Shown: piece after piece, positions 1 to 64,000 of the stretch | Layout: the number at the start of each line of letters is the position of its first letter | How positions within the stretch are numbered: position 1 is the stretch's first letter | DNA from: Candidatus Hydrogenedentota bacterium | Lineage (GTDB): Bacteria; Hydrogenedentota; Hydrogenedentia; Hydrogenedentales; SLHB01 | Assembly: GCA_029552745.1 (NCBI GenBank) | Contig: JAKPDK010000042.1 | Location: forward strand, 62,001 to 126,000 | Direction: 5' to 3' | DNA: 64,000 nt | Made by a program: the position numbers and the translations under genes | The notes under the pieces: model-generated | What the model was told of the DNA's origin: nothing | Database searches by the model: none | Seen by the model: only the letters and a program-made list of their open reading frames with translations

Positions 1-277
1 TAGTATAACAACAATTGCCCTTCTTTTCATCGTTTTTGTTAACACAAACACATGCCGCACTCATATCAGGTTTACAAAGAGTCTGTTCTGCATAAGCCCA
101 CAGACGTTTGGCACTGTGACCTAATCCCCCGGGCTCTCATTGCGAGGAGCGAGTCTAATCGTCCTGTAAGGTGCGAGGCATGCCTCGCACCATCTCACTT
201 AGAAAAGCAAGCGCCCGTCCAAAAAGGATTTCCAAAGAGGTTGCTACAGTAGAGTAGTCACGGTATTATTTAGCGGC
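1..277. repeat. Gene-free start with partial interspersed repeat (copy R1)
   Basis: No convincing gene is seen. The outer motif of the window-wide repeat family lies at 89-114 (TGCATAAGC, six bases, ACGTTTGGCAC). An inner arm fragment, TCATTGCGAGGAGCGAGTC, follows at about 137-155. A perfect 22-bp palindrome then fills 170-191 (GGTGCGAGGCA and its complement). The short open frame at 52-252 runs straight through these repeats and is judged non-coding. Confidence 0.6.
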
Positions 278-1390
278 ATGAAAAATCTTATCCAAGAAAT
301 CCACTCGTGGCTGGTTGTTTCACGAATATTATTCCAATATGTCCTATATCGTTTAGGGTTTCGGGCATGTCCGACGTTCATGGATCATCGCCCGGAATGT
401 AAACAGGTGATAGGCAGGGTATTGGGCTGGCCCAGGCGACTTCGGGCGACTGGCATGGAATTCTGTCCGAAAGAGCACCCAGCCGTTTTTTGCTGCAACC
501 ATTTCAAAAAGGATGATCCTTTCGTGGTTGAGGCGGGCATCTACGATGCTAGCGATCGACACATTTGGGTCATCCCGATGATGCGAGACGACTTCTTCAA
601 GAGTCACCATAGGTTTTTATTATTTGATCCGGACGAACTTATCAATATGTTTGGCACGTTGCGGATCAGCCGCGATAGTGTGACCTTAAGCCAATTGAAG
701 CCCTTTGTGGAACTGTTGCGTTCCCGCGGGAGTTTTTTGATGTTCCCGGGGCGAACACGGAGCCAGTCGGGTCTATTATTTGAATATCGCGAAGGTATCG
801 AGGAACCGGGCGGTCCCACGTTTTTTGCAGCACAAGCGCAACGAAACCACCCCGACCTGAAAGTGGCTATCGTCCCTGTGGCGCGGTCCTACAATCCCGC
901 GACGAAGAAGACGACGGTATCTTACGGGAAGCCGTTGTATTTAGAGGGAAAAACAGACCGAGCTGCTCAACGGGCGCTCGATTTTCGGGTTATCGAAGAG
1001 ATCGGTAATGCGTTGGAATTGAACGTATCAAATGTTTTGGCAGGTTATCTTTTTTTGCATCGCTTGCACCGGCGTAGAACACCCATCCGACTGGAAGAAA
1101 TAGAACAGGATTTGCAGTCCGTTTTTGCGAGCGTGGATAAAACAAGGCGTATAGACCCCGACGCTATGAGTAACTTACCGAAAGAAATTCGCCATTCCCT
1201 CCGCTTTTTTGAAAAAGCCGGTATGTTGCGACGTACGCGCCAAGAGGTTTATCCGAATGACGAAGCGATCCTGGGCGTTCCGGAGCTCGGACCTCTTTAC
1301 CGCAAGAAAAACCCCGTGAAGTTCCTCGCCAATCAGATCGCACACATGGCGGACGTTGTCCGCGCCATCGAAGACGTCGTGTTGGACTGA
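278..1390 (+). CDS. PlsC/PlsB-type lysophospholipid acyltransferase-like protein
   Basis: Probable membrane-associated glycerolipid acyltransferase of the LPLAT superfamily, moving an acyl chain onto a glycerophospholipid precursor. The H-x4-D signature is clear: NHFKKDD with His75 and Asp80. The second block is FPGRTRS at residues 156-162, where the family usually has FPEGTRS, so the conserved Glu is absent. A VAIVPVARSY segment near 197-205 fits block IV. At 370 residues it is longer than PlsC (about 240). The extra C-terminal 150 residues are helical-looking and of unknown role. The ribosome site before the ATG is weak. The gene stands alone, convergent with the next operon. The fold is fairly sure; the substrate is not, and the altered block could mean a specialised acyltransferase. 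Confidence 0.75.
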   Translation: MKNLIQEIHSWLVVSRILFQYVLYRLGFRACPTFMDHRPECKQVIGRVLGWPRRLRATGMEFCPKEHPAVFCCNHFKKDDPFVVEAGIYDASDRHIWVIPMMRDDFFKSHHRFLLFDPDELINMFGTLRISRDSVTLSQLKPFVELLRSRGSFLMFPGRTRSQSGLLFEYREGIEEPGGPTFFAAQAQRNHPDLKVAIVPVARSYNPATKKTTVSYGKPLYLEGKTDRAAQRALDFRVIEEIGNALELNVSNVLAGYLFLHRLHRRRTPIRLEEIEQDLQSVFASVDKTRRIDPDAMSNLPKEIRHSLRFFEKAGMLRRTRQEVYPNDEAILGVPELGPLYRKKNPVKFLANQIAHMADVVRAIEDVVLD

Positions 1391-1472
1391 TTTCACCCCT
1401 TTGCATCACCGAGCCCAAAACGTGCCAACGCCAGAGCCGCCCATAAAAAATAAAATTTCTGTAAGCAGTCTC

Positions 1473-3827
1473 TCACGTTTGGGGAGATTTGATTAGCCAG
1501 ACTTCGGAAACGTCGCATCCTCTGCCCGTGCCCCCGCTACCGGGTTCTTGATACCATCGCAGGACAAGTGTTCCGTTTTTCGTTGCTTCTCGGGGAATCA
1601 TAAACTCTAGGGGTTGTGCGGGATTTGGCTTGGCGATAAACGGATGAATGGTGATATTAGGTTCCGCCTCCAATCGGATGCGGCGTTCCAACCGAATACC
1701 CGCATAGGTGACACGAATTTTATAGGATGCCTCAGGGTCCAGACCTGTATATCGCATGGTAAGCGGGGCGTCAAAGCGGGCCTCCGCTTGGGTCAGCCAT
1801 GACATGCGGTATCCCGGCACAAACAGCGGGGTTTCCAGCAGGGGAGTAGATCGAAATTCCGGGTCGTTTTCCCAACACGTTTCGCTTACAAGATGAGGCT
1901 GTTCTGTCTCCTTACCGAGGTTGTCGTAAAAACCTCCCGGACCAGGATTCGACCAATTCAGGACGCGGTTCAATGCATCGAGCCGTTCCTGTTCCTGGGG
2001 TAGCACGCGGATTCTTTCAAACTGTTCCATCAGCCACAGTCGGTTATTCAATGGCCTGTCGATTAGGTCAAGATTTGCCCCTCGGTCCCACGCAATGGCT
2101 TTATAACGCGGCACACTGAGCTGCATGCGTATGCTTTGAAACAGCGCCTCGGCGAGTTCAAACACACGGGCACGCCACTCGCGAGCCACAGGTTGCAGCA
2201 CGGCCCTTGCAAGAACCGCCTCTGCCTGCTCCATGGCAAGCAGCGTACCGACTTGGGCGGCATTCCGAAGAGCGTCCATGGCTTCCTGTTCCAGTTCGGT
2301 CTCGTAAATCAAACGGCGCGCGATATAGGCGTCGTAGTAGGCACGATAAAGGATCTGTTGAAATCGCCAATTGGCTAACACGTGAGGAGGTGCGAGCCTC
2401 TCCATATCTCGGACTTGGGCGAGCGTCGTGAACACGCCGGTGTTGGTAAGTAACGGCCCTGCCCAGTTTTTCTCCAGGGCGACCAGGACTTGGGCGAGCT
2501 CGTCCGCCCATGCCGAGTGTATAAAGTAACGCGTGTATTGGCGAAGAATCTCGATCGTTTCTTGCTGGGGATTCCACGCCAAACTGCTCCAAATGATCTT
2601 GTTGACGTCGTCATTACAGCCTTCAGAGTATCCCACAAAACCAACCGTCAAATCGTGCCATAACCTAAAAATCCTGCTGTAGCCGTAGGGCCGGGGGTTG
2701 ATACACTCCCGATTTTCCGTCAGGGCGTAAGCCGGGTCCCACTGCGGTACGGGATACTGACACCGCATGCTGTGTGTCAAATCGTCGTATCGGATGATGG
2801 GATAGCGCTCAGGAATTGCCTGCCTCAGTTCCGGGAGAGAAATACGCACTTGAGGACCGAAAGCCACGCCACTGAGCCACGGCATGTCCTGAGAAACAAG
2901 CAGGTCGATGAACTCGGTCAATTCGGTTTGGTCAAAACCTTGTGGGGTAACCCATACTTGCGCATCGGGGTGAATCGATCGAAGGTTCGCTGCTTGTTTT
3001 TTTAACAACTCCAGCAACAGCTTGGGCGGAGTGTTTCCGGGATCGCCGCCGGGTACCAAAATACCGTCCAAACGCGGCAAGGCGCGAAAGACCTCCCGCC
3101 ACTCGTTCAGCGCCCTTTCGACCACCTCCCGATCTGAGTAATCGGAGTCCATGGCTGGATACCACAGCCAGAAATCTAGTCCGTACGAATTGGCTGTTTG
3201 GGAAACATGAGCGAGCATGTCCAGTTTGGGCACCGTAAAATGCGGACTGTCGTCGTCGTCGTCGCTGCGCGGGGGAATCATCTGAATCCCGTTTGTCCCG
3301 AAAACCGCTAGGTCGCGTACATACTGATCGTATTGTTGCGGCGTCCATCCATCATAGCTGTTGGTTTTTGGGCGATATCCAATTTGATGTTGACGAATAG
3401 GATGATAGGGCGTCTCGGCGAGGTCCAGAGGGTGTAACAAAACTACGGCGTCTCGAGAATAATGGAGTTCTCGGAGTAATCTTCCTATCCCGAAAAGTAG
3501 TCCTCGCTTATCCGCACCTACAACGGCTGCTTTTGTGACTCCCGAACTAAAATCCGTACTGATCGCGAAACTCTCCGGCGCATACGACAGCGCATTGAGT
3601 GCCCGTTGAACCACAGGTTCTGTGTGTTGCTCGTTGTCTTCCCTTGTGTTAAGGAACACGATGGGACAGTTCGTTGGAGGCGTCGCATGAGATGGCGTCC
3701 ACCGCGCCCAGGAACGCGCGGCGACCTCCTCCAAAGCCATTTTTATGAGGGCGCCGTGCCGTGTCATCACCGAGTCGGAAGCGTGAAGGCAAGCCCGAGA
3801 GAGGTCTAGGTGAGGTGCAGTGTTCAT
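1473..3827 (-). CDS. Large glycoside hydrolase-like protein (alpha-glucuronidase/GH20-type fold)
   Basis: 784 residues with no signal peptide, so probably cytoplasmic. Residues about 1-125 look like the alpha/beta domain that precedes the barrel in GH67 and GH20 enzymes, with GADKRGLLFGIGRLLREL as the most typical stretch. A TIM-barrel-like region follows (GYRPKTNSYDGWT, FGTNGIQMIPP, YGLDFWLWYPAMDSDY, LDGILVPGGDPGNTPP). Then come a long helical region and a beta-rich C-terminus with a CDVSEVWL end. The start codon lies 2 nt past the stop of the epimerase gene upstream, so the two are co-transcribed and probably coupled. I infer action on a uronic-acid or amino-sugar polysaccharide. The exact GH family and catalytic residues cannot be fixed by eye. 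Confidence 0.6.
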   Translation of the reverse strand: MNTAPHLDLSRACLHASDSVMTRHGALIKMALEEVAARSWARWTPSHATPPTNCPIVFLNTREDNEQHTEPVVQRALNALSYAPESFAISTDFSSGVTKAAVVGADKRGLLFGIGRLLRELHYSRDAVVLLHPLDLAETPYHPIRQHQIGYRPKTNSYDGWTPQQYDQYVRDLAVFGTNGIQMIPPRSDDDDDSPHFTVPKLDMLAHVSQTANSYGLDFWLWYPAMDSDYSDREVVERALNEWREVFRALPRLDGILVPGGDPGNTPPKLLLELLKKQAANLRSIHPDAQVWVTPQGFDQTELTEFIDLLVSQDMPWLSGVAFGPQVRISLPELRQAIPERYPIIRYDDLTHSMRCQYPVPQWDPAYALTENRECINPRPYGYSRIFRLWHDLTVGFVGYSEGCNDDVNKIIWSSLAWNPQQETIEILRQYTRYFIHSAWADELAQVLVALEKNWAGPLLTNTGVFTTLAQVRDMERLAPPHVLANWRFQQILYRAYYDAYIARRLIYETELEQEAMDALRNAAQVGTLLAMEQAEAVLARAVLQPVAREWRARVFELAEALFQSIRMQLSVPRYKAIAWDRGANLDLIDRPLNNRLWLMEQFERIRVLPQEQERLDALNRVLNWSNPGPGGFYDNLGKETEQPHLVSETCWENDPEFRSTPLLETPLFVPGYRMSWLTQAEARFDAPLTMRYTGLDPEASYKIRVTYAGIRLERRIRLEAEPNITIHPFIAKPNPAQPLEFMIPREATKNGTLVLRWYQEPGSGGTGRGCDVSEVWLIKSPQT

Positions 3828-3829
3828 GG

Positions 3830-4774
3830 TTAGATTTCCTCAGCATGTTCGCGAAACCAGTCAATGGTTCTCATCAATCCTTCCCGTAGGGTGACCGAAG
3901 GTTCGTACTGGATATCCTTTTTGGCGAGGGTAATATCCGCACAAGAACGCCGGATGTCCCCAGGCCGAGGCGGGGTGAATTCTGGTTCAACGGAAACCCC
4001 CAAAAGTTCGCCTATCAAACGTGCCAAATCAAGGACGCTGCAGCTGCTTCCGCAGGCAATGTTATAAACGCCGCTGATAGGCCTTTCGAGGGTACAGGCA
4101 CGGAGGTTTGCACTCACGACATTCTCTACGTAGGTGAAATCACGCGATTGGGTACCATCGCCGTGTATGACGGGCTGTTTCCCCACCAATAGACGCGTAA
4201 TAAAAAGAGGAATAACCGCAGCGTACTGTGAGGAAGGGTCTTGGCGTGGGCCGAACACGTTGAAATAACGAAAGCCCACGATCTCCATCCCATATAAGTG
4301 GGAAAATGTCTGCGCATACAGCTCGTTGGCTGCCTTGGTTACACCATAAGGGGAAATAGGCGCCATGGGCAATTTTTCATGGGCAGGGTACACCTCATTA
4401 TTCCCGTATACCGATGAAGACGATGCGTAAACAACACGCCGTACCTTGCGGTCTCGGGCTGCCAGGAAAACATTCAGAGTGCCATCTATGTTCGCCGCAT
4501 TGGACGCGCGCGGGTCTTGCACCGAACGGGGTACGGACGGAATCGCGGCGTGATGAAGACAATAATCCACCCCTTGCATAATGTCTTGTACCAGTGCAAA
4601 GTCACAGATACTACCGCAGATGAGATCCAGTTTGTCCTGGATATCTGCAAGATTCTCGCGTTTGCCTGTCGAAAAATCATCGAGGACGCGAACCCGATGA
4701 CCGTGCTCGACCAAAGCGTGAACCAAGTGACTACCGATAAACCCCGCGCCGCCCGTGACGAGGTAACAAGCCAC
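3830..4774 (-). CDS. NAD-dependent nucleotide-sugar epimerase (extended SDR)
   Basis: 314-residue extended short-chain dehydrogenase, UDP-glucose 4-epimerase type. The Rossmann motif TGGAGFIGSHL is at the N-terminus and SPYGVTKAANE supplies the catalytic Tyr-x3-Lys. ASSSSVYG gives the Ser region, and GFRYFNVFGPRQDP is the usual substrate loop. It starts with GTG (4774), with AAAGGAGA 5 nt upstream. It sits 33 nt after fabH and 2 nt before the glycosidase-like gene, in a three-gene operon. The likely role is interconverting UDP-sugars (Glc/Gal or GlcNAc/GalNAc, or the uronates). The exact sugar is not determinable from sequence. Confidence 0.85.
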   Translation of the reverse strand: MACYLVTGGAGFIGSHLVHALVEHGHRVRVLDDFSTGKRENLADIQDKLDLICGSICDFALVQDIMQGVDYCLHHAAIPSVPRSVQDPRASNAANIDGTLNVFLAARDRKVRRVVYASSSSVYGNNEVYPAHEKLPMAPISPYGVTKAANELYAQTFSHLYGMEIVGFRYFNVFGPRQDPSSQYAAVIPLFITRLLVGKQPVIHGDGTQSRDFTYVENVVSANLRACTLERPISGVYNIACGSSCSVLDLARLIGELLGVSVEPEFTPPRPGDIRRSCADITLAKKDIQYEPSVTLREGLMRTIDWFREHAEEI

Positions 4775-4807
4775 GATTTTCTCCTTTTATTTTGCAGATC
4801 GTAGATA

Positions 4808-5788
4808 CTACCAACGCATCATAACCGATCCCCAGGTCAAACCCGCTCCGAAAGCTACCAAGAGAACTCGGTCTCCCGCTTTCAGACGTCCTTGTTGCAC
4901 AGCGTCATCAAGTGCGATGGGGATCGTGGCAGCCACGGTATTGGCTGTTCGGTCAATATTGACAAAAATTTTCTCGCGGGGCAACCCCAACCGTTCTGCC
5001 ACGCTGAAGATAATGCGGGTGTTGGCTTGATGGGGAACAAAAAGGTCCACGTCGTCAATGGTCATTCCTGTGGCACGCAAAACATTTTCGGCAGCGTCGC
5101 AGAACGCGGCAACCGCCTTCTTGAACAACTCTCGCCCGCTCATGACGATGCCCAAGTCCAAGTTGTCAATGTTTTCGCAACAGATGACGTGTTTCGAACC
5201 GCCGGCAGGAAGATACAACAAATCGTACGAGGCACCGTCGGCACCCAGGTACGTCGAAAGCACGCCGCGTTCCCCTTCTTCCCCTTGCAGCACGGCGGCG
5301 CCGGCTCCATCCCCAAAAAGCACCGCGGTGTCGCGCTTCTCCCAGCTGAGTCGATTGGTCATGATGTCCGCCCCGACAACGAGAATTGTCTTATGCACTC
5401 CGGAACGAATCAGGGCATCCGCCATCGTGACCGCATACACAAAACCCGAGCAGGCGGCATTGAGGTCATAAGCAGCGGCACGTTTGGCGCCAATCTTGTC
5501 CTGGATAAGGCACGCCGCCGAAGGGAAAAGGTAGTCTGACGTCATCGTGCTGCAAATAATCAGCTCAACCTGATCCGGCGAAATACCGGCATTGGCTAGC
5601 GCCCGCTTTGCAGCCTCTGCGCCCAAATCCGAAGAGCCCACCCCTGGGTCAGCAACGTGTCGTTGTTTAATTCCCGTGCGTTGTTGAATCCACTCGTCAG
5701 TCGTGTCAGTTAATTTCTCCAAATCAGCATTGGTCAGAATTCGCGGCGGCAGGTATTGTCCCGTACCAACAATTCGAGTGCGCAACAT
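4808..5788 (-). CDS. fabH: 3-oxoacyl-ACP synthase III (KAS III)
   Basis: Condenses acetyl-CoA (or another acyl-CoA) with malonyl-ACP to start fatty-acid synthesis in the cytoplasm. The catalytic triad is complete: Cys113 in NAACSGF, His253 in VPHQANTRI and Asn283 in RTANTVAATIP. The frame is open 22 codons further upstream. I place the start at 5788 because GAGGAGG lies 9 nt before that ATG and the protein then begins MLRTRIVGTGQYLP, as FabH proteins do (326 residues). It is first in an operon with the epimerase and glycosidase-like genes, which is not a fatty-acid cluster. A secondary FabH is therefore possible. Confidence 0.92.
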   Translation of the reverse strand: MLRTRIVGTGQYLPPRILTNADLEKLTDTTDEWIQQRTGIKQRHVADPGVGSSDLGAEAAKRALANAGISPDQVELIICSTMTSDYLFPSAACLIQDKIGAKRAAAYDLNAACSGFVYAVTMADALIRSGVHKTILVVGADIMTNRLSWEKRDTAVLFGDGAGAAVLQGEEGERGVLSTYLGADGASYDLLYLPAGGSKHVICCENIDNLDLGIVMSGRELFKKAVAAFCDAAENVLRATGMTIDDVDLFVPHQANTRIIFSVAERLGLPREKIFVNIDRTANTVAATIPIALDDAVQQGRLKAGDRVLLVAFGAGLTWGSVMMRW

Positions 5789-6556
5789 ACTACAGTCCTC
5801 CTCAGATGTCCAAGGCGTTGCCTTGGCAGACGACCAGGTTTTTGTAAGGGACACATCTAACCTTTTTCACCCCAAAGATTTAATTTGACTGGAAAGAGTG
5901 TCCCTTAGAAACACGGAGAAAGTATATAGAACAGGCATCCGGAAGTACAAGTAAGCATATAAACAATTAGATTTCAAGCAGGACAACGGACAAACGAGGT
6001 TATCCTGAACAAGGCAGGGGGGACTTCCTGTGGTCGTCCCACGTAGAGTTCCTTGTCCGGGAACCCGAGCGGTTGCCTAACATCAGGTCCCCCGGATGCG
6101 GGGGGATATAGGGAAACACGGTGCCTCTTTTCCCATGTGCACGCAAGTCCCACCGGATGCGGGGGATATAGGGGGACTGAATCGTGCGCGCAGGGGATAG
6201 AAAGCCGGCCCACGCTGTCATTGCGAGGAGTGCCGTCAGGCACGACGTGGCAATCCCCTCGGGGGCAGGGAGATGCCCCGTCTACGCTATGGGCTTTCTG
6301 ACGCTTCGCGGTTGAGGGGATTGCTTCGTCGCTTCGAAGACTCGCTCCTCGCAATGACAACCGGGGGAAATGGACAAAAGGGAGCCATCCTGAACAAGGT
6401 AGGGGCGACCCCCTGTGGTCGCCCGACCCATCAATGCCTCGCCCCACAGGTGAGGGAAGAGGTGGGTTTCCGGGACGATTCCAAGGATTTATGAAGGAGG
6501 TACCTTCTCCGAAGCGACAAAAAGATTCCCTTACTGCTTCATGCAAAAAATCTTGG
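5789..6556. repeat. Gene-free stretch with repeat copy R2 and short direct repeats
   Basis: No credible gene. At 6216-6360 lies a paired-arm copy of the interspersed repeat. The left arm is TGTCATTGCGAGGAGTGCC..., the right arm ends CTCGCTCCTCGCAATGACA, and about 50 bp separate them. CCGGATGCGGGGG followed by GATATAGGG occurs twice, at 6092 and 6153, 61 bp apart. A second hairpin-type repeat, built on GGGGCGACCCCCTGTGGTCGCCC-like sequence, lies near 6402-6423. The long minus-strand open frame here reads through these repeats and is rejected. Confidence 0.7.
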
Positions 6557-8065
6557 CTAGCGCGGAGATGATTCGTCAGTTTTGTTCATGTCAGGCGATA
6601 ATCCAAGCTGACCAAGAAGCTCATTGCGCATCGATTTCAATTTATCGACTTGTAAGGAGGGACCAAAAGGTTGCTGTCTCGCCTCGACATAAAGCGCTAC
6701 GAGACGTTCTTCGTATTGCGGCCCCATCTCGGCGTAGTCAAGTAATCCGGTCAAGACATCCAGCTGCTCCAATTGCGCAAAATTATGCCGATTTGCCGTC
6801 GTTCCATCCGCCAAGATCGGTAAGTTTTCCATCTTTCCCGTATAACGTTGTATCAACCGATCCAACTTGGGCGCCGTCAATAAATCCACCGAGGGAGGAA
6901 TATCCCGGTGGGCATTGACAAACTGGTCAGGCGGGAAAGACCATCTGTAGCGGGTATGCGGCGAGTAGGGTGCCGGTGGTCCTTCTTCCAACACGAGAAT
7001 CGACCACTGATGATCCCGCGACCAGGGTCGGTCTTGCTTCGGCGGTGCGGGCGGTTCCTTTTCTTCTTTGAGGAAATGTGCCAACGTGATCTCCGTGGCA
7101 CCTTCCTGCAAAGGTTGCACACGCAGCCAAACACGTTCAGGTGGCAGGCATTCTACCAGCGTTTTTCGCGCACTGGGCACGCGAGTCAATGCGTCAAAAT
7201 CGATCTGAAATCCTTCTGGAAAGCCCATACCGTCGAGCGGACGTTGCAGTTTACGATCTACCTGCCCGATCGGCACCAACATATCTCCCGTTGCGCACAT
7301 CATTTGAACGGGAGAAGTTATCCACGATACGAATGAGATAGGACTGAGTCGATACCATGTGTCCGAGGCAAGGTCCGAGCCGAAATATTTGTAACACCAA
7401 TCCGCAAGCATGGTCACAGAGCACATTACGGGCAAGGGACTCTGACGGATATCTGCCACGGGATACTTCGACACGGGTTTGTTTACCTCAAAGTAACTCA
7501 GGTTGTATGCCCAGTTCAGTACAGGGGCGTCTGCCGTGACGGAACGCACAGGGAAAAACTCCGCCGCCATAGCGAGAGCCATGTACCCACCTTGACTTCC
7601 CCCGTCAATATGAAGGCGCGTGCGATCGACAAAAGGAAGTCGCCTCGCCCATTGGATTAAGGCGCGAGACTGATTCTCACTGTTTGCCGGCGATGCATCA
7701 ATCGGCGCGCCACCTTCAGGACCGGTATAATGCGGGGTCACCACCACCCAGCCTTGACGACACCAGCGGTTTGCCCCACCGAAGTCTTTCTCATAGTGGA
7801 CGTGGCAAAAAAGAGGAAGCGGCTTATGTTGTTCGATATCTTTCTGCCGCACAAAGAGCCGCCCTTGTCCGGTCTTGACTTCGCCCCGCATGTCCCGATA
7901 GGGGATTTGGACGGTAACAGCCCACGTGCCCTCTTTTTCTTCTGATTCCAACACGTTCACCGCACCATCAAAACCCTGTTCGTCCAGCACAAAGTCTTGG
8001 GAGACTCCGAAGCAATTTTGCAGCAGACCCATCATCATTACGCCCAAAAACGCACTCCACATCAC
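6557..8065 (-). CDS. Secreted alpha/beta hydrolase (esterase or peptidase type)
   Basis: 502 residues with a hydrophobic N-terminus (MMWSAFLGVMMMGLLQNC), suggesting export, possibly as a lipoprotein ending at Cys18. The core shows an alpha/beta-hydrolase fold: PLPLFCHVHYEKDFGG as the oxyanion strand, WVVVTPHY, DRTRLHIDGGSQGGYMAL with nucleophile Ser in GGSQGG, and MCATGDMLVP as the acid-residue strand. It resembles acetyl-xylan esterase and prolyl-oligopeptidase relatives. The start is GTG 8065 or ATG 8062, with AAAGGAG about 11 nt upstream. It lies 27 nt after the DUF1080 gene on the same strand, so the two probably form an operon for polysaccharide use. Confidence 0.7.
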   Translation of the reverse strand: MMWSAFLGVMMMGLLQNCFGVSQDFVLDEQGFDGAVNVLESEEKEGTWAVTVQIPYRDMRGEVKTGQGRLFVRQKDIEQHKPLPLFCHVHYEKDFGGANRWCRQGWVVVTPHYTGPEGGAPIDASPANSENQSRALIQWARRLPFVDRTRLHIDGGSQGGYMALAMAAEFFPVRSVTADAPVLNWAYNLSYFEVNKPVSKYPVADIRQSPLPVMCSVTMLADWCYKYFGSDLASDTWYRLSPISFVSWITSPVQMMCATGDMLVPIGQVDRKLQRPLDGMGFPEGFQIDFDALTRVPSARKTLVECLPPERVWLRVQPLQEGATEITLAHFLKEEKEPPAPPKQDRPWSRDHQWSILVLEEGPPAPYSPHTRYRWSFPPDQFVNAHRDIPPSVDLLTAPKLDRLIQRYTGKMENLPILADGTTANRHNFAQLEQLDVLTGLLDYAEMGPQYEERLVALYVEARQQPFGPSLQVDKLKSMRNELLGQLGLSPDMNKTDESSPR

Positions 8066-8092
8066 TTCATGTTTCTCCTTTTTCAGATCGAG

Positions 8093-9412
8093 TTATAACG
8101 GTTTGATACGGATATGTCGAAAAGCGGCAGGATGGCCATGGTCCTGAAATGCGATGAATCCTTTGCGCAAACGTAGCCGGAGTTCGTCGTTCTCATCCAA
8201 ATTGAGGTCTTGAACTACCTCCCCATTTAGCACCGCCCGAAGGTGACTACCGTTTAGAGAAATCTCCAGGTCATTCCATTCCCCTTCGGGTTTCGCGGCG
8301 TTCTTTAATGGAGGCACTACATCATAGATCGCGCCTGTGCTGTCTTTATCAACGGGTGTGCCGGAATCCCCCATGATCTGGAACTCCATGCCTATCTTGG
8401 AAACACGTCCGGCACGCGGGGCACGCAGGAAAACTCCACTGTTTCCTCCGGGATTGATTTTCCACTCCAACCTCAAAATGAAGTTGTCGTATCTGTCACG
8501 GGAACGCAGCATAATCCCGTTGGTTTCCGTACGCACGATCGCACCATCGATAACCTGAAAGCCTTTCGGATTTGGTCCTACAATAGCCCAACCATTTAAC
8601 GTCTTTCCGTCAAACAGGGAAATCCAACCTGACTGCCGCTCCTCGTCTGTCAACAGGGAATTGTCTGGTTCCCACGGTTGCGATTCGATGGGAAGCGCCA
8701 TGGCTTTGTCCAACGACGCATAATTTTCTTCTGTACCATCAACCATGAAATGAGTACGATCCAACACAGCCGAGGGCGGTATGGCACCGTACCACAGCAC
8801 GATTCCCTCAGATTCGTGACGTAACGAATCTTCTCCTCCGTGATAAGGGACAACTCGGATGGGGGCATGATCAGCAGCAGCGAGGAGTAGTTCCGGGGCA
8901 TTTTCCTGGAAAATCTTGGCATATTCTTCAACATTCTTGCCGTCAAGCCAGAAGACAACCCTATTTAAATCCTTTAATGCCGTCGCAGCACGTCGTAGGA
9001 CATTTGCGTATGTCCCAGACCCCTGCCACTCATCTTTTGCCGGGACGCGGCAGATCGCCCCCAACTGACGCCAGGTCACTTGTTCGATCAACTCTGTCAT
9101 TCGCTTCACCGTGTCGGCACTGGAGTCGTCACCAAATGACTGGAGCTCGGGAAGGTCAAAACAAACTGTCGTGGCTCCCACCTCCGCCGCGTGGTTTAAC
9201 GTTCGAATCACATTTTCCCTTGGCGTGGTCGCTGCAAAAAGGTTTGGCACGTACACCGCCCGTACAAGGAAAGGTTTTGAGCCGCGCATCAACACGCCGT
9301 CCTGGATATAAAACTGGTATTTTCCGAACACGGGCGTTTCTTGAGAAAAGGCTGTGCTGGTAATTAACGCAAGAACAAAAGAACATTTCACAACAAACTG
9401 CATGTGCTTCAC
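8093..9412 (-). CDS. Secreted DUF1080 (3-keto-disaccharide hydrolase-like) protein with N-terminal barrel-like domain
   Basis: The C-terminal ~190 residues are a DUF1080 laminin-G/concanavalin-type domain: WISLFDGKTLNGW, NSGVFLRAPRAG, GAIYDVVPPLKNA and HDHGHPAAFRHI-like end motifs. The N-terminal ~210 mature residues look like a TIM-barrel relative (GATTVCFDLPEL, RVVFWLDGKNVEEYAK), a combination I do not recognise. I choose GTG 9412: GGAAGGAGG ends 7 nt upstream and the product then starts with a clear signal peptide (MQFVVKCSFVLALITSTAFS). Longer upstream frames would bury that signal. It is probably periplasmic or extracellular and co-transcribed with the hydrolase downstream. Confidence 0.75.
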   Translation of the reverse strand: MKHMQFVVKCSFVLALITSTAFSQETPVFGKYQFYIQDGVLMRGSKPFLVRAVYVPNLFAATTPRENVIRTLNHAAEVGATTVCFDLPELQSFGDDSSADTVKRMTELIEQVTWRQLGAICRVPAKDEWQGSGTYANVLRRAATALKDLNRVVFWLDGKNVEEYAKIFQENAPELLLAAADHAPIRVVPYHGGEDSLRHESEGIVLWYGAIPPSAVLDRTHFMVDGTEENYASLDKAMALPIESQPWEPDNSLLTDEERQSGWISLFDGKTLNGWAIVGPNPKGFQVIDGAIVRTETNGIMLRSRDRYDNFILRLEWKINPGGNSGVFLRAPRAGRVSKIGMEFQIMGDSGTPVDKDSTGAIYDVVPPLKNAAKPEGEWNDLEISLNGSHLRAVLNGEVVQDLNLDENDELRLRLRKGFIAFQDHGHPAAFRHIRIKPL

Positions 9413-9479
9413 GAGAAGGCCTCCTTCCTGTTTGATGAGTGACTTCCTGGGTGATACCCGATGGGAACCGCGCTCGTCT

Positions 9480-9508
9480 TTGATCAAAATGCCTGAGTGG
9501 TGTATTAT
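9480..9508 (+). promoter_or_regulatory. Sigma-70-type promoter for the TolC gene
   Basis: TTGATC at 9480-9485, a 17-bp spacer and TATTAT at 9503-9508. Transcription would begin near 9515, giving a leader of about 26 nt before the ATG at 9541. AAAGGAA lies in that leader as the ribosome site. Confidence 0.6.
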
Positions 9509-9540
9509 GACAAAAAACAAGTCGTAAAGGAATTCCCACG

Positions 9541-11199
9541 ATGAAAGCGTATCGAATGATTGTTTTTTGCTGTTTGTCCGTAATCCTTTTCCCTGTGGGT
9601 ACGTACTCGGAGGCTACGGAATCTCCCGTTTCATCAGACACGTCGGCATCGGTAGCTTCAAGCCCGGTGGAGACAGGCGACCAGGACGTTGCCCCGCGGC
9701 CAACACTTCTAGACCAGAACGAGGCAGTTCAACGCGCCGTTGCTGTAATACAGTCCCATTTCAATGCGTTACCACAGGAGTCCGAGCATAAAGCGTCGGA
9801 CATTCTTGTACTAGACCTTCAGGGATGCGTCCAAAAAGCCCTCGAACAAAACGCCCAGATTGCCGTCGCGGAAGATAGCGTCCGTGCCGCACAGGCGCGC
9901 ATCGGTCAAGCTCGATCCGCCCTGTTTCCCCAAGTGAAAGCCACTTACGGCGTCACCCACACCGAGATGAATGAACGGGAGCAGAATGGCTTCATGAGTC
10001 TATTGGGAAGCGGCAGCGGCGGATTCAGTGGGTTTGGACTGTGCGGCTTTGGCGGTGTCACGGGGGACCCGTTGATCGACATCGGTTTGCCCATCGTGTT
10101 AGGCGTAGGAGGCTCCATTATCGGCAAAAAACTTACCCCAAAACTGACTCCCGATGATACGCTGGAAACGACCCAAGTATCTTTCTCTCAGGTGCTATAT
10201 GCCGGCGGACAGATACGTGCGGCGATCAACGCTTCCAAATACCTCGCGGAATCGGAGGAATGGAAAAAGTCCGCCAAAATGGCTGAAATCGAATTTGCGG
10301 CAAAACAAGCCTACTATGATGTCCTTTTAACGGACGCCTTGGTTCGCGTCGCGGAAGGCAGCGTACGAACCTTTGAACGAAACCTCGCGGACGCGGAACA
10401 GATGTTTGACGTCGGTATGATCAGCCATTACGAAGTGACACGCGCCAAGACAGAACTCGGAGCTCGCAAAGCAGACCTCGTGGCAGCGGTAAATGCGCAT
10501 CGCCTGGCGTTGGCGAACCTGCATCGTGTCTTGTTCGTCCCGCAAGAAGTCCCCATTGAGGTCAAGCCCAGTTTTGATTGGCAACCGCCCAGCGAACCCC
10601 TGGCAAATCTGGTGGCAACTGCCTATGAGAAACGCCCCGAAATACTCGCCCTTCAAAAGGCTATCTTAGCCGCGGAAGAAAACCTCAAACGCGTCAAAGG
10701 GGAATACAAGCCCCGTATCGGCGTAAATGCTGATTACAAAAACACGGAAGGGGGCGGTGTGAGCATTCCCGATGGATGGACGTTCACCGTCGGTGCCCAG
10801 TGGGAACTGGTCGCAGGAGGACGGCGTAAGTTTGAACGGGTGGAATCCCAGGCACAAATCGACAACCTCAAACACCAGTTGGCGGATGTGGAGCGTTTGA
10901 TCGAGCTCGATGTCACCCAGGCACACATTCAAATTCAAGATGCCATGGCAAAAGTAGAGAGCGAACGAGGCACGGTCGAACTGGCTCAAGAAGGACTACG
11001 ACTGGCAGAACTCCGTTTCAAAGAGGGCGTTGGCACCCAAACCGAAGTGCTGCAAGCCGAACTCGCGCTGACCAGTGCGGAAACCAAACTAATCCAGTCG
11101 CTGCGAGACTACGCGGTTGCCAGCGCCGCTTTGGAACGCGCTACGGGTAACAACTGGTTCTCCAAAATGACAGCCGAAACTGCAAACGCAACGCCGTGA
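9541..11199 (+). CDS. TolC-family outer-membrane efflux channel protein
   Basis: 552 residues. A signal peptide covers about residues 1-24 (MKAYRMIVFCCLSVILFPVG). The rest has the two-repeat helical-barrel pattern of outer membrane efflux proteins: LDLQGCVQKALEQNAQIAVAEDSVRAAQ at the first repeat and LVATAYEKRPEILALQKAILAAEENLKR at the second. LRFKEGVGTQTEVLQAELALTSAE is the usual C-terminal helix. A Gly-rich, partly hydrophobic insert of about 45 residues sits near 150-195, where the first barrel strand should be. That is unusual for TolC. No pump or adaptor gene lies beside it, so its substrate is unknown. Confidence 0.88.
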   Translation: MKAYRMIVFCCLSVILFPVGTYSEATESPVSSDTSASVASSPVETGDQDVAPRPTLLDQNEAVQRAVAVIQSHFNALPQESEHKASDILVLDLQGCVQKALEQNAQIAVAEDSVRAAQARIGQARSALFPQVKATYGVTHTEMNEREQNGFMSLLGSGSGGFSGFGLCGFGGVTGDPLIDIGLPIVLGVGGSIIGKKLTPKLTPDDTLETTQVSFSQVLYAGGQIRAAINASKYLAESEEWKKSAKMAEIEFAAKQAYYDVLLTDALVRVAEGSVRTFERNLADAEQMFDVGMISHYEVTRAKTELGARKADLVAAVNAHRLALANLHRVLFVPQEVPIEVKPSFDWQPPSEPLANLVATAYEKRPEILALQKAILAAEENLKRVKGEYKPRIGVNADYKNTEGGGVSIPDGWTFTVGAQWELVAGGRRKFERVESQAQIDNLKHQLADVERLIELDVTQAHIQIQDAMAKVESERGTVELAQEGLRLAELRFKEGVGTQTEVLQAELALTSAETKLIQSLRDYAVASAALERATGNNWFSKMTAETANATP

Positions 11200-11249
11200 A
11201 CCTAACTACCCACGTATTTCGCACCATGTTCTAACGTAGGGCCTGTCGC

Positions 11250-11296
11250 AAAAAAATAAGAGCAGTCGCCTGATTCCGGCGACTGCTCGATTTTTT
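11250..11296. terminator. Bidirectional intrinsic terminator between tolC-like and fucosidase genes
   Basis: Perfect 11-bp stem: GAGCAGTCGCC at 11260-11270 and its complement at 11278-11288, with a 7-nt loop. T6 follows at 11291-11296 and A7 precedes at 11250-11256. It can therefore end transcription from both convergent genes. Confidence 0.9.
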
Positions 11297-11310
11297 GACG
11301 AACGGGTAAC

Positions 11311-12564
11311 TTACTTCAGCACAACACAACCAGCGCCAAGCACCTGTTTGGGCGGCGTCGCAAATTCCAGTTTCAGCACCGTCACCTGGGCTATTTTGTC
11401 CGGACTTGACTTGGGCAACCCTTTGAGAATCAGACGATCCTTTTCCTGAACAAAATCAATCGATTTTCCGCTTTCCAAAAAACTCGCCTTCACCAATTTG
11501 GACTTGAGCCCGCCGATAGCCAATTCTGCACCAGGCCAACGACTGCACCAGTAATACGCCGTTTTTCCTTTGAGCGTGAACTGCCCCGTCGGCATCCATT
11601 CAAAACGTCCGTCACACCGATCTACTTTCCCATACACAGCCTCTCCGTTCTTGGCGAGCCATTTGCCGACCGCAGTGAGGCGCTCGCGCGCAAGATCGGG
11701 AACCGAACCATCCGGCAACGGACCTATGTTCAGTAAGAGATTTCCTCCGCCGGCGGTCACTTCTCGAAGCATCTTGAGAACCGAACGCACGGAATGCCAA
11801 TCTTCCGGAGGTGCCGGTTGCCATCCCCAAGACCCGTTGAACGTCATGCAGGCTTCCCAAGCGCGCCCCGGTTCTGCCGCTCGGATGTGTTCTTCCGGAG
11901 TACCGAAATCTTCGGGTAATTGTGCCCGGTTATTTACAATAAGATGCGGCTGCAGCGCACGCGCCATCCCGGTCATTTTGGCGCTTTCCCAGAGTTCAGG
12001 CGACGACAACGGCCAAGAAACGTCATACCAAAGAATATCGATCTTGCCATAATTGCTCATCAATTCCCGCACACACCCGTGCGTAAAATCAACAAAGCGG
12101 CGTCTCGCCTTTTCGTCTTTGGCGCAACGTGCCCCGTCAGGATGATGCCAATCCATCAGGGAGTAATAAAAACCAATTTTTAAGCCAAACTCACGGCAGG
12201 CTTCTACATACTCCGCAACTAGGTCCCGTTTGGGACCCATCTTCACGGCGTTATAATCCGTTTGCTTGGTGTCCCACAGGCAGAAACCCTCGTGGTGCTT
12301 CGTCGTCATGACCATGTATTTCATACCGGCTTGTTTTGCCAGCGCCGCCCATTCCCGCGCCGGACGCGGTTTAGGCTTCCACGTATGGGCTAGTTTTTCG
12401 TATTCACGGACAGGGATGCGCTCCCGGTTCATCACCCATTCATGTCTGCCCAGTTGAGAGTACAACCCCCAATGTACAAACATTCCAAAACGTGCCTCGT
12501 GCCACCACTTCATCCGTTTGGCTCTGTCTTTTGCTGCAGGATCAGAAACTTGTGTTGTCCCCAT
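11311..12564 (-). CDS. Alpha-L-fucosidase, GH29
   Basis: Retaining GH29 exo-enzyme releasing L-fucose from glycans. The N-terminal signature MKWWHEARFGMFVHWGLYS is textbook. KYMVMTTKHHEGFCLWDTK holds the substrate His pair, and DILWYDVSWP provides the nucleophile Asp. GNLLLNIGPLPDG closes the barrel, and a short beta-sandwich tail follows. At 417 residues it is at the short end of the family. No signal peptide is visible, so it probably acts on imported oligosaccharides. AGAAAGGG precedes the ATG. It lies 151 nt downstream of flhG on the same strand, so read-through is possible but a functional link is doubtful. Confidence 0.93.
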   Translation of the reverse strand: MGTTQVSDPAAKDRAKRMKWWHEARFGMFVHWGLYSQLGRHEWVMNRERIPVREYEKLAHTWKPKPRPAREWAALAKQAGMKYMVMTTKHHEGFCLWDTKQTDYNAVKMGPKRDLVAEYVEACREFGLKIGFYYSLMDWHHPDGARCAKDEKARRRFVDFTHGCVRELMSNYGKIDILWYDVSWPLSSPELWESAKMTGMARALQPHLIVNNRAQLPEDFGTPEEHIRAAEPGRAWEACMTFNGSWGWQPAPPEDWHSVRSVLKMLREVTAGGGNLLLNIGPLPDGSVPDLARERLTAVGKWLAKNGEAVYGKVDRCDGRFEWMPTGQFTLKGKTAYYWCSRWPGAELAIGGLKSKLVKASFLESGKSIDFVQEKDRLILKGLPKSSPDKIAQVTVLKLEFATPPKQVLGAGCVVLK

Positions 12565-12715
12565 GATGTCAGCCCTTTCTCATTTCAATGACCTCTATGT
12601 TACTTTTTCAAAAACTGCTGCCTCTCCTCAACCCGGATACTCTACCCCACCGCATACGAAAGTTACAAAGCAGCCCCGCATTGAATACAAAAGATGGGAT
12701 AGTTCGCCGTACGAC

Positions 12716-13588
12716 TTATGCGTTCGAGACGAGCCCGAGATTCTCCGCAAATCGCCTCAAAAAGCCCGGTAGACCACTGGGCATGGTCACACGCATATCA
12801 AAAAGTTTTCGAGCAAGCTCATCGATTCGCCGACTTGCCGGCGCAGCTGGATATTGAAGAAAGAAGGGACGCGTTTGCATCACACCCCGCGACACATGCG
12901 GATCTCGCGGAATATAGCCAAGATAAAACAGTTCACAGTCCAGATATTGATGAGCCACCGTCTTGAGCTTCTGCGCCACCGCCAGCGCTTGTTGTTCATT
13001 CATCGCAAGATTCACAATGAGCCGAAACACGGCGTCCTGGCGCATTTGGAAAATTGTCTTCAACATCGCGTATGCATCCACAATCGCCGATGGTTCCGGT
13101 GTCGTTACAAGAAGCACCTCATCTGCGGCGGCGGCAAATCCTGCAGCGTTTTGCCCAATGCCCGCCATCGTGTCAATCAAGATACAGTCCGCATAATAGT
13201 GCAGGTCTTCGATGCCGTCTAGAACACGCTTTCGCGCCACGGGTCCCAAATCCGCCAGCCGGGAAATACCCGAACTGCCCGGCACGATTCGTATCCCACC
13301 GGGGCCTTCGACCAAGATGTCGGTCATGCGCCGCTCCCCTTGGATCACTTGCTGCAAGTTAGTAAGCGAGTTCAGACCAAGCAACACCTCGACATTCGCG
13401 AGGCCCAGGTCGGCGTCAAGTAACACCACGCGGAGATTCAACCCCGCGAGCGCGATCGCCAAGTTCACGCTGATGCTGGTCTTTCCCACGCCGCCTTTAC
13501 CGCTGGTCACAGCAAGAACGCGGGCGCGTTGTTTGTTGTTACGAACAAATTCATGCAGATTCTGCGCTTGCTTTCCCACTTCTCGCAT
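12716..13588 (-). CDS. flhG: FlhG/YlxH-type MinD-like ATPase
   Basis: 290-residue deviant-Walker ParA/MinD ATPase that sets flagellar number and position through FlhF. P-loop: VTSGKGGVGKTSISVNLA, with the signature first Lys. RVVLLDADLGLANVEVLLG is the Walker A' region and DCILIDTMAGIG the Walker B. The N-terminal QAQNLHEFV matches the FlhG activation segment, which supports the early start at 13588 despite a 38-nt overlap with flhF. That overlap implies translational coupling. It is the last gene of the flagellar operon. Confidence 0.9.
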   Translation of the reverse strand: MREVGKQAQNLHEFVRNNKQRARVLAVTSGKGGVGKTSISVNLAIALAGLNLRVVLLDADLGLANVEVLLGLNSLTNLQQVIQGERRMTDILVEGPGGIRIVPGSSGISRLADLGPVARKRVLDGIEDLHYYADCILIDTMAGIGQNAAGFAAAADEVLLVTTPEPSAIVDAYAMLKTIFQMRQDAVFRLIVNLAMNEQQALAVAQKLKTVAHQYLDCELFYLGYIPRDPHVSRGVMQTRPFFLQYPAAPASRRIDELARKLFDMRVTMPSGLPGFLRRFAENLGLVSNA

Positions 13589-14876
13589 TCCCTTCTATCA
13601 CAAGTGCGGCTAACAACTCCGGCGTTGCAGTCCGAATGTCATCCGGCACCTCTTGACCTACACTGAGATAACTCACAGGAAGTCCCGATTCCACCGCTAT
13701 CGTGTACATCACGCCCAACTGGCGCGTTTCATCCAACTTGGAAAACATAAGGCTCGTCGGCTGCAGGCTCCGATAGTTCTCCACTGCGGCACGAAGGTCA
13801 TCTATCGTCGAACCGACGGTCAATACTAAAATCCTCTCGTCGGTCTGTGCGGCACCGAGTATCGCCTTCAACTCGTGGAGATGCCGCACATTGAACATAC
13901 TCCCTCCGGCGGTATCCATCAGCACCAGGTCGTACGAGCGAAACGCCCGAATCGCCATTGCCACCTCCCGAGGGTCATCCGCGATCTTCATCGGTACACC
14001 GATGATATCGGCGTAGACATTCAACTGCTCCGGTGCAGCAACGCGGTATGTGTCTGCTGTGACAAACGCGACCCTCGCCCGACGAACCACAGCATAATGC
14101 GCCGCCAATTTCGCTATTGCGGTTGTTTTGCCCACACCTGTAGTTCCCATCAGGGCGACAACACGACATTTACCAGGAGCCAAAACAATCCCGCCGGTTG
14201 TTCGGAAACGGCTTGCGGCTTCCAGTTTCATCTTGGTTCGAAACAGCGCCTTATCGCCTCGCGCTCGCAACGTCGTTTCCCGAAGCACGCGCATCACAAG
14301 AGCTGCCGCAAGTCGGCGAGATACGCCTCGCTCGACAAGTTCGCGATAATAGGGTATCGCTTCCGAAGGAAGGCCACCGACAGGTGCTTCTGCCAACAGC
14401 ACGTCGAGTTTTTCACGCACTTCTTGCAGTTCCCGTCGTAACGTCTCGGCGTCCTGAACCGCCGGCTTCGGCTTAGAAAAGGGAACCGCTACCCCTGTCG
14501 TCGCACCGGAGACGGGTGTTTGACCTTGGAAATGCGGATTGGGCTTTTCCGGGCAGGGTTCGGTTGAACCGGACCCTGGAGTGGGTTGCACGAGATTCTT
14601 AAAATGGGACACGGTGCTTTGAAAACGTTCGTCGGACCCCACGCCCACATTCAGATATTCTTTTTCATATACACTTTTGGAACGGGCGGGCTCTGGCTTT
14701 TCCTCCACGCACGAAACGGTGAGCTCCACCTTCTTCTTTCCAAAAAGTCCAAACCATCCGCCCTCGCGTACTTGAGTCGTACGCAATACGACCGCATCCG
14801 GTCCGTATCGGCGCCGCATCTCGCGCCACGCTTCATCAAGCGTATCCGAACGTATGATTTGTAACCGTTGTTTCAT
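13551..14876 (-). CDS. flhF: Flagellar SRP-type GTPase FlhF
   Basis: 441-residue GTPase that recruits flagellar basal-body parts to the membrane. Typical N-terminus MKQRLQIIRSDTLDEAWREM, then FGKKKVELTV, a variable Pro-rich linker and the NG domain near 190-430. G1 is ALMGTTGVGKTTAIAKLA; ADTYRVAAPEQL follows. G3 reads DTAGGS where SRP-family GTPases have DTAGRS, so an Arg is replaced by Gly (see findings). G4 reads SKLDE. It starts 8 nt after flhA stops and overlaps flhG. Confidence 0.93.
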   Translation of the reverse strand: MKQRLQIIRSDTLDEAWREMRRRYGPDAVVLRTTQVREGGWFGLFGKKKVELTVSCVEEKPEPARSKSVYEKEYLNVGVGSDERFQSTVSHFKNLVQPTPGSGSTEPCPEKPNPHFQGQTPVSGATTGVAVPFSKPKPAVQDAETLRRELQEVREKLDVLLAEAPVGGLPSEAIPYYRELVERGVSRRLAAALVMRVLRETTLRARGDKALFRTKMKLEAASRFRTTGGIVLAPGKCRVVALMGTTGVGKTTAIAKLAAHYAVVRRARVAFVTADTYRVAAPEQLNVYADIIGVPMKIADDPREVAMAIRAFRSYDLVLMDTAGGSMFNVRHLHELKAILGAAQTDERILVLTVGSTIDDLRAAVENYRSLQPTSLMFSKLDETRQLGVMYTIAVESGLPVSYLSVGQEVPDDIRTATPELLAALVIEGNARSGKASAESA

Positions 14877-14883
14877 AAGTCAG

Positions 14884-16965
14884 CTAGACGTTGATCTGTC
14901 CTTCGCTCTCCAAACGTATCGCCGGATCTATTTCGTTGTACGACAGCACGACAATCCTTGGAATCCGACGTTCCACAATCCGACGGAAGTAACGGCGCAC
15001 TTGAGCCGATGTGAGCACCACCGGGTTATGTCCCGCCAAAAGCAACGGCTGCACCGCATCCCCAGTAGCCCGTGTGATTGCCTCCGCCCGGGAAGGCTCT
15101 ACCGGGATGTAATCGCCGGTTTCAGATTGCCTGACGGCATTGATGATCTCTCGCTCTATTTGCGGCGAAAGCGTGACCACATGCAACACATTCTCTTCAT
15201 CGACGTGGTCCGCACAAATGTGCCGTGCCAAGGCTTGACGCACATACTCGGTCAAAAGTTCGGGATCACGCGTGCGCGGACCAAAGTCCGCCAACACCTC
15301 GAGAATGACCTCGAGATTGCGGATAGACACCCGCTCACGCAAAAGCAATTGCAAGACTTTTTGTATTTCGCCCAGAGTCATGATGTTGGGCACAAGCTCT
15401 TCCACCACCTTCGGAGCCGTCTTTTTCACATGGTCGATCAAGTTCTGAACGTCTTGCCGCGTCAAAATCTCCGCCGCGTGTGCCATGATCAATTCCGAAA
15501 GATGCGTTGCTAAGACGGCAGATGGTTCCACAATGGTATAGCCCAATCGCTCGGCACGATCCCGATCTTCTTTCGAAATCCACATCGCTGGAAGCCCAAA
15601 CGCCGGCTCCCGCGTCGGGGTACCCTCAATTTCTTGTTCCGCAAGTCCGGGATTCATCGCCAAGAATTGGTCGGGATATAGCTCATATCGGGCAAGTTCC
15701 GCTTCCCGCAATTTGATACAGTACTCGTTTGGACGAAGACGCATGTTGTCCACAATCCGAACGACAGGAACGACAAACCCCATGCGTGACGCCATCTGTT
15801 GCCGAATAATCTGGATTCTTGTCAAGAGGTCACCGCCCTGACTCGGATCAGCCAAGGCAATCAAGCCAAACCCTAATTCTATCTTCAGCGGGTCTACCGT
15901 AATTAAGTCTTCCGTACGCGGCGCTTCTTTGGTACGAGCGGCTTCCGCTTCTGCTGCACGCCGCTCTTCCTCCATCACCTGCTTGCGTATCGTGGACTGA
16001 TGACTCTGATACGCCAGAAAACCGATGACAGCGCTAAGGAACAAAAACGGAGCCGTCGGCATGCCCGGCGCCAATCCGAATGTGGCAAGTAGTACCGCCG
16101 CAACGGCAAGTGCACGCGGATACCGAAGCAGCTGATTCCCCAAGTCGGCGCCCAGATTGTCTTCGGTAGCGGTTCGAGTGACCAGAATGCCGGCTGCTGT
16201 GGAGATCACCAGCGCCGGCACTTGAGACACGAGACCATCCCCCACCGTGAGCCGCGTATAGGTCTGTGCCGCTTCGACCACAGGACGCCCTTGCATGGCT
16301 ACCCCAATGACAAGCCCGCCGATGATGTTCACCAACGTGATGATCAACCCGGCAATGGCATCTCCACGCACAAACTTGGTGGCACCGTCCATGGCGCCGT
16401 AGAAGTCCGCTTCTTGTTCGATCCGCCGACGCCGCGCCCGCGCCTGTTCCTCCGTGATAAGGCCGGCATTTAAATCGGCGTCAACGCCCATTTGTTTACC
16501 GGGCATTGCGTCCAAGGTGAATCGGGCGGCAACTTCCGAGATACGAGTAGCGCCGCGAGTAATCACAACAAATTGAATAACAACGAGTATAGCGAACAAC
16601 ACCATCCCCACTACGTAGCTACCACTCGTCACAAAGGTACCAAAGGCTTCGATAACTCGCCCCGCGTCCGCATTGGCAAGAATGAGACGCGTCGAAGCGA
16701 CATTGAGACTCAAGCGGAACAAGGTCAACATGAGAAGCAACGAAGGAAATACGGCAAAGTCGATCGGATGCTGCAAATAGATCGTCGCAAGGAGCACGAT
16801 CACCGAAATAGAGATATTCAACGTGAGCAGAATGTCCAGAATCCACGTAGGGATCGGAATGATCAGCACCACCAGAATCGCCACGACGCAAAACGCCAGG
16901 GCGATATCCTGGTTACGCGCCACCGCTCCCAAAGGTTGGGCGGCTTGTTCTGCTGGTCCTGCCAC
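14884..16965 (-). CDS. flhA: Flagellar type III export protein FlhA
   Basis: 693 residues, normal length. The N-terminal half has about eight membrane helices with the FHIPEP-family loop region (TRGATRISEVAARFTLDAMPGKQ, GAMDGATKFVRGDAIAG). The C-terminal half is the cytosolic chaperone-docking domain (LRPNEYCIKLR, VILEVLADFGPRTRD, LLAGHNPVVLTSAQVRRYFR). It forms the nonameric export gate below the FliPQR channel. The start is GTG at 16965, with AGAGGAG about 10 nt upstream. It lies 22 nt after flhB. Confidence 0.96.
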   Translation of the reverse strand: MAGPAEQAAQPLGAVARNQDIALAFCVVAILVVLIIPIPTWILDILLTLNISISVIVLLATIYLQHPIDFAVFPSLLLMLTLFRLSLNVASTRLILANADAGRVIEAFGTFVTSGSYVVGMVLFAILVVIQFVVITRGATRISEVAARFTLDAMPGKQMGVDADLNAGLITEEQARARRRRIEQEADFYGAMDGATKFVRGDAIAGLIITLVNIIGGLVIGVAMQGRPVVEAAQTYTRLTVGDGLVSQVPALVISTAAGILVTRTATEDNLGADLGNQLLRYPRALAVAAVLLATFGLAPGMPTAPFLFLSAVIGFLAYQSHQSTIRKQVMEEERRAAEAEAARTKEAPRTEDLITVDPLKIELGFGLIALADPSQGGDLLTRIQIIRQQMASRMGFVVPVVRIVDNMRLRPNEYCIKLREAELARYELYPDQFLAMNPGLAEQEIEGTPTREPAFGLPAMWISKEDRDRAERLGYTIVEPSAVLATHLSELIMAHAAEILTRQDVQNLIDHVKKTAPKVVEELVPNIMTLGEIQKVLQLLLRERVSIRNLEVILEVLADFGPRTRDPELLTEYVRQALARHICADHVDEENVLHVVTLSPQIEREIINAVRQSETGDYIPVEPSRAEAITRATGDAVQPLLLAGHNPVVLTSAQVRRYFRRIVERRIPRIVVLSYNEIDPAIRLESEGQINV

Positions 16966-16987
16966 TACGACTGTTCTCCTCTAGAAA

Positions 16988-18160
16988 TCACGCACGGAGC
17001 CGCGCATAGCTGGCTGCTTTTGGCCGGGTACGCGGCACCTCTTCCTGGAGTCTCCCCATCGAGCCAGTCAAAAACTCACTTCGTTCTCTCTTCTTTTCTT
17101 CTCGTTGATCGATGGCGTAGACAAAACTCAAGATCTCGGCAACCGCACGATACAAGGATTCCGGAATAGCATGAGATACCTCGACGGTACGATACAGCGT
17201 CCGAGCCAACTCCGGCTTTTCCACAATGGGGACATCGTGTTCGGTGGCAATGCGACGAATACGATCCGCCAATATGCGAGCACCCTTTGCGACCACAACA
17301 GGAGCGTCCATACTATCCATCGCATACCGCAATGCCACCGCATAGGTGGTCGGGTTCGTAATGACAACATCGGCTTTCGGTACCTCCGCCATCATCCGCT
17401 GCATTGCCATTTGCCGCTGAATTTGGCGCACGCGTTGACGGATTCGCGGATCGCCTTCAAGTTCTTTCAACTCCTCCCGCGCCTCTTGCACCGTCATACG
17501 CAAATCTTGCTCGTATTGCCACCGTTGGAAAAGATAATCCAGTAAACCGATCGCGACCATAACCAGCATGATGCGGAACCATAACAATGCCGTTATTTCC
17601 CCCACCCCATAAACAACCCCCACCGGAGACATATGAGACAACAAGAAAAGGTTCTCCCATCGGCCTCGTACCGTGATATAGACCACGTAAGAGATGATTG
17701 CCAGTTTCAGAACGGATTTGATCAACTCTACGAAAGCGCGCAGGGAGAAGAATTTCCTAAAACCCTCGAAAGGATTCAGCCGTTCGAATTTCGGAGCAAT
17801 CGCCTCCGGCGCAAATAAAAAGCCCACTTGTGCGTAATTCATAGCAAGACCCGCCACAGTCAGCAAGATAAAGACCGGCGCCATGATTCCACCGAAATAT
17901 AACAGAGATTGAATTGCCGTATAGGGCGCGGTCGTCGTCGTGATGTCAATATCGGAGGCATGTGCCAAGAAATATCTCATGGCTTCCACCATATGGGCAA
18001 ACATCGTAGAACCAAAAAACCACAAGGTAAGCAAACCAAATAGCATAGAGCCTGCGGCAACGAGGTCTTGACTTTTGGCTACAGTACCTCGTTCCCTCGC
18101 CCGCTGCCGTTTTAACGGCGACGCCGGAAGTGTCCGTTCACCACCACTTTCTTCAGGCAT
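16988..18160 (-). CDS. flhB: Flagellar export switch protein FlhB
   Basis: 390 residues. The N-terminus has the usual EERTLPASPLKRQRARERG motif, followed by four membrane helices and a cytosolic C-terminal domain. The self-cleavage site reads VVITNPTTYAVALRY: NPTT in place of the near-universal NPTH, confirmed in the codons at about 17345-17357. In characterised FlhB, cleavage is between Asn and Pro and switches export from rod/hook to filament. The replaced His may slow cleavage. It lies 7 nt after fliR. The C-terminal tail is Arg-rich. Confidence 0.95.
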   Translation of the reverse strand: MPEESGGERTLPASPLKRQRARERGTVAKSQDLVAAGSMLFGLLTLWFFGSTMFAHMVEAMRYFLAHASDIDITTTTAPYTAIQSLLYFGGIMAPVFILLTVAGLAMNYAQVGFLFAPEAIAPKFERLNPFEGFRKFFSLRAFVELIKSVLKLAIISYVVYITVRGRWENLFLLSHMSPVGVVYGVGEITALLWFRIMLVMVAIGLLDYLFQRWQYEQDLRMTVQEAREELKELEGDPRIRQRVRQIQRQMAMQRMMAEVPKADVVITNPTTYAVALRYAMDSMDAPVVVAKGARILADRIRRIATEHDVPIVEKPELARTLYRTVEVSHAIPESLYRAVAEILSFVYAIDQREEKKRERSEFLTGSMGRLQEEVPRTRPKAASYARLRA

Positions 18161-18167
18161 ATACGCC

Positions 18168-18938
18168 TCAACTCAAGCCGAGCACCAGCTCGCCTACGTG
18201 TTCCCACATGCGGTCAAACATGCCGTTAATCACACCAAGATAAATCTGAATCAAAAATGCCGAGACCAATAAACCCATCCCCACCGTCAAGGGGAATCCG
18301 ACCACAAATAAGTGAATCTGCGGCACAACTCTACCCATAAGCCCCATCGTGATATACGTCAGTAAAAGGACCCCCGCCAGCGGAGCCGCGATCAGCAAGC
18401 CGTCAACAAACAACGCGCTTCCCCATGCCCCCACTTGGTTGATCAATTCTGGATGGGCTACCATCCCCCCTAAGGGAATTTTCTCAAACGTGGCGGCAAG
18501 GTGCTCAATCATGATAAGGTGGCCATCCAACACCAAGAGATACAACGCCGCTAGTAAGAAATAGAAAAAACCAAAAATCGGCACTTGAGTCTCCATGGCT
18601 GGATTGAACACATTCACCAAAGCAAAGCCTGTCAGCATGTCCATGATTTGCCCCGCTACCTGAATCGCGGCAAACGCCAACGTCATCACAAAACCCATGG
18701 CTAAACCAACAAGCAGCTCGTTAAGTCCCCACAAAGCAAATGGGAGATAGTCATTGGGAACCGACTCCGGTTGAACCGGCAGGACAGGGGTGATCAACAT
18801 CGCGCATAACGCCGCCAACCCCGCCTTTGCTATTACCGGAAAATTACGAGAACCCAGCACCGGTGCAGCCACGATGAGTCCCGTAAACCGCACGAGTACG
18901 AGTACAAAAACCTTAAAAACCTCCACTTCGTATATCAT
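18168..18938 (-). CDS. fliR: Flagellar export channel protein FliR
   Basis: 256-residue inner-membrane protein with about six helices, of the FliR/SpaR/EscT family. Recognisable segments are FVLVLVRFTGLIVAAPVLGSRNFP near the N-terminus and AAPLAGVLLLTYITMGLMGRVVPQIHLFVVGFP, the family's most conserved stretch. With FliP and FliQ it forms the export channel. It follows fliQ by only 3 nt. Confidence 0.94.
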   Translation of the reverse strand: MIYEVEVFKVFVLVLVRFTGLIVAAPVLGSRNFPVIAKAGLAALCAMLITPVLPVQPESVPNDYLPFALWGLNELLVGLAMGFVMTLAFAAIQVAGQIMDMLTGFALVNVFNPAMETQVPIFGFFYFLLAALYLLVLDGHLIMIEHLAATFEKIPLGGMVAHPELINQVGAWGSALFVDGLLIAAPLAGVLLLTYITMGLMGRVVPQIHLFVVGFPLTVGMGLLVSAFLIQIYLGVINGMFDRMWEHVGELVLGLS

Positions 18939-18941
18939 GTC

Positions 18942-19211
18942 TTATCCGAGATATTGTCCCATTCCCGTGAATAGTTCTTGTACAAATTGGAGCACGGTCG
19001 ACATCATGAACGGCATAAAAATGACAAACGCTAATAATACGGCCAGGATCTTCGGCACAAAGGTCAACGTGATCTCTTGAACCTGCGTAACCGATTGAAA
19101 CACACTAATTAACAAGCCCACCACCATGCCGGCAATTAACATCGGCGCCGAAACAAGCAGCGTCACAAGCATGGCTTTCTGCCCAAGATACACCACGGTA
19201 TCAATGGTCAT
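18942..19211 (-). CDS. fliQ: Flagellar export channel protein FliQ
   Basis: 89 residues from ATG 19211, the standard FliQ length, with two membrane helices (AMLVTLLVSAPMLIAGMVVGL and ILAVLLAFVIFMPFM). The VFQSVTQVQEITLTFVPK loop is diagnostic. An in-frame start 11 codons upstream is rejected because it adds a non-homologous basic tail. It is the first gene of the operon. FliP, which usually precedes it, is not in the window; a 600-bp gene-free region lies upstream instead. Confidence 0.93.
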   Translation of the reverse strand: MTIDTVVYLGQKAMLVTLLVSAPMLIAGMVVGLLISVFQSVTQVQEITLTFVPKILAVLLAFVIFMPFMMSTVLQFVQELFTGMGQYLG

Positions 19212-19278
19212 TTTTCGTTTGACCTTTCCCCATAAACACAACACAACACAGACGCCAAGACACCGCTCGGCATCTCAA

Positions 19279-19307
19279 AACATACCACAATATATAGTAA
19301 TTGTCAA
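19279..19307 (-). promoter_or_regulatory. Promoter of the fliQ operon with NrdR-box-like spacer
   Basis: Read on the minus strand: TTGACA (19307-19302), a 17-bp spacer and TATGTT (19284-19279), with a start near 19272 and a 60-nt leader to fliQ. The spacer contains CTATATATTG, which fits the NrdR box core CwAtATaTwG. It shares 20 of 23 bases with the promoter at 37901-37923. An operator occupied here would block RNA polymerase. The regulator's identity is inferred from the consensus only. Confidence 0.6.
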
Positions 19308-19777
19308 CTATTTACTTCAATATAATGGCATACAAACCCGGAAAACTACAACATACTGGGTGTAACGAATACCTGACATACCAAGGTACCTTCTGATAAA
19401 CAAAAAGTTATTATTTATATAATTCAACTTATTCGCGTTTACATACATCATTTCAGACAGTGCATAAGCGCACAAACGTTTTGCACGGCATCGAGGAGAC
19501 GGACCCGCGCTTGCACGACCGGTTGTCCCCTACGCTGCAATCGTCGCCGTGCGGCGAAGATGGACCCGCGCTTGCAGCACCGGTTGTGAATGTGAGGAGC
19601 CCCGAAGGGGCGACGAGGCAATCTCCTCGGGAATTCGGACTCTGCTTTACCCGTCGTCCTCTTGCGCTACGCGGTCGCGTGGATTGCTTCGTCGCGTCGG
19701 GGACTCCGCTCCTCGCAATGACAACCGGGGGCGATAGCACAATAGGACGTAGTTTCGTACTAGAGGAATACAGACAG

Positions 19778-19807
19778 TTGCCGAGCGCGTTATTGTGTGA
19801 GTAAAAT
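19778..19807 (+). promoter_or_regulatory. Possible sigma-70 promoter for the zinc-ribbon gene
   Basis: TTGCCG at 19778-19783, an 18-bp spacer and TAAAAT at 19802-19807. The start would be near 19814, giving a short leader holding AGAGGTAAG before the ATG at 19848. The -35 is only a fair match. Confidence 0.4.
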
Positions 19808-19847
19808 AACAGAGAGTTATCTTTTGACTGGAAAGAGGTAAGTTACT

Positions 19848-20072
19848 ATGCCCCTATATACCTATACGTGTCAGAAATGTGGAAAACAGATGGAAATTTT
19901 AATTCGTGGCGGCGATGCCCCAAAATGTCCCCATTGTGGCGCAGTGAAACTTAAACGGGAAGCAGGGGTTTTCGCCGCAATGACGAGTGAATCAAGTGCA
20001 TCCAGTTCGCACGCATCGGGCCCGTGTTGCGGCTGTTCCAGTGGTGGCTCTTGTCCGCTTGGCGGGGAATAA
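19848..20072 (+). CDS. FmdB-family zinc-ribbon protein
   Basis: 74 residues. A single zinc ribbon with ligands in YTCQKCGK and PKCPHCG (two CxxC pairs, residues about 8-30), as in the FmdB/YqaP regulatory family. A Ser-rich linker and a Cys-Gly-rich tail (GPCCGCSSGGSCPLGG) follow and could bind metal as well. AGAGGTAAG precedes the ATG. It lies 42 nt upstream of the heptosyltransferase gene on the same strand. Its molecular role is unknown; such proteins are often annotated as putative regulators. Confidence 0.8.
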   Translation: MPLYTYTCQKCGKQMEILIRGGDAPKCPHCGAVKLKREAGVFAAMTSESSASSSHASGPCCGCSSGGSCPLGGE

Positions 20073-20114
20073 TCGCCGTCAATACATTCCTTTCAGCAGT
20101 AAAAAGGCGAAATT

Positions 20115-21137
20115 ATGAAGCGCGTCGCTGTTTTTTTGCCGAATTGGCTTGGCGACGTTGTCATGTCTACGCCTGCTATTCGTGCGCTTCACCGGAAATT
20201 TCCCGATGCCCGTATCACGGCAGTCGGTACAGCAGCGGCCTGCGATACGGTACAGGGCTTACCTTATATACATAATTTGGTTCCCATTCCCCACCGGGCA
20301 GGATTTTGGCAATTATTTCGAATTGCCAGGCGAATTCGCCCGGATGCACAAGACCTCAGTGTCGTCTTCCCCCATTCTTTTCGTGCTGCTTGGCTAGCAT
20401 TCCTCACACATTCAAAACGGCGTCTGGGGTATGACCGCAATGAACGTGCCGCACTTCTCACCGATACCCTGTCTCCCCACCGGGAAAATGGAAAGATTGT
20501 GCCGATCTATATGGCGCAAGAATACTTGGCGCTGGTGGGCGTTCTAGGATGCGAAGACGATGGAGCCGGTTTGGAGCTTTATGCGGACAAAGAAAGTATA
20601 GAATTAGTGCGGGAACGCACCGCCGGAACGGGTCCCTTGGTGGGGATAGCGCCGGGCGCGGCTTTCGGACCAAGCAAACAATGGCCGACTGAACGTTATG
20701 CCGCTGTTGCCGACCGTTTACACGATGAGATAGGCGCTCGGTGCGTCTTGATGACAGGACCCGGCGAAGAGCAGGTCCAACAAACCATGATTCAAACGGC
20801 CCGCCACAAGCTCCTTTTGTACGACGAAGACAAACCATCCATCCGACTTTTGAAAGCGCTCGTATCCCAACTGGACTTACTGATCTGCAACGATTCGGGA
20901 CCCCGACATGTAGCGGTTGCTTTTCGTGTGCCCGTGATATGCATCATGGGACCTACGTCACCTGCCTATTCAGAAGGACCCTACGAAGTCGGGAAACGTC
21001 TCCGGATTGATGTTGACTGTGGACCTTGTCAGAAGCCGGTGTGCCCTACTGATCACCGGTGCATGACGGGCATCAGCGTAGATGAAGTGGTCACCACGGC
21101 AAAAGAACTCTTGGAGAATCCAAAACGTAAAAGTTGA
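20115..21137 (+). CDS. waaF: ADP-heptose:LPS heptosyltransferase, GT9
   Basis: 340-residue GT-B enzyme adding heptose to the LPS inner core at the cytoplasmic face. Family marks are VAVFLPNWLGDVVMSTPAIRAL at the N-terminus, IAPGAAFGPSKQWPTERYAAVADRL, and CNDSGPRHVAVAFRVPVICIMGPTSP near residue 260. The WPTERYA and GPT motifs fit heptosyltransferase II more than I. This supports an LPS-bearing outer membrane. Its 3' end overlaps the convergent small gene by 47 bp. Confidence 0.9.
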   Translation: MKRVAVFLPNWLGDVVMSTPAIRALHRKFPDARITAVGTAAACDTVQGLPYIHNLVPIPHRAGFWQLFRIARRIRPDAQDLSVVFPHSFRAAWLAFLTHSKRRLGYDRNERAALLTDTLSPHRENGKIVPIYMAQEYLALVGVLGCEDDGAGLELYADKESIELVRERTAGTGPLVGIAPGAAFGPSKQWPTERYAAVADRLHDEIGARCVLMTGPGEEQVQQTMIQTARHKLLLYDEDKPSIRLLKALVSQLDLLICNDSGPRHVAVAFRVPVICIMGPTSPAYSEGPYEVGKRLRIDVDCGPCQKPVCPTDHRCMTGISVDEVVTTAKELLENPKRKS

Positions 21138-21489
21138 GAAGCCACTCGCTCCTAGAGTCATTCCTTGCGAGAGAAATGTGGACATCCTTTGGTAGCGCCA
21201 AACCTGCGGCAACCTGCATAGCTTTGAAAAGTCCAACCGGCACAACACAACCCGCGCAACATCCGGACAAGGTTTCACGCGCTGACGAAAGGAGCACGCT
21301 GGAGCCGCCTGGGAAAATCTCGGCGTAAGCGTCCACCGCCCCGATGCTTTTCAAACGTTCCCCAAGCGCCTTTATCTTTTCGCAATTGCTCTCGATCGAA
21401 AAGGTCACGTGCTGATTATCGTCACTATGCGCTTGAGCGATAGTAACAAAGCCACATATGCCTGCTTGAACTTCTACTCGACTATCCAT
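21091..21489 (-). CDS. Small conserved CCxxC protein (DUF6951-like)
   Basis: 132 residues. Conserved-looking parts are VQAGICGFVTIAQA at the N-terminus, SIESNCEKIKALGERL in the middle, and CCAGCVVPVGLFKAMQVAAGLALPKDV near 75-105. I associate this pattern with a small family (DUF6951) of unknown function. The clustered Cys residues suggest metal or redox chemistry. The last ~25 residues (after HISLAR) lie in or beside the antisense of waaF and look like a run-on tail. AAAGG lies before ATG 21489. It starts 6 nt after the thioredoxin-like gene, so the two form an operon. Confidence 0.6.
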   Translation of the reverse strand: MDSRVEVQAGICGFVTIAQAHSDDNQHVTFSIESNCEKIKALGERLKSIGAVDAYAEIFPGGSSVLLSSARETLSGCCAGCVVPVGLFKAMQVAAGLALPKDVHISLARNDSRSEWLLNFYVLDSPRVLLPW

Positions 21490-21495
21490 TCTTGC

Positions 21496-21822
21496 TCAAC
21501 CTTTCCTCGACGCGTTTCGGGCTTCACGCACTGCTTCATGAATCATCTCTTTCGAAGGAATACCTTGGGTTTTCCCGTGTATTTTATACACGCGACACGA
21601 AAAACATGGCGCGTCGTGCCGTCGCGACACTTCGATATCAAGACCATTAATTTGAATAGAAGGAGAACCGAGAAAACGTTCTTGCATGGCTTGTTCAGCG
21701 TTCGTAACTTCCACCAAGTCAATAGGAACCTGAACGCCTTCCTCCAAGAGGACCTCTTTCAAAAGCGCAAGCGCAGGTTGCGAATTCGGACAACCCTCAA
21801 AATAGAGAAATCTCACGACCAT
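21496..21822 (-). CDS. Small thioredoxin-fold protein
   Basis: 108 residues from ATG 21822, with GGAG nearby; the frame is open further upstream but gains nothing recognisable. VRFLYFEGCPNSQPALALLKEVL has the beta-alpha start of a thioredoxin fold with a CPNS active-site-like motif, one Cys only. LGSPSIQINGLDIE is the cis-Pro loop. CFSCRVY near residue 75 gives a second CxxC. It resembles the thioredoxin-like proteins found next to metal-resistance genes. Paired with the CCxxC protein downstream, it suggests a small redox or metal-handling operon, an inference only. Confidence 0.65.
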   Translation of the reverse strand: MVVRFLYFEGCPNSQPALALLKEVLLEEGVQVPIDLVEVTNAEQAMQERFLGSPSIQINGLDIEVSRRHDAPCFSCRVYKIHGKTQGIPSKEMIHEAVREARNASRKG

Positions 21823-21876
21823 TTTGTATCGCTCCGAGCGTGTTTGTCTCTGGTTAGAACATACGGCTACTGACGA

Positions 21877-21926
21877 AGAAAAAGCCCGCGCATGCGGCAA
21901 AACACGGATTACCGACAAACGCGGGC
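21877..21926 (-). terminator. Intrinsic terminator after the porin gene
   Basis: On the minus strand, GCCCGCG (21926-21920) pairs with CGCGGGC (21890-21884) around a 29-nt loop. A T-rich run (TTTTTCTTC) follows at 21883-21875. It lies 24 nt past the porin stop. Confidence 0.6.
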
Positions 21927-21949
21927 GACAATAACATCCTGCACGATCA

Positions 21950-23539
21950 CTAAAACTTCAGCTGAGTTTCCATGTACAAGTAGTCGGCATCCTCATCATC
22001 CGTACCGGCATTGGACACCAGACCATTGAAATCATTGTAATTCCCTGTGCGCAAACCATCACCCGTAAACAGGTGCGACCAGCCGGCTTTGAAACTTAAA
22101 TCCTCACTATACCGGTAAATTCCCCAAATACCGACTTCCCAACCGAGGTCTGCGGAGCTGGACTTTGTCCAAAAGCTGAGCGCCGGCGCTATCGGAACCA
22201 AGAATCTCCCCAATCGGAAGTACACCGGCAGGTCAAAGGTCTCCAACGCCTCAAAATACGCCACATCCAATCCGACTTCGATACTCTCGGTAGGCTGTGC
22301 CCGCACCCCGCCCCGCGCAATCCATACGTTGCTCAGTTCGCTGAGTTCGTCAATGAAGTTGCTGTACACGGTGTTCGAGAACAACCGGTTGAAACTCACG
22401 CTCGCTTCTGCACGGTCAAACGGCCACCACCACTCAAACCAATTGATGTCCCGATTGTCTTCGCCTCCGAGATAAGCAAAGCCTGCATAGGCTCGAGGCT
22501 GCCACGCCACATCGAACGTATACCCCAATTCAAGGTTCATTGCCCATTGGTCAAATTCTGCACGATCATCACCATACAAGAATGGCCGGAACAAGAAACC
22601 AACTCGATCGGCATCGCCGAATTGGTACGCCGCCTCAGCTTCAAAATCGAAGGCACCCAAGGCGCCGTGGGCACGAAGTCCGACCGTGTGCAGGTTCGTC
22701 ACATCATAATCGTCTACCCCGAAAAGGTCTTCCAACCATTCGGCAAACCAAATAAAGTTGGTATCGTTTACACTTGCGGCGTCACGCAACCAAAACCAGT
22801 ACGCATCTATACTGATGTTTTCTAACCCCGTGTAACTCGCATACAAACCATAGAAGTCGGTATCTCCGTCTTCCTCCAACACACCCACCTCGTTGAGTTT
22901 TGTCCAAAAACCCATGACGCTAAACATGTCCGTAGCGTATTTCAAGGAGATGCCATCAAACGACAACCCGGCAAATTCAGGGTGATTGGAGTTATTTCCC
23001 ACAAGCCACCCACTGCCCAGCACAAGTTCCTGTCTCCCGATACGGGCGGTCAGCGGCAAGCCAAACATTTCCGATGCCTCAATATACGCCTGATAGACCT
23101 CCACATCGTCATTGGAATTGGCGCGCCCGTCAGCGCCGGTAATCCAATTGGAGCGAAAGTCTTCGCCCCATACATCAAAACTCTCGAGCTCCACAAAAGC
23201 ACGAACGTTGTTCGTAAAATCGGCTTGGACGTTCAGCGTCGTACGTTGTTCTATTACTTTGTAATTGCCCCAACGGCTGTCCCAGTCGTAGTAACTAGTC
23301 ACGTTTTGGCCGCCTACAAAATCCCCTATGGGGCGCGCCAACATGAAAAAACTGGGCCATCGCAAACCTTGACCCGCGAGAAACGGTACGGTTCGCGGGT
23401 TAAACGTGTTCATCCAGTAATTCCCGCGAATGCGCAGCTCGCCACCAACGGTCACATTCTGGAGTTCCGCCAAAGCCGGCAAAGCCGCCACGAATAAGAC
23501 AAACGACAAACAGACCCATCTACGTGCCATGGTTTTCAT
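21950..23539 (-). CDS. Outer-membrane beta-barrel porin, alginate-export (AlgE-like) type
   Basis: 529 residues. A signal peptide (MKTMARRWVCLSFVLFVAALPALA) is followed by alternating aromatic strands throughout. VGGELRIRGNYW, QRTTLNVQADFTNNVRAFVELESFDVWGE and LTARIGRQELVLGSGWLVG match the alginate_exp barrel family, and the C-terminus ends in Phe (METQLKF), as barrel proteins do. The start at 23539 is set by GAGAGGGAAG 4 nt upstream; a longer frame exists but lacks a signal. It probably passes acidic polysaccharide or oligosaccharide across the outer membrane. Confidence 0.83.
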   Translation of the reverse strand: MKTMARRWVCLSFVLFVAALPALAELQNVTVGGELRIRGNYWMNTFNPRTVPFLAGQGLRWPSFFMLARPIGDFVGGQNVTSYYDWDSRWGNYKVIEQRTTLNVQADFTNNVRAFVELESFDVWGEDFRSNWITGADGRANSNDDVEVYQAYIEASEMFGLPLTARIGRQELVLGSGWLVGNNSNHPEFAGLSFDGISLKYATDMFSVMGFWTKLNEVGVLEEDGDTDFYGLYASYTGLENISIDAYWFWLRDAASVNDTNFIWFAEWLEDLFGVDDYDVTNLHTVGLRAHGALGAFDFEAEAAYQFGDADRVGFLFRPFLYGDDRAEFDQWAMNLELGYTFDVAWQPRAYAGFAYLGGEDNRDINWFEWWWPFDRAEASVSFNRLFSNTVYSNFIDELSELSNVWIARGGVRAQPTESIEVGLDVAYFEALETFDLPVYFRLGRFLVPIAPALSFWTKSSSADLGWEVGIWGIYRYSEDLSFKAGWSHLFTGDGLRTGNYNDFNGLVSNAGTDDEDADYLYMETQLKF

Positions 23540-23644
23540 TTTGCTTCCCTCTCCGTTTTGTCCATACCCACTCACATAGTGCTCTTGAAGAGACACAACT
23601 CGTTTGCGCTCTTTCTGCAACACTACCAAAAGATCAGGAGATAA

Positions 23645-25923
23645 TCAAAAAATGATTTTGACTTGCTTCGACAGAAGAATCCACGTTAGATAGCTCAGAA
23701 AAGTCGCCAGGCTGATGCACAACCCCAAAAGCCAAACCCCGGGGAAGTAACGGAAAACCACTATATTATCCCTTTCGGTTACATGAACACCCCGAAAAAC
23801 ACCCGCAACCTTTTCGATTCTCCGTTCTTCCCCATCAACAGTTACACGCCAACCGGGATAGTACTGATCTGTCAAGACGAGCATGCCCTTTCTTTTTTGT
23901 CCTAATCGGATCGTCACCTCGTGCGGCTCGTAGTGACAAACCTCTGCCGAAACATGGTGCGCGCTATATGCGTTCAGTAGCCCGGCAAGATCCCCTATAC
24001 TTGCCTCCGTTTCTAAAATGAACGCCCGATCCCAAACCGAACGATTCTCATACACGTGACAATCTCCCGCCTCAAATACCTCGAGCAACGAATCAGGGAG
24101 AGAGAGTTCCTGCGATGAACAATAGAGAAACTCGTTCCCTTTTCCCAAAATCACATATCGAACACCGAGAATGTTCCAACATTCCGTAGCCCTACTCTCC
24201 AAGGCAAGCCCGCCCCATAACCCCACTTGAGCAGGCAACCCAGAAAAACAGGGCAAGCCTGGTGCGCCTTAATCCGAGAGGACTGATAAGGAGAGACCAA
24301 CTCCCAAAACGATCGTGTCATAAATGGCGAAAAACCGTTAATACAAGGAATCCTGTTTATTGTCCCATACTTGGGGATCCTTCTGCCGTTCTCGACCGCC
24401 GCGTCAACATAAACCCTCTCTGCAGGCCGAAGTGTTTGACCCACAAAATCCGTGATCAGTGCGGGAATCCCAGATAAATCCACATGCCGGGGCACGTTGT
24501 AATCGGCAACCGCATATAACGCAAAAGGTGGCAAGAGTACCCCACCCAACAACGCCATGCCCTCTGCGTTGCGCCCAATCTTCTTCTCAAGAGCTTTATG
24601 TGGCAAGACCAGCACCATAGCCCCGGCAACGGAGGCAAGGATGACAAATACTTCTAGGTCTAAGGACGCGTTTTACCGTAGGAGCAAATCCACGCCCCCT
24701 GCCGCTGCAAGAAACACCAAGCATATCTTCAAACGAGAAGCAAAATAGGTGCAACCCGAACTTAACCAATTTTCCAGATTTTGGACACCTTGCGCCGCTA
24801 GAACCGATGTACTAAACACCAAGAAAGGCATAAAACGTATCGGAGCCCGAAACATTCTGCCCGTTGGCACAAAATCATAGTAAACTCTTGAAACAAGGGA
24901 ATGTTCTCCCAGAAGTAATCCGAATGCCACCGAGCCAGTCAAAAGAAAAAACAGCGTCTCGCCCCGGGGTGACCTCAATGATAAAACGACAAGAACCAGA
25001 GGCAGAACACCTATGTGGTAAATCAAATCCTCCGGCGTGTACCGGACCAAAGAGACTAACAACGTCAACGGATCAGGTTTGCCTCCCGCAAAAGCCTGTG
25101 TAAACGTCAAACCCCCCGTCGTCCGCATACTCTGCGCAGAAGCCTCATACATGAGTAACCACTGCACGGCGCAGAGCCCCAGAGCCCCCGTACACGCCCC
25201 CGCAAACCAGACCAGGCGTCTAATTTCGACCGCAAAGGGCGAATTGTTTTCCACGCGTAACCGATCCAAACAGACGACCGCATACCCCACCACCAAAAAG
25301 CCTGTGCGCACAAACACCTCTATCTCGCCTGCCAAAAGTTGCAGTGCGTATACAAGGGCAAATGCCGCAGAGGCACCTGAAGAGGGGCGCCTCACAAGCC
25401 GATTTGTTAGATACAGTAAAAGCGGGATGAACGCCGCAGAACGAAACGTATCCGGCGCCGTAAGCATTCGCACCACCGTCCAACCACTGAACACCGCGAT
25501 GAGTGCCCCCACTAGCGCGGGAAACATATTCAAATGTAGCCCCCTGCGAAGAAACAACACCATCGAACAACCAAACAATAAGACGTGAAGATACATCGTC
25601 ACTAAATGAGCCGGCAGGAGTGACAAAAGAAAAAATAGAACATTGGGAGGGTAAAGCGGCCCATACTCCAGCGTAGCCATCATTGGCACGCCCGCAAATT
25701 CAAAAGGGTTCCACAAAGGTAAATGTCCAGACTGAACCGTCTTAACGGAAAAGTACGTATTGGGCAGGTAATACCGAAAAACATCCGCCCCAAAATCCAC
25801 TACAAAAGCAGGTCTCGCTGGAATAACGCTTACTAACCAAAAGGCCGTTATGATGCCGACAACGACCAGGTATAACGCGACAATCTTGAAGGGGGCGAGT
25901 TTATCGAAGATTCTATGTAACAC
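23645..25923 (-). pseudogene. YfhO-type multispanning membrane protein, broken in two places
   Basis: Three adjoining pieces make one YfhO-family protein of about 755 residues. Piece 1 (25923-24673, GTG start, GGAGAAA upstream) has about ten membrane helices and the LWNPFEFAGVPMM and DVFRYYLPN motifs. It ends at an in-frame TAA (24675-24673). Reading on in the same frame continues homologous-looking protein to 24151. The proper sequence switches frame between about 24272 and 24241. From there the third piece (GLPCFSGLPAQVGLWGG, LGVRYVILGKG, DQYYPGWRVTVDGEERRIEK) runs to 23645. YfhO proteins are thought to glycosylate lipid-anchored or wall polymers. Either a decaying gene or two assembly errors. 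Confidence 0.8.
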
Positions 25924-26082
25924 GAAACAGATTTCTCCGCTGGCGAAATTCTAACATAAGTTATTCGGAGGCTCTCCTATTTTCTTAGCTTACGTAGATT
26001 TGTACTAATCGATCAGAATAGCGCATACTATAAGCAGCCAAGAGAGAAGTTGTTTTGGCAAAACCAATGTAGTTTGGAAATT

Positions 26083-26514
26083 ATGATTAAGCATTTACGC
26101 GTCCTTGTTGTCGACGATGACCCCGATATTCTAGAAGTATTAAAAACGTTTCTCGTCAGTCGGGGGTACACCGTGGTGACAGCAAATGGCGGTCCAGAAG
26201 GAATTAAAAGCCTGGATTCAGGCCCCTTTGATTTGATCATCACGGACATTGCGATGGCGGGCATCAACGGTTTTCAACTCCTTAAAACGGCGCGGGAACG
26301 TTTTCCTCAAAGCGGCATTGTTTTAATGACCGCCTACGACGAGCGTTATCCTCTTTCGCAAGCATTGAGCGCCGGCGCAGACGGATATATATCCAAACCG
26401 TTCACTTTGAAAAAATTTTCCCTTATTTTTGAACGGGCGTATTGGAAAGCGTTGTCTCGAGAAGACTGGTGGGATGCTCATGATGACGGTTGTCCGGAAC
26501 CGTCCATCCCCTGA
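26083..26514 (+). CDS. Single-domain response regulator (CheY-like receiver)
   Basis: 143 residues. The receiver domain fills residues 4-120: VLVVDDDPDILEVL acidic cluster, phospho-acceptor Asp in LIITDIAMAGINGF, MTAYDE (Thr), and Lys in YISKPFTLKKF. There is no output domain, so it acts by binding a partner. The ATG at 26083 is preferred over a TTG 33 nt upstream because the domain begins right there. The 3' end overlaps the next gene, so they are probably translated together. The cognate kinase is not in the window. Confidence 0.85.
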   Translation: MIKHLRVLVVDDDPDILEVLKTFLVSRGYTVVTANGGPEGIKSLDSGPFDLIITDIAMAGINGFQLLKTARERFPQSGIVLMTAYDERYPLSQALSAGADGYISKPFTLKKFSLIFERAYWKALSREDWWDAHDDGCPEPSIP

Positions 26515-27335
26515 AGAGAAGGTATGGAGTTGCCGGGAGCTTCTCCGAACAAAACGCTGTGTCTGCCGAATTCAACCACGATCAACATCTTCCTCCAGAA
26601 GAAACGCCACCCTTCATCCGGATTGCAGCGCCTCATCATCCTTGGACACGTCCGTTGACAAACGGCCTACGCCACTTCCCTTCTGTACATTTTGAGGAAA
26701 AACCTCCTTCTGACGTTTGCCGAGACTTGCAGCGCCGTCAAATTGACTGTGGTTTGGTTTCCCCTCTAGAAGCCTGGCAAATGGACACCGCCCGGGTTGT
26801 CCCCGGAATCGGCGTTAGTAGTATCGGGGGAGCTTTTCCCTGTTCCCTTTTCGTGCGGGAATCGTGCCAAGCGCCGCGAAGAATTGCTCTTGCCAAGGAG
26901 GCACAAGCAGATGCCCAGATAGTTTGTTTAGTTTTGGCGCAGTGTTTGCAAATCTATCCTGAACTCCTGTCTGCAGAGCAGAATCCAGAAATGCTTGAAC
27001 GTGTAGACGCTTGGATGCCCGCGGAGGACTTCTCAGGACAACCTGCCTACACGCAACGTCTCGATCTTTCAAAACTCTGGCATCAAACAACAGGAACGCC
27101 TCTGGTGCGTGCGTTGTGGGTAATTAACTCGCAAACGTCATCGGTTGAAATCCGACGGGTACTCGCACTGTCCTTACGCCGTTGGGAAGAAGAATCTCTC
27201 CATAAGCATATTCCCATTGTGCAAGGGTTTTATTATAAGATGGGCACAGCAGAAGTAGAAGGCATTCAGTTGATGGCACGGTGTGCGGCAAAATACGGTA
27301 TTTGTTCCGGCAGCGGGGAGATTGTCTTTTGTTGA
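26490..27335 (+). CDS. MqnA/MqnD-fold protein (VitK2_biosynth family), divergent
   Basis: Up to 281 residues. From about residue 41 it follows the MqnA/periplasmic-binding-like fold: IRIAAPHHPWTRPLTNGL, DCGLVSPLEAWQ, VPGIGVSSIGGAFPCSLFV, RIALAKEAQADAQIVCLVLAQ, DLSKLWHQTTGTPLVRALWVIN. In the futalosine menaquinone pathway MqnA is a chorismate dehydratase, but key residues cannot be verified by eye and several positions look diverged. The start is uncertain: TTG 26490 overlaps the regulator gene by 25 nt and GTG 26559 is an alternative. It may be a ligand-binding relative working with the neighbouring glycosyltransferases rather than a menaquinone enzyme. Confidence 0.6.
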   Translation: MSGTVHPLKRRYGVAGSFSEQNAVSAEFNHDQHLPPEETPPFIRIAAPHHPWTRPLTNGLRHFPSVHFEEKPPSDVCRDLQRRQIDCGLVSPLEAWQMDTARVVPGIGVSSIGGAFPCSLFVRESCQAPRRIALAKEAQADAQIVCLVLAQCLQIYPELLSAEQNPEMLERVDAWMPAEDFSGQPAYTQRLDLSKLWHQTTGTPLVRALWVINSQTSSVEIRRVLALSLRRWEEESLHKHIPIVQGFYYKMGTAEVEGIQLMARCAAKYGICSGSGEIVFC

Positions 27336-29278
27336 AACCGCCAGACAGAAAAAGTTCCTCTGACTCTCCCGACACGGAGATTTCACCGGTACTGTTGTTT
27401 CAAACTCTTCAGGGTTTCCTGCCGGAGTTTATTCAACGCATGCTGGTGGTCGCTTCGGAAAACGCGACACTAACCAAGTCTTCCTTTCCTCAGAAACTCG
27501 AAGACGCAGACCATTCAGAGCGTGTGGTGGAATTTGCCACCCCTTCGTATCTCGAAGCATTACTCGAACAGAACTCATATGCCAAATACGATGCGATCTT
27601 GTTTTGTCCAGACACGGAGCGCCCTTTCGATTTCGTGCCATACGTCCACATCATTTCCAAAGCGCTCACGCCGCAAGGTTGGATATTCTGGGTCACAAGA
27701 TCCGAGCCTTGCTCCGCAGACCTGCTTGATAGACTCAACGATGTAAACATGGAACTGTACGTCATTTGGGACGCCATGCCATCATCTCTCGTGGCGTCGC
27801 CCCAACCCTTTTCCTGGGTACGGAGAACCCGACAAGACGAGATAAAAGGGGACCCAGTCTTATTTCATTGTCTTGCATTTGTGCCCAAAAATTATGATCC
27901 CCTGGCGCATGCGCGTGCATTGCTGCTCGATGGCGCACCGGGTCCGGCGTTTAACGTGTTAACTTTTGTTCCGGAAGTCTATCTCGAAAATCCGCCCGTA
28001 CGTGCAGCCGTCAAGGCGGAACAAGCCTTGTGTTTGCTTGCATGGGATCAGGCAGCATCGGACGGGCTCACGCTGCCGAGATTTCACCTCGCCCAGGCTT
28101 TTTTTGCTCAAGCAACCGCCGCCGATCCCCATTGCCATTTGGCTTATTGTGTTCAAGCGGAGTTCTGGCATCGTTTAGGTGACGATTACATGGCTGCCCG
28201 GACCCTCCGCTCCATTCAGCACGTTGCCCCTCAAGAGACAACAGCGACTCAACTGAATACGTATACTTCTCATCCCGCAGTACCTACAAAGCCATGGGAA
28301 CCGCCCGAGTGGAACGAGGGCACGTCGCTGCCGCGAATCTTGCTCATCACCGATAACCGACCCAATTATGGTTTGGACGTGTTGTATGCGGGGTTGTTCC
28401 GGGTCCTAGGCGCTGACCATGTTTTAGAGTTCCCCCACAAACCTACCCTGCACGGAGGACAGCCGGAGCGTTTTGCCGACTATCCGTGCTGTTTTTGTCT
28501 TCCCGGCGAAGCTGTCACGTTGGAACAAGTATGTGACGAACTGCGGTCCGGCAGGTTTGATTTGCTATTATTCGGCGACGTGGAACGGACGCTGGAACGG
28601 GAGCAAGCCCTTCAGGTGGTCCGCGCCGCCGACCGAATCCCCGTGTTCCTATTGGACATGTTGGATGATTTCCGCGACAACCGCCCCGAAGTCTGTGACT
28701 GGCTACAATTGAAGCACTTCGCAGGTTATTTTAAACGTGAAATGTTGACGTGTGTCTCTTACGGCAACGGAGTATTCCCCCTACCGTTCGCCTATCCCGA
28801 GGAACGCATGCCGACCTCTTTTCCGGAAGACCGTCCGTATCTTCTCTTTTGGGCAGGACAACGCCAATTCGGAATTCGTAAACTCGCCCTGGAATATCTG
28901 GAACGACGTTTCAACGTGGATTTTTCCACGCGTTACACGCAAGCGGAATACGTCAGTATCCTACAATCCTCGCACATTGGGCTGGACTTCTCCGGGTTTG
29001 GGTTTGACACCGTGCGCTATTGGGAAGTACCGGCACACGGCGCCATGCTGTTAGCCGAACGGCGCCCCACCTGCATTCCCTTCGATTTCACGGACGGAGA
29101 ATCTGCGGTATTTTTTGATGACATACCTGACCTGGAAAAGAAACTGCTGTATTATGGAACGCATAAGGAAGAGACAATTGCTATTGCGCGCCGAGGATAC
29201 GACCACGTGAAACGGTATCACACGGCAACCTTGCGGGCAAAGCACCTACTCGGCTGGATAGCGCAAACCATGAGGTAG
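27329..29278 (+). CDS. Large CgeB-like glycosyltransferase with methyltransferase-like and TPR-like N-terminal parts (copy 1)
   Basis: About 649 residues. Residues ~30-190 resemble a degenerate SAM-methyltransferase fold (AKYDAILFCPDTE, ISKALTPQGWIFWV). Residues ~200-300 are TPR-like helices. From about 325 a GT-B transferase of CgeB type follows: PNYGLDVLYAGL, FPHKPTLHG, FDLLLFGDVERT, then SGFGFDTVRYWEVPAHGAML and AVFFDDIPDLEKKLLYY in the nucleotide-sugar half. A GTG start at 27281 is possible. TTG 27329 has GGGGAG 8 nt upstream and nearly abuts the previous stop. A paralogue follows 6 nt downstream. A protein- or flagellin-glycosylating role is conceivable but unproven. Confidence 0.75.
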   Translation: MLKPPDRKSSSDSPDTEISPVLLFQTLQGFLPEFIQRMLVVASENATLTKSSFPQKLEDADHSERVVEFATPSYLEALLEQNSYAKYDAILFCPDTERPFDFVPYVHIISKALTPQGWIFWVTRSEPCSADLLDRLNDVNMELYVIWDAMPSSLVASPQPFSWVRRTRQDEIKGDPVLFHCLAFVPKNYDPLAHARALLLDGAPGPAFNVLTFVPEVYLENPPVRAAVKAEQALCLLAWDQAASDGLTLPRFHLAQAFFAQATAADPHCHLAYCVQAEFWHRLGDDYMAARTLRSIQHVAPQETTATQLNTYTSHPAVPTKPWEPPEWNEGTSLPRILLITDNRPNYGLDVLYAGLFRVLGADHVLEFPHKPTLHGGQPERFADYPCCFCLPGEAVTLEQVCDELRSGRFDLLLFGDVERTLEREQALQVVRAADRIPVFLLDMLDDFRDNRPEVCDWLQLKHFAGYFKREMLTCVSYGNGVFPLPFAYPEERMPTSFPEDRPYLLFWAGQRQFGIRKLALEYLERRFNVDFSTRYTQAEYVSILQSSHIGLDFSGFGFDTVRYWEVPAHGAMLLAERRPTCIPFDFTDGESAVFFDDIPDLEKKLLYYGTHKEETIAIARRGYDHVKRYHTATLRAKHLLGWIAQTMR

Positions 29279-29284
29279 GCTTTT

Positions 29285-31099
29285 ATGGAACACCTTTTCC
29301 CCCCTTCCTTTTATGTAGAACGTCTTCCTGCCCATGTCGAAAACCTCTTCATTGTGGGCGGTCCATCCGACACGAAGAATCTCGCTATTCAAAGAGGTAT
29401 GCGGGTGTCGTACTGGACAAACGTTGACGAGTTCTGTGCCGATTCGACACAAGGCGACTCTTGGACCTCGTGTGATGCGGTGCTTGTGTTTTTTGCCACT
29501 TTAGAAGAAGCTCGAGCAGAACGATTCTGGACGAAAGCCGCCGCGGCATTGGGGAAGAATGTGTACCTATTTACGGCGTTCCAGTCAAACATCTCACCTG
29601 ATGGGCAGTTTTCACCTGAGGAGTTGCGCCCGTTTCTCACCGAGTTCGGCTGGACGTTGTATCTCACGTGGGAAGCGCGCAACGAACAGAATGAAGTCGT
29701 CACTATCCCTTTGTACGTTTGGGTACGAAACCAATATGACCCGATAACCCACGCAAAAATCCTGCGAGAAGCGGGAAAACCCGCGGAAGCCTATGAGATT
29801 CTTTCTATGATCCCGGGAGAACGACTCACCGAAGCGAAGGCAAACGCGTTAGTCGATGCAGAAATGCAACGGTGTTTATTGGATTTAGAAAAACGATTGC
29901 CCAATACCTACCAATTGCAACTATTCTTTACTTCTCTGAATCTTTTTTATCACGCCGTTTCGATTGACCCCCTTCTACAGGAGCCCTATCACTGCCAGGC
30001 TGCGTTTTGGGAACGCATCGGCATGCCGGATATGGGGCGCCGACTGTTGCGTTCCCTAAACTACGCCTCCCAGCAACCTGTGTGTGAGCACTGCCGATCG
30101 TTGTTTCAGGAAGAGGCGCCAAAATTGCCTGACATCTTTTCCCGAACTAGAAAAATACGACGTGTCCTGTTTTTAATTCCTCCGGAACCCAACTATGGTT
30201 TGGATGTGCTTTACGATGGTTTGTGCGACGTTTTGGACGATGAAAACGTCGTTGATTTTCCAAATAAACCGACACTACACGGCGATCGCCCAATCACTCA
30301 AGCCAACTATCCCTGTATGTTCCAGCGGAAAAGTCAAGCGCTTCCTCCCGACGAAATTGTGGCACGTCTGGATAAAAACGATTTCGATATCGTTTTGTAT
30401 GGAGATGTCAGAGGAACGATGGATGCGGCAGGTTTGCCGCATTTATTGCGGCGTGTTACCGCGCCGATTGTGCTCGTGGACCAAGAAGACACTCCTGTCG
30501 ACCATTCTCAAGAACGGGAAACACATTTGGGTGTGCGGTTTGCTCTGCAATTCAAACGCGAGAAACTCTCCGGTATTCGCTACGCAGCCCGTACCTATCC
30601 TCTTCCCTTTGCCTTCCCGGAGTCTTACCTACCGCAACACCAGCCTGTACACCGCGAACGTACAGTTTTTTGGGCAGGACACCGTATGTTTGGCCTGCGC
30701 CGACTGTATCTCGAGTATGTGGAGCAACAGTTCGGACTCCAACTTGACCGACTTCTTCCGCCGGATCAATACGCCGCTGAAATGCTATCTTCGCAAATTG
30801 GGTTGAGCTTTTTCGGGTTTGGTTTTGATACGGTGAGATACTGGGAAATCCCTGCTCACGGCTGCATGCTCCTTGCGGAACGCCCGCCCATTGAAATCCC
30901 AGAGAACTTCAGAGATGGGGAGTCGGCTGCCTTTTTCGATGACCTACCTGAATTGTCAAGAAAATTGGAATACTATCTAGCCCATCCGTCGGAGGTGCAG
31001 CGCATAGCGGAAGCCGGTCACCGCTTATTACGTCGTCATCATACGGGTAAAGCACGTGCGGAACAGATGCTGGAGCGTATCGAACGCTGCCTCTTTTAA
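29285..31099 (+). CDS. Large CgeB-like glycosyltransferase (copy 2)
   Basis: 604 residues, a tandem paralogue of the gene before it and built alike. The first domain is Rossmann-like (VENLFIVGGPSDTKNLAIQ, CDAVLVFFATLEEARAE), then TPR-like helices (DPITHAKILREAGKPAEAYEIL), then the GT-B part (PNYGLDVLYDGL, FPNKPTLHG, FDIVLYGDVRGT, FGFDTVRYWEIPAHGCMLLAE, AAFFDDLPELSRKLEYY). The ribosome site AGGTAGG is formed inside the stop of copy 1, so the pair is tightly coupled. Near-identical C-terminal motifs but a diverged N-terminal domain suggest the two copies use different acceptors. Confidence 0.77.
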   Translation: MEHLFPPSFYVERLPAHVENLFIVGGPSDTKNLAIQRGMRVSYWTNVDEFCADSTQGDSWTSCDAVLVFFATLEEARAERFWTKAAAALGKNVYLFTAFQSNISPDGQFSPEELRPFLTEFGWTLYLTWEARNEQNEVVTIPLYVWVRNQYDPITHAKILREAGKPAEAYEILSMIPGERLTEAKANALVDAEMQRCLLDLEKRLPNTYQLQLFFTSLNLFYHAVSIDPLLQEPYHCQAAFWERIGMPDMGRRLLRSLNYASQQPVCEHCRSLFQEEAPKLPDIFSRTRKIRRVLFLIPPEPNYGLDVLYDGLCDVLDDENVVDFPNKPTLHGDRPITQANYPCMFQRKSQALPPDEIVARLDKNDFDIVLYGDVRGTMDAAGLPHLLRRVTAPIVLVDQEDTPVDHSQERETHLGVRFALQFKREKLSGIRYAARTYPLPFAFPESYLPQHQPVHRERTVFWAGHRMFGLRRLYLEYVEQQFGLQLDRLLPPDQYAAEMLSSQIGLSFFGFGFDTVRYWEIPAHGCMLLAERPPIEIPENFRDGESAAFFDDLPELSRKLEYYLAHPSEVQRIAEAGHRLLRRHHTGKARAEQMLERIERCLF

Positions 31100-31151
31100 G
31101 TCCTCAAGCCTCTCAGATTTGCCGAACGCGTCACACAGATTCTTTTTCGAA

Positions 31152-33086
31152 TTATTCGCGATTGGTCTCGTTGGGCTGTTCCAGATGTCGAAGAAAATCC
31201 TTTGCTTTTCTAAATTCAGGTTGCAGTTCGAGGGCGCGACGGGCGTGCGCCAGTGCCTTTTCTCGATTTCCTAAGGATTCCAAAGCCACCGCTAAGTTCA
31301 GCTCAGTGTCCGCATCCAGAGGCTGAAGCTCGAGAGCCGTTTCGAAGCACCGGACCGCATCTTTTGGGTTGCCTTGCATCAGATACGCCGCCCCCATGTT
31401 GCTCCAAATACTTGCTTGAGTGTTCGAATAAAGCAACGCTTGTGTAAAACAGTCAATTGCTTTTTCATACTCCCCTCGCACCAAATAGATGTTTCCGAGA
31501 TTATTCCATGCGTCCCCGTAATAGGGGTTCTGTTCTAACGCTGCGGCATATGCCGCTTCCGCCTCGCTCCAACGCCCCTGTTCTGCTAATAACGCACCAA
31601 GATTGGTATGGGCAACATAATTTTCCGGGTCGATCTTCAACGCCGTGCGGAAGGCGTTCTCGGCATCTTCCCTCTTACCGACTGCCGCATAGAGCCTCCC
31701 CATTCCCACGAGAGCCGACGGCTGACTGGGATTCAGACGAAGGGCTTCCATAAGATGTCGCTGCGCCCCCTCTATGTCGCCGCGATCAAATAGAACCGCG
31801 CCAAGCGTCGCATGAGCAAGGTCATCTTCAGGCTCAACATCGATGACCCGCCGGAAAACCGTCTCCGTCGAGCGCCAGTGGCCGACATAGTGATAGGAAG
31901 TTATCGCGAAGACAGTCGCGAGCGTTCCTCCTAATACCGGCGTTGAAAGAACCGGGCTTCCCAGAACCCGCAAGATATCCGTGCCTCCCCAAACCAGCAT
32001 CAGGAGCAGTCCGATAGAGGGGATATACATATATCGCGCGGCAATAGAATGCCCTCCGACATGCACAATTCCCGATACCGGCGCTAACGTGATGAGAAAC
32101 CAGAACCACCCCACAGCGGCATAGGGCGCCCGCTTGAAGAACATGCATACTACCACCGTGATTAGACCCAACAAGACACAACTTCCCAATACACGCCCCA
32201 GCGGCTCAACCTCACCGTACAAAGGATAATGAGGGGACAAAGAAAACGGCACAAATGTTTTGGTGAGATACCGTACATAGTAAACGGGCACGTGAGATAG
32301 ACGCGCCACCCACGATATCTCTTCCGAGGTGCGCAACGAGCCTCCCATCCGGGCCGCATATACACTCATTACCATGATCGCAACCGATATTAGAAACAGC
32401 GGTAGTTTTTCCAACACGGTTTTTAGGACATACCCATTCAACCTTGAGGGAGATAGCCGCTGCAACGGCCAAATGTCGAGAAGCAGGAGCGCAGCAGGAA
32501 GCGTCATCGCCATGGCTTTTGACATAGCGCTGCAGAGGAAAAGAAACGTCACGATCAGGTAACTGGAGACATGTCTGCGTCTCGTGTAGCGCGCATATGC
32601 CCCGAGGCTCAATAACCAGAAAAAAGCAAAAAGGACGTCTTTTCGACTCGAGACCCAAACTACGGGCTCCACGTTCAAAGGATGCATACCAAACAACAAC
32701 GCTAAGAAAAGGCTTCGATATAGCGAGTTGGTGAGCGAAGTAAAAACTAAAAATATGAGTACAACGTTTGAAATATGTACCAGTAGATTAGTGGCATGAA
32801 ACCCAACCGGGCTGCTACCAAATAGAGACGCATCCAGTTGGTAGGATAACCATGTCAGCGGATGCCAAAGCCCTATACTGGGAACAAAAGCCCGCCGAAT
32901 ATTCTCAAGAGTCAATCCCGTCAGTACGTGCGGGTTTGCGGTTACATAGATGGGGTCGTCGTAGTTGAGAAACTCAAAACGAACAACGCGCGCATAGACA
33001 GCCCCTGTCCATGCCACCAAGAGCAGAACGGCGCAGAGAACTTCCGACGTTCGACGTGTCTCTCGCCCATTGTCCGTAACGATCAT
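31152..33086 (-). CDS. Multispanning membrane protein with C-terminal TPR repeats (TMTC/PMT-like)
   Basis: 644 residues. The first ~390 residues carry about ten membrane helices, with FEFLNYDDPIYVTANPHVLTG near the N-terminus (acidic residues in the first external loop) and LFGMHPLNVEPVVWVSSRKDVL. Both are hallmarks of the TMTC/protein-O-mannosyltransferase-like class. The C-terminal ~230 residues are six or so TPRs (ALKIDPENYVAHTNLGALLAEQGRWSEAEAAYAAALEQNP and similar). It probably glycosylates exported protein or lipid from a polyprenyl donor. The donor and target are unknown. Confidence 0.75.
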   Translation of the reverse strand: MIVTDNGRETRRTSEVLCAVLLLVAWTGAVYARVVRFEFLNYDDPIYVTANPHVLTGLTLENIRRAFVPSIGLWHPLTWLSYQLDASLFGSSPVGFHATNLLVHISNVVLIFLVFTSLTNSLYRSLFLALLFGMHPLNVEPVVWVSSRKDVLFAFFWLLSLGAYARYTRRRHVSSYLIVTFLFLCSAMSKAMAMTLPAALLLLDIWPLQRLSPSRLNGYVLKTVLEKLPLFLISVAIMVMSVYAARMGGSLRTSEEISWVARLSHVPVYYVRYLTKTFVPFSLSPHYPLYGEVEPLGRVLGSCVLLGLITVVVCMFFKRAPYAAVGWFWFLITLAPVSGIVHVGGHSIAARYMYIPSIGLLLMLVWGGTDILRVLGSPVLSTPVLGGTLATVFAITSYHYVGHWRSTETVFRRVIDVEPEDDLAHATLGAVLFDRGDIEGAQRHLMEALRLNPSQPSALVGMGRLYAAVGKREDAENAFRTALKIDPENYVAHTNLGALLAEQGRWSEAEAAYAAALEQNPYYGDAWNNLGNIYLVRGEYEKAIDCFTQALLYSNTQASIWSNMGAAYLMQGNPKDAVRCFETALELQPLDADTELNLAVALESLGNREKALAHARRALELQPEFRKAKDFLRHLEQPNETNRE

Positions 33087-33097
33087 TCGCTCTCTGA

Positions 33098-33457
33098 TTA
33101 CGGCGCTACGCGCACAATTCGGTTATTTGCATCGACGTACACCACCTTCGGAACATGCCGTTGCGCTTCCTCAGGTGTCATCAGCGCGTACGTCAACACA
33201 ATGACGAGGTCGCCTTTCATTCCACACCGTGCAGCGGGCCCGTTCAGGCACACGACCCCGCTACCCCGTTTGCCCTCGATGAGGTAGGTTTCAATGCGCG
33301 TTCCGTTGTTTAGATTCAGCACCTGGATACGTTCGAACGGCAACATACCGGCGGCTTCCATAAGTATGGGGTCAAGCGTCAGACTCCCCTCATACTCTAG
33401 GTTGGCTTCCGTAACCACCGCCCGGTGAATCTTGCTCTTCAAAATATGCAGCAACAT
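33098..33457 (-). CDS. panD: Aspartate 1-decarboxylase
   Basis: 119 residues, normal length. A pyruvoyl enzyme that makes beta-alanine from aspartate for pantothenate. Self-processing occurs at Gly24-Ser25 in YEGSLTLD, which is intact. KSKIHRAVVTEANLEYEGS and NGTRIETYLIEGKRGSG are family signatures. It follows panC by 25 nt and completes the pantothenate set with panB and panC. Confidence 0.96.
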   Translation of the reverse strand: MLLHILKSKIHRAVVTEANLEYEGSLTLDPILMEAAGMLPFERIQVLNLNNGTRIETYLIEGKRGSGVVCLNGPAARCGMKGDLVIVLTYALMTPEEAQRHVPKVVYVDANNRIVRVAP

Positions 33458-33482
33458 CTCGAATAAGACCTCATGTTTCTTA

Positions 33483-34337
33483 TCATGTTACGATGCCCGA
33501 TTCGGCATCAAACATAATATTATCAATCAGTCGCGTCTGCCCGACGTAAGCGGCGACCGCAAGCAATACGCGTCCACGGATTTCCGACACGGGTTGCATC
33601 TCGTCAGCATCCACTAACTCAATATAATCAATCTGGACACCGCTCATCGCGTTGCGAACCGCGTCCACAATAGCGTCCACCCTACGTTCGCCAGATTCCA
33701 AAAGGCGCTGGGCTTCCAAAAGCCCGCGGGATAGGCAAAGCGCCCGTGCCCGTTCTTCAGCAGACAAATAAACATTACGCGAACTCATCGCTAGCCCATC
33801 CGGCTCGCGCACGATCGGCAGGACAACGATCTCGATTCCAAAATCCAGGTCCCGCGTCATGCGCCGAATTACCGCCGCTTGTTGAGCATCCTTTTGCCCA
33901 AAATACGCACGGTGCGGGCAAACGGCATGGAACAACTTCGTGACCACCGTCGTAACGCAGCGAAAATGCGTGGGCCTCGAACGACCACACAGGCCCTCCG
34001 TTAAGCGACGCACCTCCACATACGTCGCATAGTTGGGCGGATACATCCTCTCAACCCTCGGCGCATACACCGCATCAATACCGATGCGCTCCGCCAATTC
34101 ACAGTCCGCTTCAAAGGTACGCGGATACCGATTGTAATCCTCGTGGGGAGCAAACTGAGTCGGGTTAACAAAAATACTGAGCACAGAAACATCGTTTTGC
34201 TCCACGGAAGCACGCATCAGCGAAGCATGGCCTTCGTGCAAGGCACCCATGGTTGGCACAAACCCAATCCAATTTCCTTCGGCACGTCGGGCATACGCCC
34301 ATGCCCTCATTTCATCCGCTGTCTCGATAATCCTCAT
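33483..34337 (-). CDS. panC: Pantothenate synthetase
   Basis: 284 residues. Joins pantoate and beta-alanine with ATP. Signature motifs are GFVPTMGALHEGHASLMRAS (HxGH), SIFVNPTQFAPHEDYNRYPRT, FRCVTTVVTKLFHAVCPHRAYFGQKDAQQ and AMSSRNVYLSAEER (KMSKS-like loop). Its ATG overlaps the panB stop by 4 nt, so it is translationally coupled. Confidence 0.97.
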   Translation of the reverse strand: MRIIETADEMRAWAYARRAEGNWIGFVPTMGALHEGHASLMRASVEQNDVSVLSIFVNPTQFAPHEDYNRYPRTFEADCELAERIGIDAVYAPRVERMYPPNYATYVEVRRLTEGLCGRSRPTHFRCVTTVVTKLFHAVCPHRAYFGQKDAQQAAVIRRMTRDLDFGIEIVVLPIVREPDGLAMSSRNVYLSAEERARALCLSRGLLEAQRLLESGERRVDAIVDAVRNAMSGVQIDYIELVDADEMQPVSEIRGRVLLAVAAYVGQTRLIDNIMFDAESGIVT

Positions 34338-35131
34338 CGGTGTTCGTGCTCCTCCGATGGAAAACTGCCGTCTTTTACCTCTTGAATGTAGGTGTTCACA
34401 GCACGACGAATGCCCTCGGCGACATTCTCGTACACTTTGAAATAGGAACGCGGCGGATGGAACCCTAGAATATCATGCAGGATCAAGACCTGCCCGTCAC
34501 ATCCCGCGCCGGACCCAATTCCTATCGTGGGTATATCCAGCGAGGTCGTTATCTCCGCCGCTACATCGGCTTGCACCAGTTCGAGCACTAGAGCAAAACA
34601 GCCCGCCTCTTGCAGGGATAGGGCTTCTTCCCGCAAACGGGCACGAGCCTCTTCCCCTCTACCTTGAACCTTGTAACCGCCGATTTGATGCACACTCTGC
34701 GGCGTGAACCCAATATGCCCCATGACGGGAATCCCCGCTCTCAAAATACCGCGTATGACGTCGCCGAATTTGTCTGCAGGTCCTTCGAGCTTTATAGCGT
34801 GCGCCCCGGCTTCAGCAACAAACCTCCCGGCATTGCGTACCGCTTCCTCCGTACTGACTTGATAAGATAAGAACGGCATGTCAGCCACGATGAGGGCGTG
34901 TTCCACGGCACGCGATACCATCTTGACATGGCGCACCATGTCATCCATGGTGATGCCCAGGGTATCTGGTAAACCCATGACGTTGTTCGCACAAGAGTCG
35001 CCCACCAGCACGATGTCAATCCCGCATTCATCCAGGATTTTTGCGGTGGGGTAGTCATAGGCAGTAAGCGCGGTTATCTTCTCTCCCGCTCGTTTTCGTT
35101 CTTGCAAGGTAGTTGTGCGTATCCGCACCAT
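34334..35131 (-). CDS. panB: 3-methyl-2-oxobutanoate hydroxymethyltransferase
   Basis: 265 residues. Transfers a one-carbon unit from methylene-tetrahydrofolate to ketoisovalerate to make ketopantoate. KITALTAYDYPTAKILDE, DIVLVGDSCANNVMG, GHIGFTPQSVHQIGGYKVQGR and IPTIGIGSGAGCDGQVLILHDILG are all present. AGGAGG lies 7 nt before the ATG. Its need for a folate cofactor fits with folK immediately upstream. Confidence 0.97.
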   Translation of the reverse strand: MVRIRTTTLQERKRAGEKITALTAYDYPTAKILDECGIDIVLVGDSCANNVMGLPDTLGITMDDMVRHVKMVSRAVEHALIVADMPFLSYQVSTEEAVRNAGRFVAEAGAHAIKLEGPADKFGDVIRGILRAGIPVMGHIGFTPQSVHQIGGYKVQGRGEEARARLREEALSLQEAGCFALVLELVQADVAAEITTSLDIPTIGIGSGAGCDGQVLILHDILGFHPPRSYFKVYENVAEGIRRAVNTYIQEVKDGSFPSEEHEHR

Positions 35132-35235
35132 GATGTGTCCTCCTGAACCGCGACGGCGGCAAGACGCCGTTCGACGATTACGGCCTTGCCTTTCCTAACC
35201 GTCTCGGTCCCTTCTAGGGCTCCAAGCGTTGCGGC

Positions 35236-35772
35236 TCAGCGATGCTGAGGCTGGTACAGCGTCACGGCCCCCTCGGCTTCCGGGCGCGCGACAAGCTCCC
35301 GTACCGACAAACCGGTCTCCGGATCGCGCATGTCTGGTGCGACCTCGGCAGCCGGAACCAACACAAACCTGCGGCGACGAAACGCAATATGCGGTATCGT
35401 CAACTCATTCGATCGCATCGTTACACCTTCCCATAGAATGATGTCGATGTCAATCGGACGAGGTCGCCCGTGGCTGTTTGCCGGTCGTCCTAACTGCTCT
35501 TCAATACCTTTCAATTCCCGCAGCAGACGCTCCGGAGGCATGTCCGTCTCCACAACAACCGCCATGTTCAAAAAACAGGGCTGATGGGGATTACCCTGCG
35601 GCGCCGTCTCATAACATCGGGATACTGCCCGCACCTCCACGCCGGGGAGTTTGCTAATACCATCAAGTCCCTTTTTCAGGTTCGCGTCCCTATCGCCCAG
35701 GTTGCTCCCGAGGCTCAACAAGACCCGCTTAGCGGCGCCTCGCACCTGTTTTTCGCCGCAGCACATGCTCAT
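35236..35772 (-). CDS. folK: HPPK, 6-hydroxymethyl-dihydropterin pyrophosphokinase
   Basis: 178 residues. Activates hydroxymethyl-dihydropterin for folate synthesis. LLSLGSNLGDRDANL, FLNMAVVVETDMPPERLLRELKGIEEQLGR and GRPRPIDIDIILW are diagnostic, and FRRRFVLVPAAEVAPDM closes the domain. The exact start among the first few Met/Val codons is unclear, as no ribosome site stands out. It lies 104 nt before panB in a folate-pantothenate run on the minus strand. Confidence 0.95.
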   Translation of the reverse strand: MSMCCGEKQVRGAAKRVLLSLGSNLGDRDANLKKGLDGISKLPGVEVRAVSRCYETAPQGNPHQPCFLNMAVVVETDMPPERLLRELKGIEEQLGRPANSHGRPRPIDIDIILWEGVTMRSNELTIPHIAFRRRRFVLVPAAEVAPDMRDPETGLSVRELVARPEAEGAVTLYQPQHR

Positions 35773-35856
35773 AGCTTAGCATATCAAACGCACGTCGAAA
35801 TGTGCAACGAAGATGTCTTCCGGCAGCATTCGGATCGTCCGAGCCAAAATCGCACA

Positions 35857-37197
35857 TCAGGGCTCGGGTTCCATGGCGGCATTGGCGCGCCCAACGACTT
35901 TCTGTAAGTCAAAATGGGCGATCCCGAGTTCAGACAGCAGTCCTGCATAACGCCTCATCCAGCTTTCCGTATCATTATGTATGATGGCATAAGCTAGGGA
36001 GGAACCAGCTGCCGTAAATGCGGCGAGCCGTTTGGCGGTCGTTGCGCGTTCCGGATGATGGTGAAACCGGATTGCCTCGGCAAGCTCCCCGGGAAATCCC
36101 CAGTTCGATGCCAGCACATAACCGGCTTCGGGATGCGTCACGCCCAGAATTTCTTCCTCGGCTTTCAATAACGCCTCGTCTGCCAGAGTTGGATCTACCT
36201 TCTTGTACCGTTCCGGAGCGGCTTGCGCCAACGCCGCTTTGCCTATGTCATGCAATAGCCCCGCCGTGAAAAACACGGCGGTACGTCGTACGCCCGCCGT
36301 TTCCGCAAGAGCAACACACACCGAAGCGGCGCCGACCGAGTCTTGCCACAAGCGCCGATAGTCCAAGCCTTTTCCCTCTTTGAACAAATCAGGAACGGCC
36401 GCAGACAAGACAATCATGTAGATCTCTTTCAGTCCCACCAACATAACCGCGTGCGTCAGCGCCTCGACACGCTGTACCAAACCGAACGCTGCGGAATTGA
36501 CCACCCGAAGTAATTTCGCAGCTACCAACGGGTCGCTTCCGACAATTTCCGTCACCTCCTCTATAGAAACATCGGGGTTGGCGACCGCTTCTTGGAGCCG
36601 CCGAACGGTTGTTGGCAGTGATGGCAACGTGTCGATTCGACGTACTAGGTCGGCAACGCCCTCCAAACGTATCGCATGAGAGACGGTTTGATACGCACGC
36701 CCATAGTCGTAAATCTCTTCTTCCTGGGACTCTCCTTCGGAGGTGCCGTAGTATTTGGCAATCATCGCTCGAATGTCTGTGGCATTACACAACAAGGCGC
36801 GCACCCGTAGATTCGTCATCTTCTCGATCTCTTGAATCGTGCGCGAATCCAACGGGCAAGCCATACCCACCGTCAACAAATTGCCAAGTTTATCAAGCGG
36901 AAATACCTCGTGCGCTCGGGCAAACGTCGCAGGAATCAAACGAAGCAACGCATCCTGAACCACATAGTTTTGAATTTCTATACTGGCAATTCCAGGTTGC
37001 CGCGCCAAAAAATGTTCAAAATCTTCCAGTTTCAAATACCCTTTCGAAAGAAGAATTTGAACAAGTTTGCCCCCACTCTTCTTTTGCTCTTCCAACGCCT
37101 CTTCGACGTGGCGTGCCTCGACGATCCCCTCTTGAACGAGGAGCTCACCAATTAGCTTCTTTTGTCCCTTGTTTTGCGACATCATAACGTCTGTCAT
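35857..37197 (-). CDS. MshEN-HDOD signalling protein
   Basis: 446 residues. Residues about 12-150 resemble the N-terminal domain of type II secretion/pilus ATPases (MshEN): KKLIGELLVQEGIV, LEDFEHFLARQPGI, IPATFARAHEVFPLD. In that family it binds cyclic di-GMP. Residues about 185-390 form an HDOD domain: IDTLPSLPTTVRRLQEAVANP, IVGSDPLVAAKLLRVVNSAAFG, FFTAGLLHDIGKAALAQ and a following HHHPE motif. HDOD proteins relay signals without a known catalytic activity. Together they suggest a c-di-GMP-responsive switch, perhaps for motility. It lies 84 nt upstream of folK on the same strand. Confidence 0.85.
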   Translation of the reverse strand: MTDVMMSQNKGQKKLIGELLVQEGIVEARHVEEALEEQKKSGGKLVQILLSKGYLKLEDFEHFLARQPGIASIEIQNYVVQDALLRLIPATFARAHEVFPLDKLGNLLTVGMACPLDSRTIQEIEKMTNLRVRALLCNATDIRAMIAKYYGTSEGESQEEEIYDYGRAYQTVSHAIRLEGVADLVRRIDTLPSLPTTVRRLQEAVANPDVSIEEVTEIVGSDPLVAAKLLRVVNSAAFGLVQRVEALTHAVMLVGLKEIYMIVLSAAVPDLFKEGKGLDYRRLWQDSVGAASVCVALAETAGVRRTAVFFTAGLLHDIGKAALAQAAPERYKKVDPTLADEALLKAEEEILGVTHPEAGYVLASNWGFPGELAEAIRFHHHPERATTAKRLAAFTAAGSSLAYAIIHNDTESWMRRYAGLLSELGIAHFDLQKVVGRANAAMEPEP

Positions 37198-37600
37198 TCC
37201 AAAAAAACTATCTACAGCATGAAAATCATCATAATACTATACACCATTGCCAAAGACTTTTCCTCCGCCCTCTTCCAGTACCGCTAGTATCTCTTGCTAC
37301 ATTGGGTTGATAAATTGACGACGAGGTTTTCCATGAAGGTCATTAAGGGAAAAGTAGTGACGCGTGGCAGCTCAAAGGAAGTTTCAGCCTTTTACGAACC
37401 CTTGAGCATTTGGGATTCATTGTTTTCCTTACCTCATGCCATTACCCCACGCCCCCACCGGTGTCATTGCGGGGAGTGCCGCCAGGCACGACTCGGCAAT
37501 CCCCTCGGCCATCTGTGGACTCTTGCGCATTATCGAGAACTGGCAAAATATCTCTTCCTACACTTCTTGGACAAGAAAATGGAGTTCCGCACCGTCTAAT
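37198..37600. repeat. Gene-free stretch with interspersed repeat copy R4
   Basis: Around 37275-37430 lies a degraded member of the repeat family's leader module, alignable by eye with 61602-61760. It contains a reading frame MLHWVDKL...FSMKVIKGKVVTRG (37294-37599), whose core recurs at 55.4 and 61.6 kb. At about 37460-37510 is one inner arm (TGTCATTGCGGGGAGTGCCGCCAGGCAC...). Its right-hand partner is missing. I do not call the 101-codon frame a gene. Confidence 0.55.
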
Positions 37601-37746
37601 ACTTTCCGTCGGGAAACAATAGAAAAACACTATTTCCTAACGAAACCAGAAAAGTTGCAGGTTTCGTATCATTTACCTGCTGTAGTGTGAAAAACCGTTT
37701 AATATCTTACAGCATGACTCACACATCGGATTGTTTTGCGATGGAT

Positions 37747-37762
37747 ACACAATATATAGACA
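37747..37762. promoter_or_regulatory. NrdR-box-like site
   Basis: ACACAATATATAGACA contains the core CAATATATAG and matches the published NrdR consensus acaCwAtATaTwGtgt closely. It lies 161 bp (centre to centre) upstream of the box at 37911-37920. No promoter hexamers are clear around it. Confidence 0.45.
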
Positions 37763-37900
37763 AACGGTAAAAACAAACCAGCAAAACACAAGCGTTACTT
37801 AATCAATTTATTGGGGTATCCGAACATATTTTTACTTTGTGTACCCATTATATTGAAAATCTATGTGAAAAAATTTTTTGTGTTTGATGAAAAAAACCTC

Positions 37901-37929
37901 TTGACATCCACTATATATTGTGGTAAATT
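37901..37929 (+). promoter_or_regulatory. Strong sigma-70 promoter with NrdR-box-like operator in the spacer
   Basis: TTGACA at 37901-37906, a 17-bp spacer and TAAATT at 37924-37929, with a start near 37936. The spacer holds CCACTATATATTGTGG (37908-37923), with 14 of 16 positions fitting the NrdR consensus. NrdR represses ribonucleotide reductase genes in most bacteria, but none follows here. The transcript would begin with the foldable RNA described next. Confidence 0.65.
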
Positions 37930-37930
37930 A

Positions 37931-38071
37931 GCATCGGTGTCTGGAGCCGAGATGGTGGACGTGAGGCTACTTCAACGCACCGTGAAGTTCGTTCCGCAGC
38001 CCAAGCCGGTAGCGTCCACATGGAAAACGACAACCATTTGCCAGGCCAGAATACAGGTCGTTTTCCGATGA
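37931..38071 (+). ncRNA. Candidate structured leader RNA, weakly cobalamin-riboswitch-like
   Basis: Helices seen by eye: outer stem CATCGG (37932-37937) with CCGATG (38065-38070); GTGGAC (about 37956) with GTCCAC (about 38014); GCTAC with GTAGC just inside; ACTTCA with TGAAGT as an inner hairpin; and a 10-bp perfect hairpin GGAAAACGAC (38022-38031) with GTCGTTTTCC (38057-38066). Segments GTGAAGTTC, GTTCCGCAGC and GGCCAGAATACAGGTCG loosely resemble the conserved core and B12 box of cobalamin riboswitches. Cobalamin riboswitches and NrdR boxes do co-occur at reductase genes elsewhere. The structured nature is more certain than the class. Confidence 0.4.
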
Positions 38072-38132
38072 CAAAGTTTATGCCGTGACCCTCTTGCGCC
38101 AAGGTGACACGGAACGAGGTTTCGGACACTCC

Positions 38133-38171
38133 CCGCACCGGGCGGCGGGTTGCCCAAGGCCCGCCGCCCCC
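38133..38171. repeat. GC-rich hairpin repeat, copy A
   Basis: CCGCACCGGGCGGCGGG, then a 10-nt loop, then its complement: a 10-bp perfect stem at 38140-38149 and 38160-38169. It is identical except for one base to 43526-43564. It follows the candidate leader RNA and could act as a transcription stop, but the downstream run is CTCCTCCTC rather than T-rich. Confidence 0.75.
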
Positions 38172-38303
38172 TCCTCCTCAATTTAAAAAATGGAATGCTC
38201 TCAGTCTTTATGCTTTTCTCTATTTCAAGCTCCGGGCTATACCACAAAAGCGACATCGATCCACTATTCACACTATCCCTGAGTGAAAGATGTAACAACG
38301 TAA

Positions 38304-38435
38304 GGACGCAACCCAGAAACCGGTTACCTATTCGATTGGCAACCATATTTCCGCAAGCTCGACTACGGCATCCCCCAAAATGCCTTTATCAGAACACGTT
38401 CATCATGCAATGACGGGACTAGTACAAACACTTGA
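38304..38435 (+). pseudogene. Possible coding remnant of unknown gene
   Basis: A 43-codon stretch between stops reads like protein rather than noise (PETGYLFDWQPYFRKLDYG, then IPQNAFIRTR), with balanced hydrophobic and charged residues. The same frame upstream is broken by stops at 38301 and about 38274. It has no start or ribosome site. It could be what remains of the gene once controlled by the promoter at 37901. I do not recognise the family. Confidence 0.25.
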
Positions 38436-38461
38436 CCTCGCTGGACCCTCCCCTATATAAT
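38432..38461 (+). promoter_or_regulatory. Sigma-70 promoter for the GT4-toroid/GH130 operon
   Basis: TTGACC at 38432-38437, an 18-bp spacer and a perfect TATAAT at 38456-38461. Transcription would start near 38468, leaving an unusually long leader of about 137 nt. I see no clear riboswitch in that leader. Confidence 0.6.
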
Positions 38462-38604
38462 ATTCCCGAAACAAGTTCAGGTTATATTTCCTTTTGCGTC
38501 GTTTTTTTGCCGGGTCAGTCAAAATTCGCATTTGTGCCCGTCTATTCCACAAGCGTGGACAAAAATCGCGTGGGCATAGCAAAAAAGGGCCGTAGGGATT
38601 TGTT

Positions 38605-40905
38605 ATGTCAATCTTTTCCTCCTCTAAACAAATGAAAGTTGCTTTTCTGGGAGACTACGTGCCGAGGAAGTGCGGGATCGCCACGTTCACCGCAGATTTG
38701 CGCAATGCGGTAGCAGCTGGCGGGGCGACGGACGCTTTTCCCGTGGTGGCTGTGACAGACCCTGGACGTACCTACGCCTATCCACCGGAAGTGCGGTTCG
38801 AGATACCCCAGAATGACGTCCCTTCATATGTGCGTGCGGCGGATTTTTTGAATGTTTCCCACATCGACGTGCTGTGCGTACAACACGAATTTGGAATTTA
38901 CGGTGGCGAGGCTGGGGCACATCTCATTGCCCTGTTGAGACGTGCATACATGCCTACCGTCACGACGTTGCACACCATTCTGGAAAAGCCAAACGCTGTA
39001 CAAGCGAGGGTCTTTTCCGAGCTGGTCGGCTATTCCGACCTTCTGGTGACCATGGCGGAAAAAGGTCGTCAAATGTTGCAAACCATCTACGGCGTTCCGC
39101 CGGAAAAAATTGTGGTGATTCCCCACGGCATTCCGGATATGCCGTTTGTGGATCCGAATTTTTATAAAGACCAATTTGGGCTTGTAGGTCGTCCGGTGCT
39201 GCTCACGTTCGGTTTGCTTTCGCCCGACAAAGGAATTGAATACGCCATCGAGGCGCTGCCTGCCATCGTTGAAAAGAATCCCGGGGTCCTGTACATCATA
39301 CTCGGGGCTACGCATCCGAATTTGGTACGGGAGCAAGGGGAAACCTACCGCCTCTCGTTGGAGAGGCAAGTGCGCAGGCTCGGGATGGAAGAGCATGTCA
39401 TGTTCGTCAACCGCTACGTGACCACGCAGGAGCTCTGCGAGTTTATTGGCGCGGCGGACATTTATCTAACCCCTTATTTGAACGAGGCGCAAATCACATC
39501 GGGCACCTTAGCGTATTGTTTCGGTGCAGGGAAAGTGGTTATTTCCACTCCATACTGGCATGCGGCGGAGCTGCTGGCCGACGGACGGGGCATTTTGGTC
39601 AATTTTGGCGACAGTGCAGGAATTGCGGAAGCGGTTAATACCATTCTCGCGGATGAACCGCGCCGCCTCGCCATGCGCAAAGAAGCCTACATGCTTGGAC
39701 GCTCGATGATCTGGAGCCAGGTGGCACGCGCGTATCTCGAGGCGTTCGAGAAGGCGACGGTGTCTTTCATCGAGAACCGGACAGGACGCAAGGTACGCGT
39801 CGCGGCCACCCTAAGTAGCTCCCGCAGCGACCTACCACCGTGGCGGTTTGACCACTTGGACCGAATGACGGATTCCACGGGCACCTTCCAGCATGCGGCG
39901 TTTTCCTTGCCGTGGTTCGACCACGGGTATTGCACAGACGACAACGCACGAACTTTGATTCTGACCTGCATGCTGGAGCAACTGGACGAGCCCGAGCCCG
40001 TGCTAGTCCGCATTCAAACGGCCGCAGCTGCATTCCTTCATCACGCATTTGATCCCAAAACCGGCCGCTTCCGCAACTTTATGTCTTTCGACCGTCGCTG
40101 GCTCGAAGAGACGGGCTCAGAAGACTGCCATGGGCGGGCGCTCTGGGGTTTGGGCACAGCGGTGGGCCGAACACGGCGTCCTGGCCTCAAGGCTTGGGCG
40201 GCCGCTTCTTTCGAGAAAGCACTCCCCGTTGTCGCTGAGTTCACATCACCCAGGGCGTGGGCATTCACCATTCTGGGTCTACACGAATATTTGCGCACCT
40301 TTGAGGGGGATTTGCTCGCTAATCGGATGCGTGCCCAGTTGGGCGAACGGCTCTTCAATTTGTTCAAAGAACATCGAACTCCGGACTGGCCTTGGTGCGA
40401 AGAAATCCTCAGCTATGAAAACGCGCGATTGCCAGAAGCGCTCATCATGACGGGAAGATGGACAAACAACCCGCAAATGCTTGAATGCGGTTTGGAGTCG
40501 CTCCGGTGGCTAATGGAAAACCAAATCTCGCCGGCAGGTCACTTCCGTCCCATTGGGTCAAACGGTTTTTGGAGAAAAGGGCAGGAGGAGCCAGCCCGAT
40601 TTGATCAGCAACCTATCGAGACCGCGGCCGCCATCAGCGCCTGCCTCGAAGCGTTCGCCGCCTCTGGCGACGGTATTTGGCGAAAATACGTCGAAACAGC
40701 CTTTGATTGGTTCCTGGGAGGGAACGACCTGGGAATTTCGCTCTATGATCCCGGCTCAGGCGGGTGTTTTGACGGCCTGCAAGAGAGTCGTGTCAATCAG
40801 AACCAGGGTGCGGAATCTACCCTCGCATTCCTTATTTCCCTGGCACACATGCATCTTCAACTTGACGTTACCGCGATCTTTGGTCCGGAAGCTACAGCAC
40901 GATGA
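38605..40905 (+). CDS. Glycosyltransferase family 4 fused to alpha/alpha-toroid domain
   Basis: 766 residues. Residues about 10-385 are a GT-B, GT4-type transferase: KCGIATFTADLRNAV, HEFGIYGGEAGAHLIALLR, LLTFGLLSPDKGIEYAIEAL, ADIYLTPYLNEAQITSGTLAYCFGAGKVVISTPYWHAAELL with the catalytic-type Glu. Residues about 400-760 are helical repeats of a six-hairpin toroid (DDNARTLILTCMLEQL, EDCHGRALWGLGTAVGR, WCEEILSYENARLPEALI, GAESTLAFLISLAHMH), as in glycan lyases and phosphorylases. The next gene is GH130 with a 4-nt overlap. Together they suggest a mannose-glycan synthesis and turnover pair. A start at the internal Met10 is possible. Confidence 0.82.
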   Translation: MSIFSSSKQMKVAFLGDYVPRKCGIATFTADLRNAVAAGGATDAFPVVAVTDPGRTYAYPPEVRFEIPQNDVPSYVRAADFLNVSHIDVLCVQHEFGIYGGEAGAHLIALLRRAYMPTVTTLHTILEKPNAVQARVFSELVGYSDLLVTMAEKGRQMLQTIYGVPPEKIVVIPHGIPDMPFVDPNFYKDQFGLVGRPVLLTFGLLSPDKGIEYAIEALPAIVEKNPGVLYIILGATHPNLVREQGETYRLSLERQVRRLGMEEHVMFVNRYVTTQELCEFIGAADIYLTPYLNEAQITSGTLAYCFGAGKVVISTPYWHAAELLADGRGILVNFGDSAGIAEAVNTILADEPRRLAMRKEAYMLGRSMIWSQVARAYLEAFEKATVSFIENRTGRKVRVAATLSSSRSDLPPWRFDHLDRMTDSTGTFQHAAFSLPWFDHGYCTDDNARTLILTCMLEQLDEPEPVLVRIQTAAAAFLHHAFDPKTGRFRNFMSFDRRWLEETGSEDCHGRALWGLGTAVGRTRRPGLKAWAAASFEKALPVVAEFTSPRAWAFTILGLHEYLRTFEGDLLANRMRAQLGERLFNLFKEHRTPDWPWCEEILSYENARLPEALIMTGRWTNNPQMLECGLESLRWLMENQISPAGHFRPIGSNGFWRKGQEEPARFDQQPIETAAAISACLEAFAASGDGIWRKYVETAFDWFLGGNDLGISLYDPGSGGCFDGLQESRVNQNQGAESTLAFLISLAHMHLQLDVTAIFGPEATAR

Positions 40906-42389
40906 ATACGCTAGACCCACTTGTTCGGCGTCACGACTTAACCATTACCCCTGACCCGCACCGGGTTTTGGTGCGGCCCTTTACGCCGTCGCTCGAAGTC
41001 AAACCCGGGGCAAGTTCCGAGCCCAGCCCAAGAATCTTGTCACTCTTTGCGCGAGTGATGATGCTGACCGACGAAGAAGTAAACCGAAAACTTGATGAGG
41101 TTTTGAGCGAGTTTCAAGGGAGACATGAGCACATCCGCGAGATATTCCGCACGCGCTTTGCGCAAATCCGTCCCTTAATCCCGTCCGACCGGTTCCTCGA
41201 TGAAAGCAGACAGTTATTACTGGGTTCCTATTTCATCAACGAATACTCGTTCGAATCCACTGCTCTGTTCAATCCCAGCATAGTTCCAGCGCCCGGCAAT
41301 CCGATCGAGAACGGCACCTGCCGATTTATCCTTAGCCTACGTGCCGTCGGCGAGGGACATATCTCCTCTATTACTTTCCGTACCGGCGTTGTCGAGGCAG
41401 ACGGCACCGTGCGCCTTGACCCCATCTCGCGCTTCGTGCACTCCCCCCAGCCCATACCCGCCGCCCAGTACAATTTGGCGATTTTCCGCCGTAAGCTACG
41501 CGAACTCGGAATTGCTCCAGAAACGGTAAAAATCGCCACGGAAGGATTACCCGAATCCTTTGTCATGCAAGACCTCGTCAACAAAGTTAAACGACTTCGC
41601 GCAGGAGATGTTTCCTACGAGGTTTTGTGGGCGGGCGAACTGGCGTTGATCACCGCCCAAGCCAACTACACGGTCCGATTCGATGAAGGCACGGATATCT
41701 CCAGTCGCGTTCTATTTCCCTACGCTCCTGCCGAGTCCAACGGCATTGAGGACGCCCGTTTCGTTCGGTTTATCGATGACGATGGCAGCACGTGCTATTA
41801 CGCCACCTACACCGCGTATGACGGCAATGTGGTGCTCCCACAAATGCTGGAAACCCACGACTTCCTAGAGTTTTCCATCTGCACCCTCAACGGACCGGCT
41901 GTAAAAAACAAAGGCATGGCACTTTTTCCACGACGCATCAATGGCCAGTATGCCATGCTGGGAAGGCAAGACAGCGAGAACATTCATATCATGTTCTCAG
42001 ATTATCTCCATTTCTGGTATGAGTCCGAAATTTTACTTCGCCCCTCTGAACCATGGGAACTTGTGCAGCTCGGAAATTGTGGCCCCCCAATTGAAACTCC
42101 CGAGGGCTGGCTGATACTTACACACGGCGTGGGTCCGATGCGAAAATACAGCATAGGCGCCGCGTTGCTCGATCGGGACAACCCCCGCCGGGTTATTAAA
42201 CGTCTGCGCGACCCTCTGCTACGTCCTGCCCCTGAAGAACGCGAGGGCTACGTACCCAACGTCGTTTACAGTTGCGGCGGCATGATACACAATGACATGC
42301 TCATTCTGCCTTACGCCATTTCCGACACCGCCTCCCGTATAGCCACCGTACAGGTCCGGGACCTACTAGATGCCATGCAGCCAGTTTGA
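40902..42389 (+). CDS. GH130 glycoside phosphorylase/hydrolase (beta-mannoside type)
   Basis: 495 residues, the five-bladed beta-propeller GH130 family acting on beta-mannosides, by phosphorolysis or hydrolysis. Visible marks are ALFNPSIVPAP, GEGHISSITFRTGVV, ESNGIEDARFVRFIDDDG (propeller Glu-Asp), GMALFPRRINGQYAMLGRQDSENIHIMFS, LGNCGPPIETPEGWLILTHGVGPMRKYSIGAALLD and YVPNVVYSCGG. The N-terminal 90 residues are a helical extension. Some GH130 enzymes with such extensions are hydrolases lacking the phosphate-binding basic pair; I cannot settle which applies. It is coupled to the GT gene by an ATGA overlap. Confidence 0.87.
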   Translation: MNTLDPLVRRHDLTITPDPHRVLVRPFTPSLEVKPGASSEPSPRILSLFARVMMLTDEEVNRKLDEVLSEFQGRHEHIREIFRTRFAQIRPLIPSDRFLDESRQLLLGSYFINEYSFESTALFNPSIVPAPGNPIENGTCRFILSLRAVGEGHISSITFRTGVVEADGTVRLDPISRFVHSPQPIPAAQYNLAIFRRKLRELGIAPETVKIATEGLPESFVMQDLVNKVKRLRAGDVSYEVLWAGELALITAQANYTVRFDEGTDISSRVLFPYAPAESNGIEDARFVRFIDDDGSTCYYATYTAYDGNVVLPQMLETHDFLEFSICTLNGPAVKNKGMALFPRRINGQYAMLGRQDSENIHIMFSDYLHFWYESEILLRPSEPWELVQLGNCGPPIETPEGWLILTHGVGPMRKYSIGAALLDRDNPRRVIKRLRDPLLRPAPEEREGYVPNVVYSCGGMIHNDMLILPYAISDTASRIATVQVRDLLDAMQPV

Positions 42390-42842
42390 GTATTGAGTCT
42401 ATGAATATGCTTTATGCACCCCTTGGCAGTGAAACAAACTTCGCGCTCTTCTCTGTTGCCTCCGGTGCCTCTTCGTAAACGAAGGAAAGTACGGGCTATT
42501 AGCGATTATGGGCAATTTTCCCTTAGGACTATTCCGTAAACCCGGACAGTGCTCCACCATTCATGAGCTCTCGGGCTTGAGATTGACCACCAGGGGCCCT
42601 GAACCTAAAAATAGCGCCGCTACTCGACTTTCCCTGGCGCTGTTTCTATAATTGATTCTAACGGTGCGGTTAAACAAAGAAACCGCATTGGAAACGCCTA
42701 GTGCAGAATGACGAGTGAAAACGCCAACGAGCGTGTCAAAAGACCCGATGAGGAAAAATAAGAAGGCAAGAATGCCGAAGTCATACAAGATCGCCTTTTG
42801 GCGGATGAATTTTAGAAATCCGGTTTTTGGCGGAGGAGAACA
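42390..42842. other. Gene-free interval before hicBA
   Basis: No supported gene. A small hairpin (TGCGGTT, 9-nt loop, AACCGCA) lies near 42665-42687. A minus-strand open frame at 42561-42956 has one hydrophobic stretch but overlaps hicB and has no ribosome site. Confidence 0.5.
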
Positions 42843-43061
42843 ATGAGAACCTTTGTTGCCTATGTGGAATGGGACCCGGAAACGAAACGATATGTCGGGA
42901 CTGTGCCTGGCATAAAAGGAGCTCATACCCAAGGAGTCACTCTGGATGAGCTGCAAAAAAACCTCAAGGAAGTCTTGGAGTTATGCCTTGAAGAATACAC
43001 TGGTCCAGAGGAAGACTTGCCCCAGTTTGTAGGATTACAGCAGATTCAGGTGACGGTATGA
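42843..43061 (+). CDS. hicB: HicB-family antitoxin
   Basis: 72 residues: the partial RNase-H-like HicB fold (FVAYVEWDPETKRYVGTVPGIKGAHTQGVTLDELQKNLKEVLEL). No C-terminal DNA-binding domain is present, so autoregulation may need another factor. GGAGGAGA lies just before the ATG. It neutralises the HicA toxin encoded by the overlapping gene. HicB precedes HicA here, the reverse of the commonest order. Confidence 0.9.
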   Translation: MRTFVAYVEWDPETKRYVGTVPGIKGAHTQGVTLDELQKNLKEVLELCLEEYTGPEEDLPQFVGLQQIQVTV

Positions 43062-43267
43062 CGCGCCTACCGATCATCGACTTCAAGAAGATGGAGAAGG
43101 TCCTTTTTCATTCAGGTTTTCACCTGGCACGGCAGAAGGGGAGCCATGTCTTTTACCGCCACCCAGATGGAAGGACAACCACCCTCCCGAATCATCAAGG
43201 GAGAGACCTCGCCCGACCATTAGTCAGGGAAATCCTACGAGAAATTGAAGTATCACCGAAATACTGA
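43058..43267 (+). CDS. hicA: HicA-family mRNA interferase toxin
   Basis: 69 residues with a dsRBD-like HicA fold: KKMEKVLFHSGFHLARQKGSHVFYRHPDGRTTTLPNH. The His in GSHVFYRH is the catalytic one by family knowledge. HicA cleaves mRNA in the cytoplasm when free of HicB. It overlaps hicB by 4 nt (ATGA), the normal coupling. Confidence 0.92.
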   Translation: MTRLPIIDFKKMEKVLFHSGFHLARQKGSHVFYRHPDGRTTTLPNHQGRDLARPLVREILREIEVSPKY

Positions 43268-43591
43268 AAAAGGTATGACTAAACAAGGAGGAGGGTGACG
43301 TGATAGAAAAGGGTCGCCCGAGGGCCTGGTTTTAGCTCGGCAATTGCGAGAGACACCTTGTTGCTTCGCTGGCATTTACCCACAAGGTTTAGCCTTATCC
43401 GATTGCGTCTCGCAAAAACCGCGAGTCTCGCGTTAAGTGAGCCACGAAAACAGCGTCAAGTAAGAAGAGGAATAACCTTAAAGTCAAAATCTAAAGACGT
43501 GAAAAAAGTCTTGAACACCTATCCTCCGCACCGGGCGGCGGGCTGCCCAAGGCCCGCCGCCCCCTTGCCTAAACTGTCGAACATGCTGGTG
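43268..43591. repeat. Gene-free interval with GC-rich hairpin repeat, copy B
   Basis: The copy at 43526-43564 differs from 38133-38171 by one base (C for T in the loop). It lies 27 nt past the stop of the minus-strand gene at 43592, where it may serve as a terminator, though no clean T-run follows. Nothing else is recognised. Confidence 0.7.
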
Positions 43592-44353
43592 TTAGCGATT
43601 CTCGGCGTTTCCCTGTCCAGGTCCTTCCCTGCGGGGTTCTCCGCGCCCCTCGCCACCGCGTCTTGCTCCAGTGCCAAACGCAACGGCCTGTTTCCATTGG
43701 GCAAGTTGTTCTTCGGAGAGAATCTTCGAAAGGTTTTCGTCGAGCTTGGTGCGCAGCGCCATTGCCTTCTCGCGAAAGTCTTCAGACGGCGGACCCGCTT
43801 CGCTGCGCGTGGCCATCAAGGCGCGACTTTCAATGACGTACGTATTAATCAGCTCGAGCGCATCCGCCTGTTTTTCACCGAGGTTAAAACCGGCAATCGT
43901 GTGCACCATCACGTCCCATCGGGCATCAAACGTACCCAAGCGTTGCACTGCCGTCTCGGTTTGTTTTTCGTCGAGAAACGAAGCAACCGCCTTCTTCAAG
44001 TTCTCCCGAGCGCCTTCGGCAAGTTCCAATGTCGCTTTGCGCCAGGCTTCGCGAGCGTCGGGACCCCGTTCCATGGAAGAACGGCGTTCTTCCAAAGCGG
44101 TTTGGTGGTCTTTGCGCGCCTTGACATATGCTTCAACAAGTTTTCCGACGTTTTCTTCGGATAAACCAAGTTTCGACCCAACATGTTGCGCTTGCAATTT
44201 CCATGCGGCTTCCGCCTGTTCCTGCGTCAACCGCGCACGCGCGCCCCGACCTTCCCCGGGACCTGGCTGCGCCAAAGCCGATAAGCAAAACGCCACCGCA
44301 AAACCGACGACCCCCATTAGCCACAGCACATTACTCAAATTCCGCCGTTTCAT
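43592..44353 (-). CDS. Exported helical protein of unknown function (Spy/CpxP-like pattern)
   Basis: 253 residues. A basic N-terminus and hydrophobic segment end at AQP, a signal peptide of about 30 residues. The body is helical and charged, with LTQEQAEAAWKLQ, LGLSEENVGKLVEAYVKARKDHQTALEERR, FNLGEKQADALELINTYV and ILSEEQLAQWKQAV. LTxEQ and LSEEQ are features of LTXXQ/Spy-type periplasmic proteins, but identity is not proven. The tail is Gly/Arg-rich. AGGAGGTGG lies 3 nt before ATG 44353, which sets the start over an upstream Met. Confidence 0.6.
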   Translation of the reverse strand: MKRRNLSNVLWLMGVVGFAVAFCLSALAQPGPGEGRGARARLTQEQAEAAWKLQAQHVGSKLGLSEENVGKLVEAYVKARKDHQTALEERRSSMERGPDAREAWRKATLELAEGARENLKKAVASFLDEKQTETAVQRLGTFDARWDVMVHTIAGFNLGEKQADALELINTYVIESRALMATRSEAGPPSEDFREKAMALRTKLDENLSKILSEEQLAQWKQAVAFGTGARRGGEGRGEPRREGPGQGNAENR

Positions 44354-44495
44354 CGTCCACCTCCTATTTTTCAAGGGCTGTTTTCAAGCACACCATGTGC
44401 CTTAACACTCTTGACTTTGTATAAAACACGAAAACTTCCGTTTGGGTTCCCGCCCGATTACCAACTCCGTCGTGCTCACGAAAAGGCGCCTTCTC

Positions 44496-45776
44496 TCATG
44501 AGTTTGTTTGATGCGCCTGACTTTGTAGTTGCTGAATAGCCCGCGCAGCGCGGGTTGCTTCGCGCGAAGTGGGATTGAGTTCGATTACCGACTGATATGC
44601 CCCTATGGCACTGGCAATATCCCCCGCCGCGCGATATGCCTGCGCTAGTTGTAAACGAATGCCCAAGTCGTTGGGCTGAAGCGAAAGCGCCGTGAGGTAG
44701 GCGTTTTGGGCGTCAGCGTACAATCTCATTTGCACCAGTGCCTGCGCCATGCTCACGTGGGCTTGCGCATTGTTCGGCGTTAACGCTACCAGTTGCTGAT
44801 ATTCATTCAAAGCGGCCGAAAAATTCCCGGTGCGTCGGTAATAATCCGCCAAGGAACGATGCGCATCCGGCGAATTTGGCGCTTCTTGTACCCATTGCGA
44901 CAAAACCGCCGCTTCTTGCTGCGGCATATTCAAACGGCGATAGAGACTCGCCGCTTGTGCGTACATATCGAGAGAGCCTCGATTCAAACCCTCGTAGATC
45001 GAGAGTTCTTGTGCGGCTAAATCGGCGGCGCCCATTTGTTGATACACTTGCGCCAGAAGATAATGAGGCGTGGCATCGGTCGGCAAGGCATCAGCCCACT
45101 GCTGATACGTCTGCAACTCCAGATCGGTCATTCCCAGTTGGTGCTGTACCCGCCCGAGGTTCCTGTAGGCATCCCGGTTGGTCGGGTCAACAGAGAGCGT
45201 GCGATTGAGTAAATCCGTGGCAGTATCATAGTCGCCTCGGGCTGCGGCTTGCCTCGCCTCATTCACCCACTGTTTCGTGAATGCGTTTGACAGGCTGTGC
45301 GGGAAATCCCCCCTCTTTTTTGGAGAATTGCGCGCAGAACTATGCCTGCGATCGGCTTGAGCGTCCGTGCCGGTCCCTGCATTGGGACTTACGCCGTTAC
45401 GTTTCGCCGCAGCACGCGCCCCTTCTCGACGATGCCGCAGCGTCTGCGTCGAAGCCAACGACTCGTTCTTCTTGACATCATCGTCTTTTGCGTCTCTGGA
45501 CGTTCCCTTTACCGCATCTTTGGACAAGGCATTCACGGGGTCATCGGCTTGTTGCGTGCTCGGGGCAACCGCACCGGACGCGGCATATTGAGCGTCGGCT
45601 CCCAACACCAGAGATGCAGCTGCCGGAGCCGCGTCGAGAGGAATCACTCCCTTCTCGTTAAGGCTTTGTATCTCCGCAAGATACCGTTTTTCGAGCCGCT
45701 CCAGGCGAACCGTCTGCAGGACTAGTAACGCGGCAAGAACGCTACACGCCACAGTGAGGACTTTGCCGGTGAACAT
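44496..45776 (-). CDS. Membrane-anchored TPR protein
   Basis: 426 residues. One N-terminal membrane helix (VLTVACSVLAALLVLQTV), then a low-complexity, charged linker to about residue 165. The rest is roughly seven TPRs (ARGDYDTATDLLNRTLSVDPTNRDAYRNLGRVQHQLG, YYRRTGNFSAALNEYQQLVALTPNNAQAHVSMAQAL, AAGDIASAIGAYQSVIELNP). TPR arrays bind partner proteins; here they probably face the periplasm. It is divergent from the GT2 gene, with about 185 bp between. Confidence 0.75.
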   Translation of the reverse strand: MFTGKVLTVACSVLAALLVLQTVRLERLEKRYLAEIQSLNEKGVIPLDAAPAAASLVLGADAQYAASGAVAPSTQQADDPVNALSKDAVKGTSRDAKDDDVKKNESLASTQTLRHRREGARAAAKRNGVSPNAGTGTDAQADRRHSSARNSPKKRGDFPHSLSNAFTKQWVNEARQAAARGDYDTATDLLNRTLSVDPTNRDAYRNLGRVQHQLGMTDLELQTYQQWADALPTDATPHYLLAQVYQQMGAADLAAQELSIYEGLNRGSLDMYAQAASLYRRLNMPQQEAAVLSQWVQEAPNSPDAHRSLADYYRRTGNFSAALNEYQQLVALTPNNAQAHVSMAQALVQMRLYADAQNAYLTALSLQPNDLGIRLQLAQAYRAAGDIASAIGAYQSVIELNPTSREATRAARAIQQLQSQAHQTNS

Positions 45777-45961
45777 GACGCCCTAGATCCTCCTGCATTC
45801 CATACGCATCGTGATGTGATCATACCACTCGAAAGAATAAACACCAACAACCTGCCTCGGGTTCCACCTGAAACGAGAAAAGACGTCGCAACACGTTCGG
45901 GCTTGAAGCGTCCGCAGCTGCGGGTTATTGTGATAGCGGGAGTGGCGGTCAAAAGTTGAGC

Positions 45962-47620
45962 ATGCTGTTGGAAGAGTTACAAGAACAAAAGCTTCGGGAA
46001 CGCGCGGAGCGCACGGGGGTGTGGTATGACCTCGTGTCTTTTTTGGCGGTTCGGCGTGACCTGTCAGCGATTGAGGATGTCTATCGCCGTCTACCCATTT
46101 CCCACGAGCGAGACCGTGCCATCTGTGAGGTGTTTTTGCAGGAGATAAGTCCGGTGCCCCCCAATCACCTGCATGCACGGCTTCATCAAGTTAACGACCC
46201 GTGGCTTTATTACACACATACCAAAGGATTGTTGCGTAAGGACCATGTCGCAGAGGCATTGAGCCTCGCCCGGGAACACCTCGTCCGAAATCCGCATGAT
46301 ACAACATGCATAAATCTGATTTACCGATACTTGCTGAAAGCCGGGGAAAAATCCCTGGCACAACTCCTTTTGGACACTACGTTAGGGGCAAACCCCATTC
46401 AGAAGGACATGGAGTATCTGTTAAACGCCGCATCCCAGACTCCGTTATATCTAGACACCTTCCCAAAGAGGTTCTCGATTAGCTTCTATCTTCCCGTATA
46501 TAACGTAGAACACCACTTAGCCTATACGCTGGAGGCGGTTTTTGGGCAGAACTATCCCCTATATGAGGTAATTGTTGCAAACGATGCCTCCCCAGACCGA
46601 TCCCGAGAGATCGCCCAGGCTTATCCGGTCAAAATTGTCGACCACCCCGAAAACCGAGGGCTCGCCGCAGCGCGCAACACCGCATTTCATACCGCCGCCG
46701 GAGATTTTGTCGCGACGGTCGATACCGACGCCTATCCAACACCCCATTTTCTCCGCAACATCATGATGGAATTCGAAAATGGCGACCCGCGCATCGCTGG
46801 CGCCGGCGGTAGATTTCTTGAGCTGTACCGAGAACAACCAGCGGATTTGTACCGCAGCCGATACCTCCATCAAGACGGCGGCGAACATCGCGAATGCCCA
46901 GCGCCCATGCTTTTTGGCTGCAACACCGTGTTCCGGAAGGACGACGTCTTGAGCGTGGGTGGATACGACGAAAAATACCGTACCCACGGCGAAGACGCCG
47001 ACATCTCCCGCCGATTGGCCGACGCCGGCTTTTGGCTGCTATATACCCCGCATGGCGTGGCGTATCACATGCGAAGAGACACCCCCGAGACTGTATTGCA
47101 AACAAGGTGGAAATACTATTTCTGGTATCTCGAAGAAAACGGCTACTACGCCTCGCCTACCCAACTCGTCCACCTTTTCCTCGAGTACGTCAAAGTCTGC
47201 GCCAGTCGCATTCAAAAAGATATCAACGACCATTGCGAATCGCTCTTATATCTCCACGTGCTGATGGTTGTGCATAACACCTTTCTCGACCTGCGCCAAG
47301 CCCAGCTCGAAAAAACGTTCACCCCAGCCCAAGCCCGCGGGTTGCAACAGACCCTCTGGAACGCCTTTCTGGAGATAGATAGGGAGTTCGACGGCAACCT
47401 TGCCCCCGCCATCATGCGCGACACCACCCATCTTCTTGTCGGCTCCCCTACAATCGAACCTCCGCCACAAACCGGCTTATTCGCCGAAGGGTTCTCCGTA
47501 TTCCTTGCCCACCTAAAATCCATCCTGTCAAAAGATATTTACCCGCTCATCTGCCAAAGCGCCGCCACCTGCGAACAGGTATACCGACTTCAGAAAACAG
47601 AAAAAGCTGAACATCCGTAA
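45962..47620 (+). CDS. Glycosyltransferase family 2 with helical N-terminal domain
   Basis: 552 residues. Residues ~1-160 are helical and TPR-like (LLRKDHVAEALSLAREHLVRNPHDTTCINLIYRYLLKAGEK). The GT2 core follows: SISFYLPVYNVEHHLAYTLEAVF, EVIVANDASPDRS, ENRGLAAARNTAF, FVATVDTDAYPTPHFL (DxD metal site), GCNTVFRKDDVLSVGGYDEKYRTHGEDADISRRL (catalytic-type ED). The C-terminal 170 residues are helical. The first ATG is at 45962; a TTG two codons earlier is less likely. It is cytoplasmic, and the sugar and acceptor are unknown. Confidence 0.82.
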   Translation: MLLEELQEQKLRERAERTGVWYDLVSFLAVRRDLSAIEDVYRRLPISHERDRAICEVFLQEISPVPPNHLHARLHQVNDPWLYYTHTKGLLRKDHVAEALSLAREHLVRNPHDTTCINLIYRYLLKAGEKSLAQLLLDTTLGANPIQKDMEYLLNAASQTPLYLDTFPKRFSISFYLPVYNVEHHLAYTLEAVFGQNYPLYEVIVANDASPDRSREIAQAYPVKIVDHPENRGLAAARNTAFHTAAGDFVATVDTDAYPTPHFLRNIMMEFENGDPRIAGAGGRFLELYREQPADLYRSRYLHQDGGEHRECPAPMLFGCNTVFRKDDVLSVGGYDEKYRTHGEDADISRRLADAGFWLLYTPHGVAYHMRRDTPETVLQTRWKYYFWYLEENGYYASPTQLVHLFLEYVKVCASRIQKDINDHCESLLYLHVLMVVHNTFLDLRQAQLEKTFTPAQARGLQQTLWNAFLEIDREFDGNLAPAIMRDTTHLLVGSPTIEPPPQTGLFAEGFSVFLAHLKSILSKDIYPLICQSAATCEQVYRLQKTEKAEHP

Positions 47621-47675
47621 ACACATGGTCAATCCAGGATATGATCTAGGGGAGACAGGAAATTCGCTCAAGACG

Positions 47676-49172
47676 CTATTTTGACGGTTTGATCAATAAG
47701 CGAAACCAGTTCGAAAGATTCTCTTTGCTTACCTCTCTCGTCACAAAAAGCACGGTTCCGTATGTTGCAACAGCTAAACTCGCTAGAACCGCAAGCAGTG
47801 CCATCCCTGGAACGACCGGCAAACCGATTAGAGTGAAATGCCCAACAGCAAACAAAAAAGAACCGGCACATAGGGCGGCAAGAAACGACCGCACTAGAGT
47901 CAAAAAGGGGAAATGCCAATGAAGGTATCGCGAAGAAGCCACAGTAACGGCGGTTAAGAAAATAGCATTGGCAATAAACCGTGCAACGCCGCACCCCACA
48001 TAGCCCATGAAAGGAATAAAGACCACATTTAAGCCCATATTTGCAGCAAGTCCGATTGCCGTACACCACAACAGTTTGTCCGATCGTTTCCCCATGTATA
48101 CGCCAAGTCCGGCGTAATTCGAAATTCCTAAAACGAATGTAGCACCGGCAATATAAGGCACAACGTCCCAGGAATTTTGCGCCTTTCCCGCAATAATGAA
48201 TTTGAAAACGAATGGGGCGCCGGCAATTGTCAGAGCCACCAATAGCATGGTGATTAGCAGATATATCCGCGTGATTTGTGCTAGGAAACGCTCAGCATTT
48301 GCCCGCGACTCCTGATCATAAATGCGGGATATCTCTGGAAAAGCGGCGAGCATCAAAGTTGCCGAAAGCAACGAAATGGGTTGATCCCCAAACAGATTTC
48401 CCACGGCAAACATACCCACCGCGTCGTCGGTCCCCGTCAACCACCTCAAGAAAAAACGGTCGGCATTGCTCAGAGCAAACCTCAATGTGCCGGAAATCGC
48501 GATCGGCAGACCGAAAAAAAGCAGTTCTTTTATAAACGGCCGGTCGTCCTTTTGAGGCAACAGGCGACTTGCCCCAAATTCTTTACGCAACCAAGCAGCA
48601 TGGATGAGAAGAGGAAAAAGGGCGCTACCCCAAAGAATACCTTCTATTCCTGTTTTGAAGACAAACACAATTAGGAAACCCAGCACAAACTTGCCCAGGG
48701 TGGTGACTATGAGCGATACGGAAAAAGCGCCCGCACGCCCTTTCGCACGAAGCAGCATTTGATCCGTCTCAAACATGGCAAAACCAACAAAGACAAGCGC
48801 CCCGACCGGCAACAAATCACGATAGGAATGAACCAGTGCGTCCGGTCCCCACACGTAGATCCCCCCCAGAAATACAACCCCCAGAATAATGCCAACCCGA
48901 CGAAGGCATAAAATCACCGTATAAAAAACTGTGGATTGCCCCCGCCCCGTATAATCCGCGTAGTAGCGCACCATCGATGTGCCTAACCATGCCGTGAGTA
49001 AAATGTGCAGAAACTGGGTAAACCGCAAGGTGAGATCATACCGACCGATTTCCGCCGCGTCCGGGAAAACGTGGGTGAGCAAGGGCAATACGACGAAACC
49101 GATACAGCCCACAACAAGCCTACCCGGAAGATACAGTAACGCGTCTTTACCGGCTTTGCCTACGGAACTCAC
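47676..49172 (-). CDS. Wzx-type polysaccharide flippase (MVF superfamily)
   Basis: 498 residues with about 14 membrane helices. The N-terminus fits oligosaccharide flippases (GKDALLYLPGRLVVGCIGFVVLPLLTHVFPDAAEIGRYDL), and the mid-region GLPIAISGTLRFALSNADRFFLRWLTG is typical. It moves undecaprenyl-linked oligosaccharide across the inner membrane. The start is GTG at 49172, with AAGGAAAG 8 nt upstream. It follows the O-antigen ligase gene on the same strand by 73 nt. Confidence 0.85.
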   Translation of the reverse strand: MSSVGKAGKDALLYLPGRLVVGCIGFVVLPLLTHVFPDAAEIGRYDLTLRFTQFLHILLTAWLGTSMVRYYADYTGRGQSTVFYTVILCLRRVGIILGVVFLGGIYVWGPDALVHSYRDLLPVGALVFVGFAMFETDQMLLRAKGRAGAFSVSLIVTTLGKFVLGFLIVFVFKTGIEGILWGSALFPLLIHAAWLRKEFGASRLLPQKDDRPFIKELLFFGLPIAISGTLRFALSNADRFFLRWLTGTDDAVGMFAVGNLFGDQPISLLSATLMLAAFPEISRIYDQESRANAERFLAQITRIYLLITMLLVALTIAGAPFVFKFIIAGKAQNSWDVVPYIAGATFVLGISNYAGLGVYMGKRSDKLLWCTAIGLAANMGLNVVFIPFMGYVGCGVARFIANAIFLTAVTVASSRYLHWHFPFLTLVRSFLAALCAGSFLFAVGHFTLIGLPVVPGMALLAVLASLAVATYGTVLFVTREVSKENLSNWFRLLIKPSK

Positions 49173-49245
49173 AAAGAGACTTTCCTTATTACAGAAAACT
49201 GGGACTTAACCTTCACAAGACCAACATGGAATATAGTCCTAACTT

Positions 49246-50847
49246 CTATTCATTTGAGGGAGCGACCGTCTCGCTGGGTTGGTGAAGAAAGGCGTAGCGA
49301 AACATTAATCCGACAAGGATCCATAGGACTAGGCCCATCCTAATCGAATAAAAGAAAAGAGCGCCCCCAAGAGCCGTGCCGGCAAAACCCACAAGTCCGG
49401 CACAGAATGCAAACAAATGGTCTTTCCCGAGAAAGTCGGAGGTATGCCGCAGCTTTCGAAAGCTTCGGTACAACGTCAACCATAGAAACGCAAAGAAGAT
49501 AAACATAACCGTGCCGCCTACGAGGCCAAATTCCGCCAACACGGTGAGAATCAGATTGTGGGGATGGTAGGCTGACGCTCTCCCTCTGTAATACAAAACT
49601 TTGCCTTGTTCATCAATTCCTTCCGAGACAAAGTCTGGTTCGAGGTCTTCCCGTGTATAGACAGCGTTTGGCGAAACACCAAAAACAGGGTGGTCGGCAA
49701 AAACCTCCATAGCTGTAATCAAGCTTTCCCACCGTCGTTCTATACTTGCGTCACCGTAATAGTCCCTCGACCAGAACCGGCTGAAGTCAAACGTCAAAAA
49801 AAGAACAACGACTACAATCCCCGCACCGATTGCGAAAAGTATCAGCAGGAGCAAGTTCCTGACGCGGTAAGGTCCGCGGGCGAAAACAACATACAAGCAA
49901 GACAGAAACAAAATAGGCACCGCAACGGCTAAACCCGATCGCGATCGACAAAACAACAAACCCACCAGCAGGACGAATGAACAACCTAAATAAAAAAGCC
50001 GCCAGAGTAAAGAGCGCTCCCGAAACCCCATCACAACCGTCAACGGCATGATGAGAATCAAGAATGCCGCCACGGAGTTAGCAGCCCCGAAAGGCGTCCA
50101 TCCACGCACAAAGCCACTGCCCACATCCAGCCGCTGGGTAATGCCTAAGGCACCTACAATACGTTCCGGTGCCATGGCAAAGAAGGCCATTAGAAAAGCG
50201 GTCGCCGACAGAAACGCCACAATAGTGCGGATAGCTCGCAAGGTTTGCCGTTCCGTCAGATTTGCGATTGGCAAAGCGCCTGCAAACGCCATTGGGAAAA
50301 CAATCATGCCTAACGCGAGGTATTCCCCAAGCACTGACCTATCCAGTACATAACGGTCATAAGCCATATTATAGATAGACGAAATCAGCCCCGTTACAAC
50401 AATCAGCGTCCACAATATCCAAAACCAGCGTAGAAAGGTCTTTTTTGGAGGAGACAAAGTCTCCGCGTCGCGAGAACGCGAGAGGGGCACCGTCAATAGA
50501 AGTCCCACCAGACAGAACAGACCAAACCAGTAGGTTGGAATAAGGGTGAAACGCCCTACTGGAATACCCAATTGTTCGTCGAAACGCTTGATCTGCACGA
50601 TCGCTAATACTGCAGGGGCGATAGCCAACGTTCCACCGACCCCATAGATAGTCACAGAGATTACCGCAACAACATATCCCAGCAAGAGCAATGCGGTTGG
50701 AAGCAACGCCACCGCCGGGAAGAATGCAGCGCCAAGCCCGATTAGTACAGCCAAACTAGCCCGAACCCATTTGTCGAGCCGTGAGAGTTTGGCTGAAGAC
50801 TTCCAGTCTTTAGGCTGTTCGAGTATTGTCGGCAAATCTTCCAACAT
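49246..50847 (-). CDS. O-antigen ligase/polymerase-type membrane protein
   Basis: 533 residues, about 12 membrane helices, with the large periplasmic loop typical of WaaL/Wzy proteins. Family marks are LFCRSRSGLAVAVPILFLSC, ERRWESLITAMEVFADHPVFGVSPNAVY and AYHPHNLILTVLAEFGLVGGTVMFIFF (catalytic-type His in HPHN). It either joins polymer to lipid A-core or polymerises repeat units; sequence alone does not separate these. It lies between GT4 and flippase genes in one direction. Confidence 0.85.
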   Translation of the reverse strand: MLEDLPTILEQPKDWKSSAKLSRLDKWVRASLAVLIGLGAAFFPAVALLPTALLLLGYVVAVISVTIYGVGGTLAIAPAVLAIVQIKRFDEQLGIPVGRFTLIPTYWFGLFCLVGLLLTVPLSRSRDAETLSPPKKTFLRWFWILWTLIVVTGLISSIYNMAYDRYVLDRSVLGEYLALGMIVFPMAFAGALPIANLTERQTLRAIRTIVAFLSATAFLMAFFAMAPERIVGALGITQRLDVGSGFVRGWTPFGAANSVAAFLILIMPLTVVMGFRERSLLWRLFYLGCSFVLLVGLLFCRSRSGLAVAVPILFLSCLYVVFARGPYRVRNLLLLILFAIGAGIVVVVLFLTFDFSRFWSRDYYGDASIERRWESLITAMEVFADHPVFGVSPNAVYTREDLEPDFVSEGIDEQGKVLYYRGRASAYHPHNLILTVLAEFGLVGGTVMFIFFAFLWLTLYRSFRKLRHTSDFLGKDHLFAFCAGLVGFAGTALGGALFFYSIRMGLVLWILVGLMFRYAFLHQPSETVAPSNE

Positions 50848-50941
50848 AATTATTTGCTTTCTTTAAGCTCCGATTAACGTCCACCGTCTCACGCGTTCTT
50901 GTCACGATATGACTCCGAATACCTGCTCCACAAGGAAAGGC

Positions 50942-52174
50942 TTAACCGCCTTCGGTATCCACACTCTTACGAATCAAACTCCGCACCGTGTCTAGAAACT
51001 TCGCTGCGTCGATTTCCCAGTTGAACTGTTCCCGGGCAAGTCGTAAGGCACGTTGCCGCAGCTGCTCCCATTCTTGGCCGTCGGCAAGCATTTCATTGAC
51101 TGCATCGGCAATTGCCTTAGGATTGGTTGGGTCCACGCATTTACCCACGCGCTCTCCTTCCACTAATTCAGGATAACCGGGGTAATTCACAGTTACTACG
51201 GGGATGCCTGCCATTAGATATTCATACAACTTATTCGTTGCCCCTACATTAAGAACAAAGTTCAAACTGATAGGGAGATGTAAGATAAGCCCACAATGAG
51301 CCGAGGCGGTGTATTGCCACACCTCCGAGGACAACACGGGAGGTAACAGCAAGACCTTGTTTTCGACCCCAGCCGCGCGAATTTGTCGGTGAATTTCGGC
51401 TTCGTAGTCGGATTCGGCTTTGCCCAAAATGACAATCGCGGTGTCGTCACGGAGATACTTCGCCGCTTCGATCATCTGTCCGATCCCGCGTTCCGCCTCC
51501 ACCTGTCCCTGGTACAACGCCGCCTTGGTTGCCGACAACCCACGCTCTGCCATAACTCGTGGCAACAGGTCGGTACGTTCCACCGTTCGGTAGGGCGGCG
51601 TATTGTGAATGACCACGGGATTCCGCGCCCGATAATGTTGGACCATGTACTCCGCACGATTAGCATCCACCACCACCAAGGCGTCTACGCGCGGACCCAA
51701 AAAGCGGCTAATGAACCGCCAGATAGATTTTCCGACGACCCAATGTTGCTCCGGATAAAGCTCTAAGGCGAAATGAAGCACGGGTTTTCCAGAAAGTTTT
51801 CCCCCAATAAACGCGGGTAATACTGCCGGCGGGTCAAATCCCATGATGACGTCGCAAGACTCGCGGAGTGCTATCCAAAAAAAACGAATCAACATTTCCA
51901 AGAACTTTATGATTGGAAGGGCAAAGCGTGGTAAGTTACGAGAAACCAAACGCACCTGGCGCAACGTTGCACCAGGCACCAGTTGTTGGGCGCTTCGGTC
52001 GCCCCCCGCAGCCTCTATTGCCTCCCTTCGAGGAGCCAACTTCACCAAGGTCACCTGATATCCTGCCGCTGCTAATGTATTAGTACACTTGAGCGCCGCC
52101 CCATGGAGGGTGGGGTTGCTATTGTAATGAAATACAAGAATACGGGGAACTCGCTTCTCTTCATTTCTTGTCAT
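50942..52174 (-). CDS. Glycosyltransferase family 4
   Basis: 410-residue GT-B enzyme. PRILVFHYNSNPTLHGAALKCTNTLAAAG starts the acceptor domain and CDVIMGFDPPAVLPAFIGG continues it. In the donor half AALYQGQVEAERGIGQMIEAAKYL, VLLLPPVLSSEVWQYTASAHCGLILHLP and NKLYEYLMAGIPVVTVNYPGYPELVEGERVGKCVDPTNPKAIADAVNEML contain the Ex7E-like motif. It is cytoplasmic. It is the first gene of the GT-ligase-flippase run and follows a repeat-filled gap. Confidence 0.87.
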   Translation of the reverse strand: MTRNEEKRVPRILVFHYNSNPTLHGAALKCTNTLAAAGYQVTLVKLAPRREAIEAAGGDRSAQQLVPGATLRQVRLVSRNLPRFALPIIKFLEMLIRFFWIALRESCDVIMGFDPPAVLPAFIGGKLSGKPVLHFALELYPEQHWVVGKSIWRFISRFLGPRVDALVVVDANRAEYMVQHYRARNPVVIHNTPPYRTVERTDLLPRVMAERGLSATKAALYQGQVEAERGIGQMIEAAKYLRDDTAIVILGKAESDYEAEIHRQIRAAGVENKVLLLPPVLSSEVWQYTASAHCGLILHLPISLNFVLNVGATNKLYEYLMAGIPVVTVNYPGYPELVEGERVGKCVDPTNPKAIADAVNEMLADGQEWEQLRQRALRLAREQFNWEIDAAKFLDTVRSLIRKSVDTEGG

Positions 52175-52274
52175 GTTGCCGTCTTAATTGGTAGTAATAA
52201 AATGTTTTTCTTAAACATATCCACAGCGTTCAGCCTATCGATTATGCCAGGTCAGAAGTGGTTTTGAAAAATAT

Positions 52275-52871
52275 TGTATAAGTCCAGAATCTTTGGAGCT
52301 TTTGTATGTAGGACAGAGACGTAATGATTTGAAAGCCTACTGAGGACCGAGGGCAATGTTCAATCCGCTTCTCTTTTGTCGAGGCGCAACGCGCTGCGCC
52401 CTACAGAAGATGAGGGGATTGCTTCGTCGCTTCGGGGAGTCGCTCCTCGGAATGACAAAAGTCCTGGGTACGCACGGTGGTAGGGGCGAAGGATGCTTCG
52501 CCCCTACAGGAAACGGAAGGGAGGGATCTTACTTGAACCCGTTGGGTTTTTGTGCCCACCGGTGTCATTGCGAGGAGCCCCGAAGGGGCGACGCGGCAAT
52601 CCCCTTAGGTATCCGGAGATTACCCCGACCCATGCCTAACATCCCCTGGCGCTACATCCCCCCGGTGTCATTGCGAGGAGCCCCGAAGGGGCGACGCGGC
52701 AATCCCCTTAGGAATCAGGGGATCACCTCGTCTCTGCACAAAGCCCTTTTGCGCTACGCGGTTGAGAGGATTGCTTCGTCGCTTCGGGGACTCGCTCCTC
52801 GCAATGACAACCGGGCGTACAAACATAGTTTACCTCCTTGATATCCTGCCAAACGCTCTCGAACTTATGTA
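52275..52871. repeat. Interspersed inverted-repeat element, complete copy R5 (about 597 bp)
   Basis: Outer motifs face inward at both ends: TGTATAAGT...TTTGGAGC at 52275-52299 and the complement of TACATAAGT...CGTTTGGCAG at 52871-52846. Inside are right-type arms at about 52411-52459 and 52752-52810, and left-type arms at about 52566-52609 and 52668-52712, both carrying GCCCCGAAGGGGC. A further hairpin (GTAGGGGCGAAGGATGCTTC and complement) lies at about 52480-52507. The arm order suggests one copy nested in or fused with another. Open frames here are translations of the repeat and are not called genes. The rest of the 52175-52953 gap shows nothing firm. Confidence 0.7.
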
Positions 52872-52953
52872 AGAGCACCCTGTCCCAATTTGATTGGCTT
52901 AGCACGTTTATAATGGTGTATACTGGTAGCAGTTAAGAGAAGGAGAGTGTGTT

Positions 52954-53610
52954 ATGAAGAAAGTGTTGTTGTTTTCACTGGTGTTTTCTGTGCTCGTTCT
53001 AGGTGGGTGTGTTCAACCGCAGCAACAATCCTCGGGTACCGCGGAGAAGGCTGCGTCAGCGCCACAACCTACTGAGCCCAAAGAGACTGCGAAACCCGCC
53101 GTTCCTGCGCCTGCTCAGCCTGCGGAGCCCGCAAAGCCGACTCCCCCACCACCTCCGGCGAAACCCGCCCGTGAACTTGTGCAAAACGGGGACTTCGGAC
53201 AGGCGGATGACGACGGCGTGCCGGCTTATTGGACTATGTCCAAAGGCGAGTTGATCAGTAGCCCCTCGGGTGCTAAAGCCGTTGCGTTGCAAGTGATGGA
53301 TAATCCTGAGGAATGGAATATATTGCAGCAAAAGATTTTAAATGTGAAACCGGGGTCAAAACTGCACGTCGCCGCCACCATGCAGGCAGACAATCCCGAA
53401 ATGGCGGTGGTCAAGGTGGTCTGGTGGGAAAAAGAAGGCGAGAAGTCCAAGCAAAAACTTCAAACTGAAACAAAAAAAATGGCTCCCGTCGAATTTGACG
53501 TAACGCTGCCCGAGGCAGCTTCCGGTGTGGTTTCAGTTCAAATCTTGCGTGTTCCCAAAACACAAGGCGAACTTTTGGTTCAAAAAGTCTCGGTTACAAC
53601 AACCGACTGA
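52954..53610 (+). CDS. Lipoprotein with Pro/Ala-rich stalk and carbohydrate-binding-like domain
   Basis: 218 residues. Signal peptide with lipobox LGGC (Cys19), so lipid-anchored. Residues ~20-70 are a Pro-Ala-Lys-rich stalk. From ~72 the sequence ELVQNGDFGQADDDGVPAYWTMS, KAVALQVMDNPEEWNILQQKILNVKPGSKLHVAATMQ fits a jelly-roll (CBM4/9-like or galactose-binding) fold. AGAAGGAGAGTG precedes the ATG. It is surface or periplasmic, possibly sugar-binding. It stands alone, with a terminator downstream. Confidence 0.78.
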   Translation: MKKVLLFSLVFSVLVLGGCVQPQQQSSGTAEKAASAPQPTEPKETAKPAVPAPAQPAEPAKPTPPPPPAKPARELVQNGDFGQADDDGVPAYWTMSKGELISSPSGAKAVALQVMDNPEEWNILQQKILNVKPGSKLHVAATMQADNPEMAVVKVVWWEKEGEKSKQKLQTETKKMAPVEFDVTLPEAASGVVSVQILRVPKTQGELLVQKVSVTTTD

Positions 53611-53668
53611 AATTCGATATAGCCCCCGTCTTAAAGAAAAAGACGGATGGTTCTTCAAACTCGATTTT

Positions 53669-53701
53669 GGCTCGTCGGTAATTGCCGACGAGCCCTCTTG
53701 A
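53669..53701 (+). terminator. Intrinsic-type terminator after lipoprotein gene
   Basis: Perfect 10-bp stem GGCTCGTCGG (53669-53678) and CCGACGAGCC (53685-53694) with a 6-nt loop. The tail CTCTTGATTTTG is only partly T-rich. The remaining sequence to 53913 shows nothing recognisable. Confidence 0.6.
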
Positions 53702-53913
53702 TTTTGTGCGGATGATAAAAAGATGCCTGTTAAGAAACGTAGGAAATGAAATTGGATAAAGTTCCTGGCCGTTTATCTCACTGTGAATAAAAGACAAACG
53801 GGATAAATCTAACAACTTTTCAAAGATCCCCGGTCAAGGATAAACCCGGATTTGACGAAATCACGGAGTCACTGTTAAATTCGATGTAGTGTGAGTCGGT
53901 TGGAGGCCAGGTT

Positions 53914-54993
53914 ATGTTCGTTTTCGGAAGTTATCCTAAAGATGCCAAATTGTGCGCCGATATTGAGAAAACACTCAGACTTTTTCAAAATAAAGCTGAG
54001 ACTGTCGTTCCAAAGGCACTTCCAATTTCTGCCTATAATCAGCGCTATTTATCCGAACACTTGTCGAGACTATTTAGCCTGATGAAGAGAATCGGCTTCT
54101 TCTTGGCATGGGTTATTAGAGACTTTCAACGCCCTTACAAGGATTTAGTTCTTGTCGAGTACGGCGCCGGCACGGGATTACCATGTTGTGTGGCAAAACT
54201 TTTGGGTATTGGAACCGTTATCTACAGCGACCACTTCGCGCCTTCGTGCGAAGACGCAAAAGCCATTCACCACGCCTTCGGCACCGAGGCGGACGCTTAT
54301 GTATGCGGTGAGTTAGAAGAAGTCATTGAATACTTAAAATCAAAACAACTCGCCTGTGATGCGCTGATCTCCAGTGATTGTATCGAACACATATTTGATG
54401 TGGATAAATTCTTGATGCTACATAAGAACATACCTGGGAACCGTCTCACAGTGGCACACAGTTCCGGGGCAAATAGCAAAAATCCCTTTCGTGTTAGACA
54501 GCTTAAAAAGTACCACATCCAGCGAGAGTACCTGGGATTTCAGGTCAAAGAGGGACATAAACCCACCGAACTTGGAGAATCGTATCTCGAGGTGAGGAGG
54601 CGCCTGATTCGCGAATATGCACCTGACCTCTCGGTCGATATAATTGATAAGCTGGCAACTCACACGCGAGGCATGCGCAAGGAAGACATCTATGCCGCCG
54701 TGGATACCTTCCGGAAGATGGCAACCCTCCCGCCGCTACCCGCCCATCCGACCAACACGTGCGACCCGCTGAATGGGAACTGGGCGGAACACCTCCTTGA
54801 TTTCGACCATCTTGTGGATGTGATGAACGCTGCGGGATTTTCTGCGCAAATCGTGCCCGGCTACTATGCAGGCACAACCCCGTTACGCCGGTTGGTGCTA
54901 CCTATGCTGAACCTGGCGATTCGTGCCGCCGGTCCTTGGGGGATCCATTTGGGGCATTTTTTCATGCTCTATGGCCAGCGCAAGATCGACTAA
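53914..54993 (+). CDS. SAM-dependent class I methyltransferase-like protein
   Basis: 359 residues. Motif I VLVEYGAGTGLPCCVAKLLG and a following acidic strand YSDHFAPS mark a Rossmann methyltransferase. CDALISSDCIEHIFDVDKFL is the motif IV-like region. The C-terminal 180 residues are unlike small-molecule methyltransferases I know. TGGAGG lies 7 nt before the ATG. Its place among surface-polysaccharide genes suggests a sugar-modifying role (inferred). Confidence 0.72.
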   Translation: MFVFGSYPKDAKLCADIEKTLRLFQNKAETVVPKALPISAYNQRYLSEHLSRLFSLMKRIGFFLAWVIRDFQRPYKDLVLVEYGAGTGLPCCVAKLLGIGTVIYSDHFAPSCEDAKAIHHAFGTEADAYVCGELEEVIEYLKSKQLACDALISSDCIEHIFDVDKFLMLHKNIPGNRLTVAHSSGANSKNPFRVRQLKKYHIQREYLGFQVKEGHKPTELGESYLEVRRRLIREYAPDLSVDIIDKLATHTRGMRKEDIYAAVDTFRKMATLPPLPAHPTNTCDPLNGNWAEHLLDFDHLVDVMNAAGFSAQIVPGYYAGTTPLRRLVLPMLNLAIRAAGPWGIHLGHFFMLYGQRKID

Positions 54994-55576
54994 GAGCGTT
55001 GTCTGCATCTCGACTCTGTAAGCTTCACGACAAAAAGACCTCTTGCCTCTACGAGCCGTCTGAACGGCGTAGAATCCGATCCTTTCGAGAAAGAAATGCC
55101 CCCGCGTCTTGAACAGTAAAGGGCTTGACAAGGACTAAACACGGGGTTGTTCTTGGAGGGACGCCGTTCATGCCGCTCTTGTGCAGCGCCCCCTAGCATT
55201 GCGAGGAGTGCGGAAGGCACGACGTCCTCTTGCGCTACAACCTGAGGTTGTCATTGCGGGGAGCCATCCCCCCGCATCCGGAGGGATTTTCACCACAGAG
55301 GACACGGAGAACACAGAGTTTGAGCCATCCCCCCCGCATCCGGAGGAACAAACGGAGGCATAGATAGATCAAATCTACCTATGACACTACGCGTCAGCGT
55401 CTTTCTCCTAATAACTTTCATGGAGAACCCACTTTTTAATTCCGCATACAACATAACAAAAAGTGCGAAACGTATTGGACCTGTACAGTACATTTATTCT
55501 GACGGTTTCTTTTTGATAATATGACCATCGGCTGTGGTACTGAACCCCCAAACGACATTATCTGTTGGATCTCTTT
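54994..55576. repeat. Gene-free stretch with interspersed repeat copy R6 (minus orientation)
   Basis: On the minus strand the outer motif TGTACAGGT, five bases, ACGTTTCGCAC lies at 55487-55463. A leader module with a frame reading MLYAELKSGFSMKVIRRK follows, then two CCGGATGCGGGGG units (complements at about 55272 and 55332). Between those units is a CACAGAGGACACGGAGAAC-type repeat. Arm fragments sit near 55195-55220 and 55249. The small hairpin here is GTGC...GCAC. No gene is credible. Confidence 0.6.
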
Positions 55577-56695
55577 ATGAAGGTACTTGTTGTCATCGGT
55601 ACGCGTCCGGAAGCGATAAAGATGGCGCCGGTCGTGTGCGAATTGTTACGTAGGTCAAAGCGCTTCGAGGTCAACGTATGTCTCACCGCACAACACCGCG
55701 AACTATTAGACCAGGTGATCGAAACGTTTTCACTGCCTGTCGCGTTTGACCTCGACCTGATGAAACCGAATCAGACTATCTTCGATGTGACCAGCACGGT
55801 GCTCCTCGGGATGCGTGGCGTGTTGGAACAGACGCGTCCGGATGCGGTTTTGGTTCATGGCGACACGACGACATCGTTTGCCGCGGCGCTGGCGGCGTAT
55901 TACACCCAAACGGCGGTGGGTCATGTGGAAGCGGGTTTGCGCACGTACGACAAGTTCCGGCCTTTTCCGGAGGAAATGAACCGCCGACTGGGAGATGCCC
56001 TCTCCGACTATCACTATGCGCCAACCCCCTTGGCACGGGAAAACCTCTTACAAGAACGTATCCCTCCCGACCACATCGTGGTGACAGGTAACACCGTAAT
56101 CGATGCGTTGCTCGAAGTGGCATCGCGCCCTTACACCTTCGCGGAGCCCTTGTTACAAGAGCTCGGAACGCAACGCCGGCTGATTCTGGTTACGGCACAT
56201 CGTCGCGAGAGTTTTGGGGAACCGTTTCGAGAGATGTGCCGAGCCATGCGGGATCTCGCCCGTGCCAATCCGGACGTAGAAATCCTCTACCCCGTGCACC
56301 CCAACCCCAACGTGCGGCGGGTCACCTCGGAAATCTTAGAGGGAGAGGAACGGATTCATTTGATCGAGCCTTTGCCTTATGTGCCGTTTGTGCATCTCTT
56401 GAAAAAGTCGTTTCTCGTTCTGACAGACTCGGGGGGTATCCAGGAAGAGGCGCCGTCCCTAGGGAAGCCTGTCTTGGTCATGCGTGAAGTGACGGAACGT
56501 CCCGAGGCAATTGCCGCCGGCACCGCAAAACTTGTAGGCAACCGATACGATGGAATCGTCGAATCCGTACAACTTCTGTTGGATGACCCTCAGGCGTATG
56601 CTGCCATGGCAAATGCTGTAAATCCATATGGAGACGGGCGAGCGGCACAACGCATCGCCGATCATTTGGAACAACTTGGGGAGAATAAGAGATGA
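55577..56695 (+). CDS. wecB: UDP-N-acetylglucosamine 2-epimerase (non-hydrolysing)
   Basis: 372 residues. Interconverts UDP-GlcNAc and UDP-ManNAc. VVIGTRPEAIKMAPVVCELLRR, VHGDTTTSFAAALAAYY, GHVEAGLRTYDKFRPFPEEMNRRL, VTAHRRESFG and LTDSGGIQEEAPSLGKPVLVMREVTERPEAI are all intact. ATG 55577 is used; a TTG four codons upstream lacks support. It feeds WecC, whose ATG overlaps its stop by 4 nt. Confidence 0.96.
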   Translation: MKVLVVIGTRPEAIKMAPVVCELLRRSKRFEVNVCLTAQHRELLDQVIETFSLPVAFDLDLMKPNQTIFDVTSTVLLGMRGVLEQTRPDAVLVHGDTTTSFAAALAAYYTQTAVGHVEAGLRTYDKFRPFPEEMNRRLGDALSDYHYAPTPLARENLLQERIPPDHIVVTGNTVIDALLEVASRPYTFAEPLLQELGTQRRLILVTAHRRESFGEPFREMCRAMRDLARANPDVEILYPVHPNPNVRRVTSEILEGEERIHLIEPLPYVPFVHLLKKSFLVLTDSGGIQEEAPSLGKPVLVMREVTERPEAIAAGTAKLVGNRYDGIVESVQLLLDDPQAYAAMANAVNPYGDGRAAQRIADHLEQLGENKR

Positions 56696-57954
56696 AAAAC
56701 GTTTGTGTGATGGGACTGGGGTACATCGGACTGCCGACGGCGAGTGTGCTGGCGTCGAACGGGTTTCAGGTGCTCGGTGTCGACGTCAGCCCGCGGGTAG
56801 TGGATACCGTAAATTCAGGAAATATCCACATTGAAGAACCCGGGTTGCGTACGGTGGTGGCTGCCGCCATTGGGTCGGGGCACTTGCGGGCAGCGCTTAA
56901 GCCGGAAAAATCAGATGTGTTCATTATCGCCGTGCCCACACCGCTCACAAAAGATAAGCGCGCGGATATGTCTTACGTGGTTCAAGCGACAGAACAGATC
57001 GTTCCCTTCTTAAGTCCTGGATGCCTCGTCATATTGGAGAGCACGTCGCCGCCGGGTACATGCCGCGATCTTCTCAAACCCATTTTGGAAAAATCAGGAC
57101 TGAACGTTGGCAGTGACATTTATTTGGCGCACTGCCCGGAACGCGTGCTCCCGGGGCGTATCCTCACGGAATTGATTCAAAACGATCGAGTCATCGGAGG
57201 CATCGAACCTATCAGCGCTCAACGTGCAAAAGATGTCTACGCAACGTTTGTCGAAGGAGAAATTTTTCTGACCGATGCAACCACGGCGGAAATGGTCAAG
57301 ATCATCGAGAACACGTTTCGGGACGTTAACATCGCATTTGCGAATGAAACCGCCTTGTTATGCGAAAAACTGGGTATAAATTTCGCGGAGGTGGCGAGGC
57401 TTGCGAACCGTCACCCTCGGGTCAATATCCACCGAGCCGGGCCCGGAGTTGGAGGACATTGTATCTCGGTCGACCCATGGTTCTTGGTGGAAAAGTTTCC
57501 AGATGACGCGAAAATCATTCATTTGGCACGACAACGTAACGATGCCATGCCCCATCATGTGACAAATACCCTCAACGACATGCTGGAGGGTATTCAAGAT
57601 CCGAAGGTGGCTATACTCGGAGTAGCTTTCAAAGGAAACGTGGACGATATCCGCGAAAGCCCTGCCTTGGAAATCATTCACCAACTAAATCAGCAAGGGG
57701 TGCGGGTTGCCGCCCATGACCCGTATGTCAAACACGCACCAATCGAATTGGTCACGCTAGACGCGTGTTTTGCTGACGCGGATTGCGTTGTCCTCGTTAC
57801 AGACCACTCGGACTACCTTTATCTAAACCCCCAGCAAGTCGGACGCACCATGCGCCGTCGCAACCTGTTCGATACTCGGGCGTTCCTACCTCATGACCAA
57901 TGGAGGAATGCGGGTTTCCGAGTACGAGTGCTCGGCGCCGGAGAACCCCGGTAG
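56692..57954 (+). CDS. wecC: UDP-N-acetyl-D-mannosamine dehydrogenase
   Basis: 420 residues. Oxidises UDP-ManNAc to UDP-ManNAcA with NAD. VMGLGYIGLPTASVLASNGFQVLGVD is the NAD site and ESTSPPGTCRDLL a family motif. GGHCISVDPWFLVEKF holds the catalytic Cys. FKGNVDDIRESPALEIIHQL starts the C-terminal domain. A UDP-ManNAcA supply implies an aminouronate in the surface glycan, which also fits the acidic-sugar porin and glycosidase elsewhere in the window. Confidence 0.95.
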   Translation: MKNVCVMGLGYIGLPTASVLASNGFQVLGVDVSPRVVDTVNSGNIHIEEPGLRTVVAAAIGSGHLRAALKPEKSDVFIIAVPTPLTKDKRADMSYVVQATEQIVPFLSPGCLVILESTSPPGTCRDLLKPILEKSGLNVGSDIYLAHCPERVLPGRILTELIQNDRVIGGIEPISAQRAKDVYATFVEGEIFLTDATTAEMVKIIENTFRDVNIAFANETALLCEKLGINFAEVARLANRHPRVNIHRAGPGVGGHCISVDPWFLVEKFPDDAKIIHLARQRNDAMPHHVTNTLNDMLEGIQDPKVAILGVAFKGNVDDIRESPALEIIHQLNQQGVRVAAHDPYVKHAPIELVTLDACFADADCVVLVTDHSDYLYLNPQQVGRTMRRRNLFDTRAFLPHDQWRNAGFRVRVLGAGEPR

Positions 57955-58092
57955 TCAGGTAAAAACAACACACCCCCTCTACGTTCCATTCGCCGGGGTG
58001 GTTGCGTTGTCATTGCCCCTTTTCTGCTGTAATCTATTTGTATGTCGAAAAGCGGCTTCTGGTGACGGCAGCTTTTGGGAGAGTATTCCATC

Positions 58093-59739
58093 ATGCGTTT
58101 GACCGACATTCTTTTTCCCGGCGGTGTCCTGACACGTCTTACCGCCGCAGACCGTTCCGGTGCGGTGGCTGCATTGCTTTATGCTTTGGCACGGTACAAA
58201 TCCATCGACGTGGAAAAAGCCATGCACGATGTAGAGTCACGGGAGGAAAAGGGCACAACACTTATTCCTGTTGGTGAACACCACATCGCCATCCCACATG
58301 CCTCAACGACGGCATGTAAGCAACTTATGATGGCGATCGGCATATCGCGTGAGGGCATTCCCTGGGACGCCACCGGACGAAAAGCCAACCTGATTGTTCT
58401 CTTTTTGGCCCCGCCGGAACTACAGACCGCATACCTGCGCGCCTTAAGTCGTATCGCGCGCTTGTTTCATGGAAAATCTTTCTTGCGCGACGTTTTGCAC
58501 GTCGCCACACCGGAAGAACTGCTCCGTCTCTTCCGCGCCGCAGAAACTCCCCTAGGAGATTTGAGCGGCGGCACGCAGGATATGCCGGAGTTCTGCGTGA
58601 TTGGGGCGCAGTCTAGTGGGTTGGCGCTAGCGGGACACCTTGCCTTGACGGGGTATAAAGTGACGCTGTGCGATGTTACTCCCGAGTTGATTACCCCCAT
58701 CCAAGCCAGGGGCGGCTTATACCTGCGGGGAGAGATTGACGGGCTCGCCACCCTATCTACCATAACATGCACACCGGCGGAAGCCCTCGAAAACGCCGAC
58801 ATCGTCTTTCTTACCGTCCCACGGCAACTCTCCCGTGAAATGGCAGAACGCGTAGCGCCCGATATCAAGGATGGCCAGATCGTCGTCCTTCAAGACGCCG
58901 GAATATTTGGGGCTTGGGAAGTCGCGCGTACCTTCAAAACCGTCAACCCGACAGCAAGACCGTACCTTGTTGAAATGCAGACTTCTCTATTCGCAGCGCA
59001 CCGCTTAGACCCTGCCCAGGTTTACATCTCCCAAGTAAGGAACTTCGTCCCGTTTGCCACGTTGCCCAGCTATCACGTGTCCGATGTGGCTCCCGTGCTC
59101 CGAAAAGCACTGCCTCAGATTGTGCCCACAGAAAATGTGCTCCAATTGGAGCTGGAAAACGTTGGCGGCTTGCTCCGTCCGGCAATGTTCCTGCTCAACT
59201 TGATACAGTTGGAAAACTCCACCGATGTTTTGAAGGCGCTCTCAGACGACGTGACGCCTGCCTTGACACGCATCCTGGAAAAAGTAGACCAAGAACGCTG
59301 CTCGGTTGCCGCCGCGCTCGGATTGCGACTATGTCCGGCAAAAGAATGGCTCCAGCCATGGTGCGATACCCCCCCAGACAGTCTTCGAGGGATGATGCAG
59401 GCGATAACACGGAGTTGGGTCATTCCCAATTCCCCGAACCCTTCTCACCGGTGTATCGCCGAAGACGTCGCCCATGTCCTGGTGCCGTTGGCGTCTGTGG
59501 GCGCAACCCTGGGTATAGCCACGCCAATGATAAACGCCCTCATTGAAATCGCCTCAACCGTTTATGCCCAACAGTACGATGTTGATGGAAGAACTGCTGA
59601 AAAACTAGGTATCAAGGACATGAACCCTCAAGAGCTGCTTTCCCTAGTGAACGGTTCAGACTCTTTGAACGAACCGGCAACCAACGGAGAAAAAGATTCT
59701 AATCTCCCTCCTTCTTCATCATCCCCTAAAAAACAGTAA
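58093..59739 (+). CDS. Fusion of PTS EIIA (fructose/nitrogen type) and opine-dehydrogenase-like domain
   Basis: 548 residues. Residues 1-150 are a PTS EIIA-2 domain: EKAMHDVESREEKGTTLIPVGEHHIAIPHA, phospho-site His69, and LIVLFLAPPELQTAYLRALSRIARLF. Residues 165-510 are a dinucleotide-binding dehydrogenase of the octopine/nopaline class: FCVIGAQSSGLALAGHLALTGYKVTLCD, ENADIVFLTVPRQLSREMA, and a helical C-domain with ENVGGLLRPAMFLLNLIQLEN. Opine dehydrogenases usually have His-Pro where this has Arg362-Pro. The tail is Ser-rich. ATG 58093 follows GGGAGAG. No other PTS protein is nearby. A phospho-controlled oxidoreductase or sensor is a fair inference. Confidence 0.75.
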   Translation: MRLTDILFPGGVLTRLTAADRSGAVAALLYALARYKSIDVEKAMHDVESREEKGTTLIPVGEHHIAIPHASTTACKQLMMAIGISREGIPWDATGRKANLIVLFLAPPELQTAYLRALSRIARLFHGKSFLRDVLHVATPEELLRLFRAAETPLGDLSGGTQDMPEFCVIGAQSSGLALAGHLALTGYKVTLCDVTPELITPIQARGGLYLRGEIDGLATLSTITCTPAEALENADIVFLTVPRQLSREMAERVAPDIKDGQIVVLQDAGIFGAWEVARTFKTVNPTARPYLVEMQTSLFAAHRLDPAQVYISQVRNFVPFATLPSYHVSDVAPVLRKALPQIVPTENVLQLELENVGGLLRPAMFLLNLIQLENSTDVLKALSDDVTPALTRILEKVDQERCSVAAALGLRLCPAKEWLQPWCDTPPDSLRGMMQAITRSWVIPNSPNPSHRCIAEDVAHVLVPLASVGATLGIATPMINALIEIASTVYAQQYDVDGRTAEKLGIKDMNPQELLSLVNGSDSLNEPATNGEKDSNLPPSSSSPKKQ

Positions 59740-59787
59740 GAATGGCAGGAAGTTCCGAGTCAATTCCCGCGGCCTTTTCCGTTGTCG

Positions 59788-61518
59788 TCAGCTTGCAGCA
59801 CGACCCACCCCTTCCACTCGGTCAGGCAACAAAGGTAGGTCAGCCCCCACAACTCGATTCCATACAACTCGAATAACGTTGACCAATGTGATGGTGTCAT
59901 AAGGTTCCCCACTCGGAACAGACGGACAAGTGTCAGGAAAACGCATCGAAATCAGATTGGCGGTTTCAACGGCGCTCGACGTGCCCCCTTCAGGATTGCG
60001 TAGCCCCTGCGAAGAAACAAGGATGACCACAGCAGGACGCGTGGATTCCTGAACCAGCGTCTTAGCAATACGGAGAAGACGCCTGTTGGTAAAGGTGATT
60101 TGCTCCGCATATGCGGCAACGAAATCCCGTGCTGTTCCGCGATAAACCTCTTCATCTCCATGCCGCGAATCACCGTAGGGGACAGCGCGTTCTCCCACTG
60201 ACGTGAACAAAAACGGCAACGAGGGAATCGGAAAATGGGCGTATACCAACTGGGGTTGTTCTGACGGTGACTTTGCCAGTCTGGGGATTTCATCCATCAC
60301 GTGGAGAATCCGCGCACGTCGCGGTTCAAACCGCCAATAAATCGGGTTTTGATACCGCCAAGCATAAAACCCATTCAAAATGCTACCCACGACTGTCTGT
60401 TCTAGAAGCGCTGTCTCGAACTCCGTCGGAACGGTTTCTAATTTAATAACGGTGTCAACTTGCTCCGAAAGCCCCTCACAGTCCAACTCCGATGACCCCG
60501 CGACAATACGATATCCTGCGTCCCGAAAGAGTTGGAAAAGACGGTTGTCCCGACAAAGACGATAATAGGCTGCAGCATTCCACGAGGCGCTAATTGGTGC
60601 CGGCAAATAATCGAAATTTAGAAAAGCGGCAAGAGAAGCGTTCGCATCCGCATAGTTAGCCAAGCTCTGGGAAGCCGTGACGAAACCCAGTTCCCCCATT
60701 TCCGACTCAAACAACAAATTGTTATAACCGAGCCGCTCACGCAAAACGTCTCCACGCGGATAGCCATCCAAAACCAACACATAGACATCCGGATAGGGAC
60801 CCTTTATTGCATCACTCCGTGACACGGGCAACCGAGGAAGGGAAAAAGCTTCACGCTGCGGCCTGTTATAAAAGATAAAAACACAGTACAATCCAACCAA
60901 TAACAGGCAGAACCAATTCACGGCAATACTGAACTTTTGCAGATTTCCTTGCAAACGCACCAGGGAGAAAATGACCACGCCCGCAAAGACTACATACAAC
61001 GAAGTGACCGCCGCCTCGCCGGCACTTGCTTCCCCACCAACCAAAAACAGTGCTGCCAACATCGGCAAGACAAGAATGCCCCAAGACAATATCGGACGGA
61101 ATCGCCCGAATAGAGGTCGTTCTTTCCCCCTCATTCGCCGGACAAGCAAAAACAGGAGCACAAGAACGGCGTAAGCCGCTACAATCAAAGGTACGGTGAC
61201 AATGTCCAGCAGGGGACGGAGAATGCGCAGGATACTGTTCAAAACTCCCCACCCGGGTACCAAGGTTACAAACGTGGCTGAAGCCACCAAGCCACCTTTG
61301 TGCAGCGCCCGAAACATCACCGAAAACAGAACCCACAGGAAACAGGAAATTATGATAAGAGTGAAAAGAGGCCGCGACAGTGTGGATGGCTGAACAACGC
61401 CGAGATTACCTGCATAAAGAACCAGCACAGGATAAATGGCGAACAGGATTGGATGGATGATCACCACCGGATGAGCCGACGGCGGCAACAATCCACGTTT
61501 CCCTTTCCCGATTTCCAC
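59788..61518 (-). CDS. Membrane-bound sulfatase/phosphatase-superfamily protein
   Basis: About 576 residues. The first ~215 carry several membrane helices. Then an alkaline-phosphatase-superfamily domain begins: YPDVYVLVLDGYPRGDVLRERLGYNN (metal Asp) and TASQSLANYADANASLAAFLN, with a Ser/Thr-rich nucleophile zone. PAVVILVSSQGLRN is in the place of the usual SDHG, so the metal site may be changed. It resembles LTA-synthase or phosphoethanolamine-transferase relatives. GTG 61518 has TGGAG 8 nt upstream; GTG 61527 is the alternative. Its job on surface glycans is inferred from its neighbours. Confidence 0.65.
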   Translation of the reverse strand: MEIGKGKRGLLPPSAHPVVIIHPILFAIYPVLVLYAGNLGVVQPSTLSRPLFTLIIISCFLWVLFSVMFRALHKGGLVASATFVTLVPGWGVLNSILRILRPLLDIVTVPLIVAAYAVLVLLFLLVRRMRGKERPLFGRFRPILSWGILVLPMLAALFLVGGEASAGEAAVTSLYVVFAGVVIFSLVRLQGNLQKFSIAVNWFCLLLVGLYCVFIFYNRPQREAFSLPRLPVSRSDAIKGPYPDVYVLVLDGYPRGDVLRERLGYNNLLFESEMGELGFVTASQSLANYADANASLAAFLNFDYLPAPISASWNAAAYYRLCRDNRLFQLFRDAGYRIVAGSSELDCEGLSEQVDTVIKLETVPTEFETALLEQTVVGSILNGFYAWRYQNPIYWRFEPRRARILHVMDEIPRLAKSPSEQPQLVYAHFPIPSLPFLFTSVGERAVPYGDSRHGDEEVYRGTARDFVAAYAEQITFTNRRLLRIAKTLVQESTRPAVVILVSSQGLRNPEGGTSSAVETANLISMRFPDTCPSVPSGEPYDTITLVNVIRVVWNRVVGADLPLLPDRVEGVGRAAS

Positions 61519-61601
61519 CTGATCCACTCCAGATTAACTGCAAAAACCCAACCACACACCCCTCATAATGTCCCCATTTTCCCACCTAATTGTCAAGCAC
61601 A

Positions 61602-61988
61602 TGTATAAGTCCAGTACCTTTGGCACTTTTTGTTATGTTGGATGAGGAATTGAAGAGAGGAAATTCCAGGAAGAACCTAAGGGGAAAGACACCGACGAGT
61701 GGCACCCTGAAGTATGTTTGAGACATTTACGAACACCTTGAGTATTTGGGATTACTTCTTTTTCCGCGCTACGTCCTATTGCGCTATTGTCCCACCGGTG
61801 TCATTGCGAGGAGTGCCGTCCGGCACTACGTGGCAATCCCCTCGGAAATTCGCGAATCACCCCACCTCCGCCCTCGCCCTCTTGCGCTGCGCGGTTAAGG
61901 AGATTGCTTCGTCGCTTCGAAGACTCGCTCCTCGCAATGACAACCGGAGGCATAAGCTCAAAGTGCCAAACGTTTGTAAACTTATACA
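61602..61988. repeat. Interspersed inverted-repeat element, complete copy R7 (387 bp)
   Basis: Best-preserved copy. The left end is TGTATAAGT, five bases, ACCTTTGGCAC (61602-61626). The right end is the exact inverse arrangement, TGTATAAGT, six bases, ACGTTTGGCAC, read on the minus strand from 61988 to 61963. A leader module follows on the left (frame MLDEELKRGNSRKNLRGK). Inner arms lie at about 61799-61846 and 61893-61940, both ending in TGTCATTGCGAGGAG or its complement. The arm hairpin is GTGCCGTCCGGCAC. No target duplication is evident by eye. The remainder of the 61528-62256 gap shows nothing firm. Confidence 0.75.
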
Positions 61989-62256
61989 GCGATCCCCGAT
62001 ACCGTCGCCATGATCTACACCGTTCCACGCACGTACCGCGTGACGCTTATCGTCTGGGACGCAGAAGGACGCGCAGGACGAGTGGAGCGGTTGGTGTCCA
62101 TTTCTCGCTGACTTCCCGTTGGGAAAATGAGACAATCATATTACTACTGTCTAGGTGTGCTCCCATATGAAAAGGCATTCCTAAATTCATCAGCGTGTTA
62201 TAATGCAGCCATGGGTGGGTATGTCGCTCTCCACTTGGAACAGGAAAGGGACGAAC

Positions 62257-64000
62257 ATGAACCAGTTTAGAAAGCGTATCTTGCCGATGTCATTCTGTTT
62301 AGCCTTTGTTGCTTCCTTTCTTTTCTACGATGAGCCGCTACATCTCAAAATCTACGCGGCGGAACCTGACAATTCGTCGCAGACCCTGCTACGTCTGGAT
62401 GAAGAAGTTACCCCGGGAGAACCGCCAGCGGGGGTATCCTTCTTCAGAGTCATTGGGCATAGCCCATTCACCCCCTATGAGGTGACGAAAGAAATCGTAC
62501 TGTTTTTCAATAAACCGGTGGACTGGACATCTGTGGCGATACCTGTTCGAGTGGAACCATCAGCACGTTACGAAGTCCATCGAGAAGATTATTCTCTTCG
62601 AATCGTGCTCCCTTCAGACTTCCCAGAAGAAGAACCTTTGCGCGTGACTCTCTCTCCTGCCTTGCGCTCCGGCACGGGCGCTTGGCTACACCCGGAAAGT
62701 CGCGCGTTCGGCTTTAGCACCCGCGAATTCAAACCTTTGGACCTGTTTGTCGTCGAAGAAACTCCTGACCGCACGGTTCTCGGCGTAAACTTTTCTTACC
62801 CCGTCTCGGTGGAATCGCTCCGTAAAAATGTCATCGTGCAAGATAGCGCCCAATCATCTTTGCCTTGCACTGTAGAACCCGGCACGGAACCGGCCATGTG
62901 CCACCTGATCCTGGAACCGCTCAAAGGAAGATCTGTGACCGCCTTCTTCAAAGCAGGTATCTCCGATGCGCGCGGCATCGTCACCCTGAGTCAAGAACAT
63001 GCCCTAACGTACGATCAAAGCAAAGCGCTGGAAGTTGTCTCTGTTGACTTAGCTGGAAGCGACGAGGAAGGCTGGATTGTCAACGTCCAGTTTTCCGAGC
63101 CGGTCGCCCCAAATGAACTGAACAAATACCTGAAACTGTTGGATGGCAAAAATGGCAACGTTGTAAGTTACGAGGTGCAGTCCGAAGAACCCGAAGCTGT
63201 GCTGACGCTTGCGCCTCAAACTGATACGGGACTACCTACTCTTCTGAAAGTCGTGGTGGAGTCAGGACTCTCAAGCATCAACCATGCAGTTTTGAAACAG
63301 CCTTTCGAAAAAAAGTTTCGGACACAAGCCAAACCCTTCCAGATTAACAACTATTGGTGGCGCAATTGGAGAGGACGAAGAGAAGGTGCCGCGTTATACG
63401 TCCAATTCAGTCAGCCCGTAAAGCCGTCCATTTTAAAAGACTACCTGAGTTTCAACCCTCCGTTGAAAAATATGACCATCGCACCCAGTTACGGCAATGC
63501 CGTGGAGGTCTATGGCGATTGGGTTTCCAAACAGCCGTACGAAATGGTGGTCAAGCCCGGCCTGCCCCTGGCTGATGAAAAAACGCTCACTTCTGCTCTT
63601 CAAATCCATCTAGAAACCATAGATGTCCAACCCTACATAGGTTTCGGGTATGAAGGCCGTTTCTATTTTCCCCGACAAGCGGCTGTCCCGCTGAAAATTG
63701 AATCGCGTAACATCAGCCGCGCCCGCGGCACCCTATATCGCATGTTCCCGAGCAACATCGCAGTGGCATTGGAAGACATGAACAACGGCGATGCTAACTG
63801 GGAATTCAACGATGCTTGGGCAGAGCAACTTGCCGAAATCGAGCTACCTCTTACCCCAGGTAGGGACACATTGGTGGAAACACCGGTAAATGTGGAAGAG
63901 CTGTTCCTCAAGAATACGCGTGGGGTATTCTGCCTGGAAGTGCGCAACGCAGAAGGTTCGCAAGATTACTCAGAAACTGAAGCCCGTAAGATCATCGTCT
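62257..64000 (+). CDS. Bacterial alpha-2-macroglobulin family protein, N-terminal part (runs off the window)
   Basis: An uninterrupted 581-codon frame from ATG 62257, with AGGAAAGGG 7 nt upstream, to the window end. The N-terminus has a hydrophobic export segment (MSFCLAFVASFLFYDEP). Successive beta-sandwich (macroglobulin) domains follow: FRVIGHSPFTPYEVTKEIVLFFNKPV, FSYPVSVESLRKNV, VQFSEPVAPNELNKYLKL, and QFSQPVKPSILKDYLSF with YEMVVKPGLPL. FYFPRQAAVPLKIESRNISRARGTLYRM matches bacterial alpha-2-macroglobulins (YfhM-like). Such proteins trap proteases in the periplasm. The bait region and any thioester (CxEQ) lie beyond the window. Confidence 0.85.
   Translation, partial: MNQFRKRILPMSFCLAFVASFLFYDEPLHLKIYAAEPDNSSQTLLRLDEEVTPGEPPAGVSFFRVIGHSPFTPYEVTKEIVLFFNKPVDWTSVAIPVRVEPSARYEVHREDYSLRIVLPSDFPEEEPLRVTLSPALRSGTGAWLHPESRAFGFSTREFKPLDLFVVEETPDRTVLGVNFSYPVSVESLRKNVIVQDSAQSSLPCTVEPGTEPAMCHLILEPLKGRSVTAFFKAGISDARGIVTLSQEHALTYDQSKALEVVSVDLAGSDEEGWIVNVQFSEPVAPNELNKYLKLLDGKNGNVVSYEVQSEEPEAVLTLAPQTDTGLPTLLKVVVESGLSSINHAVLKQPFEKKFRTQAKPFQINNYWWRNWRGRREGAALYVQFSQPVKPSILKDYLSFNPPLKNMTIAPSYGNAVEVYGDWVSKQPYEMVVKPGLPLADEKTLTSALQIHLETIDVQPYIGFGYEGRFYFPRQAAVPLKIESRNISRARGTLYRMFPSNIAVALEDMNNGDANWEFNDAWAEQLAEIELPLTPGRDTLVETPVNVEELFLKNTRGVFCLEVRNAEGSQDYSETEARKIIV

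Follow-up and report, generated by a model that had tools for sequence, protein, structure and literature searches.

A PTS EIIA domain fused to an opine-dehydrogenase-like protein with changed active-site positions in a Hydrogenedentota bacterium

In the window, a 64,000-nucleotide stretch of a Candidatus Hydrogenedentota genome, a single gene encodes a PTS EIIA domain followed by the two-domain body of an opine dehydrogenase. The fusion protein, P0001, is real, not an artefact of reading frame or assembly, because a second genome encodes a protein of the same architecture, P0002, which aligns with it end to end through the linker. Four otherwise invariant positions of the dehydrogenase half, including the catalytic histidine, have been changed in P0001, and, as judged from these substitutions, this half has most likely lost catalysis. 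We tentatively favor the idea, at slightly less than an even chance, that P0001 is a PTS-switched sensor or regulator built from a dead dehydrogenase, serving as an output module of a regulatory PTS that seems to have no transport function. What appears to be new here is the joining of an EIIA output domain to a new partner, and the apparent discarding of the enzyme in P0001. No paper naming both domains together was found in a literature search that covered only a minority of subscription journals.

Architecture and distribution of the fusion

P0001 is encoded by an uninterrupted open reading frame with an ATG start (Table 1). The first-pass annotation, made from the DNA letters, had claimed an EIIA/opine-dehydrogenase fusion and proposed a domain search, which bore the claim out: PTS_EIIA_2 and Octopine_DH (PF02317; residues 346-490, 98 bits against a cut-off of 30) were both found in the single frame above their Pfam cut-offs, with weaker Rossmann-type Pfam matches between them. 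Using phmmer, the best solved relative was N-(1-D-carboxylethyl)-L-norvaline dehydrogenase (CENDH; 1bg6), with an E-value of 9e-42 across residues 166-513, and the EIIA part matched PtsN-type structures weakly (E ~1e-6 to 1e-5). The AlphaFold model of P0001 has a mean pLDDT of 89, a pTM of 0.69 and two confident domains, and its body was superposed on 1bg6 by Foldseek with a TM-score of 0.92 by target length and an rmsd of 2.3. Its Octopine_DH domain and two-domain fold place P0001 by descent in the opine dehydrogenase family. Codon-usage correlation could not tell the true frame of the gene from shifted frames and was given no weight.

The EIIA phospho-site that had been proposed, His69, was verified in its position and in its motif, AIPHAST. 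Just before this residue, P0001 carries a three-residue insertion, which is missing from all 31 EIIA domains aligned with it and could impair phospho-transfer. A second EIIA histidine, which in carbohydrate EIIA participates in transfer to EIIB (PMC13104625), is Tyr in P0001. The aligned zinc-ribbon, exchanger and HTH types have Tyr or Gln at this position, and most stand-alone EIIA domains have His. P0001 scored 39.4 bits against the PtsN equivalog TIGR01419 (NCBIfam), for which the cut-off is 138.7, and it was also below the curated FruA cut-off. It is therefore an EIIA of this superfamily and not PtsN proper.

Table 1. Positions of the fusion gene, its parts and related loci. Locations without a locus label are positions in the window.
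Feature	Location	Strand	Evidence or remark
EIIA-opine dehydrogenase fusion gene P0001, 548 aa	58093-59739	+	Single ORF, Pfam, AlphaFold
PTS EIIA type 2 domain, residues 15-148	58135-58536	+	Pfam PF00359, 68 bits against a cut-off of 27
His69 codon, presumed phosphorylation site (AIPHAST)	58297-58299	+	Alignment of the motif to 31 further EIIA domains
Flexible linker, residues 153-161	58549-58575	+	AlphaFold pLDDT <50, predicted disordered
Opine-dehydrogenase body (residues 166-513), a Rossmann half followed by a helical half	58588-59631	+	phmmer, Foldseek against 1bg6
Gln173, for invariant second Gly of GxGxxG (CENDH Gly13)	58609-58611	+	Gly in 52/52 others
Ala269, for invariant Gly of NPG (NAD) loop (CENDH Gly110)	58897-58899	+	Gly in 52/52 others
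His303, for invariant Arg (CENDH Arg143)	58999-59001	+	Arg in 52/52 others
Arg362 (GLLRPAM), for invariant catalytic His (CENDH His202)	59176-59178	+	His in 52/52 others
Disordered Ser/Pro/Lys-rich tail, residues 525-548	59665-59736	+	AlphaFold pLDDT <50
UDP-GlcNAc 2-epimerase (wecB type)	55565-56695	+	Upstream; Pfam Epimerase_2, 390 bits
Nucleotide-sugar dehydrogenase (wecC type)	56692-57954	+	Upstream; Pfam UDPG_MGDP_dh, three domains
P0002, EIIA-opine dehydrogenase fusion, 533 aa (genome G241)	L070:3135-4736		All catalytic residues kept
Dehydrogenase/B12-binding gene loci, several phyla	L070:3135-6406; L069:7071-9994; L071:6203-9933; L072:5377-8993; L073:5418-9039; L074:7341-10167		
Host HprK/HPr/EI and EIIA loci	L097:8036-11219; L090:9744-10921; L092:7422-10170; L093:8456-10159; L091:16347-17279; L094:11407-12078		
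Host EIIA adjoining an ATP-synthase D-type (V-type ATPase) gene			In a V-type ATPase gene run
Host EIIA standing alone			
Host EIIA with CBS domains			Next to a citrate-type transporter
Host EIIA fused to Na/H exchanger			
Host EIIA with zinc ribbon			
Host EIIA with HTH domain			

Among 68 genomes of the class, no genome other than that of the host encodes a fusion of this type; unfused related dehydrogenases (E <1e-30) occur in four class genomes, all with the catalytic His. A PF02317 survey of 386 genomes recovered one further fusion, P0002, in genome G241 of another phylum, with 34% identity to P0001 across 525 aa. Absence from all relatives, which had been named beforehand as evidence against a genuine fusion, thus holds within the class and not beyond it. 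No match at E 1e-60 was present in the 16 other genomes of the G241 phylum. In a 400-genome survey around genome G127, homologues at E ≤1e-40 were found in 58 genomes; the EIIA half was unmatched in all 58, and the homologues examined were without EIIA. Surveys of two further phyla, represented by one and two genomes, contributed little. The dehydrogenase loci examined included no split form, in which separate genes for EIIA and the dehydrogenase would be neighbors. The search of viral contigs returned nothing, and that of genome contigs only a short EIIA fragment. The plasmid matches listed were unfused dehydrogenases, with the exception of one from Ensifer sp. PDNC004 (H35; plasmid NZ_CP070352.1:1505167-1506453), an unannotated match to P0002 (query 86-531, 25%). 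The Ensifer match extends into the EIIA half and could represent another N-terminally extended dehydrogenase.

In a tree of the dehydrogenase half, P0001 grouped with its own class (support 86/89) on a long branch of 2.3-3.0 changes per column. A constraint that places P0001 and P0002 in one clade was not rejected for the dehydrogenase half (p 0.30) or for the EIIA half (p 0.32). The trees of the two halves are compatible with a single as well as a double origin of the fusion.

Invariant positions in the dehydrogenase body

The body of P0001 was aligned with 52 other sequences, consisting of 51 homologues from the examined genomes and the CENDH chain. Eight columns were identical in all 52 of these. 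P0001 retains four of the eight, namely a single Rossmann Gly together with the counterparts of CENDH Glu240, Arg292 and Glu296, and changes the other four (Table 1). As a result of the first change, its dinucleotide motif reads GAQSSG and departs from GxGxxG. Arg362 occupies the position of CENDH His202 and octopine dehydrogenase His212, so that the catalytic His is missing; the annotated replacement of this His by Arg362 was thus correct, and three more invariant positions were found to have changed with it. We take His202 and Asp297 to be the catalytic pair of CENDH. The substrate-side residues Arg453, Glu457 and Asp458, which are equivalent to CENDH Arg292, Glu296 and Asp297, are retained in P0001, including both the Asp of the His-Asp relay (Asp458) and the substrate-side Arg (Arg453). 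Octopine dehydrogenase uses a His-Asp relay together with an Arg sensor (PMC2924402). Overall, P0001 matches 50 of the 72 strongly conserved columns of the alignment.

The first-pass annotation had described the body as a complete two-domain dehydrogenase, which is true of the fold but not of the active site. On sequence grounds, the pattern resembles that of a pseudoenzyme, which would have lost the cofactor side and the proton relay but still have its fold and some of the substrate side. It is possible that the retained Arg453, Glu457 and Asp458 could support some residual activity.

The PTS of the host and the B12-binding partner of intact homologues

The host genome assembly is 4.36 Mb in 188 contigs and is 99.7% complete. 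It encodes a single EI and a single HPr, side by side on contig C106 and preceded by HprK, in one cassette. The earlier observation that no EI or HPr gene lies nearby therefore applies to the neighborhood of P0001 but not to the genome, in which a check for these proteins had been recommended. The host EI consists of the three standard domains only, with no GAF domain. The PF02378 EIIC profile had no match in the host genome, in a search that was limited to this profile. Besides P0001, the host encodes at least six EIIA proteins, making at least seven in all (Table 1). Because PF02378 EIIC was not found and at least six EIIA proteins have non-sugar outputs, the system looks like a regulatory PTS, and P0001 seems to belong to it as one of many outputs. 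In the related genome G002, an EIIA is fused to a DisA-type diadenylate cyclase (DAC) domain (L021:1495-2841), which suggests that the PTS and c-di-AMP are linked.

A gene for a B12-binding-domain protein of ~545 aa adjoins the genes of almost all close homologues with an intact active site, among them P0002, and a D-Ala-D-Ala-ligase-type ATP-grasp gene is found near this pair in several loci. One of the B12-binding proteins had a weak match, just below the cut-off, to methylaspartate mutase E. We found no paper describing the dehydrogenase/B12-binding/ATP-grasp gene set, which may represent an undescribed B12-dependent amino-acid pathway. The host genome contained no match, at E 1e-10, to a B12-binding protein like P0003. 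P0001 is therefore cut off from the working setting of its relatives, which is consistent with a change of role.

Function of P0001 and alternative explanations

Several of these observations led us to prefer a PTS-switched sensor or regulator: four invariant positions have changed while the fold and the stop-free frame remain intact; the EIIA motif is kept, EI, HPr and HprK are encoded together, and PF02378 EIIC was not found; at least six other host EIIA proteins are linked to outputs unrelated to sugar; Tyr stands in place of the second EIIA His, which would pass phosphate to EIIB; and the B12-binding partner is missing from the host genome. According to this proposal, the EIIA domain would receive phosphate at His69 from the host EI/HPr pair, and its phosphorylation would report the PEP/pyruvate or nutrient state. 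The body, in which catalysis appears to have been lost, NAD binding has probably been lost as well, and the fold and part of the substrate-side residues are kept, would now offer a surface for binding a ligand or a protein. Phosphorylation of EIIA might then alter which molecules the body binds, or which ones the entire protein inhibits. In this way we infer phosphorylation of the EIIA half, a dead body and a regulatory role for P0001. It is conceivable, although doubtful, that a regulatory PTS with no sugar transport captured an opine dehydrogenase which in one lineage is active beside a B12-linked pathway, and which here has become a dead metabolite- or protein-binding receptor with an output governed by EIIA phosphorylation.

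EIIA proteins are known to act on GlmS (PMC5024086) and the YcgO antiporter (PMC11808508) by contact that depends on phosphorylation, and the principle of an EIIA switch thus has precedent. P0001 would share with these cases the proposed principle that the phosphorylation state of EIIA alters another protein. In contrast to GlmS and YcgO, which are a separate, active enzyme and transporter, the presumed target or sensor in P0001 is covalently attached and apparently dead. EIIA targets are usually separate proteins that are contacted, and are hence hard to find, whereas P0001 would carry its target, or the relic of one, within the same chain.

P0001 was also compared with its closest known counterparts. 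It shares the two-domain fold of CENDH across residues 166-513 but is fused to EIIA, and the CENDH residues His202, Gly13, Gly110 and Arg143 are replaced in it. With PtsN (EIIANtr) and other type-2 EIIA proteins (PF00359), P0001 has in common the EIIA fold and the His motif, as well as a PTS that has EI and HPr and in which no PF02378 permease was found. It differs from them in scoring below the PtsN cut-off, in the fused dehydrogenase body and in the three-residue insertion before His69; the setting differs also, as the host has HprK and its EI is without a GAF domain. The EIIA-Na/H exchanger, EIIA-zinc ribbon, HTH-EIIA, EIIA-CBS and EIIA-DAC proteins of the host and its relatives resemble P0001 in joining EIIA to a non-sugar output. 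However, their output modules are other ones, and none (0) has a dehydrogenase. The host PTS, seemingly without a PF02378 permease, would feed at least seven EIIA proteins, with ion transport, transcription and other outputs among them. P0002 has the same domain order as P0001, and the identity between the two proteins includes the linker, but it keeps its catalytic residues, lies beside a B12-binding gene and comes from another phylum. The intact and dead fusions together offer a direct route to the study of EIIA gating of an oxidoreductase and of the change from enzyme to regulator.

Two ideas had been put forward for P0001 at the outset, a phosphorylation-gated oxidoreductase and a dead enzyme used as a sensor. 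The second is favored over the first, because the dinucleotide motif, the NAD loop, the invariant Arg and the catalytic His have all changed. An active, phosphorylation-gated oxidoreductase would require altered chemistry, in which Arg362 or another residue replaces the His and the substrate or the cofactor has changed, and we consider it unlikely. The whole fold and the equivalents of CENDH Arg292, Glu296, Asp297 and Glu240 are kept, and P0002 retains all catalytic residues, so that the ancestor may plausibly have been an EIIA-gated enzyme, an idea that appears viable for P0002 itself. In P0001, however, the Gly of the dinucleotide motif and that of the NAD loop have changed along with the catalytic His, which places both cofactor binding and proton transfer in doubt, and the host lacks the pathway's B12-binding partner.

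Retention of the fold despite loss of the active site would also be expected if P0001 were a scaffold, in which EIIA oligomerizes and the dehydrogenase fold provides a dimer or docking surface, for example for the wecB and wecC enzymes. The gene for P0001 begins 138 bases after the end of the wecC-type gene, on the same strand. A pure scaffold would have no need of the substrate-side residues Arg453, Glu457 and Asp458, which are nonetheless kept, and we regard this explanation, too, as improbable.

A gene that drifts without present function after loss of its pathway is less probable still. The long branch, the loss of catalytic residues and of the partner gene, and the lack of the fusion in the rest of the class are what decay would predict. 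When random change of 0.1 per site was simulated, ~5 stops arose in the P0001 frame and 0 copies were left intact, yet the 548 codons of the gene contain no stop; plain decay is therefore unlikely. In addition, both domains are still predicted by AlphaFold to fold with high confidence, and 50 of the 72 strongly conserved columns are kept. Least probable by far is an artefact of frame error or misassembly: the genus is represented by one genome and its assembly is in 188 contigs, but no frameshift is needed to join the halves, the contig is 325 kb long, the two halves and the neighboring genes have similar GC content at the codon positions, and P0002, from an independent genome, aligns through the linker.

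The wecBC neighbors named in the first-pass annotation were confirmed by Pfam, with wecB- and wecC-type genes directly upstream of P0001. That the target of P0001 might lie in nucleotide-sugar or envelope synthesis is only a guess from this location. Downstream and convergent with P0001, a reading frame at window 59788-61527 (-) encodes a 579-aa protein with hydrophobic stretches that had no Pfam match at E 0.001. Upstream of wecB, a 359-aa protein encoded at window 53914-54993 (+) likewise had no Pfam match at E 0.001; its sequence VEYGAGTGLPCCVAKLLG resembles, by eye, a methyltransferase motif.
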